A DNA stretch of 64,000 nucleotides from Bacteroidota bacterium (GTDB taxonomy: Bacteria; Bacteroidota; Bacteroidia; JACPRZ01), in NCBI GenBank assembly GCA_016193485.1, contig JACPRZ010000043.1, positions 160,944 through 224,943 of the forward strand. Reading direction: 5' to 3'. Shown in pieces: positions 1 to 64,000 of this stretch; within the stretch, counting starts at the first letter, position 1; each line of letters starts with the position of its first letter. The translations under genes and the position numbers were made by a program. The notes under the pieces are model-generated. The model saw only the letters and a program-made list of their open reading frames with translations. It had not been told where the DNA came from and ran no database searches.

Positions 1-182
1 ATATTCTGGATTTAAGTTCCTATTTTTTCAGAAGGTATAATTTATACTTTTTTGCACCGGGATATAGAATTAGCAGTAATACGAAATCAATTTATTATGT
101 TCCCAAAATGGTGTATTATGAAAATTACCCGTTGCAAACAATTAACTTACTTATGCACAAATAATGTTTACCGGGCTTTACG

Positions 183-314
183 TTTATTTTGTTACTATTC
201 ACCCTTATTAACTCATCCCCCTACCCCCTTCTCTTAAAACAAGAGAAGGGGGAACTCACCCCTCTCCTATTTTTAGGAGAGGGGCAGGGGTGAGGTGAAT
301 AGTAACTTTATTTT
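183..314. mobile_element. MITE-like element: 13-bp inverted termini enclosing two hairpins, flanked by 8-bp direct repeats
   Basis: TTTATTTT (183-190) | GTTACTATTCACC (191-203) ... hairpin 224-252 (12-bp arms) and hairpin 259-284 (11-bp arms) ... GGTGAATAGTAAC (294-306) | TTTATTTT (307-314). Confidence 0.6.
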
Positions 315-365
315 AAAGGAAACCTATCTCAAATACTTACCACATGAAGTACATTTATCCGGAGG

Positions 366-1460
366 TTATGCTCTGTTTTTATAGGATGACAATATACGTT
401 TAATTATTAAAGGAATATTGAGAAATTCAGCAATTTTTCTCACCCTGACCGGAAGATAATAATAATGGTAATTGAAAAAATTGATTTGAATTGCCGATAT
501 GACCGTGACCGGGAATGTCAGAATATGCAATAATATTTTTTCAAAAAAATTAAAATTGTACTTAGGGAGATAACCGAATTTGCAACCGGTTCTCCCGGCA
601 ATAAAATCAGCAATTCTGATTTGCGATTTTGAAAGGACCCGCATACCGGCACCGATTCGTTCTTCGGTTACCGGCTGCCCGATCAAACCGAACATTTCCT
701 GCATGCCTTTTTTTTGAGCCGCTGAAAAGATTTTACTGATCTGTTCTATGAAAGGAGCAAGGTTTTTATGGTATTCCAGCATCCCCGGCTCATATTCGGT
801 ATTCAGAAAACCGCAGATGGCTTTTATTGCCATTCCGGGTGTTTTAACCAGGTCTTCATATTTTACAACCATTATTTTATCCTGGTATTTTTTGCTGCAT
901 TCGTAAATCAATTCATTATTGAGTTTCCATGAGTAACCGTACATTGGCATCAATTTAAATAAGCCGAAAAAACGTTTTTGCGAACTGATCACATCCCGGT
1001 AATCCCGGACTAATGCAATAAATTTTGAATCGGGAAAGTGCGTTATCAGAGTTTTTATGTGTAAGGTATAAACCGGATTTTTATCCACTATCATTAAAGG
1101 TTGATATTTCCCAAAATATTTTTTCCCGTAAACCAGGTAACACCACTTGCAAAAATCCGTATAGGAATGGAAATAATCTGAAAAAGTTTCACCTGATTCA
1201 ATCATATTCCGGTCAAGACGCCATATAGTAGTAACTTTATTCTTTCTTTTAAGTAAACCCGAAATCAGTTTTTCTTTAATATTTTTGTCGGATAAATCTG
1301 CATTGAAAAAATCTTTTAAGTAATACAAAAGGAAATCATTTTCGGTAGTGGATAATATACCTGAATGTTGATTTAACATAATACTTAATAAAGTTGTTCC
1401 CGACCTGGCAGAACCGACTATAAAATGTATCGGAATATTTTGGAATTTTACCGGTTTCAT
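366..1460 (-). CDS. sulfotransferase family protein
   Basis: N-terminal PAPS-binding-like P-loop 'FIVGSARSGTTLLSIMLNQH'; the first ATG is at 1460 (track start 1466 is a TTG). Confidence 0.85.
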   Translation of the reverse strand: MKPVKFQNIPIHFIVGSARSGTTLLSIMLNQHSGILSTTENDFLLYYLKDFFNADLSDKNIKEKLISGLLKRKNKVTTIWRLDRNMIESGETFSDYFHSYTDFCKWCYLVYGKKYFGKYQPLMIVDKNPVYTLHIKTLITHFPDSKFIALVRDYRDVISSQKRFFGLFKLMPMYGYSWKLNNELIYECSKKYQDKIMVVKYEDLVKTPGMAIKAICGFLNTEYEPGMLEYHKNLAPFIEQISKIFSAAQKKGMQEMFGLIGQPVTEERIGAGMRVLSKSQIRIADFIAGRTGCKFGYLPKYNFNFFEKILLHILTFPVTVISAIQINFFNYHYYYLPVRVRKIAEFLNIPLIIKRILSSYKNRA

Positions 1461-1475
1461 TTTCAATGCAAATGT

Positions 1476-3482
1476 ATGGCTAAAGAAAACAAGTTTTATA
1501 AGGGTTCTTATTTTTCATTGGGTTTCTGCATATTTATCTTCGCCTTTCTGCTGTATGGCAACAGCATCAGGAACAAATATGCCCTTGATGATGAGATGGT
1601 AGTATTAAATAATGCGAGAGTGCAAAAAGGAATACGTGGAATACCGGCAATTTTTACCACCCACCATTCCATTGACCTGAAATCACGCTACGAATACCGG
1701 CCGGTTGTCCTGCTCACTTTTGCGGTTGAATACGAACTGTTCGGAAAAAACCCTCACATAAGCCATTTCATAAATGTGCTGATATATGCATTTACCTGTC
1801 TGCTTATTTTTTACCTGTTGGTTCAACTTCTTCCGGGTTATTATATTATTTTTCCATTTATTACCGTTCTCCTTTTTACCGCGCATCCGCTGCATACCGA
1901 AGCCGTAAATAATTTAAAAAGCCGGGATGAACTTCTTTCGCTGTTCTTCAGTTTGATATCATTGTTTTTTATTCTTAAATATGTTGACCGGGGTAAAATC
2001 TGTTTTCTGGCGGCCGGAATCATTTCCCTTTTTATTGCAACACTTTCAAAAAGAGGGGCTGTAATTTTTATTGCACTTATACCGTTAATACTCTGTTTTT
2101 TCAAACAGATATCGTTCAAGCGCATTCTTGTTATCGGTTCTTTATCCTGTATTGCGTATGCCGGGTTTATTATTTTCAAGCGGACCATGCTTTCGGAAGA
2201 TCCGATCCGCACATATTATTATTATGAAAATCCATTACTATTTGAACCCGATTTCCTGAAACGGATTCCGGCCGGATTATACACCATCTGGCGTTATATT
2301 GAGTTGCTTGTTTTTCCGCATCCCCTCTCCTTTTACTATGGATTTGACCATGTGCCGGTGGCCGGTTGGAATCATCCGAAAGTATGGATTTCACTCCTGT
2401 TTTATTCGGCACTATTCGGTATTGCCGTGAAATATTTTCAAAAAAAACATATTCTTTCTTTTGCCATCCTGTTTTATCTCTTCGCCATTTTCCCGTTTTC
2501 CAATATTCCGATCCCGGCTGTCGGAATAATTGCAGACAGATTCACTTATGTGGCTTCACTTGGATTTTGCATAGCGGTAGCTTTTTTAATTCTAAAACTG
2601 TTTAATGTCCCGTTTCAACCCCAAACCTCCCAGATAAAAGCGGGTCCCTGCCTACCGGCAGGCAGGCGTCCTCAATCGGGTAAAAACTCATTATTCATAT
2701 TACTTACAACAGTTATTATCGGGTTATATTCTGTTAAAACAATTACCCGTAATCCCGACTGGCATGACCATCTTACCCTTTACCGCCACGACATAAAACA
2801 TCTTGATAAATCGGCAAAAGCGCATTCATTGATCGGCAATACCATCTACCCCGGTTTATTTACAATCAAGGATGGAAAACAAAAAGAAAATTTAATAAAT
2901 GAAGCGATATATCACTATAAAAAAGCGTTGGAAATTTATCCCGGTTATATTATTTCAAACAATAATCTCGGAAGTATTTACTTTACCTTTCTGGGTGATT
3001 ATAAAACCGCTTCGCATTATTTTAGCAGAGCGGTATCGTTGGATCCTGATTATGCGGAAGCGCATTATAATCTTGCCTATTCGTATGAGATGCGCGGAAT
3101 CAGGGACAGTGCAATTATCTGCTTTGAAAAAGCCCTGAATCTGCAACCCGATCATAAACCTGCCTATGACAGAATATTTCCATTGTACTTGTCTTCCCTG
3201 CAATATGACAAAGCCATTGAAATAAATTTACAGGCAGCGGCTAATATTCCGGAATTCAGTGCAATGTATTATGTAAATGCAGGCAATGTTTACACCGCAA
3301 AACATGATACCCTGAATGCATTGAACTATTTTATTAAAGCGTTTGAAAAAGAGCCGGGAAACAGGGATTTATGCAACCATATAGGTAAAGTTTATCTGAA
3401 AATTAACAATACAGGAAAGGCCGGAGAATATTTTAAGAAAGCCGGAGAAATTCCGCATAAAAAGAAAAGTGAATCATTTTGA
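1476..3482 (+). CDS. multi-pass membrane protein with C-terminal TPR repeats (TMTC/O-mannosyltransferase-like)
   Basis: many hydrophobic segments, 'HPLHTEAVNNLKSRDELLSLFFSL' motif, then TPR repeats 'AHYNLAYSYEMRGIRDSAIICFEKALNLQPD'; ATG at 1476. Confidence 0.75.
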   Translation: MAKENKFYKGSYFSLGFCIFIFAFLLYGNSIRNKYALDDEMVVLNNARVQKGIRGIPAIFTTHHSIDLKSRYEYRPVVLLTFAVEYELFGKNPHISHFINVLIYAFTCLLIFYLLVQLLPGYYIIFPFITVLLFTAHPLHTEAVNNLKSRDELLSLFFSLISLFFILKYVDRGKICFLAAGIISLFIATLSKRGAVIFIALIPLILCFFKQISFKRILVIGSLSCIAYAGFIIFKRTMLSEDPIRTYYYYENPLLFEPDFLKRIPAGLYTIWRYIELLVFPHPLSFYYGFDHVPVAGWNHPKVWISLLFYSALFGIAVKYFQKKHILSFAILFYLFAIFPFSNIPIPAVGIIADRFTYVASLGFCIAVAFLILKLFNVPFQPQTSQIKAGPCLPAGRRPQSGKNSLFILLTTVIIGLYSVKTITRNPDWHDHLTLYRHDIKHLDKSAKAHSLIGNTIYPGLFTIKDGKQKENLINEAIYHYKKALEIYPGYIISNNNLGSIYFTFLGDYKTASHYFSRAVSLDPDYAEAHYNLAYSYEMRGIRDSAIICFEKALNLQPDHKPAYDRIFPLYLSSLQYDKAIEINLQAAANIPEFSAMYYVNAGNVYTAKHDTLNALNYFIKAFEKEPGNRDLCNHIGKVYLKINNTGKAGEYFKKAGEIPHKKKSESF

Positions 3483-3645
3483 CATCAAGGATGGGTGTAC
3501 GTGCACCCTCAAGGATGGCGCTATTCATTTGGATATTAAAATTTTGTATCTTTGTGAGTTTGGCATATTTCTTTATCCGTGCCGGGAAGGCACTTCTTAT
3601 TAACTGATAGTATTCTAAATGTTGTGATATAAATTCTCATGCACC

Positions 3646-6564
3646 ATGAAAACCCTTCTCACCTTAGCATTATCATTCATGCTGCTGCAGTACGTAGCGG
3701 CACAGAATGTAGCCATCAACGCCACCGGCAATCCGCCCGATTCCAAGGCGATGCTTGATGTGGCATCAACCACAAGCGGTATACTTATTCCCCGGATGAC
3801 GGCAGCACAACGCGGAGCCATCCTTACCCCCCCCACCGGCTTAGTGGTCTATCAGATTACTGATGTTCCTACCGGTTTTTATTACTATGACGGCTCCTCC
3901 TGGGTTCGTCTCTTCAGCGGCAGCCAGAGCAGCGACTGGACGTTGGCAGGAAATTCACTTGGCGGCACTGAATTTATCGGTTCTACAAATGCACAGCCGT
4001 TTATCATAAGAACTAATAACAGCGAACGTGTGCGCATTTTAAGCACCGGAGAAGTCGGAATCGGAACTTCTGCACCCGGGGCGCCTTTGCAAGTAAATGG
4101 AGGAACCAGCGTGACAGGTACAATCAGAGGGGGTAATGGAATAATTATTTCTTCAAGAGATGAGTGGCTTCGTATTAATGATGATGATGGTGCGGGTGAT
4201 GTACATACGAGCGGAATTTATATGGACGGTCAGGGCGTTGGAATTCAAAACGGGTTGTGTGTCGGTGGCGCAACTTTACCTGCCGCAGGAGTAATTAATA
4301 TAGTAGATGCAAATACGAACATACTTGAGGGAGCCGGTAATGCCATTAGATTACGGACAAATTCCGGTTATGTTGATGTTGGTCCGCAAAATGCAAGTTG
4401 GTCACATTTCGTAACCGACCGCTCCCGCTTTTACTTCAACACGGGCGGCACCTTTGACAGCGGGAATATAGGAAGTTACGATGAAAACCTGTCACTCCAG
4501 ACATCCGGTACAACACGGGTCACTATCTTAAATTCTAACGGCTATGTCGGAATCAGCACCACAAGCCCCGGAGCAAAACTCGGATTTAACGATCTGAATG
4601 ACGGGTCCAATGGCGCAGATGGTATAACATGGTATAATCCCTCTCCGCTGTCGTACGGAATTTACCGGACAGCAGGCGCTTGGAGCGGACCTAATTACCA
4701 GCAATTAAAACTTGGTTGGGAAACAGGTATTACCATTGATGGCGGAAGCGCTTATGGTTTAAGCGGCACATTAATACAACCCACTGCCGGAACGGTGGGC
4801 ATCGGTCAATCGGTAAAAGCCGCCTATAATCTGGAAGTCAACGGTTCCCTGGGGTATGGTGACGGAACAGCGGGTTCCTATCGTTCCAGAACAGAATCCA
4901 GAGCCGATGCGGGGCTGATGGGTTCTCAATCCGGATTTTTTCAAACCTCCGCTCCTGCGCCTGCTGCTAATTGGCCCGGTGGAGCCGCAAGTTGGTGGCA
5001 TTTATTAGATGTTCGTCACAGTAATAATGCAAACAATTACGCTATGCAGTTTGCCGGTAGTTTTTTTGATCAAAACCTTTATTTCAGGAAAACAAACAAC
5101 AACGCTGCACAAGCATGGTCGCAGATTCTGACTACTGCCAACGGGGTGGCCGGATCGGGAACACTCAACTACATACCCAAATGGACTCCTAATGGCAATA
5201 CGCTCGGCAACAGTGTTATTTATGATAATGGCAATGTGGGTATTGGCACAACCACCAATTCATATAAACTACATGTTGCCGGTGACATTTATGCCGATGG
5301 CGGCTGGCTCAGAACCAGCGGTAATGCCGGATGGTATAGCGAATCATACTGTGGAGGATGGTATATGAGTGACGGCACCTGGATACGTTCTTATTGCAGC
5401 AAGAATGTCTATTGCGACCAGGTAATACGGGCTGACGGAGGTTTTCAGGTTGACGGCAACCAGGTAATTGATGCGGATGGTTCATGGCACAGATCTTATG
5501 GTAATGCCGGATGGTATAACGGAACATGGGGGGGAGGTTGGTATATGCAGGATGGAACATGGATCAGGAATTACAATTCCAGACCTTTATACATTTACGG
5601 GGATGGTACCACTGCAACTTATTTTGATAATGGGAGAGTACAGATAAAAAATGGTTCTCCGGATGCCAATTCTACATTGGACGTAAAAGGAATTGCATAC
5701 GTGGGGGACTGGGGTGGCTGCGGAAGTAATTACCGGTTTAATATCGGATGGTATTTCGGATGTGATCCTGCAATGCATGCAGGAGGTGCCAATTATGGAT
5801 ATGTGGGAACAGCAGCCAATTATTTATATTATGTTTATTCAAATAACTTTGTTGATCCTTCAAGAAGGGAATTAAAAAGAAACATTACTCCCTTAAACAC
5901 GGAATTATATTCCCGGGTTATGGATGATATTGACAACATTCAACCATCATTCTATAAATATAAATTTGAAACCGACTTTGTGGAAAAAGGAAACGAAACA
6001 AAATACCGGCCAAACTTTCATTTGGGAGTTATTCTTGATGAATCACCTGATTATATCCAGGATAATGCTTTCACCGGTATTGATGTTTATGCCCTTGCCG
6101 CTCTTGGAATAGCCGGAGTAAAACAAAACCGAAAGGAAATAATAGAAATGAAAGAACGCCTCGCGATTGGAACAACATCAGCAACAAGTGATTTTGGAGT
6201 CGCACAAATGAACGGAAATGAGGTAGTGGTTTCTTTTTCCGAGGATTTTACTAAAAAAATATCATCGCAAAATAATTTGCCGGTTGTGACTGTTACGCCA
6301 TCTGGCGCAAACGCATCGCTTTACATTTCTGATGTCACCCCAAGCGGTTTTAAAGTTACCAACAGCACCATCAATCAAAGCCCTGTTACTTTTAACTGGA
6401 TCGCAATGGCAAAAGTGACAACCGGAACATTCATTGATAATAACCGGACATCTACTCAAATACCTCCAGGTATTTTAAATCAGATTAAAGTTCCTGAAGA
6501 TATTAAGCGGCAGACACACGATTATTTCCTTAATTTGGAAACAACAGTCAATGGAGGAAAATAA
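3646..6564 (+). CDS. tail-fibre/PilV-tip-like protein with C-terminal S74 (chaperone of endosialidase)-like domain
   Basis: signal peptide; repeated 'GNAGWY..GGGWYM.DGTWIR' modules; C-terminal 'DPSRRELKRNITPL...FHLGVILDESP...GIDVYALAALGIAGVKQNRKEI'. Confidence 0.75.
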   Translation: MKTLLTLALSFMLLQYVAAQNVAINATGNPPDSKAMLDVASTTSGILIPRMTAAQRGAILTPPTGLVVYQITDVPTGFYYYDGSSWVRLFSGSQSSDWTLAGNSLGGTEFIGSTNAQPFIIRTNNSERVRILSTGEVGIGTSAPGAPLQVNGGTSVTGTIRGGNGIIISSRDEWLRINDDDGAGDVHTSGIYMDGQGVGIQNGLCVGGATLPAAGVINIVDANTNILEGAGNAIRLRTNSGYVDVGPQNASWSHFVTDRSRFYFNTGGTFDSGNIGSYDENLSLQTSGTTRVTILNSNGYVGISTTSPGAKLGFNDLNDGSNGADGITWYNPSPLSYGIYRTAGAWSGPNYQQLKLGWETGITIDGGSAYGLSGTLIQPTAGTVGIGQSVKAAYNLEVNGSLGYGDGTAGSYRSRTESRADAGLMGSQSGFFQTSAPAPAANWPGGAASWWHLLDVRHSNNANNYAMQFAGSFFDQNLYFRKTNNNAAQAWSQILTTANGVAGSGTLNYIPKWTPNGNTLGNSVIYDNGNVGIGTTTNSYKLHVAGDIYADGGWLRTSGNAGWYSESYCGGWYMSDGTWIRSYCSKNVYCDQVIRADGGFQVDGNQVIDADGSWHRSYGNAGWYNGTWGGGWYMQDGTWIRNYNSRPLYIYGDGTTATYFDNGRVQIKNGSPDANSTLDVKGIAYVGDWGGCGSNYRFNIGWYFGCDPAMHAGGANYGYVGTAANYLYYVYSNNFVDPSRRELKRNITPLNTELYSRVMDDIDNIQPSFYKYKFETDFVEKGNETKYRPNFHLGVILDESPDYIQDNAFTGIDVYALAALGIAGVKQNRKEIIEMKERLAIGTTSATSDFGVAQMNGNEVVVSFSEDFTKKISSQNNLPVVTVTPSGANASLYISDVTPSGFKVTNSTINQSPVTFNWIAMAKVTTGTFIDNNRTSTQIPPGILNQIKVPEDIKRQTHDYFLNLETTVNGGK

Positions 6565-6597
6565 ATTGACTATTGTTGAATTTGGGGCTTTCGGTAG

Positions 6598-6680
6598 TGC
6601 GGATAGAGGGATTTCAACCCCCACGCCCTTGCAGGCGGTAGTTTCTAAGACGACTGTGTCTTGCGTTCCACCATATCCGC
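6598..6680 (-). tRNA. divergent tRNA-Leu(UAG)-like gene
   Basis: cloverleaf by eye: GCGGATA TG GTG GAACGCAAGA CAC A GTCGT CTTAGAA ACTAC CGCCTGCAAGGGCG T GGGGG TTGAAAT CCCTC TATCCGC A; one anticodon-stem mismatch, T-loop TTG instead of TTC. Confidence 0.6.
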
Positions 6681-6689
6681 AAATTTTTG

Positions 6690-6777
6690 CGGAGGCAGCA
6701 GGAATCCAACCTGCACGTCAGCGATAGCCGACTTCATGGTTTTCAGGACCAATAAGCGCTGTCAGTTGCGTGCCTCC
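6690..6777 (-). tRNA. divergent tRNA-Ser(UGA)-like gene, possibly a pseudogene
   Basis: perfect acceptor GGAGGCA/TGCCTCC, variable-arm stem GTCGGC-TATC-GCTGAC, T-stem GCAGG/CCTGC, anticodon loop CCTGAAA (C at position 33), D-arm lacks GG. Confidence 0.55.
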
Positions 6778-6781
6778 ATTG

Positions 6782-6870
6782 CGGAGAGTAATGGATTTGA
6801 ACCATTGCGCCAGTTGCTCGACCTAACGGTTTAGCAAACCGCCCCCTTAAACCGTAAGCGTAAGTACCCC
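6782..6870 (-). tRNA. degenerate tRNA-Ser(GCU)-like gene, probably a pseudogene
   Basis: anticodon arm CGGT-TTGCTAA-ACCG, T-arm AATGG-TTCAAAT-CCATT, 3' acceptor ACTCTCC; 5' acceptor strand (GGGGTAC) pairs poorly. Confidence 0.5.
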
Positions 6871-7128
6871 ATTTTTCCTACAGTGCTAAATTAGACATTT
6901 TCCTATTATTTCTTGCTTTCATAAATTCAGTCAGTACAACGGTATTCCTTTCCGCAGAAGCGGAATTTATCTTCTTCCCGGAAAAGTAACCGATACCGAT
7001 GGCTATCGGTATGGTTTTGTAACGCTTGAAGCTGAGAAGATGGCGATGCCGATAGCAATCGGTAGCCGGTGAGGGGGGGATCCGGGGAGCGGGTAATTCG
7101 TTACAACCGGGTTGCTTTCCTGTAATAA

Positions 7129-10100
7129 TTAAAAACCCTGCTGCAATTTCACGATTTTCCTTATTAAGTATGGTTCACCAGTTTTACTCCCAGGTATTAT
7201 TGCCAGGAAATAAGTTCCGCTGATTGCCCCCGGTAAATCCATTTGTAAGAAATTTATCCCTTCAACGATAAGATACTTCTTATTTATCGTCACTTTCCCG
7301 CTGATATCAATTAACCGGACTGAACATTCTGATAAATCATTTGCCATGACGATAAGTTCAAGATTTTCATAAACCGGGTTTTGTGATAAGGCAACGGAAA
7401 AAACATTACCGGATTTTTCAGATAATGCTATGATATTTGAATAGGTGTACCTTCCGTCATAATCGGTTTGTTTAAGGCGGTAGTAGAAAGTAGCAGTGGC
7501 AGTAGACAGTGGCAGTTCAGCATCCACAAATTCATAATTCAAAGTGGCAGAAGAATTACCTGCGCCTTCTACCGTTCCGATAACAGTCCAATTCATCCCC
7601 TCCCCTGATGGGGGATGTTGGGAGGGGGCTGCTCTTTCAACAGTAAAATAATCATTGTTGGTTTCAGAGGCGGTTGTCCAATACAGAAATGCTTTTTTCT
7701 CTTGCCTATTTCCACTAAAAAATAATAGTTCGATAGGCATGGTTTCCGCAGCTCCGCAACCGCTTACTCCCATAGTAACATACGTATAGCTTGCTGAATA
7801 GTCATCGGCACCAATATCCACTGCCCCGGAGCGGATAACGCCATCGAAGTCAGTTGTAACACTGACAGCCGTTCCTGCGTTTATAGCAGGGCTTCCACTT
7901 TGTATATGCAAATCGGGAACACCGGAGGCGTTATAAAAAAGAGGGTCAGCGCTTATACTCTGTGCATCCAGACTAACCCCTGATTGCCAATTGGCAAGCG
8001 CAGTATAATCTACTGCAGTTGCATTACCGAATTTATAACCGGTTCCATTTCCCCATCCATCATTGTAATTGCTTGCAACAGTGCTGGTGTTATCCAGAAA
8101 AATTGAATAATGGATTTTAGTTCCTGTACTGTTCGACCTGCCGTTAGCAAAGATGTTATCCCGAATATCCTCCGTATTTTTTGGACTGGCGTTCGTATTG
8201 TTGCGTCTGAATGCGTAGGTATTATTGGTTGTGCCTGTAACGCCTGTTCCTCCAATGTAAATGCTATTGTAATAGTAATTCATATAAGTGGTATTAACTC
8301 CACTGGTATAACCCGAAGTATTATCAAGGATGCCGGTAATTTCAGCACCTGAAGTTATAGAGGAACCATCTGTTCGATAGCCAAGAGAAATTATATTGTT
8401 GCTGAATATGGAGGTAACGGCAGATGTCCAGCTAGAACCTACAGCGCCAATCCCAATAATCCTGGCATTGCTGCTCCCGTTTGCTGCGTCAAACCCAAAG
8501 ATCAGATTTGCATTGTAAGTGTGCAACTGACCGGGTTCACCTATAGCAGTGAATATTCCATAAAACTTGTTTGCACTTGCGCCTGAATAAACACTTTTAA
8601 GATTGTAAATAGTATTGTTTGAAATATTCTGGGTGGTACCACTATAGATGCTATTGTTTGCAATCCCCACAACATTACCATCATGCGCAATATATAACTG
8701 ACTTACACTGGTGGCTGTGGTTGCTGTTAGGTGGTAGATAGTATTTCCTGTGATAGTATTAGAGCCGCAATCAGAATATATTCCGGTAACAGTAGCGGCA
8801 GTATTAACAGCATTCGTTGCAGTAATATTTGCCAAAGTATTATTGGTAAGAGAAATAGTTCCGCAACTATTATCAACCCATATTCCAACCGTTTTCCATT
8901 GCCCTGCGTTTTGAATGCTGTTGCAAGTAGAGGCACTTCCGATTAAATTGTTTGTAATGGAATAACTGGCTGAAGCGCTGCAATCGGCAAGATGAATTGC
9001 GCCAAAAGAAGTTCCTGCCGTAGCAGTTAAACTGATATTCTGAATAGTGTTGCCAGAAATAGTGGTAGAGCCTGCCCAAACATAAATACCTTCAAAGGTC
9101 TGAATCGTATTTCCTGCACCGCCAACAGCGCTGGTCCATGTGGCACCTCCGCATAAGGGAGCGCCTCCTCCGATATAATTAGTTGAAATAATATTTCCGC
9201 CCGAACCTAAACCGGGAATAAAATTTATTACAGTATAGCGATACAATTGCTGTTCTGCACAATCAAGATAAAAACTATTTCCTGTTATAGTCCAGTTATC
9301 ACCATAATTAGTATTTATTCCGGTTCCGGTTACAGTAACTCCCGTTGCTTCAGCAGTAAGCCCTGGTGTAAAACTGTGGATGTTGTTATTTAAGATGCTG
9401 ATATAACTATTCGGATTTGCTGTTTGTCCGTAAGCATATATCGCATTTATATGAGTTGTTGCACCGCTGGTATATTTTGTGACATCACAATTCTGAATGG
9501 TAAGATTATTATTTCCGACAGACCATGTGGGATAACTGCTTATATAAATAGTGCCGCTGGTGCTTGTGGAATTCTGACTCTCTATCCGAACATACTGCAA
9601 CACATCATACGTAGCACCGCTTGTAAACTGAATTGCCGGTCCAACAAATGAAGCTGTCCGTGTATTTCGGATAATCCAGATAACGGTAGTTCCCGCACCT
9701 CCGGCTCTTCCATCAAAAGTTATATAGTCAGCACCATTAAAATTAATCAATGGAAAACCAGACCCGGGATCACCGGAAGTAGTAAGTGTTCCTGCTCCAG
9801 TAACCGGACGAAAGGTTGCTGTTGCAGATGAAGTTCCTGAATAGAAAACATTGATTGGATATCTTTCTCCTGCACCTGTATATGTTGTTTGTAATTCAAA
9901 TATCACATTACAACTAACAGGTCTTATATTTAATGAATTCACTGCTTCTGTTATCGTCAGAAAATTTCCGGTTGGACCCACACTGTATGTTCCACACAAA
10001 GCGGCTGCATTCTTAGTTCCTAAAACAAAATAACCAAGTGTTAGGGGCACGGCAAGTGTTGAAGTTACTGTGGGTGCAGCGGTGCTGCCTCCCAAAGAAA

Positions 10101-11571
10101 AATATTGTCCTGCAAGTGTGCTTGAATTAGCAACAGCAGTAGTTGCATCCGGCACAGGAGAAGCATCTGTTAAACTTATGGTTCCTGGAGTAGCAAGACT
10201 TGTTGGATTTGAAATGATGGTGGCGCTCCAGTAATTATCCGTATTGATGGCGGTCAGGCTTGGATCATAAGTGCCTCCGCTGTTTGCATCAAATGCCTCC
10301 GCCCTTACAACCACTGTACTCGCAGAACTTGTGGTAGAAAGACCGTTAAATGTAACTTTCTGGCAAGCGGTTTTCCCTATAGGAAATATAATAGTGACTG
10401 CACTCAGGTTGGCAGCCATAGTGCGTTGCAAAGCGCCATTCACATAGGATGCCGTGCCTCCGGTATTAGTAACTGAGGCAGCGGCTCCGTTGGTTACAGA
10501 AATTAAATTTCCACCGCTATTGATTACACCATTAGTAAGATTCAGTGTTCCTGCTGCGCCAACGGTCAGCGCTTGGGTGATTCCTACTGTACCGGCACTT
10601 GCTCTGTTCATTGTAAATGAAGTCAGCGTTGGAGCAGCAGTAAAACGAAGCGTTCCGTAATCTCCCCCGCTGCCGCCAATGGTTATCGCACCGCTTGCTG
10701 TGATGGTTCCTGTTCCGGTGGATGCCATGGTTCCGCTTAAAGTAAGCGAGTTTGCTCCGACTGCAAAAACTCCCGCAGTCAATGTAAAAACTCCCGCAAT
10801 GGTTGGGCTGCCTCCACTTAGAGTAAGAGTGCCTGCGGAATTTACGGTAACATTTCCAAAAGTCTGCGTCATATTGTTAATGTTTGAAGTGCCCGCAGTA
10901 AAACTGGCGGTTGAATTAACATTATAGGTGGCAGTGGGTACCGATACTTGTATCGTTGTTATATGATTGTAATTTGAACCGCTGGCAAATGAAAGTGTTG
11001 CTGTTGAACTAACAATAGGAATACCACCACCTGTTTGATAATTATTGATTATAGTTCCACCGCTTCCAACTGTGACCAGAGTAGTTCCGATGCTTGATGT
11101 ATTCAATAAACCTTTTGTATTTAATCGTAAAGTGCCGTCTATTTGTCCTCTCTGGCTTGCGGTTGTAAGAAAATTCAGAGTCAAAGTTGTACCGGCTGAT
11201 GTAAGTTGAAGTGTAGAACCGGCATCTATTACAAAATTATTGGTTAAGGTAGGTCCATTGATTGACAATGTTAATGCTCCTACCGCTCCCGTCAAAGTAA
11301 TATTACTGCTGCCTGTAATGGTTAAAGACCGGATTGTTTGAGTGGTTACCCCGGTAACAGTAAAAGTAGTTCCGGTATTGAATAATACGATGGATAAATT
11401 TGAATTAGGGGGGGGGCCGGCAGGAGACCAGTTACCGGCAGTTGACCATACATTGTCAATAGCGCCAGTCCATGTGTAGGTGGTTTGTGAAAATAAAAAA
11501 TAAATGCTGCAGAAAAAAAAGTGCAGAAACAAGAGCGCTGTCCGCATCAGGATATTTTCCGGTATAGCCAA
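7129..11571 (-). CDS. giant right-handed beta-helix surface protein with T9SS-type C-terminal domain
   Basis: signal peptide, 'WTGAIDNVWSTAGNWSPAGPPP' start, NTI-rich beta-helix repeats, 'FTVERA...YYRLKQTDYDGRYTYSNI', terminal Ig-like sorting domain. Confidence 0.8.
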   Translation of the reverse strand: MAIPENILMRTALLFLHFFFCSIYFLFSQTTYTWTGAIDNVWSTAGNWSPAGPPPNSNLSIVLFNTGTTFTVTGVTTQTIRSLTITGSSNITLTGAVGALTLSINGPTLTNNFVIDAGSTLQLTSAGTTLTLNFLTTASQRGQIDGTLRLNTKGLLNTSSIGTTLVTVGSGGTIINNYQTGGGIPIVSSTATLSFASGSNYNHITTIQVSVPTATYNVNSTASFTAGTSNINNMTQTFGNVTVNSAGTLTLSGGSPTIAGVFTLTAGVFAVGANSLTLSGTMASTGTGTITASGAITIGGSGGDYGTLRFTAAPTLTSFTMNRASAGTVGITQALTVGAAGTLNLTNGVINSGGNLISVTNGAAASVTNTGGTASYVNGALQRTMAANLSAVTIIFPIGKTACQKVTFNGLSTTSSASTVVVRAEAFDANSGGTYDPSLTAINTDNYWSATIISNPTSLATPGTISLTDASPVPDATTAVANSSTLAGQYFSLGGSTAAPTVTSTLAVPLTLGYFVLGTKNAAALCGTYSVGPTGNFLTITEAVNSLNIRPVSCNVIFELQTTYTGAGERYPINVFYSGTSSATATFRPVTGAGTLTTSGDPGSGFPLINFNGADYITFDGRAGGAGTTVIWIIRNTRTASFVGPAIQFTSGATYDVLQYVRIESQNSTSTSGTIYISSYPTWSVGNNNLTIQNCDVTKYTSGATTHINAIYAYGQTANPNSYISILNNNIHSFTPGLTAEATGVTVTGTGINTNYGDNWTITGNSFYLDCAEQQLYRYTVINFIPGLGSGGNIISTNYIGGGAPLCGGATWTSAVGGAGNTIQTFEGIYVWAGSTTISGNTIQNISLTATAGTSFGAIHLADCSASASYSITNNLIGSASTCNSIQNAGQWKTVGIWVDNSCGTISLTNNTLANITATNAVNTAATVTGIYSDCGSNTITGNTIYHLTATTATSVSQLYIAHDGNVVGIANNSIYSGTTQNISNNTIYNLKSVYSGASANKFYGIFTAIGEPGQLHTYNANLIFGFDAANGSSNARIIGIGAVGSSWTSAVTSIFSNNIISLGYRTDGSSITSGAEITGILDNTSGYTSGVNTTYMNYYYNSIYIGGTGVTGTTNNTYAFRRNNTNASPKNTEDIRDNIFANGRSNSTGTKIHYSIFLDNTSTVASNYNDGWGNGTGYKFGNATAVDYTALANWQSGVSLDAQSISADPLFYNASGVPDLHIQSGSPAINAGTAVSVTTDFDGVIRSGAVDIGADDYSASYTYVTMGVSGCGAAETMPIELLFFSGNRQEKKAFLYWTTASETNNDYFTVERAAPSQHPPSGEGMNWTVIGTVEGAGNSSATLNYEFVDAELPLSTATATFYYRLKQTDYDGRYTYSNIIALSEKSGNVFSVALSQNPVYENLELIVMANDLSECSVRLIDISGKVTINKKYLIVEGINFLQMDLPGAISGTYFLAIIPGSKTGEPYLIRKIVKLQQGF

Positions 11572-11657
11572 GACAATATTAATTACGCATGATGCACCGG
11601 GGGTAAAAATTGTTTATCACGACACAAATGTACGCAAAAACCGGGAATTTGCAAAAT

Positions 11658-11802
11658 GGCATGTATACTGATGCTGAATGATTTTGCAAATCATTCAGAT
11701 CAGCATATACTGATGAATTTGATTTTGCAAACTCCTGATGATGAATATCAGGATGCTGACCAGCAAGCGTCAGCATTGCAAAATCAAATTCTGTCAGTAT
11801 AT
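11658..11802. repeat. multi-hairpin palindromic element, copy A
   Basis: 25-nt palindrome CTGAATGATTTTGCAAATCATTCAG (11674-11698); long stem 11705-11730 / 11776-11802 enclosing hairpins CCTGAT..ATCAGG and GCTGAC..GTCAGC. Confidence 0.7.
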
Positions 11803-11856
11803 CAACTGCCGGTGAAGGGGGAATCCGGGGAGTGAGTGAATTACCGAAAGAAGAGA

Positions 11857-13266
11857 TTAATCCATAAAGGACGGTTTCACGTCCAAATGTGCACCTACGG
11901 CTGTACCATTTCCATTACCATTGGGCATAGACAATCCACACATTCCCTTTTCATGCCCGTTACCGCTGAACAGTTCTGTTTTGAGCCGGGCTATTCTTTT
12001 CTTTTCCACTTTTACCTGTTTACGGTGCCCGTAGTTGGTGAGCAAGTAAATGAAAGGGCTGTATAAATTTCCGAATAGCCGTTTTGCAATTGATGTACGG
12101 CTGTAAAACTTTTTTTTTGCATTGGTTTTACCCGCCTGAAGTTCATAAGGAGTCATTTTTTCCGGATGGAAAACCACTGTGTTGTGATCGTAATACTTCC
12201 AGTCAGTTGTCAGAAGTCGATTGGCATTTTTAAGATCATCATGAGTTTTTGTCCCGGGATACGGAGTTAAAATATTAAAGGATGCGGTGCTTACTTTGTT
12301 TTTTATTAAAAAAGAAACCGTTTCTCTGAATACATCCAATGTGTCATTGTCAAACCCGAAAACCATGGAGGCATGGATCAGGATTCCCATCTTTTTGATT
12401 TTTTTCAAACCATCTTCTAATTTTTCAATTTCTTTAATGGCTTTGTGCATGGTCTTTAACTGATCGACCGATACGCTTTCCAGTCCGAAAAAAAGTCCCA
12501 CGCAGCCGCTATCTGCAGCGAGGCGCATAAGTTCCGTATCCCTTACCAGCAGCGAAACGGAGGATTGTCCGACCCATTTTATCTTTAACGGCTTCAGCGC
12601 TTTGAAAAGTTCTTTTGCATACTTGGGATGCCCGATAATATTATCATCAAGAAACATGAAGTTTTTAGACCCGGATTCCCGGATGTCACGCACAACATTT
12701 TCAATGGGGATATGCCGGATATTTTTTCCGAAAAGGTTGGTGACGCAGCAAAAATCACAATTGTAGGGGCATCCGCGGGTGGTAATGATGGGTATCAGGT
12801 TGAACAATCTTTTTTTGATGATCTTTCTGAAATCCTTTGGAACGTATTTGCCCAAGTCAGGTAACGGATTATGATAGTTTCTTTTCAGCCGTTTATTCTG
12901 GAAATCGCGCAGCACTTCTTCCCATACTCCTTCCGCTTCGCCTGTCACCACGCAATCAGAATTAAGCAGGGCTTCATCGGGAAGAATGGAAGGGTGCACG
13001 CCACCGAGTACGACCGTTTTCCCCCTGTTCCGGAACTCCCGTGACAATTCATACGCCCGGGGGGCATTGGCGGTCATGCAACTTATACCCACAAGGTCAC
13101 AGGGTTCATCAAGGTTGATATTTTCCGCTTCTTCTTCAACAATTTTAACTTCATGCCAGGGGGGGGTTAATCCTTCAAGAATGTAGAGGGCAAGTTGGGG
13201 CATCATCAATCCTTTGTTTGTCCGTTTTTCGGCATCTATGGTGGGAGAAATAAGAAGTATTTTCAT
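11857..13266 (-). CDS. B12-binding-domain radical SAM protein
   Basis: N-terminal B12-binding-like region and radical SAM cluster motif 'ITTRGCPYNCDFCCVTNLFG'. Confidence 0.9.
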   Translation of the reverse strand: MKILLISPTIDAEKRTNKGLMMPQLALYILEGLTPPWHEVKIVEEEAENINLDEPCDLVGISCMTANAPRAYELSREFRNRGKTVVLGGVHPSILPDEALLNSDCVVTGEAEGVWEEVLRDFQNKRLKRNYHNPLPDLGKYVPKDFRKIIKKRLFNLIPIITTRGCPYNCDFCCVTNLFGKNIRHIPIENVVRDIRESGSKNFMFLDDNIIGHPKYAKELFKALKPLKIKWVGQSSVSLLVRDTELMRLAADSGCVGLFFGLESVSVDQLKTMHKAIKEIEKLEDGLKKIKKMGILIHASMVFGFDNDTLDVFRETVSFLIKNKVSTASFNILTPYPGTKTHDDLKNANRLLTTDWKYYDHNTVVFHPEKMTPYELQAGKTNAKKKFYSRTSIAKRLFGNLYSPFIYLLTNYGHRKQVKVEKKRIARLKTELFSGNGHEKGMCGLSMPNGNGNGTAVGAHLDVKPSFMD

Positions 13267-13377
13267 GTTCTCTTATCTTCTATTTTAGTGCAATGTAGGA
13301 AAAAATGAGAATCAGCGCGGATAACCGGTAAAGAGTACCTGTCCCGAACAAATAAATTTCGTATATTTGACTGTTTT

Positions 13378-16248
13378 ATGAAAAAGGTTTTTATTTATTT
13401 TTTAGTTGCCTTGTTTTTACCAGTTTTTTCACGGGGTACCCACATCGTAGGAGGCGAACTCTTTTACCAATGTCTCGGAGGCAATAATTACCGTATTACT
13501 TTTAAATTATACCGGGACGGCTGTCCTACCTGCTATATTTTTGACCATCCTTCATCTTTCTATATTTTTTACGGAAACGGAAACCTTTACAAACAGATCA
13601 CTTTTGATATTACCGATTCAATCAATGTTCCTCCGATCATTAACAACCCGTGTCTTGTAGCGCCCCCTGATGTTATTGTCTGGGGAATTGAAATTGATAC
13701 GGTTGTTTACCTGCCTCCCGGTTCTGATTATAATGTGGTTTACCAGCGATGCTGCAGGAATAATACCATAGTAAACCTTCTTGATCCCGGTGGCACCGGC
13801 TCCACCTACATGGAACATATTCCAGATCCCGCAACATTGTGTAACTCCTCTCCCTATTTCAATGTATTTCCTCCTATCGCAATTTGCGTAGGCGATTCAC
13901 TGCGCTTTGACCATTCGGCAACCGACCCTGATGGCGATTCGCTTGTTTACGACCTCTGTACCCCATACCTCGGTGCCGACCAGTTTGACCCGATGCCTAC
14001 CCCCCCCATGCCGCCTCCCTACAACTTTGTATCCTATATTTCACCCTATTCATCCGGTTACCCGATTGATGCCAGCCCCCCTCTTGCGGTTGACCCAGTT
14101 ACAGGCAAACTCAGCGGGATACCTACAACCACTGGCCAATATGTTGTAGCGGTTTGCGTTAAAGAATACCGTAACGGACAATTGATAGGAGAACATAAAC
14201 GCGATTTCCAGTTCAATATCGTGGAATGCGGTTCCCAGGTTGTGGCGGCAATGCCCAATTATGTAACGGAGTGCGATGACTACACCGTGAATTTTCAAAA
14301 CCAGAGCCAGGATGCAACATACTACTATTGGAATTTCGGTGACGGAACAACCTCAACATCAGCCACTCCAACTCATACTTATCCTGATACCGGTATATAT
14401 TATGTAACGATGATGGCCAATCCCGGCTGGCCCTGTGCCGATACCGCTTATGCAACCGTACGCGTATTTCCGGGACTTGTTCCTGATTTCGGTTTTTATT
14501 CCGAGTGTGCCGGAAAACCAATACAGTTCACGGATTCATCAACCACTCTCTACGGAAATATTATTTCGTGGAATTGGCTTTTCGGTGACGGATTCTCATC
14601 TTCACTGCAAGACCCGGCACACACATACCTTACCGGAGGAACTTATTCCGTAAAACTTACCGTGACCAATACAAAATATTGCACAAAATTTATAACCCGG
14701 AACATCGTAATTTACCCGCTGCCATATAATAGTTTTACTGCCACAACGCCTTGCAAAGGCGATACAACTTTTTTCACCAATACGACAACACTGGCATCCG
14801 GTTCTGTAATTTTCTGGTCGTGGAGTTTTGGAAGTGAAGCATCTTCAAACGAACAGCATCCCTGGTACATTTTTCCGGATACAGGACAATACATCGTCAA
14901 CCTGGTTTCGTTTACCAATAACGGATGTTCCGACACTTTTCAGAAGATAATCTCCGTTCAGCCCGTGCCGGTTTCTGCAGCAGGACCCGACAGGGTTATC
15001 TGTTCATTTGATACTATCCGCATTGGCGATCTTCCGGCATCCGGATATACGTATTCGTGGTACCCTCAAACCGGTATTATGAATCCTGATTCATCACAGC
15101 CGCTATTGACGTTGTCAAATGATTCAAACATCAAACTTCCGTACGAATATTTTGTAACAACGGAATTGAACGGATGCACATCAAAAGATTCTGTTCTCAT
15201 TGAAGTTTATCCGGATATCCGCGCTGCCATTCCGCATCAGCCGGGTCAATGCCTGTACGGAAACAGTTTTGATTTTACCGCTGCCGGTGTATTCGGAACC
15301 GGTGCAACGTTTAACTGGAATTTCGGCCCCAATTCAAATCCCTCATTCTCTCCTTTTGAGAATCCTTCCTCAGTTCAGTTTATTACCGAAGGCGAACATG
15401 TTGTTACCCTTCTTATCACCGATAACGGCTGTACAAGTAACGATACCGATACGGTACAGATTTATACCGTGCCTGTTGCCGGGTTTACTTTATCTGAAAA
15501 AGAGGGATGTAATCCGTTGACCGTTTATTTTACCGATGAATCCATTGCGCAGAGCGCTTTGTCGTATTTATGGGATTTCGGTGACGGGAAAGCCGATACT
15601 TCAAAAAATCCCGTTCACATTTTCTCTCCTGAAGGCATTTACAATGTAACCCTCACAATAGAACTTGAACAATGCAAGGGGTTCCAGTCCATGATTGCAT
15701 CAGCGCCTGTTACCGTGCGGCCGCTGCCTGTTGCCGGGTTTACTGCCGAACCGAAAGAGATTTCATATTTCAATCCGTACATTAACTTTACCGATAAATC
15801 ATCGGGCGCTCTTTCCTGCCTCCTTCTTTTCGGTGACGGAACTTCATCTTATGAATGTACTGCCACGCACGAATATACCGATACCGGCAATTTTATTATT
15901 ATGCAGATAGTTGAAAATGTTTTCGGTTGCACCGATACGGCTATTGATAGAATACGCATTCTTCCCGAATATACCTTTTTTGCTCCGCGCGCATTCACTC
16001 CCAATGAAGACGGCATTAACGACATTTACTTCACAAAAGGCATAGGGATAGCAAAATTTGAATTATGGATATTTGACCGCTGGGGCGATAATATCTACTA
16101 CACCGATAATATGAACACCGGCTGGGACGGCAGAGTTAATAACGGTAAAAAACCTGCGCAGCAGGATGTCTATGTTTGGATTGTAAAAATCACCGATGTG
16201 TTTGAAGAAAAGCACAGGTATATGGGGAGAGTGACGCTGGTGAAGTAA
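13378..16248 (+). CDS. PKD-repeat surface protein with gliding motility-associated (T9SS type B) C-terminal domain
   Basis: repeated 'WNFGDGTTSTSATPTHTYPDTG' PKD modules; C-terminus 'FAPRAFTPNEDGINDIYFTKG...FDRWGDNIYYTD...GWDGRVNNGKKPAQQDVYVWIVKITD'. Confidence 0.9.
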   Translation: MKKVFIYFLVALFLPVFSRGTHIVGGELFYQCLGGNNYRITFKLYRDGCPTCYIFDHPSSFYIFYGNGNLYKQITFDITDSINVPPIINNPCLVAPPDVIVWGIEIDTVVYLPPGSDYNVVYQRCCRNNTIVNLLDPGGTGSTYMEHIPDPATLCNSSPYFNVFPPIAICVGDSLRFDHSATDPDGDSLVYDLCTPYLGADQFDPMPTPPMPPPYNFVSYISPYSSGYPIDASPPLAVDPVTGKLSGIPTTTGQYVVAVCVKEYRNGQLIGEHKRDFQFNIVECGSQVVAAMPNYVTECDDYTVNFQNQSQDATYYYWNFGDGTTSTSATPTHTYPDTGIYYVTMMANPGWPCADTAYATVRVFPGLVPDFGFYSECAGKPIQFTDSSTTLYGNIISWNWLFGDGFSSSLQDPAHTYLTGGTYSVKLTVTNTKYCTKFITRNIVIYPLPYNSFTATTPCKGDTTFFTNTTTLASGSVIFWSWSFGSEASSNEQHPWYIFPDTGQYIVNLVSFTNNGCSDTFQKIISVQPVPVSAAGPDRVICSFDTIRIGDLPASGYTYSWYPQTGIMNPDSSQPLLTLSNDSNIKLPYEYFVTTELNGCTSKDSVLIEVYPDIRAAIPHQPGQCLYGNSFDFTAAGVFGTGATFNWNFGPNSNPSFSPFENPSSVQFITEGEHVVTLLITDNGCTSNDTDTVQIYTVPVAGFTLSEKEGCNPLTVYFTDESIAQSALSYLWDFGDGKADTSKNPVHIFSPEGIYNVTLTIELEQCKGFQSMIASAPVTVRPLPVAGFTAEPKEISYFNPYINFTDKSSGALSCLLLFGDGTSSYECTATHEYTDTGNFIIMQIVENVFGCTDTAIDRIRILPEYTFFAPRAFTPNEDGINDIYFTKGIGIAKFELWIFDRWGDNIYYTDNMNTGWDGRVNNGKKPAQQDVYVWIVKITDVFEEKHRYMGRVTLVK

Positions 16249-16345
16249 AAATTCGAAGTCCCAAGTTCCAAACCCCAAGTCCCAAAAGATAAATTCAAGG
16301 GTATTTCTAATATGGAATAGGTTACATTTCCTTATACCCTATACC

Positions 16346-18292
16346 TTATACCAACGCTTTTGCATTTTCTTGCATTTTAGAGGTATCTTTCCCCGTGAGT
16401 AACTCCTTTACAGCAGCATAAATTCCATCCGGGTCATACCCGCACTCGCGTTGAAGTTCACTCTGTTCGCCATGATGAATGACGCGGTCCGGAATACCGA
16501 GACGCTTTACAACAGAATGATAATTATTCTCCGCCATGAATTCCAGCGCTGCGCTGCCGAAACCGCCCATAAGGCATCCGTCCTCTACCGTCAGTATGTG
16601 ATCAAATTTTCTGAAAATTTCATGCAGCAGTCCGGAATCCAGCGGCTTTACAAACCTCATATCAAAATGCGCTGCTGAAATCCCGTCACCTTCAAGTTTT
16701 GCACATGCCTGTACCGCGTAGTTACCGATGTGGCCTATGGTAAGGATGGCAATATCCCTGCCGTCACGGATTTTTCTGCCTTTCCCCACTTCAATTCTCC
16801 TGAACGGTTTCTCCCAGTCAGTCATCACCCCGCTGCCGCGCGGATAACGGATGCAAAAGGGTTGTTCTATCTCATCCAGTTGGGCGGTGTACATAAGGTT
16901 GCGCAATTCTTCTTCGTTCATAGGAGAGGAGACGATCATATTGGGAAGACAGCGCATATACGCCAGGTCAAAATTTCCATGATGAGTTGCGCCATCCGAT
17001 CCTGCAACACCGGCCCTGTCAAGGCAGAAAATAACCTTCAGGTTCTGAATACAAACATCATGTATCACCTGGTCGTAGGCACGCTGCATGAAGGTGGAAT
17101 AAATGTTACAGAAGGGGATAATTCCCTGCGTGGCCAATCCTGCCGAAAATGTTACGGCATGTTGTTCGGCAATCCCAACATCAAACGTACGTTCAGGGAT
17201 TGCGCGCAGCATAACATCCATTGAGCACCCGGTAGGCATTGCCGGAGTGATTCCGACAATTTTCGGATTCAGCCGGGCGAGTTCCAGCAGGGTTTTGCCG
17301 AATACATCCTGGTATTTTGGCGGCTGCGGGAGATTGATTTTTGGTTTAATAAGTTCACCGGTTTCTTTTGCAAACAGTCCCGGGGAGTGCCAGAATGTTT
17401 TATCGCCTTTTTCGGCCGGCTCATATCCTTTGCCTTTTACGGTGAGACAATGCAATACTTTGGGTCCCGGAATATTTTTCAGATCCCTGAGAATATGAAC
17501 GAGGTGAATAACATCATGCCCGTCAGTTGGGCCGAAATAGCGGAACCGCAGCGATTCGAACAGGTTGCTCTGCTGGATAAGGGAATGTTTTATGGTTCCT
17601 TCAATTTTCCGGGCAATTTCTCTTGCTGCAGGCCCGAACCGGTTAAATTTTCCGAGAAGATTCCATACTTCTCCTCTCATCCTGTTGTAAGCAGGTGAGG
17701 TGGTGATATCGGTAAGATACTCCTTCATTGCACCGACATTAGGGTCAATGGACATGCAATTATCATTCAGGATAACGAGCAGGTTCGTATTTGAAACGCC
17801 TGCATTGTTCAATCCCTCAAAGGCAAGCCCGGCTGTAAGGGCTCCATCACCGATAACCGCTATCGTCTGCCGGTCAGATAGATTATTCAGCCGTGAAGCC
17901 ACAGCCATACCGAGCGCAGCAGAAATTGAAGTGGATGAATGTCCCACCCCGAACGTATCATATTCGCTCTCGTCCCTGCGCGGAAAACCGCTTATGCCTT
18001 TGTACTTGCGGTTGGTAATAAAAGCATCTTTCCGCCCTGTGAGAATTTTATGTCCGTATGCCTGGTGACCCACATCCCACACGAGCAGGTCATTGGGTGT
18101 GTTAAAAACAAAATGAATGGCAACGGTAAGTTCAATTACGCCCATACTTGCGCCAAAATGGCCGCCATGCTTTGAGACCATTGATACGATAAAATCGCGC
18201 AGTTCACGGCAAAGAAAAGGAAGATCGCTCTCCGGTAATTTGCGCAAATCAGCCGGAGTGGCGATGGAAGAGAGAAATTTGTGTTCGTGCAT
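16346..18292 (-). CDS. dxs: 1-deoxy-D-xylulose-5-phosphate synthase
   Basis: 'GGHFGASMGVIELTVAIHFVFNTPNDLLVWDVGHQAYGHKILTGR', 'GDGALTAGLAFEGLNNAG', 'FDVGIAEQHAVTFSAGLA'. Confidence 0.97.
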   Translation of the reverse strand: MHEHKFLSSIATPADLRKLPESDLPFLCRELRDFIVSMVSKHGGHFGASMGVIELTVAIHFVFNTPNDLLVWDVGHQAYGHKILTGRKDAFITNRKYKGISGFPRRDESEYDTFGVGHSSTSISAALGMAVASRLNNLSDRQTIAVIGDGALTAGLAFEGLNNAGVSNTNLLVILNDNCMSIDPNVGAMKEYLTDITTSPAYNRMRGEVWNLLGKFNRFGPAAREIARKIEGTIKHSLIQQSNLFESLRFRYFGPTDGHDVIHLVHILRDLKNIPGPKVLHCLTVKGKGYEPAEKGDKTFWHSPGLFAKETGELIKPKINLPQPPKYQDVFGKTLLELARLNPKIVGITPAMPTGCSMDVMLRAIPERTFDVGIAEQHAVTFSAGLATQGIIPFCNIYSTFMQRAYDQVIHDVCIQNLKVIFCLDRAGVAGSDGATHHGNFDLAYMRCLPNMIVSSPMNEEELRNLMYTAQLDEIEQPFCIRYPRGSGVMTDWEKPFRRIEVGKGRKIRDGRDIAILTIGHIGNYAVQACAKLEGDGISAAHFDMRFVKPLDSGLLHEIFRKFDHILTVEDGCLMGGFGSAALEFMAENNYHSVVKRLGIPDRVIHHGEQSELQRECGYDPDGIYAAVKELLTGKDTSKMQENAKALV

Positions 18293-18354
18293 GGTTGAAA
18301 AGGAAGTGCAAAGGTAGGAAATCAGGGAGAAATTTACAGGAGGGTGAATTCACT

Positions 18355-19002
18355 TCAATTTATAATCTTCTGTTCATACGCATACCGTATCAGTCCCACA
18401 ATATTTTTTGAGTTGGTTTTGCGCAGCAGGTTTTTGCGGTGGGTTTCAACGGTGCGTTCGCTCAGGTAAAGTTTATCCGCAATTTCGCAGGAAGTATATT
18501 CAGCGGCAATGAGTTTCAAAATCTCTATCTCACGCGGGGTAATCGCACTCTCTTTTTTATTGCTGTTTTTATTTGTCCCTGGCTGCTTTAAAGCATCAAT
18601 CATATTATCCATAACTTCCGGTACATAATAATTGCGGCCGCTCATAACCTCCTCTAAAGCCGATAAAAGTTCATCCTTGCCGCAATTTTTCAGGATAAAA
18701 CCGTGAGCCCCGGCATCGAGGATTTCACGGGCTATGCCTTTGTCATTGTACATCGTAAGAATGATGACTTTTATTGTCGGATATGATTTTCTGACTTCGC
18801 GCGTGAGAGTAATGCCGTCCATGCCGGGCATGCTGATATCGGCAAGAAGAATGTCGGGTTTTATTTTTTCAATCTCCTTCAGCGCATCCGTTCCGTCATG
18901 AGCCGTCCCGCACACGGTAAACCTTTTTTCGTTTTTCAGCAACGACATAATACCATCAATCATTATCCGGTGGTCATCAACTATGAGTATTCTGTGCGGC
19001 AT
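18355..19002 (-). CDS. NarL/LuxR-family response regulator
   Basis: 'RILIVDDHRIMIDGI' receiver domain and 'LTPREIEILKLIAAEYTSCEIADKLYLSERTVETHRKNLLRKT' HTH; start chosen at MPHRIL. Confidence 0.93.
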   Translation of the reverse strand: MPHRILIVDDHRIMIDGIMSLLKNEKRFTVCGTAHDGTDALKEIEKIKPDILLADISMPGMDGITLTREVRKSYPTIKVIILTMYNDKGIAREILDAGAHGFILKNCGKDELLSALEEVMSGRNYYVPEVMDNMIDALKQPGTNKNSNKKESAITPREIEILKLIAAEYTSCEIADKLYLSERTVETHRKNLLRKTNSKNIVGLIRYAYEQKIIN

Positions 19003-19048
19003 GGGATTCAGCGGATTTTTATATGTGTGTGATAATTTTTCCTCCCCC

Positions 19049-19068
19049 GCCCCGATGTTCATCGGGGC
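19049..19068. repeat. GCCCCGAT-gttc-ATCGGGGC stem-loop
   Basis: perfect 8-bp arms, upstream of the chosen regulator start. Confidence 0.8.
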
Positions 19069-19225
19069 GCCCCCTCCAAGAGAGGGATAAAATTACCCCG
19101 TCCTTGGATATTGACTTTCCCGATTTAATTCCCCCTCTCTATTTGTAGAGAGGGGGCAGGGGGTGAGTAAAAGGACAACTAACAATATCTTTGGATAAAA
19201 GTTTAAAAACCTATTACACTCATTT

Positions 19226-20017
19226 TCATTTCCCCATCAACTTTCCGGGTATTTTACATACCGGTATTGGTATCATTTTGTGCCTGTTTTTTTTGTGATG
19301 TTCTTTGAAAATTTTAATGACTTCCCTCTGTCGTTTGGTTATTTTTGAATTTTGCTTTTTGGACTTTGAATTTATGTGTTCCATAGCCCATTCCAGGTCA
19401 TCATAAGACGCCCCTATCTGGCTTTCATCGCTGCGGCTGTCGAACCAAAGTCCGTCTGTTGGAGTCGCTTTCAGTATGGATTCAGGAATTCCGAGTTCAG
19501 CGGCAAGGGAATAAACCTGCGATTTCATTAACCCGGCAACCGGGCTGATGTCAACTCCACCGTCTCCATACTTGGTAAAAAATCCCACTCCGAAGTCCTC
19601 CACTTTGTTCCCTGTGCCTGCTACGAGCATCCGGTTGGAGCCGGCAAAAGCATAAAGTGTGAGCATGCGCAATCGCGCGCGGGTATTAGCCATCGTCAAT
19701 CCGTCCTGTACGTCTTTGGGTAAAGTATGGCAAACGGTTTGAAAAATTCCGGTGAGATCAACTTTATGCGATATGACATTGGTAAATTTTTCCCGGAGCC
19801 AGGCGATATGTTCCCCTGCCCGGTCCGTTTCGGATTTTGACTGGTAGATAGGGAGATTAAGAACAGTTGTTTTTAAACCGGTCTTTGCGCACAGCGTTGA
19901 AGTGAGAGCGGAATCTATGCCTCCGGAAACACCAACCACAAAACCTTTCATCCTCTGTTTCCTGCAATACCCCGACAGCCAGTTGACAATGTAATGGATA
20001 ACCGCACTTTTATTCAT
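19226..20017 (-). CDS. nadE: NAD(+) synthase
   Basis: 'GFVVGVSGGIDSALTSTLCAKTGLKT' PP-loop, 'GTGNKVEDFGVGFFTKYGDGGVDISP'. Confidence 0.95.
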   Translation of the reverse strand: MNKSAVIHYIVNWLSGYCRKQRMKGFVVGVSGGIDSALTSTLCAKTGLKTTVLNLPIYQSKSETDRAGEHIAWLREKFTNVISHKVDLTGIFQTVCHTLPKDVQDGLTMANTRARLRMLTLYAFAGSNRMLVAGTGNKVEDFGVGFFTKYGDGGVDISPVAGLMKSQVYSLAAELGIPESILKATPTDGLWFDSRSDESQIGASYDDLEWAMEHINSKSKKQNSKITKRQREVIKIFKEHHKKNRHKMIPIPVCKIPGKLMGK

Positions 20018-20024
20018 AAAGGCG

Positions 20025-20744
20025 CTAAAACATCACTCCTAACCGCAGTGACAGGGAATTCAGGTTGACTTTATCTTTTATTGTTTCCGAAACGGGTCTC
20101 AGGGTTTCGTAATTTTTATACCGCGTATATTTATCCGTTACATCAATCAGCCCGTTATCATATACAATTCCTGCGAGGATGTAGGTTTTTCCACCGAGTG
20201 AATAATGCAAACCGGCCCCGATATTCAGGGCAATCCCTATGCGCCTGACTTCATCGGTGATGTCAACATCGGTCTGGGTCGCTCCACCGCGTGCTTTCCA
20301 TAATATCTGCGGAGTAAAACCAAATTGGCCGAAATAGGTCAAATACCCGATTTCATTGGTTTTCAGTTTCAGCGAAAGCGGTATTTCAACGTATTGTATT
20401 TTATAGGCGATTTGTGTATTGAGCGGTATTATGGTACCCCCGAATTCGAAAGCGCTGTAACCCGAATCACTTTTGAAATTTTTGTCCTCATAAATGATTT
20501 TGCTCCCTGCATTGCTCTTCATATTCAATCCCGTTGACAATCCGTAATTCTCGGCAAAATTATAATCGAGAATCAGGCCATAACCGTACCCGCCTCTCAT
20601 GCCTTCAGCATTCAGGTTCTGGTCATCGCTTTTCATCCAGGATATAAGCAGATTGCCCTGAAGGCCGAAGCTGACCTTCTGCGAAACGACCGGGCTGATC
20701 GTATACGCCAGCAGTCCGGTAATAACCATTACTGTTTTTTTCAT
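20025..20744 (-). CDS. outer-membrane beta-barrel protein (PorT-like)
   Basis: signal peptide, alternating beta-strand pattern, C-terminal 'NLNSLSLRLGVMF'. Confidence 0.7.
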   Translation of the reverse strand: MKKTVMVITGLLAYTISPVVSQKVSFGLQGNLLISWMKSDDQNLNAEGMRGGYGYGLILDYNFAENYGLSTGLNMKSNAGSKIIYEDKNFKSDSGYSAFEFGGTIIPLNTQIAYKIQYVEIPLSLKLKTNEIGYLTYFGQFGFTPQILWKARGGATQTDVDITDEVRRIGIALNIGAGLHYSLGGKTYILAGIVYDNGLIDVTDKYTRYKNYETLRPVSETIKDKVNLNSLSLRLGVMF

Positions 20745-20861
20745 AAATGAAATTTAATTTTTAAATTATTTAGCGCGAAATCTGGAAGGATTCGTATCAT
20801 TGGTATTCATTCGTATATTCGTATTAAATACAATCAGTAATTTTGCCTTCCTGAAATAATC

Positions 20862-21893
20862 ATGCAAAATCAGACGGCTAAAATATTGTTTTTTTTCCAT
20901 ATAGTGACCTGTGCCATTTTTTTTCCTGCGGGTTGTACGCACCCAAAACATGAAATTAATACGGATCATATCGGTGTAAAGGTAACTATCAGACGGTTTG
21001 ACCTTGATTTGTTCACAATGTCTCCGGACACTATTCCACTTCATTTTTCCTCTTTAAATAAAAATCACCACCGCTTCCTTGAATTATTCACAGGGCAGAT
21101 AATCAATATAGGACCCGCTGAAGGCGCTGCAACGGTATCTGCTTTGAGGGATTTTGTATCGGACTATGATATTCAGAGTGTATATAACGATTGCAAACAA
21201 AATTTTCAGGATTTATCGTTGCCGGAAAACGAACTGACTGCCGCTTTCAAGCGGTATAAATATTTTTTCCCGGATAAAACGGTTCCTGAAGTCACCGCTT
21301 TTATATCCGGGTTTAATTATTCCATTGTCACCGGTGACAGTTTAACAGGCATCGGCCTGGATATGTACATGGGAGCGGATTACAATTATTACACCATGCT
21401 GGGCTTTCCGCTTTACAGGCGCTGGAACATGAATAAAAACGCAATATCTGCGGATTGCCTCCGCGGCTGGCTTACGGCTGAATTTGCTCCCGGTATTTCA
21501 AAACAGGAACTGATTTATTCCATGATTCATCACGGAAAAATATTGTATTTGCTGGAAATCCTTTTTCCTGAAGCGCACGATTCACTTATTGCCGGGTACA
21601 GCGCAAAACAGGTCGAATGGTGCAGAGGCAACATTGTACCCGTCTGGTCCTTTTTTATTGATAAACAATTATTCTATTCAACTGATTATTCAGAAAACAA
21701 CAAGTATCTGAATGAAGGCCCCTTCACACCGGGAATGCCGCAGGCATCACCGGGGGGAATCGGTAAGTGGCTGGGTTGGCAGGTTGTTCGCGCCTATATG
21801 AAGAGGTTTGATGAACTGTCGCCTGCTGAACTGATGAACGAACCCGATCACCGGAAGATCTTCATGGAATCACACTTCAGGCCAGGCGCATAA
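20862..21893 (+). CDS. gldB: gliding motility lipoprotein GldB
   Basis: lipobox-like 'FFPAGCTHP', 'RFDLDLF', 'FISGFNYSIVTGDSLTGIGLDMYMGADYNYY..LGFPLYRR'; adjacency to nadE is typical of the family. Confidence 0.85.
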   Translation: MQNQTAKILFFFHIVTCAIFFPAGCTHPKHEINTDHIGVKVTIRRFDLDLFTMSPDTIPLHFSSLNKNHHRFLELFTGQIINIGPAEGAATVSALRDFVSDYDIQSVYNDCKQNFQDLSLPENELTAAFKRYKYFFPDKTVPEVTAFISGFNYSIVTGDSLTGIGLDMYMGADYNYYTMLGFPLYRRWNMNKNAISADCLRGWLTAEFAPGISKQELIYSMIHHGKILYLLEILFPEAHDSLIAGYSAKQVEWCRGNIVPVWSFFIDKQLFYSTDYSENNKYLNEGPFTPGMPQASPGGIGKWLGWQVVRAYMKRFDELSPAELMNEPDHRKIFMESHFRPGA

Positions 21894-21901
21894 GTGACAA
21901 G

Positions 21902-21949
21902 AAGTAAAGAAGTAAAGATGTGAAGATTTAAAGATGTAAAGATGGTAAG
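21902..21949. repeat. 8-bp tandem repeat (AAGTAAAG/ATGTAAAG variants, six units)
   Basis: AAGTAAAG AAGTAAAG ATGTGAAG ATTTAAAG ATGTAAAG ATGGTAAG directly after the gldB stop. Confidence 0.8.
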
Positions 21950-22047
21950 ATGCTCAGTCAAACCTGATCCGCCTATCGCGGAAAAGATTAAAGATTAAAA
22001 AGAAGTAAAGAATAATGATGGATTGCATTTCTTGACTTCTTGTATTC

Positions 22048-24413
22048 TTAAAGCGGTGGGAACTTTTTCGGGTTGGAATCATGCATGAGATCGTAAACGG
22101 CATCAATAATATCATCCGTATTGGGCTTTGAGTAAAAATCGCCATCGCTGCCGTAGGCGGGCCTGTGTTCTTTTGCCGCCAGGGTGCGGGGGGGGCAATC
22201 AAGATATGCGAAGCCGTTTTGTTCTTCCAGCACTTTCTGCATCATATAAGCGGTTGTTCCTCCCGGCACATCCTCGTCAATAAAGAGAATACGGTTGGTT
22301 TTTTGCAGCGATGCGCTTATATGGTGATTCCGATCAAAAGGCAGCAGGGTCTGCACATCAATTATTTCAATTGAAATACCGAGTTTTTCCAGTTGATTTG
22401 CCGCCTCAAGCGATAAACGGCAAAGCGGTCCATACGTAACAACGGTTACATCATTGCCTTCCCGGATTATTTCAGGAATTCCCAGCGGCTCTGTGAATTC
22501 CCCGAAGTTTGACGGACTTTTTTCTTTTAACCGGTATGCATTCAGGGGTTCGATAAGTATAGCCGGATTATCAGATTGCAGAAGCGTATTATAAAAACCT
22601 GCCGCTTTAGTCATATTGCGCGGTACGCACACAAATACGCCACGGCACAAATGAATGATGCCGGCCATCGGGGAACCGGAGTGCCATATACCTTCAAGGC
22701 GGTGGCCGCGGGTGCCAATAATAAGAGGCGCTTTCTGGCCTCCTCGCGTGCGGTAATGAAGGGTCGAGAGGTCATCGCTGATGATCTGCAGTGCATATAA
22801 AAGGTAATCAAGGTATTGTATCTCGGCAATGGGGCGCAACCCGCGCAGGGCAAGCCCGATTCCCTGTCCGACAATGGTTGCTTCGCGGATGCCGGTGTCA
22901 AATACGCGCAGGTCGCCATATTTTTTCTGCATCCCGTTAACCCCCCCCAGGTGTCCCACATCTTCACCGAAAATAAGTATCCGGGGATCCTTTGCCAGCA
23001 AAGCGTCAAAATTGTCCCGCAATATCTGTCTGCCGTCCGCCTGCTTAGCATCAGGCGTATAAAGAGGTGGTACAACGTTCACCTTCAGAGGAGAAAATTC
23101 CGAAACACTGTAAAGATGGGAACTGTATCTTTCTGTTTTATCGGATAAAAATTTTCCGAACCAGGATTTCAATTCATCTTTTTCGGTTCCGGTTTCCTGC
23201 CTTAATAGGCGCAGGGCTTTAGCCACAGCCGTATGAATTTCGGCATAAGAGGGATCATCCAATACCGACAAATCCTTACAAATATTTTCAAGGTCGTTTC
23301 TGAACCGGCTGTTTTTGGCTGTCGCAGTTAAATACACGATCGCTTCTTTTAGATCATATTGTATTGGTACATTCCGGGCATTCCATGCTTCCAGACGGGC
23401 AGCGGCAACATTATTCTTGGCCTCTTTTTCAATATTGTCGAGTTCATCTCCGCTGGCGATGGCTGTTGACGTGATCCAGAGCCGCATTTGGGCAATACAG
23501 TCATATTCCTTTTCCCATGCAAGGCGCTCTTTTGGTTTATACCGTTCATGCGAACCCGATGTGGAATGTCCCTGCGGTTGGGTCATTTCATCTACATGCA
23601 CCAGAACCGGAACATGTTTTTCCCGTGACAGGATTACTGCCTCCTCGTAGGTTGTGCATAATGATTTGTAATCCCACCCTTTCACATGCATTATTTCAAT
23701 GCCCGGAGCATTTTTAGATACCTGAAAACCGGCAAGCGCTTTTGAAATACTCTCTTTTGCGGTCTGGTACTTTTTGGGAACCGAAATTCCGTACCCGTCA
23801 TCCCATACCGATAAAACGAGCGGAATCTGCAAGACAGCCGCGGCATTGACCGCTTCAAAGAAAATCCCTTCTGCAGTGCTTGCGTCTCCAATTGTTCCGA
23901 AAACCACTTCATTTCCCTTTTGTGAAAAGGCGGAATATTTTTCCGATTGCAATGCCGGATTCTCTTTGTAAAATTTTGATGCATAGGCGAGCCCCAGCAT
24001 CCTGCCCATCTGGCACCCGGTGGGTGAAATGTCCGAGGAAGAATTGAGCATCAGGGATTGTTCTTTCCAGGATCCATCTTCATTAAGCAACCGGGTAGCA
24101 AAGTGGCAGTTCATTTGCCTGCCGGCAGAAGAAGGGTCTGCAGAAACATCGGTATGGGCATATAACTGGGCGAAAAATTCGCGAAGCGAAACAAGTCCGA
24201 GTGCAAACATCAGGGTCTGGCTATCTGGGCTACTTCTTTGCCGTCACCGAAAATCCCGAATTTGGCTTTACCGGTAAGCACTTCCTTCCTGCCCAGGATA
24301 CTCGCCTCACGGCTTTCAACGGCAACCCGGTAGTCGTTAAGAACTACCTTCCTGAATTCGTCAAAAGAAATTTCCTTTGATAACGCCACCGCAGATTCAA
24401 TTTGCCCGCTCAT
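22048..24413 (-). pseudogene. fused alpha/beta E1 of a 2-oxoacid (branched-chain type) dehydrogenase, interrupted near codon 65
   Basis: ORF 24210-24413 ends '[34 protein letters not shown]'; ORF 22048-24210 resumes at 'MFALGLVSLREFFAQLYAHTDVSADPSSAGRQM'; expected intervening residues missing. Confidence 0.7.
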
Positions 24414-24478
24414 GCGCTTTTCCGGAATAAATCACTTATTACGCAAAGTTACGAAAAATGACAATGGTCAGATTTTTT

Positions 24479-24589
24479 CCCTCAACAGGGATGTATCCCA
24501 AAACTCACTATGGCAAGTAGAGACGAGACCCGGTCTCGTCTCTACATTCCCCATAACAGTTGTGAGATTTGATATACACCCCTCAACAG
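24479..24589. mobile_element. MITE-like element around a 29-nt palindrome
   Basis: CCCTCAACAG direct repeat at 24479-24488 and 24580-24589; imperfect inverted ends GGATGTATCCCAAAACTCAC / GTGAGATTTGATATACACC; central GTAGAGACGAGACC-C-GGTCTCGTCTCTAC (24517-24545). Confidence 0.5.
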
Positions 24590-24638
24590 TTATCATCCAA
24601 CCCATTTTATTCTCCAACCGTCTGATAATTAAATTGTT

Positions 24639-24646
24639 TACATTTG
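24639..24646 (+). promoter_or_regulatory. TAnnTTTG -7-like box (TACATTTG)
   Basis: Bacteroidota -7 consensus match 33 nt upstream of ORF 24679; no clear -33 box. Confidence 0.3.
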
Positions 24647-24678
24647 CACACTTTTATTGAATTGCTTTTCAATACAGT

Positions 24679-25095
24679 ATGTTTTACCATAAATTTTTCT
24701 ATTGCTGGCTTGCTTCCTTAATCGCCATGTTTGTCCTTTCATATTCATGGCATGGTCTTATTCTGAACGATTTTGACCAACTGGCATATTCCAGGACACT
24801 CTTTATCATTCTTTTCTCAATAGTATATTTTGGAATAGGTTTTATTCTGACACTTTTGTATCAGGTACCCTATCTTGAGAAAAAACCGCTTCTGAAAGGT
24901 TTGTTTTTCGGATGCCTGATGGGGATACTTGTCTACTTGATTTCATTTGTAATTGGCGTATCTTTCATTGCCGCCCCGACCATAAAGTTTATCGCCATTG
25001 ATGCCGCATGGCAGGTAATTGAGCAATCATGCGGTGGCCTTGCCATCGGACTGACCTGGCAGTACGTTACTCTCCAGGAAAGAAGAGTAGTATAA
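24679..25095 (+). CDS. small four-helix membrane protein of unknown function
   Basis: hydrophobic segments, 'YSWHGLILNDFDQLAYSRT'. Confidence 0.65.
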   Translation: MFYHKFFYCWLASLIAMFVLSYSWHGLILNDFDQLAYSRTLFIILFSIVYFGIGFILTLLYQVPYLEKKPLLKGLFFGCLMGILVYLISFVIGVSFIAAPTIKFIAIDAAWQVIEQSCGGLAIGLTWQYVTLQERRVV

Positions 25096-25125
25096 ACAAC
25101 CGGAATCTTCCTTCTCCTTCATTTT

Positions 25126-26424
25126 TCAATACCCGTATTTTTCTTTCCAGAGTTTTTTCAGCCAGTCGCGGAGTTCATTCTCCCTTTTATTTTTTCCAGG
25201 TTCGTAAAATGTTGTCCCGGTGATTTTATCGGGCAGATATTCCTGCCCTGAAAAATTCAAATCATAATCATGTGCATATTGGTAGTTCTTACCGTAACCC
25301 AATTCTTTCATCAGCCGTGTAGGTGCATTTCTCAGGTGGAGCGGAACCGGCAGGTCACCGCTTTCCCTGACGGCTTTTTTTGCTTTTAGTATGGCTAAGT
25401 ATGAAGAGTTGCTTTTTACCGATAAAGCGAGGTAAATGGCTGTCTGTGAAAGGATGAGGTCACATTCGGGATACCCGATAACGTGTACCGCCTGGAAACA
25501 ATTGTTGGCAAGAACCAGGGCGGTAGGATTAGCGTTACCGATATCTTCAGAGGCGAGGATGAGCATCCTGCGGGCGATGAATTCCGGGTCTTCCCCCCCC
25601 TCTATCATCCGCGCCAGCCAGTAAACGGCTCCATTCGGATCGCTTCCGCGTATGGACTTGATGAATGCCGAAATAATATCGTAATGCTGCTCACCGCCTT
25701 TATCGTAAAGCGCAAGTTTCTGCTGCGCTTTCTCCATCAGTTCCCTGTTGGTAACCACAAAGGGAGCGGTACCCGTTGAAACAAAAAGTTCAACCAGGTT
25801 CAGCAGTTTGCGCGCATCACCGCCCGACAGGCGCAGGAGCACTTCGTTTTCTGCGACCGTTACTGAAATACCTTTCTGCGATTGAAGATATCGGCACGTC
25901 CGCGAGGTTATTTCCAGTAATTCATCTTTATCCAATGGCGATAAAATGTAAACCTGGCAGCGGGATAAAAGCGGAGAGATGACTTCAAAGGAAGGATTTT
26001 CGGTGGTTGCACCTATCAGCGTAATTATTCCCTGTTCCACGGCACCAAGCAGTGAATCCTGCTGCGCTTTGCTGAAACGGTGAATTTCATCAATGAAAAG
26101 AATAGCATTGCCTTTCCCGATCTCAGGCGAGGTCTCGCCTCTGGCGGATTCTTCTTTGGCGCGGTTGATTACCGCCCGTACATCCCTGACTCCCGAATCA
26201 ACTGCGCTTAGTGTGTAAAATGACCGGTTGAGGCGGTCGGCAATTATTCGCGCAAGGGTTGTTTTACCGGTACCGGGAGGACCCCAGAAAATCAATGAAG
26301 GAATATTACCCGATTCAATGGCGGTGCGCAAAACCGCCCCGGTACCTACAAGGTGATGCTGCCCGGTGAATTCATCCAGAGTCCGGGGTCTGAGGGCTTC
26401 AGCCAAAGGTGTCTGAAAAATCAT
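25126..26424 (-). CDS. rarA: replication-associated recombination protein A (AAA+ ATPase)
   Basis: 'PLAEALRPRTLDEFTGQHHLVG', Walker A 'FWGPPGTGKTTLARIIAD', 'FIDEIHRFSKAQQDSLL'. Confidence 0.96.
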   Translation of the reverse strand: MIFQTPLAEALRPRTLDEFTGQHHLVGTGAVLRTAIESGNIPSLIFWGPPGTGKTTLARIIADRLNRSFYTLSAVDSGVRDVRAVINRAKEESARGETSPEIGKGNAILFIDEIHRFSKAQQDSLLGAVEQGIITLIGATTENPSFEVISPLLSRCQVYILSPLDKDELLEITSRTCRYLQSQKGISVTVAENEVLLRLSGGDARKLLNLVELFVSTGTAPFVVTNRELMEKAQQKLALYDKGGEQHYDIISAFIKSIRGSDPNGAVYWLARMIEGGEDPEFIARRMLILASEDIGNANPTALVLANNCFQAVHVIGYPECDLILSQTAIYLALSVKSNSSYLAILKAKKAVRESGDLPVPLHLRNAPTRLMKELGYGKNYQYAHDYDLNFSGQEYLPDKITGTTFYEPGKNKRENELRDWLKKLWKEKYGY

Positions 26425-26456
26425 CCATGCAAAGTAAGGAAAAAATTAGCAAGAAA

Positions 26457-27251
26457 TTAATACGGATGCTCAAACGAAAGGTAAAATAAAACGCTGTACA
26501 GTATCGGTTTATCCAGAATATGAACCGGTATTGATAATCCCGGAACGATCTGCAGGCCATTTTCAAAATCAATAGCGCCCCTGAACCCTGGATTTATTAC
26601 CCACGATTTTCCGTATAAAATGCGGGATCTGTCGCCTCCGGTTTCCCATCTATGCTTATCTGCAATAAACTCAATCAAAAAATTAAAATTATTATTAACC
26701 ATCCAAATAAAACTGCAACCTGAAGTTGCTGTCATCATTTGTACCATAAGTGACTTATCGAATCTTGAATTGTGCCGGTATATTCCGAAATTAAAATGAG
26801 AAACAAACCTTTTGGAAAATGATATACTGACGGGAATGTTTACCTGGAAACCACTGTTCATCATCTCAATTCTCCTTGATATTATCCTGTAACCCCAGGG
26901 TGTGATAACAGTCAATCTTGGTGTAATTGAAATATTTCCGGTTTTCACAACCTGATACCGGTAATTTAAGAGCAATTCATCAATTTCATAAAGTTTATCA
27001 GTAAAGGAAGTTAAGGGCAGGGTAAAAGAAAATTGGTGCGACTGTCCTTTTAAAGGCCATTCCTGGGTGAGATTGTAAGACCATGAATCATTCATATTAA
27101 AATCAAACAAATTAATATGCTGCACCACCCCCTTCTCCTGGTTATACGCTTCTTCAATAAGGAAGGAATTATCCATAATCTGACTTGTTGCCGGGGAAGT
27201 CAGGAGTGTAAATGAGAGAAAAAAAATAAGAAAGAAGTTCAGATGTTGCAT
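26457..27251 (-). CDS. predicted outer-membrane/secreted beta-barrel-like protein
   Basis: signal peptide, beta-rich pattern ending 'VLFYLSFEHPY'. Confidence 0.5.
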   Translation of the reverse strand: MQHLNFFLIFFLSFTLLTSPATSQIMDNSFLIEEAYNQEKGVVQHINLFDFNMNDSWSYNLTQEWPLKGQSHQFSFTLPLTSFTDKLYEIDELLLNYRYQVVKTGNISITPRLTVITPWGYRIISRRIEMMNSGFQVNIPVSISFSKRFVSHFNFGIYRHNSRFDKSLMVQMMTATSGCSFIWMVNNNFNFLIEFIADKHRWETGGDRSRILYGKSWVINPGFRGAIDFENGLQIVPGLSIPVHILDKPILYSVLFYLSFEHPY

Positions 27252-27406
27252 GCCAAACGAATCAGGAATCAGTGAATGTCCGGGAAAAATATTTTTGCAA
27301 TAATAATCAAATTATATTCTGGATTGCTCCCCTGAAAATGGTATTATGAAAAATCCGTATCTTTGAACTATACTGCGAATGGGATAAATTATACATTTTG
27401 GTTCTT

Positions 27407-27466
27407 GAAGGTATAAGGTATAGAGGAATAGGGAATAGGGTGCATTTCCTTATACCCTATACCTTC
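27407..27466. repeat. imperfect 22-bp inverted repeat built from GGTATAA/GGTATAG heptamers
   Basis: GAAGGTATAAGGTATAGAGGAA ... TTTCCTTATACCCTATACCTTC. Confidence 0.75.
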
Positions 27467-27663
27467 TTTTCCATATCATTGAATGTACATTTTTATTCCG
27501 TTTTAAGAATAATCCTTAAATAATATATATGAAACATACATGATTGCGAACATACAAACACAAAGAGGGATGAAAATGTTAAGGCACCATCCCGTAAAGC
27601 GGGAGTTATCGGTAGTCAGTAATCTCTATAATCTTTTTTTTTAATCACTGTAATCATTTTCCG

Positions 27664-30600
27664 ATGAAAACCAATATTATTATTTCACTGGTTGTTTTTT
27701 CTGTTATTGCGGCTTCCTATGCGGAACAGAACGATCCTTCCGCTTTGGTGATGAAGTCCAACGGAGATATTACTTTTATCAAAAACACACGGAAAGTCCC
27801 AGTTGCCGAAAAGCAAAATTACTGGTACAGGCAACCGGAATGGCAGGCGTTTTACAGCCGCAATAAGTCATGGAATGCCGAATTCAATGAAACAGCCGGT
27901 TTACCGCGCAGGGCGTATGGTCTATCAATTCCTGCTCCCGGTACGGATACCCGAGACCGGGTTGAATATTTTATCGCTAATGAATTGTCTGAATTTTCCG
28001 TTCCATTGTCTGATCTTGTAATGCAAAATGAAAACTCAAATAAAAAATATACCTGTATCAATTATTATCAGACATACCAGGGTCTTAAAGTACTATTTTC
28101 AAATGTTACTTTCCGGCTTACACCGGCAGATGGCGTTGTCATGTTCGGGCTTGAATTTTACCGGAACATTAACGTTGACCTTAACCCTGCATTTTCTGCA
28201 GAGGATATGAACCCGCTGGCTTCTGCCGGCTTGAAAGATAACGTTGTGAATGCAACCGTTGATAACGGAATGCAAATCTTACCCGTTGAAACAAATAGCG
28301 GTTATTCGTTTCATCTTGTTTATGAAGTTTGGGTTGAAACATCAGGAAAAATTCCTGGAAAATATTACACACTTGTTGATGCTCATACCGGGAAAGTATG
28401 GTACCGGCAGAACCAGGTTCATTCAACTGTTGACGTCACCGTACGTGGGCTTGTAACAGACAATGCTTTTTTTCCCGACACTGCAACAAGAGGGTTACCC
28501 AATCTGCAGGTTACGGTCGCTTCCACTGATTATTTTACCGATGAGAACGGATTTTTATCGTTGACCGGATCTTCACCTGTTTCAGGTAATTTTTCTCTTC
28601 AGGGCTCTTTTGCGGAAGTGTACCGAAACACATCTTCAACCGTTTCAAATTTCAATGCGACACTGAACCCGGGAACCAACAGTGTGAATTTTAACACATC
28701 GGCCTATGTAACGGAAATTGCTGCTTACTACAATGCCAACGCCATCCACAAACATATGAAGAACTGGACACCGGCCGGTTTTACAAATATGGATTTTCCG
28801 ATGGAAGTGAGAGTGGATATTACAACCGACAGTTGTAACGCTTTTTATTCGGGTTTCTCACTTAATTTTTATGCCGAAAGCAGCACCTGCCTTGCTCTTT
28901 CTCTTTTCTCCGATGTGGTTTACCATGAATACGGACATGGGATCAATTATGAATTTTATTCTTACCTGGGAGGTAATTTCGGTAACAGCGCCCTTGGTGA
29001 GGGGTATGCCGATGTCTGGGCTTTTTCTCTTACGAGGAATCCCGTTCTGTCCCAGGGATATGGCAATACTGTCGGATCTTTTATCAGGAGATACGATGCC
29101 GATCCGGCTGTATATCCCGAAGATCTACAGGGAGAATCTCATGCCGATGGGGAGATCATTGCCGGATCATGGTGGGATCTTAACATGAATCTCGATTCAA
29201 TGGAAAAAATGATGGATATTTTTATCGGAACTCATTCCGCCACTCTTTCCCAGGCCGATGGGCAGGAAGGAATTCTCTACCGCGATGTTCTCTTGGAAGC
29301 ATTGCTCTATAATGATGATGATGCTGATCTCTCCAACGGCACTCCTGACGGACAGGACATTTGTGACGCTTTCGGGCGCCATGGCATTTCTCTTGTCTCT
29401 AATGCAACCATTTCCCATACTCCCGTTGATACCGTGCAGGCAAACAGCCCCATGGTGGTCAATGCGGTACTGAGCGGTAGTTCACAATATCTTTTCGGAG
29501 TAGGATTAAATTACCGTGTAAATAATAACCCGGTATGGAATACCATGATAATGACCAATACCGGTGGAAATAATTACAGCGGACAAATACCGCCACAGCA
29601 GGAGGGAACCATTATTTCTTACTATCTTGGAGTTATGGATAATATCTGCGGGAATCTCTCATCCGTCATTCCTTCCGGTGCGGCTGCCGCATCAAAACCT
29701 AACCTTCCGTATTTTATTATTGTGGGATATAAACTAAAAAAGACGGATGATTTTGATGTGAATTCTCTCGGAACCTGGACGGTCGGATTGCCGGGAGATA
29801 ATGCCATAACCGGGATGTGGACTATTGACGACCCTGCCGGAACATATGATAATTCCGCAACTCCTGCAGTGGAGGTCCAGCCCGAGGATCAGCATACTCC
29901 GGGTGGATTGTTTTGTGCGGTTACGGATAACCGTACCGGATCAGGTATTGGCGCCTATGACACCGATAATGGAGTAACCACGCTGGAATCTCCTTCGTTA
30001 AATCTTACAACATATCTAGATCCGGTAATATCCTATTACCGGTGGTTTATTAATGATCCGCCCGGAGGCGCAAATCCGGGTAATGACAGATGGGTAGTGC
30101 GAATTTCAGGAGATGGAACAAACTGGGTAGATGTGGAAAATACCTATGCAGCCGATAATTCGTGGCGGTGGTTTGTTTTCAGGGTTCAGGACTTCATCAC
30201 TCCGACTGCTTCGGTAAAATTGCGGTTTTACGCTTCCGACAGTTTATTTCCCGGGCAGGGACTTCAGTATGACGGGGGCAGCATTGTTGAAGCCGCAGTT
30301 GATGATATCCAGGTATGGGAAAAATTACCGCCTTCCATAATTTTTCAGAATATTCTTCCATCGTGTCCAGGGTACTGTGATGGAAGCATCATGGCTACCC
30401 CCCCTGCAGGAACACCTCCCTTTGCTTATCAATGGAATGATTTGGCGAATCAAACTACCCCCACCGCAACGGGATTGTGCGCAGGCCAGTACCAGGTAAC
30501 CATTACCGATTCATTGAATAATTCCGTATCGTCCTATGTTACACTTAATGATGCCCAGCCGCTTACCGGTACAGTAACTTCAACCAATGCATCCTGCGGT

Positions 30601-31089
30601 ACCTGCAGTGACGGGACCATCAGCGCGGATATATCCGGAGGTTCAGGAAATTATTACTACCTCTGGAGTGATGCAAATTCACAGGTATCCTCATCCGCAA
30701 GCGGACTTACCGCTGGGTTGTATTATGTTACCGTTACCGATTCTACCTGTAATCTGACTCAGGTCATTTCCGGAACCATTGGATTTACAGGTATATTTGA
30801 AATCAAACCTGGAGAGATAATCATTCGGCCAAACCCGACTTACGGCCCTCTTGTTATTGAAATTTCAGGCAAGACACTCTTTCATGGCAGAGTAATATTT
30901 GAAGTGATAAATATATTAGGGGAGATTGTTTTTTCATCAGTGGAAAATTTCGACAATCCGGCAGCGATGTCAGGTATTTTGCGATCTTCGCCCGTTACAA
31001 TTGATATGAGCGGTGCTGAACCGGGCATTTACCTGCTGAATATCAGTGACGGGCAGAACAATATCAGGAAAAAATTCGTATTGCATTAA
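27664..31089 (+). CDS. M36 (fungalysin)-type secreted metallopeptidase with SprB-like repeats and T9SS tail
   Basis: zinc motif 'VVYHEYGHGINYEF', 'ALGEGYADVWAFSL', SprB-like 'GDGSIMATPPAGTPPFAYQWND', C-terminal sorting domain. Confidence 0.88.
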   Translation: MKTNIIISLVVFSVIAASYAEQNDPSALVMKSNGDITFIKNTRKVPVAEKQNYWYRQPEWQAFYSRNKSWNAEFNETAGLPRRAYGLSIPAPGTDTRDRVEYFIANELSEFSVPLSDLVMQNENSNKKYTCINYYQTYQGLKVLFSNVTFRLTPADGVVMFGLEFYRNINVDLNPAFSAEDMNPLASAGLKDNVVNATVDNGMQILPVETNSGYSFHLVYEVWVETSGKIPGKYYTLVDAHTGKVWYRQNQVHSTVDVTVRGLVTDNAFFPDTATRGLPNLQVTVASTDYFTDENGFLSLTGSSPVSGNFSLQGSFAEVYRNTSSTVSNFNATLNPGTNSVNFNTSAYVTEIAAYYNANAIHKHMKNWTPAGFTNMDFPMEVRVDITTDSCNAFYSGFSLNFYAESSTCLALSLFSDVVYHEYGHGINYEFYSYLGGNFGNSALGEGYADVWAFSLTRNPVLSQGYGNTVGSFIRRYDADPAVYPEDLQGESHADGEIIAGSWWDLNMNLDSMEKMMDIFIGTHSATLSQADGQEGILYRDVLLEALLYNDDDADLSNGTPDGQDICDAFGRHGISLVSNATISHTPVDTVQANSPMVVNAVLSGSSQYLFGVGLNYRVNNNPVWNTMIMTNTGGNNYSGQIPPQQEGTIISYYLGVMDNICGNLSSVIPSGAAAASKPNLPYFIIVGYKLKKTDDFDVNSLGTWTVGLPGDNAITGMWTIDDPAGTYDNSATPAVEVQPEDQHTPGGLFCAVTDNRTGSGIGAYDTDNGVTTLESPSLNLTTYLDPVISYYRWFINDPPGGANPGNDRWVVRISGDGTNWVDVENTYAADNSWRWFVFRVQDFITPTASVKLRFYASDSLFPGQGLQYDGGSIVEAAVDDIQVWEKLPPSIIFQNILPSCPGYCDGSIMATPPAGTPPFAYQWNDLANQTTPTATGLCAGQYQVTITDSLNNSVSSYVTLNDAQPLTGTVTSTNASCGTCSDGTISADISGGSGNYYYLWSDANSQVSSSASGLTAGLYYVTVTDSTCNLTQVISGTIGFTGIFEIKPGEIIIRPNPTYGPLVIEISGKTLFHGRVIFEVINILGEIVFSSVENFDNPAAMSGILRSSPVTIDMSGAEPGIYLLNISDGQNNIRKKFVLH

Positions 31090-31132
31090 TCCGAAATACA
31101 AATCAAACAATTAAAAGTGCAATAATCCTGTA

Positions 31133-32116
31133 ATGAGTGAAACTTATTTAAATAAAATAATTAATGAAGACGCATTAAAAGCCCTGCCAACTCTTGCTGA
31201 GAATAGTATAGATTTAGTATTAACGGATCCTCCTTACTTTTTAGATAAAATGGATAACCGCTGGGATGAAAAGAAAGTAGCCAGCACAAAATATCATCAT
31301 GTTATTAAGTCATTGCCTGCAGGAATGAGGTTTGACAGGGAACAAGGGAAAAATTTTTACGACTGGTATTATAAAATTTCTAAAGAGATTTTACGGGTTT
31401 TGAAACCCGGTGGTTTTTTCTTCTCTTTTTCAAGTCCGAGATTATATCACCGGATGGTATCTGCAATGGATGATGCCGGATTTTTAATTAGAGATGGTTT
31501 TATTTGGCTTTATACGCAGAATCAGCCGAAGGCAATGAGTTTGAATCATTTTATTGACAGATTGAATGAAAATGAAAAAAGCAGAGACAATCTGAAAAAA
31601 CAGTTGCACGGGTGGAAGACCCCTCAAATAAAATCATGCTTTGAGCCGATTGTAATGGCGCAAAAAGAAGCAGAGGGGACTTTTCTGGAGAATTTCAGGA
31701 AATATAATGTCGGTTTATTGAATACTCATGTGAAGATCGGTAAGGAGATGTATCCATCTAATGTGATTTCAACAGATTCAATCAATGAGGTAGTTGACAA
31801 ATGTTTTTTAATCTCAAAACCTGATAAAAAGGAAAAAGGGGATTTTAATTTTCACAGGACCGTCAAACCATTAAGTTTATGCGAATATATCATCAGATTA
31901 ACGACTTATTCCAATGAAGCAATTGTTCTTGACCCTTTTGCCGGAAGTGGAACAACTCTCGTAGCGGCAAAAAATTTGGGTAGAAAATTTGTCGGCATTG
32001 ATATTAATAAAGAATATATTGAAATAGGAAGGAGAAGAATTAAATCCTTTGAAGCGGATTATTCCATAAATAATGGTGTACCGGAAAAAAAACAATTAAA
32101 GTTTTTATTATCATAA
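31133..32116 (+). CDS. DNA methyltransferase (N6-adenine/N4-cytosine type)
   Basis: '[11 protein letters not shown]' catalytic motif and '[30 protein letters not shown]' SAM-binding motif. Confidence 0.93.
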
Positions 32117-32132
32117 CTTAATTAACAATTTT

Positions 32133-33119
32133 ATGGCACAACTGGGTATTTTAGTGGCGATTGCGGTAGCAGCCCTGATAGGGCTCTGGATACTGCTTTA
32201 TTTTATCCCGATCGGCTTGTGGTTCACGGCTCTTTTATCGGGTGTTCGTATCTCTCTTATTCAACTGGTGCTGATGAGGTGGAGAAAAGTTCCGCCTTCC
32301 ACTATCGTAAACGGGCTGATTGCATCCACAAAGGCAGGTCTGAATCTTACGCGAAACGATCTGGAGGCGCACTATCTTGCCGGGGGTGATGTTCAGCAGG
32401 TGGTCAATGCGCTTATTTCAGCAGAAAAAGCGAATATTGAACTGAATTTTAAATCAGCATCCGCCATCAACCTTGCCGGAAGAAACGTGTATGATGCAGT
32501 GCAGATGTCGGTCATTCCGAAAGTACTCGATACCCCCCCCGTTGCCGCGGTGGCAAAAGACGGAATACAACTTATCGGAAAAGCCCGGGTTACGGTTCGT
32601 ACAAACATCAAACGGCTCGTTGGCGGTGCTGGTGAAGAAACAGTGCTGGCGAGGGTAGGGGAGGGCATTGTCAGCGCGATCGGATCGGCCAACTCGCATA
32701 AACATGTTCTTGAAAATCCCGATTCCATATCGAAACTCGTTCTTTCAAAAGGACTGGATTCGGGAACCGCATTTGAAATTCTTTCCATTGATATTGCCGA
32801 TGTGGATGTTGGGAAAAACATCGGTGCCATGCTGCAGATGGACCAGGCCAATGCCGATAAAAATATCGCCCAGGCAAAAGCCGAAGAGCGAAGGGCTATG
32901 GCGGTGGCCTACGAACAGGAGATGAAGGCAAAAGCGCAGGAAATGAGGGCTAAAGTAATTGAAGCCGAAGCCGAAGTACCCAAGGCAATGGCAGAAGCAT
33001 TCCGCAGCGGCAATCTCGGCATCATGGATTACTACCGCATGAAAAATATTGAAGCCGATACCGATATGCGGCAATCAATTTCCAAACCTGGCGGACAGAA
33101 ACCGAAAGAAGGAGGATAA
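32133..33119 (+). CDS. floA: flotillin-like protein FloA
   Basis: '[53 protein letters not shown]'; [13 protein letters not shown]-terminal region. Confidence 0.93.
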
Positions 33120-33128
33120 ATTACCAAA

Positions 33129-33917
33129 ATGAATGTTGATCTTTCCGGAAGGCACGCCCTTGTTTGCGGTAGTTCGCAGGGTATCGGCCGTGCTATTGCG
33201 ATAGAACTTGCTTCATTAGGAGCCTCAGTTACACTTGTTTCACGTAGTGAACAGGGGATGAATGAAGTGCTGGGAAAGTTAAAATCCAGTGATACCCAGA
33301 AGCATAGTATCCTGGTTTCAGATATGGGTAAACCTGCTGAAATAAAAGAAAAAATCCCTGCTTATTTAAGTAATAATCCACCGGTAAATATATTGGTTAA
33401 TAACACAAGCGGACCTCCTGCAGGCCAGGCAATCGATGCGACCACTGAAGAATACCTTGATGCATTCAACAAGCATATTATTTCAGGGCAAATTATTACA
33501 CAGGCATTGATTGAAGGTATGAAAAAAAGCGGTTATGGACGAATCATCAACATCATTTCCACTTCGGTAAAACAACCCATAAAAGACCTTGGTGTTTCCA
33601 ATACCATCCGCGCGGCAATGGCTAATTGGGCGAAAACCCTCTCTTTTGAATTGGGACAGTTTGGTATAACGGTTAACAACATTTTGCCCGGTGCCACCAA
33701 TACCAACCGGATGATTGAGATACTTGAACGGATTTCTAAAAAAACAGGTATTCCCTTTGAAAAAGTAAAGCATGATGCTACCCTTGAAATTCCGTTGGGC
33801 CGCTTTGCCGAACCGGAAGATATTGCAATGGCGGTTGCCTTTCTCGCCTCTCCTTCGGCTTCTTATATTTCCGGAATCAACCTGCCGGTTGACGGTGGCC
33901 GCCTGAAGACACTCTGA
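33129..33917 (+). CDS. SDR family oxidoreductase
   Basis: 'ALVCGSSQGIGRAIAIELASLGASVTLVSR', 'NILVNNTSGPP', C-terminal 'INLPVDGGRLKTL'. Confidence 0.93.
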   Translation: MNVDLSGRHALVCGSSQGIGRAIAIELASLGASVTLVSRSEQGMNEVLGKLKSSDTQKHSILVSDMGKPAEIKEKIPAYLSNNPPVNILVNNTSGPPAGQAIDATTEEYLDAFNKHIISGQIITQALIEGMKKSGYGRIINIISTSVKQPIKDLGVSNTIRAAMANWAKTLSFELGQFGITVNNILPGATNTNRMIEILERISKKTGIPFEKVKHDATLEIPLGRFAEPEDIAMAVAFLASPSASYISGINLPVDGGRLKTL

Positions 33918-33955
33918 ATAATTTGCAAAATCATTCAGCATCAGTATACCATGCC
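33914..33955. repeat. palindromic element, copy B, inverted relative to 11658-11698
   Basis: CTGAATAATTTGCAAAATCATTCAGCATCAGTATACCATGCC; overlaps the SDR stop codon. Confidence 0.75.
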
Positions 33956-33982
33956 GGAGGCAGATCAGGAACTTATTGTGGT

Positions 33983-34666
33983 TTATTTTACTACCAGTTT
34001 GAATCCCACCCCGTGAATATTTAAAATTTCTGCTGAAGGATCGTTTTTAAGGTATTTGCGCAATTTGGTAACATAAACGTCCATACTCCGTGCATTGAAG
34101 TAACTGTCATCCCCCCATATTAATTTCAGTGCATACGGTCGGTCCACTACCTGGTTCAGTGAAAGGCAGAGAAGTTTCAGTAATTCGCTCTCCTTGGAGG
34201 TCAGTTCAAAAATTTTCTTTCCTATGGTAAGGACCTGCCTCCTGCTGTCAAATTCAGTATTGCCGAAACGGAAAACCGAGTCCTCATGCGTTTTCCCGGT
34301 ACTGCCGTACACCCTGCGCATGATGGCATGGATGCGGAGATGCAATTCTTCCATACTGAACGGTTTTGTCATGTAATCGTCCCCACCGAGGCGGAACCCC
34401 GACAGTTTATCTTCCTGCAAATTTTTAGCGGTGAGAAAAAGAATGGGGACAGATTTATTTAACTTCCGGATTTCTTTTGCGAGCGTGAGACCGTCCATAA
34501 CGGGCATCATAATATCAAGAATGCAGAAATCAAATTTTTCAGCAGAAAACTTTTCAAGTCCCTCTTTACCGTTGCGGCAAAGAGTAGCTTCATAACCCCT
34601 TGAAGTAAGGTTTTCCACTAACAGGAAACCGAGGTTGGCATCATCTTCGGCTACGAGAATTTTCAC
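33983..34666 (-). CDS. OmpR-family response regulator
   Basis: 'KILVAEDDANLGFLLVENL' receiver domain; winged-helix 'LTSKESELLKLLCLSLNQVVDRPYALKLIWG'. Confidence 0.95.
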   Translation of the reverse strand: MKILVAEDDANLGFLLVENLTSRGYEATLCRNGKEGLEKFSAEKFDFCILDIMMPVMDGLTLAKEIRKLNKSVPILFLTAKNLQEDKLSGFRLGGDDYMTKPFSMEELHLRIHAIMRRVYGSTGKTHEDSVFRFGNTEFDSRRQVLTIGKKIFELTSKESELLKLLCLSLNQVVDRPYALKLIWGDDSYFNARSMDVYVTKLRKYLKNDPSAEILNIHGVGFKLVVK

Positions 34667-36423
34667 AGGCAGGGTAAATTAATAGTAAAGGTACTCCCTT
34701 TACCCGTTTCGCTGGTTACATCAATTTTTCCTTTGTGTAATTCCACAATGGTTTTTACATAGTTCAACCCAAGTCCGAAACCTTTTACATCATGGACATT
34801 GCCGGTGGGAACGCGGTAAAATTTATCAAATATTTTTCGCTGGTTATCCCGGTCTATCCCTATTCCTTTATCGGATACCGATAAAATTACCTGTCCGTCC
34901 CTGTTCATGGTATGAACTTCTATTTCGGGTTTTTCTTTTGAATATTTGTTGGCGTTATCCAGCAGATTATATACTACATTGGAAAGGTGCATTTCATCGG
35001 CATATACTGCAGTGCGCTCCGCATTAAGCGCCTTTATAATGGTTCCGTTTCTCGCCTCGACATAGATCATGATTTTTTCTACTGCCGACCTGATGATTGA
35101 GTGCAGGTCATACTCGCTGAATTTAAGTTTAAATTCCCCGTGTTCGGTAAGGGAACTCTGCAGAACGGTTTCAATCAATTTTCCCAGCCGGATATTCTCA
35201 TCATGTATAATCCCTATATATTTATGATGTCGGTCGGGGTCCTCCTTGATTTTCTGTTCGGAAAGGGCTTCCGTGGCGAGCGATATAATAGATACCGGTG
35301 TTTTCAGTTCATGGGTTACATTATTGATGAAATCATCCCTGATAGCGGCAAATTTTTTCTGCCTGATTATCGTATGAACAGTATAAAAGAACAAACCCCC
35401 GATGATCAGAATGAAGATAGCGGAAGCAGACACCATCCCGAACAGGGTACTAAGCAAATAGGTCTTCTTTCCGGGAAAAGCAACTCTCAGCACAAAAGGT
35501 GATTCAATAATGCTGGTTGGGAAAAGCCGTATTGAATATGGATTGCCTGAAAGGTGTACCGAATCCTCATCGGCCTCGCAATATTCGTAACATTTTTCTT
35601 CTTCATTGAAAACGCCAAAATAGAAAGGCAGTTTGATATTCTTATCGGTCAGCGCTATTTTTATCAGGGTATCCAGTTTAATCCAGTCAACCCGCTCGTG
35701 GATGGATTTTTGTTCTGATACGGTTATGAGTTCTTCCACAACGTCACGGACCATCTGTGATTTTTTTTCTACAAGTTTCTTCCGTGCGCTGTGCAACGTA
35801 TCAGGTGAATATTGCATTGTTTGAAGCAGATATTCAAGATTCTTTCCGCTTATATTAATATCAATAATTGATTTCCCTGTATTGCTATCTGAACTGTCAC
35901 CGGTATTCACCGAAAATTTCATTTCCCGGAGTAAAGAAGAAATATTATCGAGAGAATTCTGAACTGATGATGAATTGATTGAAATGCGTATCTGATCATC
36001 TCCCGATGAATTCTTAATAGTCCTTTTTACAGCAGATGATTTCCCCCCGGAGGTTTGGTTGCGGTGAACCGGTTGATTGTCCTGTTTATCTGGTTGGTGC
36101 CGGGATATTTTTTTGTTGGATGAATCCGCAGATTTCCGGTTGTCGCTTGCAACATTCTGCACTAAAGATATCATGGCTTCCCTCTTCTCAATAATGTCAG
36201 CCACATTGCTCATCGCATCGTGGATGCTCCGGTCAAAAAGTCCCTGCTTAAGGGAGTAAGCATCAAAAATCCAGGAAATCTGAAAACCGATTAATCCCAG
36301 CAGGGATATAGTTATTAAAATGATAATTAAATTAAGTGTCTGGCGGTTCATATTCCCTGACGTCTGATATACAAAATTACCAGAGAATCCGGAACGCCCG
36401 GTAAGGTTAACAGTTTTTAACAC
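34663..36423 (-). CDS. sensor histidine kinase
   Basis: H-box 'FINNVTHELKTPVSIISLATEAL', N/G boxes 'NVVYNLLDNANKYSKEKPEI', 'GFGLGLNYVKTIVELHKGKI'; overlaps the regulator by 4 bp. Confidence 0.95.
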   Translation of the reverse strand: MLKTVNLTGRSGFSGNFVYQTSGNMNRQTLNLIIILITISLLGLIGFQISWIFDAYSLKQGLFDRSIHDAMSNVADIIEKREAMISLVQNVASDNRKSADSSNKKISRHQPDKQDNQPVHRNQTSGGKSSAVKRTIKNSSGDDQIRISINSSSVQNSLDNISSLLREMKFSVNTGDSSDSNTGKSIIDINISGKNLEYLLQTMQYSPDTLHSARKKLVEKKSQMVRDVVEELITVSEQKSIHERVDWIKLDTLIKIALTDKNIKLPFYFGVFNEEEKCYEYCEADEDSVHLSGNPYSIRLFPTSIIESPFVLRVAFPGKKTYLLSTLFGMVSASAIFILIIGGLFFYTVHTIIRQKKFAAIRDDFINNVTHELKTPVSIISLATEALSEQKIKEDPDRHHKYIGIIHDENIRLGKLIETVLQSSLTEHGEFKLKFSEYDLHSIIRSAVEKIMIYVEARNGTIIKALNAERTAVYADEMHLSNVVYNLLDNANKYSKEKPEIEVHTMNRDGQVILSVSDKGIGIDRDNQRKIFDKFYRVPTGNVHDVKGFGLGLNYVKTIVELHKGKIDVTSETGKGSTFTINLPCL

Positions 36424-36516
36424 TTGTTAACCTGTCGTAACATCGCTTTATTATTTGGAACATTATTTTTGAATTATTAAAATCACATTTTTTATTCATG
36501 CATAACCCCTTTTACC

Positions 36517-37122
36517 ATGAAAATCAAAGACGATAAATGTCTTGACAGAGACCGAAGCGTCTCTGCAAAATTATCCCGAAAACCGGTTTTTATACTCGTT
36601 ATTTCAGCCGCGGTAATAATGGCTGCTTCGTATGCATTTTTTGCCCAGACAGGACCGAAAAAAGATGATTCCGGAAAAGAAAAATCAAAAACAAAGAGCG
36701 TAGTGATCAATATTGACGAGGATGAAAAAAAGATGACAGTCACAACTATTGAGAATGGCAGGAAAAAGGTGGAAATCCTTGAAGGCGATACGGTAGATAA
36801 ATACATAAAAAAATGCGGGGATGACTATATGGTCATGGCGCAGTCGGGAACAGATAAAGCCATAGTCAGCAAAACCAGGGTGATTGCCATAAGCGGGGAT
36901 GACTCTTCCGGTACAGACCAGGTTGTTATTGATTTCAAAAATATTTTTGATAATGATGACCTGGAAAAAGAAATTGATGCCGCTGTGAAAAAGACCGAAA
37001 AGGTGATCCGGCAAACGATGAAAGAATTGGAAATTGACAGTTTGCTGAAGGAATTCGATATTGATGTAAAAGTAAAAGATAAAAAGAGCGGAGGAAAGAC
37101 CATTATCATCAATATAAACTAA
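36517..37122 (+). CDS. membrane-anchored lysine/acid-rich protein of unknown function
   Basis: single N-terminal hydrophobic segment followed by charged repeats. Confidence 0.6.
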   Translation: MKIKDDKCLDRDRSVSAKLSRKPVFILVISAAVIMAASYAFFAQTGPKKDDSGKEKSKTKSVVINIDEDEKKMTVTTIENGRKKVEILEGDTVDKYIKKCGDDYMVMAQSGTDKAIVSKTRVIAISGDDSSGTDQVVIDFKNIFDNDDLEKEIDAAVKKTEKVIRQTMKELEIDSLLKEFDIDVKVKDKKSGGKTIIININ

Positions 37123-37245
37123 TGCTGATTGAGTTCGCAGTGATGTCAAGATGTAAAGAAGAAAAAAAGGAAGGCGGAAAGTTTATTCATAATTGTCATG
37201 CTTTCTTTGTTTCCTTATATCTTTTAATCCTGACATCTTCACAAG

Positions 37246-38403
37246 TTAAAACCCGTCAATGACCGCGTCAATGTAGGAATACAGATCTTCATGGTGACCG
37301 TTTATTCTTTTAAGAATTCTTTTTTTGCCAAGCCGTACCACTACCATTTTTTTTTCGGGGAAAACTATAATATATTGTCCGTTGATTCCCTGGGCATAAA
37401 AAATATTCTGTTGCCGGTAATGAAGCAACCACCACGAAAACCCGTACCGGTGATTCGGGGTGCCGTCTTTTTCAAGGAGCGGTTCCGGCTCAACCGATTG
37501 CCGTACATAATCGGGGGAAACAATCTGCTGCCCGTTCCAATTTCCCTCATGAAGATATAACTGGCCGATACGTGCAAAATCACGCAGGTTGGAATTAAAA
37601 CAACAGAATGCTTTTTCATCACCCTGCTCCTGATCCAGACTCCAGAAGGCATCCTGTTCCGAGCCGAGGGGTTCCCATAATTTTTCGGTTGCATAGGTGC
37701 TGATCTTCATCCCGGTGGCTTTTTCAAGCACAAATCCGAGAATTTGGGTATTACCGCTCAGGTACTCAAAAATTTTTCCGGGTTCCCGGGCAACTTTGTA
37801 CCGGAATGTAAGAGATTTCAGATCGGTTCCGTAATATGCTTTTGCCGGGTAAGCGAACGGGCTTACATAACTTTCATCGAAATCAAGGCCTGTGCTCATT
37901 GTCAAAAGATGCCGTATCGTTATTTTTGATTTTTCACCGGTATTAAATTCCGGCAAAAAATCTCCCACTTGTTGGTCTACGCTTTTTATTTTATTTTCAG
38001 CCAGCGCTATCCCTGTTAGAATGCTCACAATGGTCTTAGCCATTGAAAAGGAGTTGGTATGCGAAGCAGGACCGAAATTATCCCAGTAATGTTCATAGCG
38101 AAGTGAATCATTCCTGAGAACAAGAAAACCGATTGTCCCGTATTCATTGAAAAATCCGCTTATTTTCCCTGGAAATTCAATCCTGTTGTAGTCATGTCCT
38201 TGCGGTAGTGGCTGAGGAGTTCTTTTTTTTACTACCCTGTATGGAAAGATGGAATACTCGTCAATGGCAGGTCCCGTTCTGCCTTTCAGATAGGTCTCAG
38301 AAATTCCCCTGTACAGGTATTCGTGGTTTGAAATTTTAACGGCAAGGTGAACAGCCGCAATGGTGACCGGGATGGCAACAAGTACAAGAATACTTTTTTT
38401 CAT
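37246..38403 (-). CDS. serine beta-lactamase-family hydrolase
   Basis: SxxK motif 'SFSMAKTIVSILTG', 'FEYLSGNTQILGFVLEKATGM'; start chosen at MKKSIL. Confidence 0.9.
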   Translation of the reverse strand: MKKSILVLVAIPVTIAAVHLAVKISNHEYLYRGISETYLKGRTGPAIDEYSIFPYRVVKKRTPQPLPQGHDYNRIEFPGKISGFFNEYGTIGFLVLRNDSLRYEHYWDNFGPASHTNSFSMAKTIVSILTGIALAENKIKSVDQQVGDFLPEFNTGEKSKITIRHLLTMSTGLDFDESYVSPFAYPAKAYYGTDLKSLTFRYKVAREPGKIFEYLSGNTQILGFVLEKATGMKISTYATEKLWEPLGSEQDAFWSLDQEQGDEKAFCCFNSNLRDFARIGQLYLHEGNWNGQQIVSPDYVRQSVEPEPLLEKDGTPNHRYGFSWWLLHYRQQNIFYAQGINGQYIIVFPEKKMVVVRLGKKRILKRINGHHEDLYSYIDAVIDGF

Positions 38404-38454
38404 AGGGTACAAAGGTAGGTTATTCCGTGCAGGGGGACTGAATGTTATTGTCGC

Positions 38455-38462
38455 TATATTTG
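38455..38462 (+). promoter_or_regulatory. TAnnTTTG -7-like box (TATATTTG) upstream of holB
   Basis: consensus match 18 nt upstream of ATG 38481; no clear -33 box. Confidence 0.3.
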
Positions 38463-38480
38463 GCAACTCACAAACAGGCC

Positions 38481-39632
38481 ATGCGTTTTAAAGACGTTGC
38501 CGGACAGCAAAAAGTAAAAAACCGGCTGATACAATCCGTTAAAACCGGCAGGGTCAGCCATGCCCAGTTATTTTATGGTCCTGAAGGATGCGGTAACCTG
38601 GCTTTGGTGTTGGCATATATTCAATTCATCTATTGTGAAAATCCCGGGCCTGACGATTCATGCGGAGTGTGTTTTGCGTGTATTAAATCAGCCAAACTAA
38701 TCCACCCCGACATTCATTTTGTTTTTCCGGTTGCAACCTCAAAAGAAGTTCCCGATGATCCCACCTGCTCAAAATACCTGAACCGGTGGAGAGAAATTGT
38801 AAAAAAAAATCCCTATATTAATCTCATATCATGGCTGGCATATATAGGAGTTGAGAATAAGCAGGGCATAATCACCGTGCATGAAAGCAGTGAGATTGTA
38901 AAAACCCTGTTATTAAAACCCTATGAGGCGGAATATAAATCGGTTATTATCTGGATGCCGGAAAAGTTGCATCCGTCAGCCGCCACCAAACTATTGAAAA
39001 TTATCGAGGAACCCCCTGAAAAAACGTTTTTCCTGCTGGTAACTCATAACTATGAAAGCATATTGAAGACCATCCTGTCCCGGACTTCTCTTGTTAAAAT
39101 ACCGAGAATTGATGATAATTCACTGATGGATTATGCTGTAGAAAAAGGCACCATGGATCGGGTTGAGGCGCTGAAATGCGTACGGTATGCTGACGGAAAT
39201 ATGTTACGGCTCGGGACGATGATGGAATCCGATGCGTCAGAAAATCAGTTCCTCCTCTCTTTCCGTAAACTTCTTCAGAATGCTTACCAGTACGATATTC
39301 TGGCAATGTATGCATGGCTTGACGAGATTTCTCTGATGGGAAGGGAAAAACAAAAAAATTTTTTATTTTACGGCAGCACAATTCTGAGGGAGGCATTAGT
39401 TTTCGTTGCATGTAACGGAAAAATAAACAGGACCGGGCCCGATGAAACCGAATTTATTACCAAACTATCATCTGCCATTCTGAAAGGCAACAATACATGG
39501 ATACTCCGGGCAATGGCTGAAGAAATGGAAAAAGCACACAATCATATTGACAGGAATGTAAATGCGCGTACTGTTTTTTTTGATCTCTCGGTTAGGTTAT
39601 GCGATACGATTCGGGGCGAAAAAAGAACATGA
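38481..39632 (+). CDS. holB: DNA polymerase III subunit delta'
   Basis: 'MRFKDVAGQQKVKNRLIQSVKTGRVSHAQLFYGPEGCGNLALVLAYIQFIYC', zinc-binding CxxC cluster. Confidence 0.88.
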   Translation: MRFKDVAGQQKVKNRLIQSVKTGRVSHAQLFYGPEGCGNLALVLAYIQFIYCENPGPDDSCGVCFACIKSAKLIHPDIHFVFPVATSKEVPDDPTCSKYLNRWREIVKKNPYINLISWLAYIGVENKQGIITVHESSEIVKTLLLKPYEAEYKSVIIWMPEKLHPSAATKLLKIIEEPPEKTFFLLVTHNYESILKTILSRTSLVKIPRIDDNSLMDYAVEKGTMDRVEALKCVRYADGNMLRLGTMMESDASENQFLLSFRKLLQNAYQYDILAMYAWLDEISLMGREKQKNFLFYGSTILREALVFVACNGKINRTGPDETEFITKLSSAILKGNNTWILRAMAEEMEKAHNHIDRNVNARTVFFDLSVRLCDTIRGEKRT

Positions 39633-39697
39633 AGGGAACCGTTGAAAACTCAAAGCATCAAAAAACAAATCTCCAATAACACCGCAGGTTTTTCCTG

Positions 39698-42094
39698 TTA
39701 TTTTTTATTTTGTTTTACTTTTTCCTGTTCTGTTCCGTTTTCAGGTAGTGCGGCACCCGGGCCATAACCATAATTGTAACTGTAGTTATACCTGTAATAG
39801 CGGTAATAATACCGTGATTTGGATACTTTAACGTTATTTAAAATAAAGGAAATATTACCGAATTTATTTTCTTCCTGGAACATATGTGTGGCTGTAATAT
39901 CATTTTTGTTGGTCTTTCTTGCGTTAATTATAAAAACATTGATGTCGCTGAACCGCATCAGGATCTGAGAGTCGGTAATCATTCCAATAGGCGGGGTATC
40001 AAATATAATATAATCATAATCGTTTTTTAAATTTGCAATAAGTGAGGGAATAAGGGATGATAAAATCAATTCTGAAGGATTTGGAGGTATGGTCCCGACA
40101 GGAATTACATCAAGATTGTCGATACCGGATTGAAGAATCACATCCCTGTAGGATGATCTTCCTGTAAGATACTGGCTTATGCCTGTTTCTGCAGATAAAT
40201 TAAAAATTCCGTTCATCTTCGGTTTATGCAGATCCATTTCAAGGATAATGGTTTTTTTGTTTGCTTTGGCGAGTATTATTCCGAGATTTATTACGCAGAA
40301 GGTCTTGCCCTCATTCGGGTTATGAGACGTGATCAATACTACTTTTGATTTCTGGTCGGCAGCAAAAAATTCAAGATTGGTTCGTATAAGGCGGTATGAT
40401 TCCGATATCAGTGCGCGCGGGTTTGCATCGACAATCAGGTATTTATTCCCGGCATCCTTAAAATGAGGCACATCGCCCAGGATGGGAAGCCGTGTAATGT
40501 TTTTCAATTCCTCAGCCGATTCAACGGTGTCAAAGAAAAGATACCTGAAAAAAGTAAGGATCAGCGACAGAATAAAACCGGCAGCAACGAATGAAATCGT
40601 TATCCGTTCGTAGTTGGGTTCAACGGTTCCGGTTACATAAGGCGATTCAATGACTTTGGTTTCGGGAATAATTCCTGCCCTGGCTATTATGGTATTCGCC
40701 CTTCGTTCAAGAAGGTAGGAATAGAGTTTTTCATTTACATCCAGTTTTCTTTTGAAGTCCACCATCTGGCGTTGTGTGCGGGGTAGGCCGCGCAATAAGG
40801 ATTCATAATAGGCAATCTGCTCCTGGAGGGCTTTCCGTTTGTTATTTATCGCAGTTTTTGTGTTTTCCATATACTCAAGCAGGTCATCCTTCAACAATTG
40901 TATCTTATTGTTGATTTCAAGGTTGGTTAAATTCTTTTCGGGCACATCGAAACTTATACCGTTTTTAATAATGTGAAGTGTGTAAAGCTCATTAAGTGTT
41001 TTTTTAAGGTAATCATCTCCTTCCAGGATATAAAGTGACGGGGGAAGCAGGTTTTCACTCTCTTCAGTGGTCAGGTATTTTTCAAGCGCCTCAAGCGTCT
41101 GAAGTTGCAAGTGCATTTTCCGGTCTGCCGATTCATGTTCAATGAGTTTGGTGAAATATTCATTCTCTTCGCGCGTAAGGTCGAGGATGGCGCGTTCATT
41201 TTTATACAGATCCAGTTCTTTTTCAATATCGTTGAGGATCATGACCACCTCTTCCATTTGACGGTCAATATATAGTATTGTATTTTCATTGATCTGGATT
41301 TGAGATAGTATCGTATAATCAATGTACTCTTTGGACAGAGTATCTAAAAAGGCAACCGCCCGGTCCGGGATTTCATCTTTGAGGGTTATTTCCATGATGG
41401 CCGACCATTCCGAATTGGATACGTCAAGTCCGGATTGAAATTTGTTAATGAGAAAAGAATGATCATGGCATTTAAACATGTAATTAATCTGTCCGAGATT
41501 TTCAATATTATCCCGTGTGATGTAATTGGGATTTTTGTCAATATGAAGATTATAATCACTGCTTACCAGAGGGGATCCGAAAACACCTGCTCTTTTAACA
41601 GTCACTCCCTTTTTTTCATATACTATTTCATACCTGAGGGTGTCAACTATTTTCAGATGAAATTCGTTTTCATAAAATGCCGGAGAATAGATAACCGCAT
41701 TAACACTGAAAGGTAGATACCTGTAAATTTCCTGTGTTTTCAGGCGACCGATAATGTAATAAGAAACGTCCAGGTTAAGTTTCGTAATGGTGGCGGACAA
41801 CAGGTTAGCCGATTTAATTACCCTCATCTGGTTGACCACATCCTGGTACGCTTCGTAATAACCCAACGACCGGTACAGCGGTTCCTGGTAGCGGTATGTT
41901 TCAAACGATTTAAGCAGTATCTGCGTCTTTGCTTCGTAGATCTCGGTGAGTTTACCTTTGTAGATATAACCCACCGCCCACATAGCGGCTGGGAATACCA
42001 GGAAGAAATACCAGTTTTTAAGGAAGATGCGCCACAGTCCTTTAATATCCTCGGTTGTGATAATTGATTTCGGTTTTCGGGTCATCGACAACAT
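39698..42094 (-). CDS. polysaccharide biosynthesis tyrosine autokinase (Wzc-like)
   Basis: Wzz-like N-terminal region, Walker A 'SHNPNEGKTFCVINLG', 'TIILEMDLHKPKMN', C-terminal Tyr cluster 'YYYRYYRYNYSYNYGYG'. Confidence 0.92.
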   Translation of the reverse strand: MLSMTRKPKSIITTEDIKGLWRIFLKNWYFFLVFPAAMWAVGYIYKGKLTEIYEAKTQILLKSFETYRYQEPLYRSLGYYEAYQDVVNQMRVIKSANLLSATITKLNLDVSYYIIGRLKTQEIYRYLPFSVNAVIYSPAFYENEFHLKIVDTLRYEIVYEKKGVTVKRAGVFGSPLVSSDYNLHIDKNPNYITRDNIENLGQINYMFKCHDHSFLINKFQSGLDVSNSEWSAIMEITLKDEIPDRAVAFLDTLSKEYIDYTILSQIQINENTILYIDRQMEEVVMILNDIEKELDLYKNERAILDLTREENEYFTKLIEHESADRKMHLQLQTLEALEKYLTTEESENLLPPSLYILEGDDYLKKTLNELYTLHIIKNGISFDVPEKNLTNLEINNKIQLLKDDLLEYMENTKTAINNKRKALQEQIAYYESLLRGLPRTQRQMVDFKRKLDVNEKLYSYLLERRANTIIARAGIIPETKVIESPYVTGTVEPNYERITISFVAAGFILSLILTFFRYLFFDTVESAEELKNITRLPILGDVPHFKDAGNKYLIVDANPRALISESYRLIRTNLEFFAADQKSKVVLITSHNPNEGKTFCVINLGIILAKANKKTIILEMDLHKPKMNGIFNLSAETGISQYLTGRSSYRDVILQSGIDNLDVIPVGTIPPNPSELILSSLIPSLIANLKNDYDYIIFDTPPIGMITDSQILMRFSDINVFIINARKTNKNDITATHMFQEENKFGNISFILNNVKVSKSRYYYRYYRYNYSYNYGYGPGAALPENGTEQEKVKQNKK

Positions 42095-42322
42095 TGTAAA
42101 AATTATTTTTTAAAGTTTAATGAATATGCTGTAAACCTTAACCTAACGGTCATATTATTAATTTTCGTATATTCGTCCCGATAGCCATCGGGATTCGTAA
42201 TTTGTAAATTTAATGCAAATGTAAGAAATTTTCCCAATCTGTTAAAATTAAGGAATATTTAATACCTATTTTTGCGAAGTTATACCTATTGTCCACATAA
42301 CCATGATAAATTTTTTATTCTT

Positions 42323-45300
42323 ATGAAAAAAATTACCTTTACCCTGCCTCTTTTACTTTACCTTGGTCTTTGCCTACCCGTGTTGGACGCTTCCGGCCAA
42401 GCCGTTAATGCTTTCCAGACAACCGGTGGAAGCGGTACTCCCGCCAAAGGCAATTGGACCGATGCTTCTATATGGGAACGTTGGGATGGAGGTTCGTGGT
42501 TACCTGCCGGCACCTACCCGACTTCATCGCGTGAAGAAATTTATATCCGTGCCGGTGATACCGTAACTTTTAACTCTTCACTTTCCGTTGACCAAATGGA
42601 AGTTGAGGGGTCCGCGCAGTTGACAATAAACGGTAGTATTACCATGACCGTTGCCAATCACGCATCGCAGGATTTTCTTAACAGCGGAGAAGTCATCAAT
42701 AACGGCACAATAGCAGTGGCTTCAAGCGCAACATTTGACAATAATGCCGTATTCACAAATTCAGGAACCACTACTTTGAATAACACAACAACCTTTAATA
42801 ACAGCGGTGGTACTACTTTCAGCAATTCGGGTACTTTCACTATTCAGAATACAAGCACTTTTAATAATTATGCATCCATTGATAATACCGGTGGAACTAT
42901 CGATATCAATACGAGTGGCGTATTTGCAAATTATGCCGGTGGATCCTTTTCAACAGTAGGAACCGTAAACGTCAATTCAACCGGTAAATATCAACATGCG
43001 GATGTAACCGGTGGCACGATACCATCGCTTTCCTGGAATGCCGGATCCGAATGTGAAGTAACCGGTACCACCGCAACTGTTCCCGGAGGACTCGGACAGA
43101 CCTTTCAGAATTTTACATGGAACTGCGCTTCCCAGAGCAGTACTATAAATCTGGCAGGAGCGCTGGCAGCAATTAACGGTAATTTTTCATTCAAAAATTC
43201 CGGCTCAAGCCAGATATTGTACCTGGCACAGACCACTTCTCCCACAATTAATATTGGAGGTGATCTGAATTTTCAAACGGCTTCAACGGATGGAGACCAA
43301 CTTTGCTTCACCAGAACAGGAAGCCCAACGGTAAACATATCCGGCAATTTAAATATTACCGGTGGCAGTTCAGCAATGACCTTACATTTCTGCCGGGATG
43401 GCGGTGGTTCTCCGGTTGTAAATCTCACGGGGAATCTTAACCATTCTGCTAACACACAATTGGTTTTCACTCGAGGAATCGGTACCGCAACGTTGAATAT
43501 TTCGGGTAACATTACCGTTACTGCTAACAACTCCCAGAGAGTGTTCGAGTCCAGTTCAGGAGGAACCGGCAACATATACTTTGCCAATGCGGGTACTCAA
43601 AATTTGAATATAGCCCACACGGGTACTTTCTATGGCAATATTAATTTTTATGTCAATGCAAACAGCACGGTTGATTTTTCGGGCTCAACCACAAATATTC
43701 TCCAAAGCACCACTAATGGCGCAACCGATTTCACTGTCTCAACCGATGGCATCCTCGTTACAGGAACCAAGATTATTACAACTGTAAGCGGTACCAGTTT
43801 TACCCTGTCATCAGGTGCAACCTTGAACACCTCCAATGCAAGTGGCGTGAATTCAACCATTGTTTCTGGCGGAACGCGAACTATTAATGATGCCGCTAAC
43901 TATATCATCAATGGCGCTTCCACCGGTTTTGCCAGTTGGCCGACCAATATTATGAACAACCTGACTATAGGAAGCGCAACTACTCTTGACAGGAATATTG
44001 AAATTAATGGCGGCTTTACCAATAACTCGACTTTCAACGCAAGCACTTTTACCGTAAACCTTGCGGGTGATTTTTCCAACAATAGTGTTTTTAATGCAAA
44101 TACAGGCAAATTTATTTTTGACGGTTCAACCGCTCAATCCATCATGGGTTCACCTACATTTTATGATATTACGGTAAACAATTCGGGTGTGGCGACACCG
44201 GTTACAGCAACCGGTTCCAGCATTACCCGTGTACTGGATATTCAGGACGGACAACTTGCAACGGGCGGTAACCTCACATTGCTATCAGCCAGTTCGGGAA
44301 CCGCAGCCATAGATGACCTTTCGGATGGCACGCCTGACAGCCCCCCCATTTCCGGTGTTATCATCGCACAGCGATATATCAGCGAACAAAACCCGGGCTG
44401 GTATATGCTTGCATCTCCGGAGACCGATGCAATATTTGAGGATTGGAACCTGGAATTTTATATGAGCGGCTTTACCGGAACAGATGATCCGGGAAGTAAT
44501 TTCCAATCGGTTGTTGCATGGGATGAAGCCAACCAGCAATATACCGATATGAATGCCGTTTCACCGTATCCTACCAATACTTCCAACACCATCACAAGCA
44601 GCGCTGACCAATCAGGTTATTTCTGTTACATCGGAAATGACGGGATCGGTACCAATATGCCTAAAACGCTTACACTCACCGGTACCGCTAAGACAGGTGG
44701 TTTTACAATATCCGGGCTTACACGTACTGCCGGAACCTACCCTGGCTGGCACATGCTGGGTAACCCGTGGGCAGGTCCGTTCCGGTGGGGCAGGGCTTAT
44801 AATAATGGCGGGACAAGCAACATCAGTGCAACGGCAAAAAGGCAGAATAGTGCCGGATCCTATGTAGATATGGTGGCTGGCGGTGCCGATACCCTTGTGG
44901 CTTCAGGTGAAGCATTCTGGGTGGAAGCCACCAGTGGAGGAGCAGCGCTCGAATTCCAGGAAAACGATAAAGTGGCAACCGGATCGGATACCTATAATAA
45001 CAAACATACCGGCTCACTGGTTCCTTTTAAAATCACCTTAAAGCAAGGCAGTTATTATGATGCTCCGCTTCAGATTTATTTCACCGACAATCATCTTGGA
45101 ATCCCGGTTTCAAGGAATTATGATAGTGGTCTTGATGCCATGAAATTCACCAATGCCTATTACTATGAAAATCTGGCGGCAGTGGTAGGTGGTAATAATG
45201 TTTCAACAAATTTTATCCCCGATTCGGTCGGACCTATTACCGTACCATTAAGATTCTGGAAAGAATTCCCGGCAGGTTCCACAAAATCTTATTCCCTTAT

Positions 45301-48262
45301 TTTTTCAAACGTTGCTGAAGCCACTGCTAACAACAAATGCCTGATTTTCGAGGACACGAAGGCAGGTGTAAGTTTTCTGTTGAGGAATGATACCACTTAT
45401 ACCGTATCAATGAAAGATACTACCTATACACCCCGTTTTTTCCTTAATGTCAGAAATGTAATTACTTCAATTACTACTGACCCGTCTTGCACAAATGGTA
45501 CCCAGGGCTCCGTTATTGCGCAAGGATACGGAAGCGGCCCGTTTGATTACCTCTGGAAAGACGAGGGGGGTGATACGGTGCGTTATATGACTGCTGTAAC
45601 AACCGATACATTGGGAAAAATATCTGCCGGTGTTTATTTCCTGACCGTTACCAACAATGGTTCATGCGGGACTGCTACCACTCACTTCGCCATTACCGAT
45701 ACAACAAATACCCTGGACTTTACTTCAATGAATACCGATGTTGACTGTTACGGAAATGCTACCGGAAGTATTACCATTACTCCATCCAGTGGAACCATTC
45801 CCTATACCTATAACTGGTCAAATGGATTTACAGGAAACGCCAATGCCGGCCTGGCAGAAGGAACATATTCAGTAACATTATCTGATTCTGCCGGATGCCG
45901 TATAATCCAGCCATTTACCATTGTTCAACCCTCTCAGTTAACCGCTTCTACCTCTGTCAACCCGACAGCATGTTACGGTTCACCTGACGGTGTGGCCGGA
46001 ATTTTTGTTGCCGGAGGAACCCCCCCCTATGAATACGAATGGTCAACAGGGGATACCCTGAATTATATTTCAGATCAATTATCCGGAACATACACCGTAA
46101 CAGTAACGGATGCGCGTAACTGCGATCTCCAGCGGGTACTGACCGTATTACAACCTGATTCCATCAATATTACCGGGGTAATTAATCATGTATCCTGCAC
46201 CGGTAATCTTGACGGCTCTGTGAATGTTACAGTAACGGGAAGTATTCCACCCTATACTTTTTACTGGCCTGATGGCAGTGATGCGGAAGACATCAACAAC
46301 CTTGGACCCGGAAATTACACACTTGAAGTCACCGACTCAAACTATTGCATGAAATCTGCCACATTCACGATCACTGAACCTGCCCCCCTCACAATCTTAT
46401 CAGCGAATATTACAGATATATCCTGTAATGGCGCGGGTGATGGCTCCATTGATATCAATTTTTCGGGTGGCACCGGTCCTTACGGATTCCTCTGGTCCGA
46501 TAATTCTACCACCGAGGATATTGCCGGACTACAATCCGATACCTTTACGGTAACCGTCACTGACAATAATAACTGCACGACTGCTTCACCTTATTATATC
46601 ATTGTTGAACCCGTTGCAATAACAACATCCGTTAATACCGTAAACAATCTTTGCAACGGTGATTCTGCCGGATCTGCCGATATTACCGCTTTAGGAGGCA
46701 CTGGCTCTTTGTCGTTTATATGGTCAAGCGGTGAAATAACAGAAGATATTTCCGGAAAACCTGCCGGTAATTACTCAATTACGGTCACCGATATTAATTC
46801 ATGTTCAGCCATTCAACCAGTTACTATTACCGAACCTCCTGCAATTACTGCTGCACTGAATAAAAGCAACATTTCCTGCTTCGGGTATGGTGATGGTGCA
46901 ATTGATCTGACAGCCACCGGTGGTACAGGCGCATATACCTACACCTGGTCCAACAGCGCAACGACCGAAGACATTTCCGGTCTTGCAACTGGAAATTATA
47001 CCGTTACGGTTGCCGACAACAATAATTGCACGCAATCGGGATCTGAAACCATTGGAGAGCCGGGCGCAATCACAGCCGCACTTGTAAAAACCGACATCAC
47101 ATGTTTTGGCAGTGGCGATGGGGCAATTGATTTAACGGTCAGCGGAGGAACAGGGGCCTACACCTACACCTGGTCCAACAGCGCAACAACCGAAGACATT
47201 TCCGGTCTTGCAACTGGAAATTATACCGTTACGGTTGCCGACAACAATAATTGCACGCAATCGGGATCTGAAACCATTGGAGAGCCGGGCGCAATCACAG
47301 CCGCACTTGTAAAAGCACTTGTAAAAACCGATATTACATGTTTTGGCTATGGTGATGGTGCGATTGATCTGACGGTTAACGGAGGCACCGGAGCATATAC
47401 CTACACCTGGTCCAACAGCGCAACAACTGAAGACATTTCAGGTCTGGCGGCAGCAACGTTTACTGTTACTGTTGCGGATAATAATAACTGCACACAGACC
47501 GGTTCCGAAACCATTGCAGAGCCGGGTTCAATCGCAGTTACACTTTCAAAAACCGACATTACATGTTTTGGCTATGGTGATGGTGCGATTAATCTGACTG
47601 CCAGCGGTGGGACAGGCGCCTACACTTTCACCTGGTCCAACAGCGCAACGATCGAAGACATTTCAGGTCTTTCAGTCGGAATCTATACCGTTACCGTTGA
47701 AGACAATAATAACTGCACGCAGTCCGGTTCTGAAATAATATCTGAACCTGCTGAAGTTGTTGCCGGATTTTTGGTTAGTACCGACACCGTATTTATCAAC
47801 ATCAACGGCCAGGTTGATTTTACTAATACTTCAACCGGTGCGACAGGTTATTTATGGGATTTCGGTGACAGCGCTACCAGCGCTCTTACAAATCCGTCAC
47901 ATACGTACACTGACACAGGTGCTTTTACAGTAGTTCTTACGGCTTCTGATTCTAATAATTGTACCGGCTTTTATTCAATGCAGGTTGTGGCCGACTATCT
48001 TGTTTCAGTCGGTACGGCAGATCAAGGATTAATCCGCGCATACCTTGCCGGAGATAAATTACTGGTCATGTTCAAACTAAACCGCATGACCACCGCCTCA
48101 ATTGAAATTCTGAACTTTACAGGGCAGGAAGTTTATCGTATTTCCTCCGTTGAAGTATTTAATACACGGACTCAAGTCAATCTGGAGGTGTTACCAAAAG
48201 GGGCATATCTTGTACGGATTGTTACGCCTGAAAATGTCATAGTGCATAAATTCTTATATTAG
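42323..48262 (+). CDS. giant SprB-repeat surface adhesin-like protein with PKD and T9SS C-terminal domain
   Basis: N-terminal Asn/Thr beta-helix repeats, more than 8 SprB repeats 'CFGYGDGAIDLTATGGTGAYTYTWSN', PKD 'YLWDFGDSATSALTNPSHTY', C-terminal sorting domain. Confidence 0.9.
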   Translation: MKKITFTLPLLLYLGLCLPVLDASGQAVNAFQTTGGSGTPAKGNWTDASIWERWDGGSWLPAGTYPTSSREEIYIRAGDTVTFNSSLSVDQMEVEGSAQLTINGSITMTVANHASQDFLNSGEVINNGTIAVASSATFDNNAVFTNSGTTTLNNTTTFNNSGGTTFSNSGTFTIQNTSTFNNYASIDNTGGTIDINTSGVFANYAGGSFSTVGTVNVNSTGKYQHADVTGGTIPSLSWNAGSECEVTGTTATVPGGLGQTFQNFTWNCASQSSTINLAGALAAINGNFSFKNSGSSQILYLAQTTSPTINIGGDLNFQTASTDGDQLCFTRTGSPTVNISGNLNITGGSSAMTLHFCRDGGGSPVVNLTGNLNHSANTQLVFTRGIGTATLNISGNITVTANNSQRVFESSSGGTGNIYFANAGTQNLNIAHTGTFYGNINFYVNANSTVDFSGSTTNILQSTTNGATDFTVSTDGILVTGTKIITTVSGTSFTLSSGATLNTSNASGVNSTIVSGGTRTINDAANYIINGASTGFASWPTNIMNNLTIGSATTLDRNIEINGGFTNNSTFNASTFTVNLAGDFSNNSVFNANTGKFIFDGSTAQSIMGSPTFYDITVNNSGVATPVTATGSSITRVLDIQDGQLATGGNLTLLSASSGTAAIDDLSDGTPDSPPISGVIIAQRYISEQNPGWYMLASPETDAIFEDWNLEFYMSGFTGTDDPGSNFQSVVAWDEANQQYTDMNAVSPYPTNTSNTITSSADQSGYFCYIGNDGIGTNMPKTLTLTGTAKTGGFTISGLTRTAGTYPGWHMLGNPWAGPFRWGRAYNNGGTSNISATAKRQNSAGSYVDMVAGGADTLVASGEAFWVEATSGGAALEFQENDKVATGSDTYNNKHTGSLVPFKITLKQGSYYDAPLQIYFTDNHLGIPVSRNYDSGLDAMKFTNAYYYENLAAVVGGNNVSTNFIPDSVGPITVPLRFWKEFPAGSTKSYSLIFSNVAEATANNKCLIFEDTKAGVSFLLRNDTTYTVSMKDTTYTPRFFLNVRNVITSITTDPSCTNGTQGSVIAQGYGSGPFDYLWKDEGGDTVRYMTAVTTDTLGKISAGVYFLTVTNNGSCGTATTHFAITDTTNTLDFTSMNTDVDCYGNATGSITITPSSGTIPYTYNWSNGFTGNANAGLAEGTYSVTLSDSAGCRIIQPFTIVQPSQLTASTSVNPTACYGSPDGVAGIFVAGGTPPYEYEWSTGDTLNYISDQLSGTYTVTVTDARNCDLQRVLTVLQPDSINITGVINHVSCTGNLDGSVNVTVTGSIPPYTFYWPDGSDAEDINNLGPGNYTLEVTDSNYCMKSATFTITEPAPLTILSANITDISCNGAGDGSIDINFSGGTGPYGFLWSDNSTTEDIAGLQSDTFTVTVTDNNNCTTASPYYIIVEPVAITTSVNTVNNLCNGDSAGSADITALGGTGSLSFIWSSGEITEDISGKPAGNYSITVTDINSCSAIQPVTITEPPAITAALNKSNISCFGYGDGAIDLTATGGTGAYTYTWSNSATTEDISGLATGNYTVTVADNNNCTQSGSETIGEPGAITAALVKTDITCFGSGDGAIDLTVSGGTGAYTYTWSNSATTEDISGLATGNYTVTVADNNNCTQSGSETIGEPGAITAALVKALVKTDITCFGYGDGAIDLTVNGGTGAYTYTWSNSATTEDISGLAAATFTVTVADNNNCTQTGSETIAEPGSIAVTLSKTDITCFGYGDGAINLTASGGTGAYTFTWSNSATIEDISGLSVGIYTVTVEDNNNCTQSGSEIISEPAEVVAGFLVSTDTVFININGQVDFTNTSTGATGYLWDFGDSATSALTNPSHTYTDTGAFTVVLTASDSNNCTGFYSMQVVADYLVSVGTADQGLIRAYLAGDKLLVMFKLNRMTTASIEILNFTGQEVYRISSVEVFNTRTQVNLEVLPKGAYLVRIVTPENVIVHKFLY
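46865..47760 (+). repeat. tandem about 225-bp SprB repeat units, two nearly identical
   Basis: GCACTTGTAAAA at 47078-47089 and 47303-47314 (225-bp period); about 150 bp upstream of each nearly identical; extra 12-bp tandem copy at 47315-47326. Confidence 0.85.
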
Positions 48263-48311
48263 CACGGTTTTTAATAATATTCCTCGTACATTTGTGCGAA
48301 TTATTTCGGTC

Positions 48312-48524
48312 ATGAAAACATTCACCATTTATCTTTTACTTTTTATATTGGTTAGCAGCATGGTTTATGCGGGTGGTCCCCCTCCTCCGCCCGGTAATCC
48401 TCCTTGCTGGCCGCCAAATGCATGCGTTCCGATTGATAATGGTATTTTGATCCTGCTTTTTTCAGGGTTGATGTTCGGGGTTAAAAAAATATATGATTTT
48501 ACCATCCGGAAAAACAGAGAATAA
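48312..48524 (+). CDS. tiny putative exosortase substrate with PID-type C-terminal sorting signal
   Basis: signal peptide ..SSMVYA, GGPPPPPGNPPCWPPNACV, then PIDNG + hydrophobic ILILLFSGLMFG + basic KK..RKNRE; immediately upstream of the exosortase. Confidence 0.8.
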   Translation: MKTFTIYLLLFILVSSMVYAGGPPPPPGNPPCWPPNACVPIDNGILILLFSGLMFGVKKIYDFTIRKNRE

Positions 48525-48526
48525 TT

Positions 48527-49099
48527 TTGCATGTGGGATTCCTTTCCAACTCTCTTGCGCTTCGTACGGAACTGCCAAAGTATAAACCGCTGATTAAATT
48601 CCTGTCTATTTTTTCATTCCTGTATCTTTCTTGGTATCTCGCATACGAATTTTACCTGCATCCTTTTGGTCAGCCGGATGAAGCGGTATTATCCAATTCC
48701 GCAATAATCTCGGCAGGAATCCTGAAATTACTCGGTTTTGACATTGAGACGGGCAGGGAGTACGGGTGGTATTTTATTGCGGCTGACGGAGGTAGCCCTA
48801 TATGGGTGGCGGAACAATGCAACGGATTGAAATTGTTTGTACTTTTTACGTTGTTTATTATCGCTTTTCCCGGAAAAATCATAACGAAATTTATTTTTAT
48901 TCCCATCGGAGTTATAACTATTCATTTTCTTAACTGCATCCGTATTGTTGTGCTGGTCATCATTGCCCGGTACGCTCCCGGCTGGATGGAATTCAACCAT
49001 ACCTATACTTTCACCTTGCTGGTGTACGCATATATTTTCTTTCTTTGGTATATATGGGTAAAACACTATTCACTTTACCGGAAACCGGACATCCGATAA
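48527..49099 (+). CDS. exosortase/archaeosortase family transpeptidase
   Basis: multi-pass membrane protein with candidate catalytic Cys 'WVAEQCNGLKL', Arg 'FLNCIRIVVL' and His 'FNHTYTF'. Confidence 0.88.
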   Translation: MHVGFLSNSLALRTELPKYKPLIKFLSIFSFLYLSWYLAYEFYLHPFGQPDEAVLSNSAIISAGILKLLGFDIETGREYGWYFIAADGGSPIWVAEQCNGLKLFVLFTLFIIAFPGKIITKFIFIPIGVITIHFLNCIRIVVLVIIARYAPGWMEFNHTYTFTLLVYAYIFFLWYIWVKHYSLYRKPDIR

Positions 49100-49102
49100 T
49101 AT

Positions 49103-49618
49103 TTGCGTTACGGAATGACTAAACTGCAGAAATATTCAGTTCTTACCGGATTAATCACTATCCTGATTGGTGCCGGTTTTACAAAGGAATTTATTTTTAA
49201 GGACATCAATGCGAAAACCGGTTATACGGGGAATCCGGAGTACTCTGATAAAACACATAATAACCCTGCAGATTTTTTTAATTTTATCATCACGGACAAC
49301 AGTTACACCTTTAAATGGGTATTTACCGCCCTGTTTATTCTTTTGTTCCTTGCATTGTCCGGATTAATTTTGTTCCTGATTACAGGTGAAAAAAGATATA
49401 TATTTTTCCTGGCGGGATTTTATTGCATTTTTATTTTTATTGCCGGGGTACTTGTCTTAACAGGTCTTTTTTCGGGATATTACCGGATCTTTTATAAACC
49501 CACCCATGCCTTGATTGAAGTTCTCCAGTCACCGGTACCGGTTTTGATTTTTATTCTATTATTTTTTTCAACAGGAAAAGCCGGTCAACGGGAAATATCC
49601 CGAACCCACCGTGGTTAG
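49103..49618 (+). CDS. exosortase-associated multi-pass membrane protein
   Basis: four hydrophobic segments, 4 nt after the exosortase stop; ATG at 49115. Confidence 0.65.
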   Translation: MRYGMTKLQKYSVLTGLITILIGAGFTKEFIFKDINAKTGYTGNPEYSDKTHNNPADFFNFIITDNSYTFKWVFTALFILLFLALSGLILFLITGEKRYIFFLAGFYCIFIFIAGVLVLTGLFSGYYRIFYKPTHALIEVLQSPVPVLIFILLFFSTGKAGQREISRTHRG

Positions 49619-49660
49619 GGATAAAACATCTATTTTTATCCCCGTTTTAATAAACCATTT

Positions 49661-50968
49661 ATGAATAAAGACAAACAGATTTTCTCTTATATCCGCAGGG
49701 AAAATCACCGCCAGATGGAGGGAATTGAACTGATCGCGTCCGAAAATTTTGTCAGTAACCAGGTAATGAAAGCGATGGGAACATGTCTTACGAATAAATA
49801 TGCGGAGGGATTACCGGGTAAAAGGTATTACGGTGGTTGTCAATATATTGATATGGTTGAACAGGCGGCCATCGACAGGGCCAAAGAACTATTCGGGGCG
49901 CAGTGGGTAAATGTACAGCCGCATTCTGGCGCGCAGGCGAATGCTGCCGTGATGCTTGCATGCCTGAAGCCCGGAGATACCATCCTTGGCTTTAACCTTT
50001 CGCATGGCGGACATCTGACGCATGGCTCACCGGTCAATTTTTCAGGTAAATTATACAGGGCAACATTCTATGGGGTGGAAAAGGAAACAGGCCGGATTAA
50101 TTACGACCACCTCAATGAAACTACTCAGAAAGAAAAACCTAAACTTATCATTGCCGGTGCATCTGCATATTCCCGTGACTGGGATTATTCACGCATGCGA
50201 CAGATTGCCGACAGTATCGGTGCGATCCTGATGGCTGATATTGCGCACCCGGCCGGGTTGATTGCCAAAAAACTACTCAATGATCCGTTTATGCATTGCC
50301 ACATCATTACTACCACAACACATAAAACGCTAAGAGGTCCAAGGGGGGGTATGGTTCTGATGGGTAAGGATTTTCCTAACCCGTGGGGATTGACCACGCC
50401 CAAAGGCGAAGTGCGCATGATGTCTTCCTTGCTTGATTCTGCGGTATTTCCCGGAACACAGGGAGGGCCGCTGGAACATGTTATTGCCGCTAAAGCGGTT
50501 TCATTCGGGGAAGCATTGCGCGATTCATTCACCCTGTATGCAAGGCAGGTGATTTCAAACGCACAGGTATTGGCAAAAGAATTTGTTGCAAGAGGATATA
50601 ATCTTATTTCGGGCGGCACCGATAATCACTGTATGCTGATTGATTTGCGGAATAAAAACCTTAGCGGTAAAGCAGCCGAAGATGCCCTTATTAAAGTGGA
50701 TATTACCGTGAATAAAAACATGGTGCCTTTTGACGATAAATCGCCTTTTGTGACCTCCGGTATCCGCCTTGGCGCCTCTGCAATTACTACCAGGGGCTTG
50801 AAAGAGGAACAAATGCCGGTTATTGCAGATATGATTGATTCAATACTAAAAGAACCTGAAAACAATAAAAACATCCGATCAGTTAAAAAAGAAGTTAATA
50901 AGATGATGAAACAATACCTGTTGTTCAGTGAAGAATGGGAGGAGACAGTAAATAGCAGTAGGCAGTAG
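49661..50968 (+). CDS. glyA: serine hydroxymethyltransferase
   Basis: '[45 protein letters not shown]', '[16 protein letters not shown]'. Confidence 0.97.
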
Positions 50969-51041
50969 CAGTGGACAAATAACCGGCATTAATAGGCATT
51001 GATGGGCATTATTCGTATATTCGTCTTGACGGTAACCGTCA
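50954..51041 (+). repeat. composite intergenic repeat, copy 1 (AGCAGT module, GGCATT decamers, ATTCGT module, palindrome)
   Basis: AGCAGTAGGCAGTAGCAGTGG / AAATAACCGGCATTAATAGGCATTGATGGGCATT / ATTCGTATATTCGT / TGACGGTAACCGTCA. Confidence 0.75.
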
Positions 51042-51061
51042 GGATTCCTATTTCGTAAATT

Positions 51062-51772
51062 GTGAAAAAAAACCTGATTATTGGAATAACGGATTGCGAA
51101 AAATGGGAAAATTATGCCGGTTGGATATCAGGCAATGACAGCAATATAAAACCCATATTGCTTACGTACCGGGAAAAAGCAACCATCCCTCCTGATAAAT
51201 GTGATGGGTTAGTTCTTACCGGGGGGAAGGATGTTCATCCGAAATTTTATAACAAACCCGCTTATATCAAAATAAAGAAGCACAATATAAATGTTGATGA
51301 AAAACGGGATGAATTTGAAAGGAAAATTATTGATTTATTCCTGGAACAGGGAAAACCCATACTTGGTATTTGCAGGGGACTACAGTTACTTAATGTACAT
51401 TTTGGCGGCATCTTAATTCCGGATCTGCCTGCCTTCCATAAAGAAGGCCATTCCAAAATTAACGGAAATGACAATTTACATAAAATAAAAATCAGTCATG
51501 GAACTTTGCTGTTTGATATTGCAGGGGTAACATCATCAACCGTAAACAGCGCTCACCACCAGGCGGCTGACGAAATTGCCAAAGAATTCACCCTATCAGC
51601 AATTTCAGAAAATGGTGTGGTTGAAGCGCTGGAATGGAAAAACCCACGGGGAAAATCCTGGCTCCTTGCAGTTCAGTGGCACCCGGAGAGGATGGGAGAA
51701 AAAGAAAATCCGTGCGCAAAAAATATTCGTATCGCATTTCTAAAAGAATGCAGAATTAATTATAACTCCTGA
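51062..51772 (+). CDS. gamma-glutamyl-gamma-aminobutyrate hydrolase family protein (class I glutamine amidotransferase)
   Basis: 'GLVLTGGKDVHP', nucleophile motif 'ILGICRGLQLLNV', 'VNSAHHQA', 'AVQWHPE'. Confidence 0.93.
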   Translation: MKKNLIIGITDCEKWENYAGWISGNDSNIKPILLTYREKATIPPDKCDGLVLTGGKDVHPKFYNKPAYIKIKKHNINVDEKRDEFERKIIDLFLEQGKPILGICRGLQLLNVHFGGILIPDLPAFHKEGHSKINGNDNLHKIKISHGTLLFDIAGVTSSTVNSAHHQAADEIAKEFTLSAISENGVVEALEWKNPRGKSWLLAVQWHPERMGEKENPCAKNIRIAFLKECRINYNS

Positions 51773-51777
51773 ACCAT

Positions 51778-53037
51778 TTGTTTTCTATGAAATCATGGCT
51801 TGAAATATCTTCAAAAAGCGATTTTTCCATACACAACCTTCCTTTTGGCATTTTCAGACACAAAAAATCCATTCCACATGCCGGAGTCGCTATTGGCGAC
51901 TATGTGATTGATTTGTCTGTTCTTTTCGACCAGGGCAGTTTAAAGAAAGAAGGCATTAAGAAAAATGTTTTTGAAGCGGATGCTCTGAACGATTTTATTT
52001 CGCTCGGCAAAGATACAGGCCGCAAAGTAAGAAACCGCCTCATTGATTTATTCGGAAGCGATAATTCCGAATTGAGAGATAACATTGATTTGAAGGAAAA
52101 AACGCTTCATAAATTGAAGGATGTGACTATGCTGCTACCCGTAAAGCCGGGAAACTATACCGATTTTTATTCCTCTCTGGAGCATGCAACAAATGTCGGC
52201 TCCATGTTCCGCGATCCGGAAAATCCGCTTCTTCCGAACTGGAAATGGCTGCCGGTAGGGTATCATGGGCGCGCTTCGTCCATTGTCGTCTCTGGAACAC
52301 CTATACAAAGACCAAAAGGACAGATAAAATTGTCAGAAAACGAACCACCGGTTTATGCACCTACAATGGCACTGGACTTCGAACTTGAAATGGCTTTCAT
52401 AACTACAAACGGAAAACCGCTTGGACAAACAATCTTAATTGAAGAAGCGGAAGAATATATCTGGGGTATGGTGCTGTTCAATGACTGGTCGGCACGGGAT
52501 ATACAGAAGTGGGAATACCAGCCGCTGGGACCCTTCCTTGGAAAAAGTTTTGCATCATCGGTTTCTCCATGGGTTGTATTTATGGATGCACTTGAACCAT
52601 TTCGTGTTGATGGTCCCGGGCAAAATCCACCCCCCCTTCCTTATCTCCGGTCAGCCGGAATGAATAATTATGATATTAACCTTGAGGTTTACCTGCAACC
52701 CAAGGGCGGTAAAGCAGTAAAAATCTGCGACACAAACTTCAAATATATGTATTGGAATATATGCCAGCAACTTGCGCACCAATCATCTAACGGCTGTAAT
52801 ATTATGGCAGGAGATATTTACGCTTCCGGCACAATCAGCGGTCCGACTTCCGACTCATATGGTTCAATGCTTGAATTAACATGGAATGGAACTATGCCGT
52901 TTATTTTACCTGATGGTTTGGAAAGAAAATTTATTGACGATGGTGATACAGTTATCATTAAGGGGTATGCCGGAAAAAATGGGATAAAGATTAGTTTTGG
53001 CGAAGTTGAGACAACCGTATTACCGGCTATACTTTAA
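51778..53037 (+). CDS. fahA: fumarylacetoacetase
   Basis: 'LPFGIFRHKKSIPHAGVAIGDYVIDLSVL', 'TDFYSSLEHATNVGSMFR', 'NDWSARDIQKWEYQPLGPFLGKSFASSVSPWVV'. Confidence 0.96.
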   Translation: MFSMKSWLEISSKSDFSIHNLPFGIFRHKKSIPHAGVAIGDYVIDLSVLFDQGSLKKEGIKKNVFEADALNDFISLGKDTGRKVRNRLIDLFGSDNSELRDNIDLKEKTLHKLKDVTMLLPVKPGNYTDFYSSLEHATNVGSMFRDPENPLLPNWKWLPVGYHGRASSIVVSGTPIQRPKGQIKLSENEPPVYAPTMALDFELEMAFITTNGKPLGQTILIEEAEEYIWGMVLFNDWSARDIQKWEYQPLGPFLGKSFASSVSPWVVFMDALEPFRVDGPGQNPPPLPYLRSAGMNNYDINLEVYLQPKGGKAVKICDTNFKYMYWNICQQLAHQSSNGCNIMAGDIYASGTISGPTSDSYGSMLELTWNGTMPFILPDGLERKFIDDGDTVIIKGYAGKNGIKISFGEVETTVLPAIL

Positions 53038-53100
53038 TACGATACATTTTGCGACACACAATTTGTGTAACACATTTTGTATAATTTTATTCTGCACTTC

Positions 53101-53817
53101 ATGTACAGTCATTACTTCATCACCGGTACCAGCCGCGGCATTGGCAAAGCAATTGCAGAATTATTATTGAAGGATAAATATAATAAGGTTACCGGGTTTT
53201 CCCGAAATAATTCTATTGAACATTCCAATTACAGACACATCTTCATTGATCTATCTGATGTAAACGCGGTTAAAAAAATAGTATTCCCGGATTTAAAGAA
53301 TGGTGCCGGTAAAAAAATTGTTTTGATTAATAATTCCGCTGTCCTTGGTCCGGTCGGTCGGCTTGGCAGGCAAACTGATGAGAACATCATAACTAACCTG
53401 ACGGTAAACCTTACCGCCCCCCTCATGCTTTCTAATAAGTTTATTCAAAAATACAGGGATAACCCCGGCAGGAATAAAATCATCGTTAACATTAGTTCAG
53501 GTGCCGGTCGCCAGCCCATTGACGCATGGAGCATGTATTGTATATCAAAAGCGGGAATGGATATGATGAGCCGCGTTATTGAGGAAGAACAAAAGCACGG
53601 TTTTAAATATCCCTTCCGTATATATTCAATCGCACCCGGAATTGTTGAAACCGACATGCAGGAAGAAATCAGAAAAATTAATCCGGCCGAATTCAGCCGC
53701 GTGCATGAATTTATTGAATGGAAGAAAAAAGGACTGCTGAAAAGTCCCGCAGAATCAGCAAGGGAGATTATTGCTCTTATCAATTCCCGGAAAAAGGATA
53801 TTTTGGTGCAACTGTAA
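53101..53817 (+). CDS. SDR family oxidoreductase (sepiapterin-reductase-like)
   Basis: 'YFITGTSRGIGKAIAELLLK', 'VLINNSAVLGPVG', 'YCISKAGMDMMSR'. Confidence 0.9.
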   Translation: MYSHYFITGTSRGIGKAIAELLLKDKYNKVTGFSRNNSIEHSNYRHIFIDLSDVNAVKKIVFPDLKNGAGKKIVLINNSAVLGPVGRLGRQTDENIITNLTVNLTAPLMLSNKFIQKYRDNPGRNKIIVNISSGAGRQPIDAWSMYCISKAGMDMMSRVIEEEQKHGFKYPFRIYSIAPGIVETDMQEEIRKINPAEFSRVHEFIEWKKKGLLKSPAESAREIIALINSRKKDILVQL

Positions 53818-53835
53818 CAACACCACTGAAGCATC

Positions 53836-56091
53836 ATGGTACAAAATAATCATGAGAATTTCAACTTTATTCTGATTATTTCCGGCAATTTCTTCAGGAT
53901 TTCGAAAACACATTATTTTTTATTTTTTTTACTATTTTTCCATATTTATGGAGTTTATGTTTATGGACAGGATCCCGGATGGCAGGAACGTATTGAATTC
54001 CTGAAAAAAAAATACCCCTTGGCCGGTAATGACAGTAACCGCGCAAATATTAATAATGATTTGGGTGCATTGTTGATTGAGACAGGTTCTTATGATACCG
54101 CACTGGTTTACCTGCGTAAAGCGCTGACTCTTGCGCAAAACTGCGGGTATAACAGCAGAATCGGTATTTATTACACCAACATTGGGAATGCTTTTTATTA
54201 TAAGGGCGATTACGATACTGCCCTTTATTACCATGTAAGAGGACTCAATCAGAAAATAAAATCCGGTAACAAAAAGGATCTTGGCATAAGTTATCAGAAC
54301 ATAGGGCTTATTTATGAATTCTGGGGACAGTACGGAAGAGCACTTGAGTACTACATCAAGTCACTGGAAAATGCAGAAGCAATCAATGATTCACATGGGG
54401 TGGCAATGGGAATGATGAACATCGGATTAATTTATGAATCGCTTGAGAATTACCCGCGTGCCATGGAATATCTTAACCGGGGCGACACTATTTTCAGGTT
54501 GATCGGCAACGACCGAGGTGTAGGTTTGTGCCTGATGAACAAGGGAAACCTGTTAAAGAAACTTGAAGAATATGACAAGGCATTAACGTGCTTTGAAGAG
54601 GCCTTCCCCCTTTTTGAGAAAAGCGGGGACAGGTATGCAGTTCTTCATTGTTTTAATAATGCAGGTGAAATTTATAAGTACACGGGCAGGTATGAAAAGG
54701 CGATTGAATATTACAGTAAAGCATTAGAAGGTTTAACGGATTTAGGTGAGAAATTCGGCTCTTCAGCATGTTATCACAACATTGGCGAGACATACGGTTT
54801 AATGGGAAACTATTCACGGGCGCATGAATTTTTTGAAAAGTCCCTTTCCATAACCAAAGAGATAAATTTTAAAGATCTTGAAAAGGAAACATATAAAATC
54901 AGGGCCGAAATCTATGCCCGCCAAAAGAATTTCAGAAGGGCATTGGATTGTTATCAAACCTATTCTGCGATAAAAGATAGTATGTTGAATGAACAAACAT
55001 CGCGGCAGATCACAGAAATGCAAACCAAATACGAAACTGAAAAAAAAGAAAAGGAAATAAAGTTGCAAAAAGCCGAAATTGAGAAAAAAGAGGCCGTTAT
55101 CCGCCAGCAGAATATTCAAAGGATAGCGCTGGGAGTTGGTATTCTGCTCATGATAGTATTGGCAATGATCATTTACCTGGCATACCGGGGTAAACAAAAG
55201 GCAAATGTCATCATTACTGCTCAAAAGAAGGAGGTGGAATTCCAAAAGAAACTGATAGAAGAAAAAAACCTGAATATAACGGAAAGCATAGAATATGCCG
55301 GATATATTCAGAAAGCGGTTTTACCGGCAGATGAGGAGTTCAGCCGGTTATTTCCTGAATCATTTATTCTGTTCCGGCCGAGGGATATTGTAAGCGGAGA
55401 TTTTTATTACCTCACCCCCCTTCCCCCCTCTCCTGAAAGAGAGGGGGGTGTTCTACTCTGTATTGCCGACTGCACCGGACATGGCGTACCTGGTGCCTTT
55501 ATGAGCATGCTTTGCACGGCACTCCTCAATGAAGCGGTGAACGACAAGGGAATTACGGAACCTGATAAAATATTTGAGGATGTCAGATCCGGGATCATAG
55601 CCGCATTAAAACAGAAAGGCAGAAGGGGAGAAGCAAAAGACGGCATGGATGCGGTTTTAATCAGTTTACAGTTTGCAATGGGCAATGGGCAAGATAACTC
55701 CCATACTAGTATTGATACGGTACCGGATGCTCAATGCAGGTTGGCATGTGCTAACAATCCTGTTTACATTGTGGGAAATGGAAAACTGCGGGAAATCAAA
55801 CCCGACCGCTTTCCTGTTGGGGTTTACGAAGGGGAGATTAGCCCGTTCACGCTGCAAAAAACAACACTCAATCCTGGTGATATGCTGTACGCCATCACCG
55901 ATGGCTTTGAAGACCAGTTGGGCGGTGAAAAGGGAAAAAAATTCAAGTCGGGCAGGTTAAGGGAATTACTTGCAGCAACTGCTGCAAAACCGGTTGATGA
56001 ACAAAAACAAATTCTTGAAACAACACTGTTGGAATGGAAAGGAAGCGGGGAACAAACAGACGATGTGACAATTGTAGGAATACGTATATAA
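53836..56091 (+). CDS. TPR-repeat membrane protein with C-terminal PP2C/SpoIIE phosphatase domain
   Basis: TPR array, coiled coil, TM 'ALGVGILLMIVLAMIIYLAY', 'FRPRDIVSGDFYY...CIADCTGHGVPGAFMSML'. Confidence 0.92.
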   Translation: MVQNNHENFNFILIISGNFFRISKTHYFLFFLLFFHIYGVYVYGQDPGWQERIEFLKKKYPLAGNDSNRANINNDLGALLIETGSYDTALVYLRKALTLAQNCGYNSRIGIYYTNIGNAFYYKGDYDTALYYHVRGLNQKIKSGNKKDLGISYQNIGLIYEFWGQYGRALEYYIKSLENAEAINDSHGVAMGMMNIGLIYESLENYPRAMEYLNRGDTIFRLIGNDRGVGLCLMNKGNLLKKLEEYDKALTCFEEAFPLFEKSGDRYAVLHCFNNAGEIYKYTGRYEKAIEYYSKALEGLTDLGEKFGSSACYHNIGETYGLMGNYSRAHEFFEKSLSITKEINFKDLEKETYKIRAEIYARQKNFRRALDCYQTYSAIKDSMLNEQTSRQITEMQTKYETEKKEKEIKLQKAEIEKKEAVIRQQNIQRIALGVGILLMIVLAMIIYLAYRGKQKANVIITAQKKEVEFQKKLIEEKNLNITESIEYAGYIQKAVLPADEEFSRLFPESFILFRPRDIVSGDFYYLTPLPPSPEREGGVLLCIADCTGHGVPGAFMSMLCTALLNEAVNDKGITEPDKIFEDVRSGIIAALKQKGRRGEAKDGMDAVLISLQFAMGNGQDNSHTSIDTVPDAQCRLACANNPVYIVGNGKLREIKPDRFPVGVYEGEISPFTLQKTTLNPGDMLYAITDGFEDQLGGEKGKKFKSGRLRELLAATAAKPVDEQKQILETTLLEWKGSGEQTDDVTIVGIRI

Positions 56092-56110
56092 AGTAACCCC
56101 TGAAACAAAT

Positions 56111-59100
56111 TCACTTCCTCACCACCACATTTATTCCTGACTCACCTCCTGCAGAAAATATTTGTAGCCGGTAAATCCCTTCGGGGAGGTCGCCAATGTA
56201 AAGTTGGTTAAACCCAGTCAGGGTTCGTTTCACTTCCTGTCCTATGACATTCAGCAGGAGGATTTCTTCAATGTCTGATCCGGTTCCTATCAATTGAATA
56301 ATCAGATAATCTTTTGCCGGATTCGGGTAGATAAGTATTGCGGATTGCGTCCCGATAGTTATCGGGATGAAAATTGCGGATTGGAAAACCAGGAAATCCA
56401 CAAAAACGCTGTCGCTTTCGCTGCAACCATTCCCATCTGTGACCGTGACATAATACCAATTAGAAGTCAAATTGCTGATGATGCTGGTACTACCACCATT
56501 GCTCCATGCATAGGTTAACGTTCCGGTTCCCCCGCTTGCATACACGCTTGCAGATCCATCCTGACAAGTCGAATCCGCGCAACTTGCTTTTGTAGATGTA
56601 ATAGAATCCACCTGCAGGAGAGAAGGTTCACTGATTATTGTAATTCCCGAAAAACTGCACCCATTTGAGTCCGTAAGTGTTATTGTATATGTTCCTGGGC
56701 ATAAGCCGGTGCATGAAGCAGCCATACATGGCGGAATCCCTGACCAGATATATGTATAAGGAGGGGTTCCACCGCCTGCGCTTGCCTGTACAGTCCCGTC
56801 ACATAGTCCGAAGCATGAAACATTAGTTGCTGACGGATTTGCAATTACCGAAAAAAGTGGTTCAGTAACCGTAAATGAATCGATAGCAGCACAGGCAGTT
56901 GAATCGGTGATTGTTATTGAGTAAGTTCCAGCGACAAGATTTGTAATATCTTCTGTGTTGTCCCCGTTGTTCCAAAAATAGGTTAATCCGCCAACACCCC
57001 CCCCTGTTGAAATAAGGATGAACCCTGTGCTGTCTCCGTTACAGGCAACATCGCCTATGGTATCAGGGGTTATTGTAATTGCAGGCGGCTCGGTAATTGT
57101 TGCAGCAAAATAGATCGTATCATAACAAAGAGTATCGGTTATAGTTACCGAATATGTACCGGAATCCAACAAGTAAATGTCTTCGGAAACCGCCCCTGTA
57201 TTCCATAAAAATTTATTGCTGCCGCTTCCTCCTGTTACCGTTACATCAATAGCGCCATCCGACATGCCATTGCAACTCACATCAAATACCGTTGACACTT
57301 CATTAAGCATGGCAGATTCGGTGACGAAAACCGGGGTTGAAACAGCAGTGCAACCAGCACTGTCGGTTATCGTAACGGAATAAGCATCTGCCGAAAGCCC
57401 GCTTACATCTTCCACCGAATCAAGATTACTCCATGAGAAGGAGAAATTTCCAATACCCCCCCCTGGAGTGATAAGAATAAACCCGGTGTTGTCGCCATTA
57501 CAAATAACATTCTCAACAGAATCAATTAAAACGGATATGACAAAAGGTTCGGTAATTGTTGTCGAATCCGCAAGGGTACAGCCGTTTCCATCGGTAATAG
57601 TAACCGAATAAACGGCAGCATTACGGTTTTCAACATCTTCGGTAGGACAACCGCAACTCCACAAATAAGTATAACCTGGTGTCCCACCGTTAACGGTGAT
57701 ATAAGCAGCACCATCGGTTCCACCGTTGCAGGTAACATTTTTAACTGAATCAAATGTCAGCGATAAAAGAGACGGTTCTCCAATAGTATCGGATAGAGCA
57801 ACGGTATCAGCGCAAACTGTATCCGTGATGGTTACGAAAAAAATTCCTGCCGGTAACCCTGTCACATCTTCGGTTGTTGAACTATCCGGCCATAAAAAAG
57901 TCAGGTAGGGACTCCCGCCTGTTAAAATCAGGTCAACAGTACCATTGCTGTCACCAAAGCACAATGCATCAGTTATGGCAAAGACCGCGTTGAGTGTATC
58001 AGGTTCATTAACGCTGATGGTACTGATTATGGTATCGGTGCAGAGAGTGTCCGTAACGGTTACACTATAATTACCCATGGCAAGTCCTGAAATATATCCG
58101 GTACTGTCTCCGGTTGACCAGAGAATACCAAATACCCCGCTTCCGTCCGATACTGAAATATTTATTGCACCGTCACTGCCGCCATTGCAGGTGACACCGG
58201 TAACCGAATCGGAAATTGAGAACAATGAAGGTTGTGCGATGAAAACCGTATCGTAGACAAAACATCCCACGCTGTCGGTAATTCCGTATATGTAATACCC
58301 GGCAGTCAGACCGCTTACTGTTTGAGTGGAATCTCCGGTAACCCATTGATAAGAAAACGGAGGGACTCCCAATACCGGGTAAACCGCGGCAATGCCGTTG
58401 CTGTCCCCGAAACATGTTACATTGGTCTGCGAGGTTGAATCATCAAATCCTCCGCAATCAAAATATTTTGCGAAGAATAAATCAGTATTACCCAATGAGG
58501 TAAGATTAGTAACCCCCCCCATAGGGTCGAAATCAACACTATTCTGAAAGTTACCGGTAAGATAAATGTAACCCGCGCTGTCTAAAGAAACCAGATTTCC
58601 CCTTTCGCTGCCTGCAGAACCCATGCTTTTTGCCCATTGCAGGTTCCCATCCGTATCATACCGTGCCAAAAATATGTCGCTGAGCCCGGAATATGATAAG
58701 GTTAAACTGCCAGGTCCGGGATCAAAATCAGCAGTGCCGTTAAAATATCCTGAAAGAAATATATCACCGGCAGGAGTTACAGCAATTGACCGTCCTACGT
58801 CCGTACTTGCTGAACCGATTCCTTTAGCCCAGAGATAATTTCCGTCAGGATCGTATTTGGCGAAAAAAATGTCGTTGCCACCCATGGTCAGTATGGTTGC
58901 AGATCCTGACCCCGGGTCGAAGTCGGCAGTTGAAAGGAAATTACCGGTCAGGTAAACATTTTGCAGGGTATCAACTGCGATTGAATATGATTGGTCAGGA
59001 CCCGTTGAACCGATTCCTTTAGCCCACAAATAATTTCCGCTGCTGTCGAATTTTGCAAAGAAGATGTCGGCTCCGCCTGCGGAGGTCAGCAGTGCGGTAT

Positions 59101-59977
59101 CAGGACCCGGATCAAATTCTGCAACTGAACTGAAAGTGCCGGTTACATAAACATTACCGGAATCATCAAGGGAGAGATATTGGCCATAGTCGCCCTGAAG
59201 TCCTCCCATACCCTTTGCCCACATGTAATTTCCATCGGGATCATATTTTGCGATGAAAATATCGTCATTGCCGGCAGGAGGAAGTTTTGCAACACCGGGT
59301 CCCGGATCAAAGTCAACGCTGTCGCGGTAATTACCTGTTAAATAAATGTTGCCTGCATCGTCAATCGCAATGCAATAACTTCTGTCGAGGTACAACCCGC
59401 CAACAATTTTTGCCCAGAGATAGTTCCCGGCAGGGCCATATTTTGCAAAATAGAAATCGGCTGAACCCGCGGCAGTGAAATTGGCGGTGGCTGGTGTATC
59501 CGGATCGAAATCGAGAGTGCCGCTGAAAGCGCCCGTGATGTAAACATTTCCTGACGCATCAGTTGCAACCGCATAACTTTCATCAGGACCTGTGTTGCCT
59601 ATTCCTTTTGCCCAGAGAAAGTTGCCGCCTGCGTCATATTTTGCAAAATAAATATCAAACAAACCGGAAGAATTGAGAATAGTCGTACCAGTCGAATCAG
59701 GATTAAAATCCACCGTATCCTGGAACTGGCCTGTTATGTAAACATTGCCTGCCTGATCGGTTGCAATAAAATTACCGTAATCCAACCCGGTTCGTCCTGC
59801 GCTGTGAGCCCACTGGAGGGAAGGTTGTGCAGCCCCCCTCTGTCCCCCCCAGGGGGGGAGGAGGAAAAGGGATAAGGCAGCAAGAAGCAGAGACAGAACG
59901 CAGTGAAATAACGGAGACAAGCCCGGTGAACCTAGTGTTGCTTGTAAATTGCGGAAAACAGGGTAGGAATTTTTCAT
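56111..59977 (-). CDS. SBBP beta-propeller plus SprB-repeat T9SS-secreted protein
   Basis: repeated 'DPDGNYLWAKGMGG...GNVYVTGTFSSVAEFDPGPDT' units, then SprB repeats and C-terminal 'LIYPNPAKDYLIIQL...INVVVRK'. Confidence 0.9.
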   Translation of the reverse strand: MKNSYPVFRNLQATLGSPGLSPLFHCVLSLLLAALSLFLLPPWGGQRGAAQPSLQWAHSAGRTGLDYGNFIATDQAGNVYITGQFQDTVDFNPDSTGTTILNSSGLFDIYFAKYDAGGNFLWAKGIGNTGPDESYAVATDASGNVYITGAFSGTLDFDPDTPATANFTAAGSADFYFAKYGPAGNYLWAKIVGGLYLDRSYCIAIDDAGNIYLTGNYRDSVDFDPGPGVAKLPPAGNDDIFIAKYDPDGNYMWAKGMGGLQGDYGQYLSLDDSGNVYVTGTFSSVAEFDPGPDTALLTSAGGADIFFAKFDSSGNYLWAKGIGSTGPDQSYSIAVDTLQNVYLTGNFLSTADFDPGSGSATILTMGGNDIFFAKYDPDGNYLWAKGIGSASTDVGRSIAVTPAGDIFLSGYFNGTADFDPGPGSLTLSYSGLSDIFLARYDTDGNLQWAKSMGSAGSERGNLVSLDSAGYIYLTGNFQNSVDFDPMGGVTNLTSLGNTDLFFAKYFDCGGFDDSTSQTNVTCFGDSNGIAAVYPVLGVPPFSYQWVTGDSTQTVSGLTAGYYIYGITDSVGCFVYDTVFIAQPSLFSISDSVTGVTCNGGSDGAINISVSDGSGVFGILWSTGDSTGYISGLAMGNYSVTVTDTLCTDTIISTISVNEPDTLNAVFAITDALCFGDSNGTVDLILTGGSPYLTFLWPDSSTTEDVTGLPAGIFFVTITDTVCADTVALSDTIGEPSLLSLTFDSVKNVTCNGGTDGAAYITVNGGTPGYTYLWSCGCPTEDVENRNAAVYSVTITDGNGCTLADSTTITEPFVISVLIDSVENVICNGDNTGFILITPGGGIGNFSFSWSNLDSVEDVSGLSADAYSVTITDSAGCTAVSTPVFVTESAMLNEVSTVFDVSCNGMSDGAIDVTVTGGSGSNKFLWNTGAVSEDIYLLDSGTYSVTITDTLCYDTIYFAATITEPPAITITPDTIGDVACNGDSTGFILISTGGGVGGLTYFWNNGDNTEDITNLVAGTYSITITDSTACAAIDSFTVTEPLFSVIANPSATNVSCFGLCDGTVQASAGGGTPPYTYIWSGIPPCMAASCTGLCPGTYTITLTDSNGCSFSGITIISEPSLLQVDSITSTKASCADSTCQDGSASVYASGGTGTLTYAWSNGGSTSIISNLTSNWYYVTVTDGNGCSESDSVFVDFLVFQSAIFIPITIGTQSAILIYPNPAKDYLIIQLIGTGSDIEEILLLNVIGQEVKRTLTGFNQLYIGDLPEGIYRLQIFSAGGESGINVVVRK

Positions 59978-60184
59978 GGTAATAATATTTCCCGCAAAGG
60001 TAAGATATTTAGCGAAGATTGTAACTGCTCAGATGGGTATCTGAAAATACAAAAATTCATGCCACCCCGATAGCAATCGGGGTCACAAAAGCACCAAAAA
60101 ACACAAAAATATTTACTAAAATTTTGTGTTTTCGTGTTTTTATGGCAGAAAATTATGGGGGTGCTGAGTAACTGAAGATTTTAC

Positions 60185-61171
60185 CTACTGCTTTTTCTCA
60201 AATTCTCCCTTGCCTTTGAAAATACGGCCGGTAAGATTACCGGGCTTTGCGTTGAAGTATACTTTCGGATTCTGGCTGGAGTTTATGATAAGTTCATCTT
60301 CTGTTTTTCCATTGAAGCACTGGACTACTATTGCCGTCATATTGTTTCCCTCAATGGTTAACTGCATCAGAGGTGAGCCGGATGGTTTGAAATCATCAAT
60401 AAAGTCGGTGCTTGTCTGCATTACAACCTGGCTGAGGTACTGATCGGTTTTCATGGAGTCGGCAGGTGAACCGTCAATTCTCCAGACGCTGTCGGGGTTG
60501 GAAAGAGTAAAGCTGCTGTCGGCAGGATACCGGAAGGCAAGTTTTGTCAGGGAATTTTTTGTGCACCGGATGATGTTTTTGTTGCGCCATGAATTGAATT
60601 CCTGGTTGAAGGTCATAGGAAGAAAACCATTAACGGCATACGCTTCATCTTCACTGTAATTGCGCACAAATGTCGTTCCGCTTACATTCCCCCCCCCTTT
60701 GTTAAAACCCTGGAACTGGTTACCCGGGAACTGATTCTTTTGCTGGAAACTTAATTTCCCTATCACGAGATCGCAGGTGACCTTATCTCCTTCTTCAACA
60801 ACCTTTATCCGTGTTCCAAGAGTATCATTCAACTGGTATTCCACCCATTTTTCCTTTGATTTGGATGCGAGCCGTTCCGGTTTGATGCGCGATAATTCCA
60901 TCAGCAGGTTGGCAACGGAATTTATATCCGCCTCGGTGGTAAAATTATCCTTCTGCACCGTCCAGCCGGTTCCGCTTTTGGTAAATTTTATCTCTTTCTG
61001 CTTTTCTGATCTCGGGTAAAGGAGTATTGATTTGACTTTTGAAGTATCAATTTCCACCAATTCGGTTTTGAATGTTTTTTCTGTTTTCTTAGACCTGTAG
61101 AGTTTGGCAAATAGCAGAATGCCAACAAGCACTGAGAGTACGATGATCAGTATTTTGAGATTAAACTTCAT
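60185..61171 (-). CDS. DUF4340-like protein
   Basis: TM anchor then beta-rich region; adjacent to gldG/gldF. Confidence 0.75.
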   Translation of the reverse strand: MKFNLKILIIVLSVLVGILLFAKLYRSKKTEKTFKTELVEIDTSKVKSILLYPRSEKQKEIKFTKSGTGWTVQKDNFTTEADINSVANLLMELSRIKPERLASKSKEKWVEYQLNDTLGTRIKVVEEGDKVTCDLVIGKLSFQQKNQFPGNQFQGFNKGGGNVSGTTFVRNYSEDEAYAVNGFLPMTFNQEFNSWRNKNIIRCTKNSLTKLAFRYPADSSFTLSNPDSVWRIDGSPADSMKTDQYLSQVVMQTSTDFIDDFKPSGSPLMQLTIEGNNMTAIVVQCFNGKTEDELIINSSQNPKVYFNAKPGNLTGRIFKGKGEFEKKQ

Positions 61172-61185
61172 AAATCTACGAAAAA

Positions 61186-61400
61186 CGATCCCGATAACTA
61201 TCGGGAGTACGAAAATACGAATTACGAATAATTTCCATCAATTTCAATCAATGCCTACCCATTCCATTTTGGAATTGGGCAATTTTAATTCGCAATTTTG
61301 ACAATCCAAAATCCGAAATTTATCATTTGCCTATCAATGCCGGTTATTTACCCACTACCCCCTGCTACTTCCACTGCCACTGCTACTGCTAGTGCCTCCT
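61186..61400 (-). repeat. composite intergenic repeat, copy 2
   Basis: minus strand: AGCAGTAGCAGTGGCAGTGG ... AAATAACCGGCATTGATAGGCA ... ATTCGTAATTCGTATTTTCGT ... CCCGATAGTTATCGGG (61190-61205). Confidence 0.7.
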
Positions 61401-62915
61401 CTAGTACTTCTCCTGCATTCTCCTTACCATCTGGTTTCGTTTTATTTGCATCCTGAAAATTCCGTAAACAATAATCAATATTATCGGTGAAAGGAAATTC
61501 GTATATTTCAGCAATGTTTTTGTTCCGTCTTCAATCTGTTCCAGCGGACGGGCGGAGATTCCTTTTGTGCGCAGGTCAATAAGACCGGTGTCATCCGACA
61601 GCCAGTCAATGCTGTTCACGAGCAAACTTACATTATCGGGTTGCAGGTTCTGGCCTTTGCCTTGTTCGCCATTTATTGCAAAATCACCGTCAGAGATCAC
61701 AATCAGCCGCGCCTGTTTATCGCCACCCATTCTGCCCTGAACAACTGCGGCAACAGGCAGGTTTTTTACCGGGAAATCGGTTTCAACCCACCTTTTCTGT
61801 ATTTCCATATAAAGAGGCGCTCTCTGCGATCCCGATTTATCTGAAGTGAAAGCAAGGGGCGAAAACTTCAATGAAGAGTCGCCTGAAAAGGCAAGAGGGC
61901 TCGCAAACTGCAATACCACCTGTTCCAGTCCTTTGGTCACCGGGTGATCGGCAAATTTCTGAATGACGGGCAGGAATGGGAAATTTACATTTGTTGCAAA
62001 CCTGAAAAAACCCTGCTGCTGCTGTACGGTCACCGCCCCGCAACGGGTGTCAATGATAAAACTTTCTTCTACCGTAATTCCTTTTCCCGGCAGCCATGAT
62101 TCCAGTCCGGTATTTACAGCGCTGCCGTAGAGGTTTTGAAAATCTGCAGTGACCCGGTTAATGGCTATGAGGAGATTCCCCCCCCTTGCGAGAAATTCAT
62201 CGAGTCGCTGCAGATGAGTGTAAGGGAAGGAATCTTTCGGTGCAATTATGGCGATTGTTTTATATTTTTCCGGGATCGGTACCGTATCGTTCAGTTGAAT
62301 TTCTTCTACTTCGTACAAAACCTCCAGGGCGGCATTTGCCTGGAAGAGCATTCCGGTTGACGGCTCGCCATGCCCCTGCAGAAATCCGATAGATGGTTTC
62401 TCGGAAACGGATATTTTCTTGATGCTTGTTGAAAGAGCGTATTCCACTGCGCCTCCCGGCTGGACAAAAGGTATGACTTCTTTTTTATCGCCTTTTTTTA
62501 TGACCGCACCGAGGTATGCTTTCTGCTGCTTCATCTCGTCTTTTTCGCGTACGCTGATCACAACCGGCTGAATTCCTTCCTGCATCGCTTCATTTTCTTT
62601 TGTCTCATCTTCATTCGGACTTATGAATTCGTACACCACATTTCCGCCTGAAAGGTTTGAATATTCCACTAACAGTTCTTTGAACTCCCGTCTTGCACGG
62701 GCTATATCGGGAGGAAGTTCTTCGGAAAAATAGGCCTTAACCGTAACCGGCTCTTCCAGGTTTTTCAGGATATCGTGAGTCGCTTTGCTGAGGGTATAGC
62801 GGTTATCTTCGGTGAGATCAAGGCGCACGAAAAATTCATCCGAAACAAAATTGAGCAACACAAGAATTCCGAGAACAAGAATAATTGCAGTAGTATAAGC
62901 GTTACGCGTTTTCAT
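61401..62915 (-). CDS. gldG: gliding motility-associated ABC transporter substrate-binding protein GldG
   Basis: 'FFVRLDLTEDNRYTLSKATHDILKNLEEPVTVKAYFSEELPPDI', 'GKAFL..HGEPS'-type region, C-terminal TM. Confidence 0.92.
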   Translation of the reverse strand: MKTRNAYTTAIILVLGILVLLNFVSDEFFVRLDLTEDNRYTLSKATHDILKNLEEPVTVKAYFSEELPPDIARARREFKELLVEYSNLSGGNVVYEFISPNEDETKENEAMQEGIQPVVISVREKDEMKQQKAYLGAVIKKGDKKEVIPFVQPGGAVEYALSTSIKKISVSEKPSIGFLQGHGEPSTGMLFQANAALEVLYEVEEIQLNDTVPIPEKYKTIAIIAPKDSFPYTHLQRLDEFLARGGNLLIAINRVTADFQNLYGSAVNTGLESWLPGKGITVEESFIIDTRCGAVTVQQQQGFFRFATNVNFPFLPVIQKFADHPVTKGLEQVVLQFASPLAFSGDSSLKFSPLAFTSDKSGSQRAPLYMEIQKRWVETDFPVKNLPVAAVVQGRMGGDKQARLIVISDGDFAINGEQGKGQNLQPDNVSLLVNSIDWLSDDTGLIDLRTKGISARPLEQIEDGTKTLLKYTNFLSPIILIIVYGIFRMQIKRNQMVRRMQEKY

Positions 62916-62918
62916 TAT

Positions 62919-63644
62919 TCAATTTTCAATATTGCGTTTTACCAGCGACATTTCGGCAAGATAAAGACCGCCAACGATAATGGATAAAAAGTAAATAATG
63001 TCTTTTGTATCTATTACTCCCCGTGATACCCCGTCAAAATGAACCGATAAACTCAGGAAATTGAGAATATCACCGATGACACCCGTAAAATTATTGGCGA
63101 GCACATCAAAGATGATATGGAAGAAGAGCCCGATAAAAAGGGCAAGAAGAAAGGCGACAATCTGGTTATTGGTAATGCTGCTGGCGAAAATACCTATTGC
63201 GGCATAGGCCCCGCTCATCAGGATAAGAGCAAGATATCCCCCCAAAACCCCCCCTTGATCAAGGTTTCCGAGTTTTGAAAGAGTGATGATATAGGGAAGG
63301 GTAAAGATCAGCGCAATAAAGATGAGGAGAACCGTTGCCAGAAATTTCCCGATAACGATTTGCCTGTCGGTAACCGGTTTGGTGAGCAGCCATTCGATGG
63401 TCCCGGTTTTCTTTTCTTCGGCAATGAGTTTCATTGTGATTGCAGGGATGAAAAAGAAAAGAGTCCAGTAAGCAATTCCGAAAAAGGACTGCAAACTTGC
63501 CTGTCCCACCAGGAATACATCAGCGCCATAAAGCCATGTGAAAAACCCGCTGAAGCCGAGAAATATGATCAACATTACGTATGCAATCAGCGAGTCAAAA
63601 AAGGATTGTAATTCCCGTTTGGTTATTATCCAAATTAGTTTCAT
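62919..63644 (-). CDS. gldF: gliding motility-associated ABC transporter permease GldF
   Basis: 'ITKRELQSFFDSLIAYVMLIIFLGFSGFFTWLYG', six hydrophobic segments, 'AEEKKTGTIEWLLTKPVTDRQIV'. Confidence 0.92.
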   Translation of the reverse strand: MKLIWIITKRELQSFFDSLIAYVMLIIFLGFSGFFTWLYGADVFLVGQASLQSFFGIAYWTLFFFIPAITMKLIAEEKKTGTIEWLLTKPVTDRQIVIGKFLATVLLIFIALIFTLPYIITLSKLGNLDQGGVLGGYLALILMSGAYAAIGIFASSITNNQIVAFLLALFIGLFFHIIFDVLANNFTGVIGDILNFLSLSVHFDGVSRGVIDTKDIIYFLSIIVGGLYLAEMSLVKRNIEN

Positions 63645-63690
63645 AATTCAGGTTTCGGGTTCTTATTATTTCATTTTGATATTAATTACT

Positions 63691-63736
63691 GGCATTCATA
63701 GGCATTTATAGGCATTCATGGGTATTAATAGGCATT
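63691..63736 (+). repeat. 10-bp tandem array GGCATTNATA
   Basis: ggcattcata ggcatttata ggcattcatg ggtattaata ggcatt. Confidence 0.85.
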
Positions 63737-63772
63737 ATTCGTAAATTCGTACTTATTCGTATTTCGCTGATT

Positions 63773-64000
63773 TTAATTCATAGTCAGGTTCCTGAACACA
63801 TCCTCTAACTTTGTCTCAAACGGTATCATCTCTGTAAGCGCCCATCCCTTATCCATGCACATTTTGAAAATATCGCGTTTTGCCGACATACCGGGCCGGG
63901 TTTGAATTTCAAAGCGGTTCAGTTGGCGATCGGTAAAATCAACCAGACCCACGCTCGGAAGGTTTTGCAGTGCAGTAAAAACCGCATTGGGTTCCCCGTC
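63773..64000 (-). CDS. gldA: gliding motility-associated ABC transporter ATP-binding protein GldA, C-terminal part (runs off window)
   Basis: minus-strand translation ends '..KGWALTEMIPFETKLEDVFRNLTMN*'; directly upstream of gldF. Confidence 0.75.
   Translation of the reverse strand, partial: DGEPNAVFTALQNLPSVGLVDFTDRQLNRFEIQTRPGMSAKRDIFKMCMDKGWALTEMIPFETKLEDVFRNLTMN

Follow-up and report, generated by a model that had tools for sequence, protein, structure and literature searches.

A class II Leu/Ser tRNA-like triplet in a Bacteroidota chromosome carries an elbow swap matched in viral tRNAs and is probably a fragment of a phage tRNA array

Three class II tRNA-like sequences lie side by side in a Bacteroidota chromosome, and in the Leu member the usual elbow pair G19–C56 is replaced by C19–G56. 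At the sensitivity used, this Leu swap was confined to viral contigs and the present array. The first-pass annotation of this DNA had proposed, among other readings, a tRNA relic of a phage or mobile element. This is the reading best supported by the present analysis, through the otherwise viral C19–G56, a gene order shared with one phage contig and a complete canonical host set, although phage genes are absent nearby. We consider it probable (roughly 0.64) that the triplet is a fragment of an accessory tRNA array of a large phage, or of a phage-like element, that was stranded in the chromosome and is decaying.

The window, i.e. the whole 64,000-nucleotide stretch that was analysed, is part of a 292-kb contig (C40) in a 4.0-Mb assembly that is 92% complete; the genome encodes GldB, SprB and proteins with type IX secretion signals, fitting Bacteroidota. 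The triplet occupies positions 6597–6869, within about 275 nt, and reads Ser-GCU, Ser-UGA, Leu-UAG on the minus strand (Table 1). Searches with ARAGORN and Rfam bore out the first-pass claim of three class II tRNA-like sequences at this place. ARAGORN, which had been named as a check, found the Leu gene at default settings and Ser-GCU only at the 90% threshold (-ps90), and did not report Ser-UGA as such. The class II covariance-model test was passed by Leu alone (40.6 bits, cut-off 29), the lowest-scoring of the 40 tRNA matches in the genome. Both Ser genes scored 28.2 bits, Ser-UGA with the tRNA-Sec model, and are called tRNA-like only because they fall below the cut-offs (29 for tRNA, 47 for tRNA-Sec). 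When scaled to the whole 4-Mb genome, 28 bits correspond to an E value of about 3e-3, so a chance origin of the matches is unlikely. The fold z-scores were −3.2 for Leu, −3.1 for Ser-UGA and only −0.9 for Ser-GCU; the folds of Leu and Ser-UGA beat all 200 shuffles, and that of Ser-GCU was unremarkable.

Table 1. The tRNA-like genes, in minus-strand reading order, and the spacer upstream of them (window coordinates)
Feature	Start	End	Strand	Scores and remarks
tRNA-Ser(GCU)-like, class II	6782	6869	-	Rfam tRNA 28.2 bits (gathering 29), E 0.001
tRNA-Ser(UGA)-like, class II	6689	6777	-	Rfam tRNA-Sec model 28.2 bits, E 0.002
tRNA-Leu(UAG), class II	6597	6680	-	ARAGORN default; Rfam 40.6 bits, above gathering
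Spacer upstream of array	6870	7128		Inverted repeats 6994-7012/7046-7064 and terminator-like hairpins

By geometry count, the Leu gene pairs in 7/7 acceptor and 5/5 T-stem positions, and it retains the discriminator A73 and a long variable arm. Its D-loop, GAACGCAAGA, is aligned as G18–C19, and its T-loop, TTGAAAT, has G56. The T-loop and a single C–U mismatch in the anticodon stem had been noted correctly in the first-pass annotation, and C19, the partner of G56, had been overlooked; since this C19 compensates, the TTG of the T-loop is more than simple decay. In Ser-UGA, the acceptor is fully paired (7/7), the variable arm has 6 bp, and the deviations described earlier are all present, namely C33, G56 (T-loop TTGGATT) and an irregular D-arm without GG. 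The assignment of position 19 is uncertain in this gene, leaving a 19–56 swap ambiguous; the acceptor and T-stem count 7/5, neither 8/4 nor 9/3, by sequence and by fold, and the Ser discriminator G73 and the long arm are retained. Ser-GCU has good anticodon and T arms and a normal T-loop (TTCAAAT, with C56), its anticodon arm being almost identical to that of the host Ser-GCU; the weak pairing of its 5′ acceptor half was likewise seen rightly at first pass, as acceptor pairing is lost. Judged by bits, folds and the pairing of the acceptor, decay is uneven across the triplet. In the present host, folding and charging may persist for Leu and probably for Ser-UGA; Ser-GCU looks broken.

Canonical genes for Leu (CAA, UAA, CAG, UAG and GAG) and Ser (UGA, GCU, CGA and GGA) are present elsewhere in the genome, where they are spread over nine contigs and score 43.9–64.1 bits; the host tRNAs examined base by base were the class II ones. 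All three array anticodons are thus present canonically elsewhere, indicating that the trio is additional, and the comparison with host Leu and Ser genes proposed earlier shows that these are not sole copies. As in phage arrays, clustered tRNAs go beyond a complete host set here, for Leu and Ser. An encoded CCA is absent from the array, Leu included, which resembles the host class II tRNAs and differs from the phage relatives found.

The G19–C56 elbow pair of tRNA is regarded as nearly universal. Decay and compensation were distinguished by scanning IMG/VR for tRNA-Leu with patterns for the four D-loop/T-loop combinations, matches being counted when at least 6/7 acceptor pairs and at least 4/5 T-stem pairs were present, with ARAGORN as a cross-check. 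The results showed at least 102 distinct genes with GG/TTC and, besides the window, three distinct viral genes on five contigs with the double swap GC/TTG; among these IMG/VR Leu genes, the single mutants GG/TTG and GC/TTC numbered zero, a well-paired GC/TTC match in L045 having GG in its D-loop and being rejected as a register artefact. A pattern scan for Ser-UGA in viral contigs gave two matches, neither of them a tRNA.

Generality was assessed on 147 viral IMG/VR loci (within L020–L176), which together yielded 636 distinct tRNAs having a 7-nt T-loop. C56 was present in 621, and each of the other 15 (6 G, 6 U and 3 A) had a complementary base at position 19. GG was found in the D-loop of none of these 15; G followed by the complementary base was found in 14, and the fifteenth, a Thr gene of L040, has CC in its D-loop and likewise offers C19. 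The 15 include Leu, Thr, Arg, Gly, Cys, Ala-like and Lys genes, showing that the swap is not a class II property, and their frequency of about 2.4% is rough because Leu patterns were used to choose the loci and near-duplicate contigs are included. An isolated phage also provides a case, the tRNA-Ala of Pseudomonas phage REC having G18–A19 with U56. ARAGORN could be biased towards such pairs; the pattern-plus-geometry test is independent of it, and Infernal, which to our knowledge scores no tertiary pairs, likewise recovers several of the swapped viral genes. Eight of the same viral tRNAs carry G55, all with an AG D-loop, fitting A18–G19, and the pair 18–55 also appears to change jointly in viral tRNAs. 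The compensated 19–56 swap is a signature found in the present analysis rather than an established definition; within the array it is carried by Leu, is ambiguous in Ser-UGA and is absent from Ser-GCU.

The Leu swap pattern was also run against genome_contigs (85,462 prokaryote species), which possibly excludes records of the window's own genome, and gave four matches, none a real tRNA. A relaxed version of the pattern, applied to 395 same-class genomes, returned solely the present array and two non-tRNA matches, and the canonical pattern gave 67 matches in 149 of them. The scan pattern is narrow, covering only Leu genes with GTGGAA and leaving other bacterial swaps outside its scope.

A phage contig in IMG/VR (G060, locus L040) carries about 30 tRNAs, including a block on one strand of Ser-GCU, Ser-UGA, Tyr, Leu-UAA and Leu-UAG, in this order and spaced 1–6 nt apart. 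Its Leu-UAG has C19–G56, matching the array Leu, and its Ser-UGA has C33, like the array Ser-UGA, and is readable as U19–A56. L020 likewise has Leu, Tyr and Ser tRNAs in a block. Since class II genes do not generally cluster in viral arrays, the order shared with L040 is suggestive and not proof: over 126 viral arrays, class II genes were adjacent 32 times, against 32.4 after shuffling (p 0.62), and of the 79 arrays with at least three genes a single one was all class II. The Leu/Ser-only composition, called unusual in the first-pass annotation, is indeed so, but it does not represent a recurring kind of array, and a class-II-directed defence as its explanation was rejected on the same counts. 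The all-class-II array, L116, consists of Leu UAG, CAG and GAG. The swap-detected contigs L021, L022, L026 and L027 were considered as class II sets and rejected, having broad tRNA sets instead. Phage tRNAs with leucine anticodons in a class I frame (76–77 nt, without the long variable arm) were also seen; short-frame tRNAs with leucine anticodons lie at L020:6869-6941, L020:7181-7254, L042:5772-5848 and L189:3059-3135. When relatives, phages and plasmids were searched for DNA similarity, only single- or two-tRNA stretches of low identity were returned, and no phage was homologous at sequence level to the entire triplet.

The array sits between two convergent genes. The product of one (972 aa) has a signal-peptide-like start, matches tail fibres weakly and is a putative surface protein with an endosialidase-chaperone-like end; that of the other (1480 aa) contains a choice-of-anchor Q domain, and the genes further out (TPR protein, radical SAM, dxs, NAD synthase) are chromosomal. 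The adjoining gene, named tail-fibre-like in the first-pass annotation, provides no evidence for a phage, given its signal-peptide-like start and chromosomal neighbours. No prophage or phage genes were seen around the array, which does not lie within a phage or prophage, and no integrase was found on C40, the genome's two tyrosine recombinases being on other contigs. Because of the chromosomal flanks and the missing integrase, the array is filed as a presumed fragment and not as a member of the phage accessory tRNA arrays. The upstream spacer contains, at 6994–7064, an inverted repeat of 19 nt (89%) in which hairpins are nested, and no convincing promoter for the array was seen in it. Elsewhere in the window, at 31133–33917 on the plus strand, a DNA methyltransferase (PF01555, type II MTase models) precedes two ORFs that have no match in PADLOC, a possible restriction-modification operon.

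By analogy with known phage tRNAs, the Leu and Ser tRNAs of the source array would have supplemented or replaced those of the host in infected cells, either as translation support or as a means of outlasting host defences that cut tRNA. Within the phage, the 19–56 pair would have been recoded, here to C19–G56, with complementarity kept, and we infer that a piece of the array was then left between the two convergent surface-protein genes. Against an origin from a phage array stand the absence of a whole-triplet phage homologue, of an integrase on the contig, of surrounding phage genes and of an encoded CCA, together with the uncertain position 19 of Ser-UGA and the narrow genome-wide scan pattern; the Leu swap could also be an independent change in a duplicated tRNA of the host.

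One alternative is that the host keeps the genes as functional accessory tRNAs, an escaped phage cassette that protects translation from tRNA-cutting toxins or defences. The perfect acceptors, discriminators and variable arms of Leu and Ser-UGA and the compensated Leu elbow agree with this, and defences cutting a long-variable-arm tRNA are known: tRNA-Tyr is cleaved within its variable loop by retron-Eco7 and Septu, an effect that phage tRNA-Tyr offsets (PMC11555353, PMC13096335). The genome also encodes two SLFN_AlbA_2 proteins, but a link to Schlafen-type nucleases was given no weight because this family is widespread. The broken Ser-GCU acceptor, the Leu anticodon-stem mismatch, the lack of a clear promoter and of conservation in relatives, and the unclustered class II tRNAs of viral arrays make host-kept accessory tRNAs unlikely. 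Local duplication of Leu and Ser tRNAs native to the host, followed by decay and without a phage, is less probable still. It would account for the near-host anticodon arm of Ser-GCU and the host-style absence of CCA, but the host genes on their nine contigs are distant in sequence (best match 76% over 66 nt), a complementary 19–56 double change is not expected of random decay, and this change was present in no other bacterial genome searched, either in the 85,462-species scan or in the 395 same-class genomes. Non-translational tRNA mimics, also raised at first pass, or allo-tRNA-like RNAs are very improbable: Ser-UGA fits the tRNA-Sec model best and irregular tRNA-like polycistrons have been described alongside allo-tRNAs (PMC7609411), but Ser-UGA is 7/5, the Leu and Ser-UGA acceptors are perfect, the anticodons are normal Ser and Leu ones, and the long arms and the discriminators A73 (Leu) and G73 (Ser), which suit LeuRS and SerRS, are kept.

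Of these results, elbow recoding in phage tRNAs most deserves following. No published report of it was found in the literature searched, and one may exist. A broader proposal, in our view unlikely, is that matched recoding of the elbow (19–56, also 18–55) is a general feature of phage tRNAs and evades elbow-reading host enzymes; the array would then be part of one such set kept in a bacterial chromosome. Evasion of an elbow-reading enzyme is hypothesized here; for anticodon-loop changes in phage tRNAs, evasion has been proposed (PMC10264068). Neutral compensatory drift under relaxed selection would yield an identical elbow pattern. The compensated swaps imply that viral tRNAs can leave G19–C56 yet stay paired, and the swapped phage tRNAs render the question of which host factors read the elbow directly testable. 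The swap also suggests a sequence mark for virus-derived tRNA genes in bacterial genomes.

Among known systems, the tRNA arrays of large phages (Pseudomonas phage REC, phage DSS3_MAL1 and the IMG/VR record G060) are likewise tight, on one strand and beyond a full host set, and some of their members have a recoded elbow (A19–U56 in REC Ala) and C33 variants, as in the present array; in contrast to them, the array has three genes, only Leu and Ser, and lies in a bacterial chromosome without phage genes. Allo-tRNAs and tRNA-Sec-like tRNAs (PMC7609411) resemble the array Ser-UGA in being of Ser type with a long variable arm, its tRNA-Sec match being weak, but the array has serine anticodons and the acceptor domain of Ser-UGA folds 7/5 instead of the 8/4 or 9/3 of allo-tRNAs. 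The ‘tRNA array units’ of Mycobacterium avium linear plasmids are, like the array, extra clustered tRNA variants in a bacterium, and differ in comprising 26–27 tRNAs for 19–20 amino acids and in lying on plasmids; such extra bacterial tRNA clusters are regarded as putative antidefense systems (PMC12803027).

Follow-up and report, generated by a model that had tools for sequence, protein, structure and literature searches.

A compact exosortase locus of predicted XrtX type in a Bacteroidota bacterium and its small candidate substrate with a conserved cysteine pair

Background

The exosortase X system is known, catalogued by NCBIfam and common in Bacteroidia, and it comprises an exosortase (XrtX, NF046081), a protein with a PID-type sorting signal (PID_CTERM, NF046080) and an XrtX-associated protein (NF046082). 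The locus described here has the same three genes in the same order and the same type of sorting signal, PID, but the exosortase and partner score below the curated cut-offs and the PID model misses a cysteine pair. A search of the open-access literature returned no mention of XrtX or PID-CTERM and no experiment on any XrtX system, and this catalogued type of enzyme system is apparently unstudied. A related exosortase with an adjacent homologous partner, XrtF, is found in another member of the Bacteroidota with T9SS, Flavobacterium johnsoniae (Fjoh_1448-Fjoh_1449). Deletion of XrtF or of the adjacent partner leads to the absence of zorbs, less biofilm and loss of surface colonisation, as in T9SS mutants (PMC10936215), and the targets of XrtF have been reported as unknown (PMC12188702). 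Mutants in the exosortase CrtB lose adhesion to polysaccharide, CrtB being needed for cell-polysaccharide adhesion (PMC12188702).

More distant systems show further likenesses. The PEP-CTERM/XrtA (EpsH) and cyanoexosortase B systems have a tripartite signal, a Cys-Arg-His enzyme and polysaccharide genes nearby, a Wzc-like kinase among them, but they handle many large and varied substrates, whereas a single tiny substrate is encoded at the XrtX locus, along with a T9SS cargo. Archaeosortase A of Haloferax volcanii belongs to the same superfamily; it cleaves its substrate, to which a lipid is attached at the C terminus, and resolution of a Cys thioester by an amine is the proposed step (PMC7157517); unlike the XrtX locus, it works on a PGF signal and on S-layer and other large substrates. 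The MYXO-CTERM signal also places Cys in a motif ahead of a helix and basic tail, but myxosortase is an unrelated CPBP protease, and its dozens of substrates have one invariant Cys.

In this study, a window of 64,000 nucleotides (the whole stretch of DNA analysed, to which all positions refer) from contig JACPRZ010000043.1 of a Bacteroidota bacterium was investigated, focusing on a three-gene exosortase locus, its relatives and its neighbourhood.

Gene anatomy and family assignment

The three genes lie on the + strand within positions 48312-49618. ORF1, the putative PID-CTERM substrate gene (48312..48524, ATG start, 70 aa), is followed after 2 nt by ORF2, the exosortase gene (48527..49099, TTG start, 190 aa). 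ORF3, encoding the XrtX-associated membrane protein (49103..49618, 171 aa), begins 3 nt after ORF2 when counted from TTG; ATG 49115 is likely to be its better start, with a gap of 15 nt from ORF2 and a product of 167 aa. The co-directional, closely packed ORFs of a preliminary description were exact in their coordinates, and as part of the best explanation the three genes would form one XrtX exosortase operon.

ORF2 scored above the cut-offs of exo_archaeo (TIGR04178; 51.9 bits, cut-off 23) and Pfam Exosortase_EpsH (PF09721; 26.1 bits, cut-off 25.7), which bears out the exosortase family first proposed for the 190-aa protein. Its best model was NCBIfam XrtX (169.1 bits, E 7e-50), the cut-off of 170 being narrowly missed by 0.9 bits, and that of ORF3 was the XrtX-associated protein (53.5 bits), with the cut-off of 75 missed by 21.5 bits. 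The PID-adjacent exosortases of genomes G064 (166.3) and G282 (168.4) also lie under the XrtX cut-off, as do relatives of ORF3 at loci L099 (50.8) and L094 (62.6), both adjoining XrtX, under that of NF046082, so the missed cut-offs look like tight thresholds. In a maximum-likelihood tree, ORF2 fell on the XrtX side, away from XrtF, on a branch supported at 100/99 and recovered in 100% of bootstrap trees. Best model and tree together support ORF2 as an exosortase of the XrtX type, an assignment at first raised only as a possibility. ORF2 also passed the cut-off of the XrtF model (TIGR04128; 92.4 bits, cut-off 90), 77 bits below its own XrtX score; three clear XrtF proteins reached 204-243 bits. 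Despite that passed cut-off, an identity as XrtF was ruled out by the 77-bit difference and the placement in the XrtX clade. No PID gene was adjacent in the XrtF loci compared here, and ORF3 gave no match at E<=1 to the XrtF partner model TIGR04127. The XrtX and XrtF partner families are nevertheless distant homologues at an hhalign probability of 96% (E 7e-9), a value to be read with some caution in hydrophobic proteins.

The candidate catalytic motifs singled out at the start were present in ORF2, namely EQCNGL with C98 (48818-48820), NCIRI with R139 (48941-48943) and NHTYTF with H158 (48998-49000), all on the + strand. All three residues were invariant in 48 homologues and again in another set, of 59 sequences. 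AlphaFold modelled XrtX confidently, with a pLDDT of 90, and a model of ORF3 showed a helical membrane protein (pLDDT 88). Searches of the PDB returned no relative of XrtX by sequence and none of XrtX or ORF3 by fold.

The candidate substrate and its cysteine pair

ORF1 has the layout originally read from it, all on the + strand: a predicted Sec signal peptide (residues 1-20, 48312..48371) with basic N terminus, hydrophobic core and VYA/GG site, a predicted mature peptide of 22 residues (GGPPPPPGNPPCWPPNACVPID, residues 21-42, 48372..48437), and a tripartite sorting signal of PID, hydrophobic helix and basic tail (48429..48521). Its PID-type signal, as first suggested, was recognized by NF046080 at residues 39-62 (29.8 bits, cut-off 26), and the gene adjoins XrtX. 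Just before PID lies the pair C32-WPPNA-C38 (48405..48425, + strand), which is kept in relatives.

In the 91 relatives for which a cleavage site could be predicted, the median length of the predicted mature peptide was 21 aa; these lengths depend on where a simple rule puts the signal-peptidase cut. Among 92 distinct substrates encoded near XrtX, these segments were rich in Pro and Gly and usually bore one charge, the D of PID. The number of cysteines was exactly two in 88 of the 92 and zero in 4, and never odd. They form a C-x(3-7)-C motif directly ahead of PID, most commonly CWPPPC and then I/V-PIDGG, with the second Cys 2-3 residues ahead of PID; the motif is N-terminal to, and thus outside, the 25-residue NCBIfam PID model. 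At the genus level, two cysteines were present within 20 residues before PID in 39 of 45 genera and none in 4, the remaining two having an odd count that stems from a Cys assigned to the signal peptide. The always even number suggests a disulfide loop, and the two cysteines of ORF1 probably form one.

The cysteines might instead be lipidated, in which case the lipid and not a C-terminal conjugate would anchor the peptide. The position of the second Cys close to PID would suit this, and in MYXO-CTERM the invariant Cys is needed for cleavage and its lipidation has been proposed (PMC11980579). A count of two or zero fits a disulfide pair better, however, and XrtX-family enzymes also occur in genomes whose PID proteins lack Cys, so that lipidation is regarded as very improbable here.

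A set of 40 PID proteins not adjoining XrtX was nearly all Cys-less in this segment, with a pair in a few. Entries L224-L263 represent a second PID-CTERM class without Cys, mostly encoded away from XrtX and often present as one of two to five copies in a genome. One genome (G127, locus L246) has a clear XrtF (204 bits) with no PID gene near it and encodes elsewhere a Cys-less PID-CTERM protein (...PPPPPPGLPIDGGVLFLFISGIILGVKKLKKN), which is a candidate XrtF substrate.

Distribution and number of substrates

The source genome (4.0 Mb, 92% complete) encodes one exosortase and one PID-CTERM protein, both in the same operon. Four more PIDxG motifs were found genome-wide; they have no hydrophobic tail, are not sorting signals and were thus ruled out as further PID-CTERM proteins, and the one-substrate system envisaged at the outset stands for this genome. 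In the Bacteroidia sample, 144 genomes gave a PID match; a single copy was the commonest state (107 genomes), and two to five copies occurred in 37. A broader range of substrates is nonetheless conceivable, in which XrtX would act on further, unrecognised proteins with other tails and ORF1 would be only the adjacent one. A classical PEP-CTERM exosortase acts on many proteins, and there are XrtX genomes with as many as five PID proteins. With one PID-CTERM match over the cut-off in the source genome, of which about 8% may be missing, we consider this rather improbable.

At E<=1e-10, 175 of 296 Bacteroidia genomes had a match to the XrtX family, some matches being XrtF, and 80 were over the XrtX cut-off. 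Co-occurrence with the T9SS marker SprA is only weakly informative, because 287 of the 296 genomes have SprA: XrtX occurred in 2 of the 9 SprA-negative genomes (p 0.03, kinship ignored), or, without those two, which are draft MAGs of 95% and 56% completeness, in 0 of 7 (p 0.002, kinship ignored). One XrtX (L153) lies on a contig labelled Candidatus Saccharibacteria that is probably mis-binned Bacteroidota DNA.

Promoter and neighbourhood

A TAnnTTTG element, which we take to be the Bacteroidota -7 promoter consensus, precedes ORF1 (TACATTTG, 48287..48294, + strand). Of 98 loci, 62 have it at a distance of 13-49 nt ahead of the PID start, against 5.5 expected from shuffles, and 4 have it upstream of XrtX. 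Judging by its conservation ahead of the PID gene, the genes for substrate, XrtX and partner are probably transcribed as an operon of their own, with the substrate gene first.

Upstream lies a + strand gene for a T9SS cargo protein of 1996 aa (42272..48262) with SprB repeats (PF13573), a PKD domain (PF18911) and a type A tail (PF18962, TIGR04183); on the same promoter evidence it is probably a separate transcription unit. Divergent from it, on the - strand, is a gene for a Wzc-type polysaccharide co-polymerase/tyrosine autokinase (39698..42094; TIGR01007 174.7 bits, PF02706, PF13807). This Wzc gene adjoins a DNA polymerase III subunit-like gene, not polysaccharide genes as in many relatives, and is one of two Wzc-type kinases over the cut-off in the source genome.

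Loci from 60 genera, one for each genus, were compared with XrtX setting the orientation. The partner adjoins XrtX in 44 of the 60 genera, a PID gene is near XrtX in 45 (adjacent in 36), and Wzc is upstream on the opposite strand in 31. A T9SS cargo lies directly upstream of PID and co-directional with it in 25 of the 45 genera. The initial remark that the system operates beside T9SS thus proved better than could be known from the one sequence, since the association of a cargo with the locus holds in different genera. In a larger set of 125 non-redundant XrtX loci, PID was adjacent to XrtX in 97 and the partner in 99; Wzc was present in 57 of 92 loci and glyA, often the next gene after, in 53 of 108. 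Three loci (L122, L126 and L132; family f10) differ in the genes around XrtX, share flanking genes with one another and encode PID proteins without Cys.

The promoter, the divergent Wzc beside the locus and the tiny, nearly uncharged ecto-peptide without a binding domain could all belong to a small membrane regulator, which would be cut to switch Wzc or polysaccharide export or to activate XrtX, and then released. However, the conservation of the Cys-Pro motif and of the tripartite signal is that of a substrate, and the 37 of 144 PID-positive genomes with 2-5 PID proteins agree better with substrates than with a single regulator; a regulatory peptide is therefore judged unlikely.

Proposed mechanism and role

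In the reading that we favour, with a probability of roughly 0.62, XrtX would cut ORF1 at PID and conjugate the peptide to an envelope lipid or glycan, with a role in the surface matrix. ORF1 would be exported by Sec, lose its signal peptide and stay anchored through its C-terminal helix in the inner membrane, while its two cysteines would close into a loop. Using Cys98 with His158 and Arg139, XrtX would cleave at or beside PID, bind the peptide of roughly 22 residues in a thioester and pass it, helped by the ORF3 protein, to an amine-bearing acceptor of the envelope, either a lipid or a glycan; such a transfer (transpeptidase) step is a proposal for bacterial exosortases in general. No acceptor-making gene is present within the ORF1-3 operon. 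The conjugate may then serve a cell-surface matrix together with Wzc-controlled polysaccharide and the adjoining T9SS cargo. The position of the peptide gene beside a T9SS surface protein and a polysaccharide-assembly gene suggests a part in the cohesion of the cell's surface coat. Adjacency of genes is not proof of joint function, and it is also from work on the superfamily, the XrtF phenotypes and the homology of the XrtX and XrtF partners that we infer a matrix role.

The linked T9SS cargo family

A T9SS type A tail (NCBIfam) is encoded by 50 of the 64 co-directional genes that immediately precede PID, as against 5 of 100 random other neighbours (Fisher p about 2e-23, kinship among loci ignored). 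When 35 loci with an upstream gene on the opposite strand are added, the tails number 50 of 99 (p about 8e-14). The source genome has roughly 151 T9SS type A tails, in line with the 5% background. In rearranged loci such as L104 and L125, the cargo and PID genes stay together, apart from XrtX and the partner.

These cargos have in common an unnamed domain of about 280-300 residues, delimited by alignment and genome search (44090..44983 in the window, + strand), without a match in Pfam or NCBIfam. It occurs about 1-6 times per genome, and about 21 of 26 genomes have their best match at the XrtX locus, among them G015, G171 and G277 from outside the query alignment; the test is partly circular, because the genomes were picked for XrtX and the query came largely from XrtX loci.

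Cargo and XrtX could be neighbours merely by sharing a surface-polysaccharide island, with no functional link. Both are surface-related, and the cargo is missing from about half of the loci. The specificity of the cargo family and the scarcity of T9SS tails among other neighbours speak against such an island, which remains a real but minority possibility in our estimation. An extension of our preferred reading to the whole family is equally tentative: in most genomes the sole product of this widespread Bacteroidota exosortase might be a disulfide-looped, proline-rich peptide of ~20 residues (CWPPPC-PID), carried on an envelope lipid or polysaccharide and anchoring or cross-linking a dedicated family of T9SS cargos and the polysaccharide under Wzc control. 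If so, two sorting systems, exosortase and T9SS, would be joined in one surface module. With a single candidate substrate of ~22 residues encoded beside the enzyme, direct mass spectrometry of the modified C terminus is feasible, and the Cys pair and linked cargo family are concrete, testable leads on the role of Bacteroidota exosortases. No description of the peptide with paired Cys, of the cargo family linked to the locus or of the conserved promoter was found in the open-access literature, which is weak evidence of novelty.

A second copy of the cargo domain in the source genome scored 270.6 bits, compared with 276.1 for the copy in the XrtX locus. It belongs to a 1261-residue open frame with a T9SS tail (L268, G000:C6), and the only PID gene of the genome lies elsewhere. 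Some members of the cargo-domain family carry a CCPTF motif.
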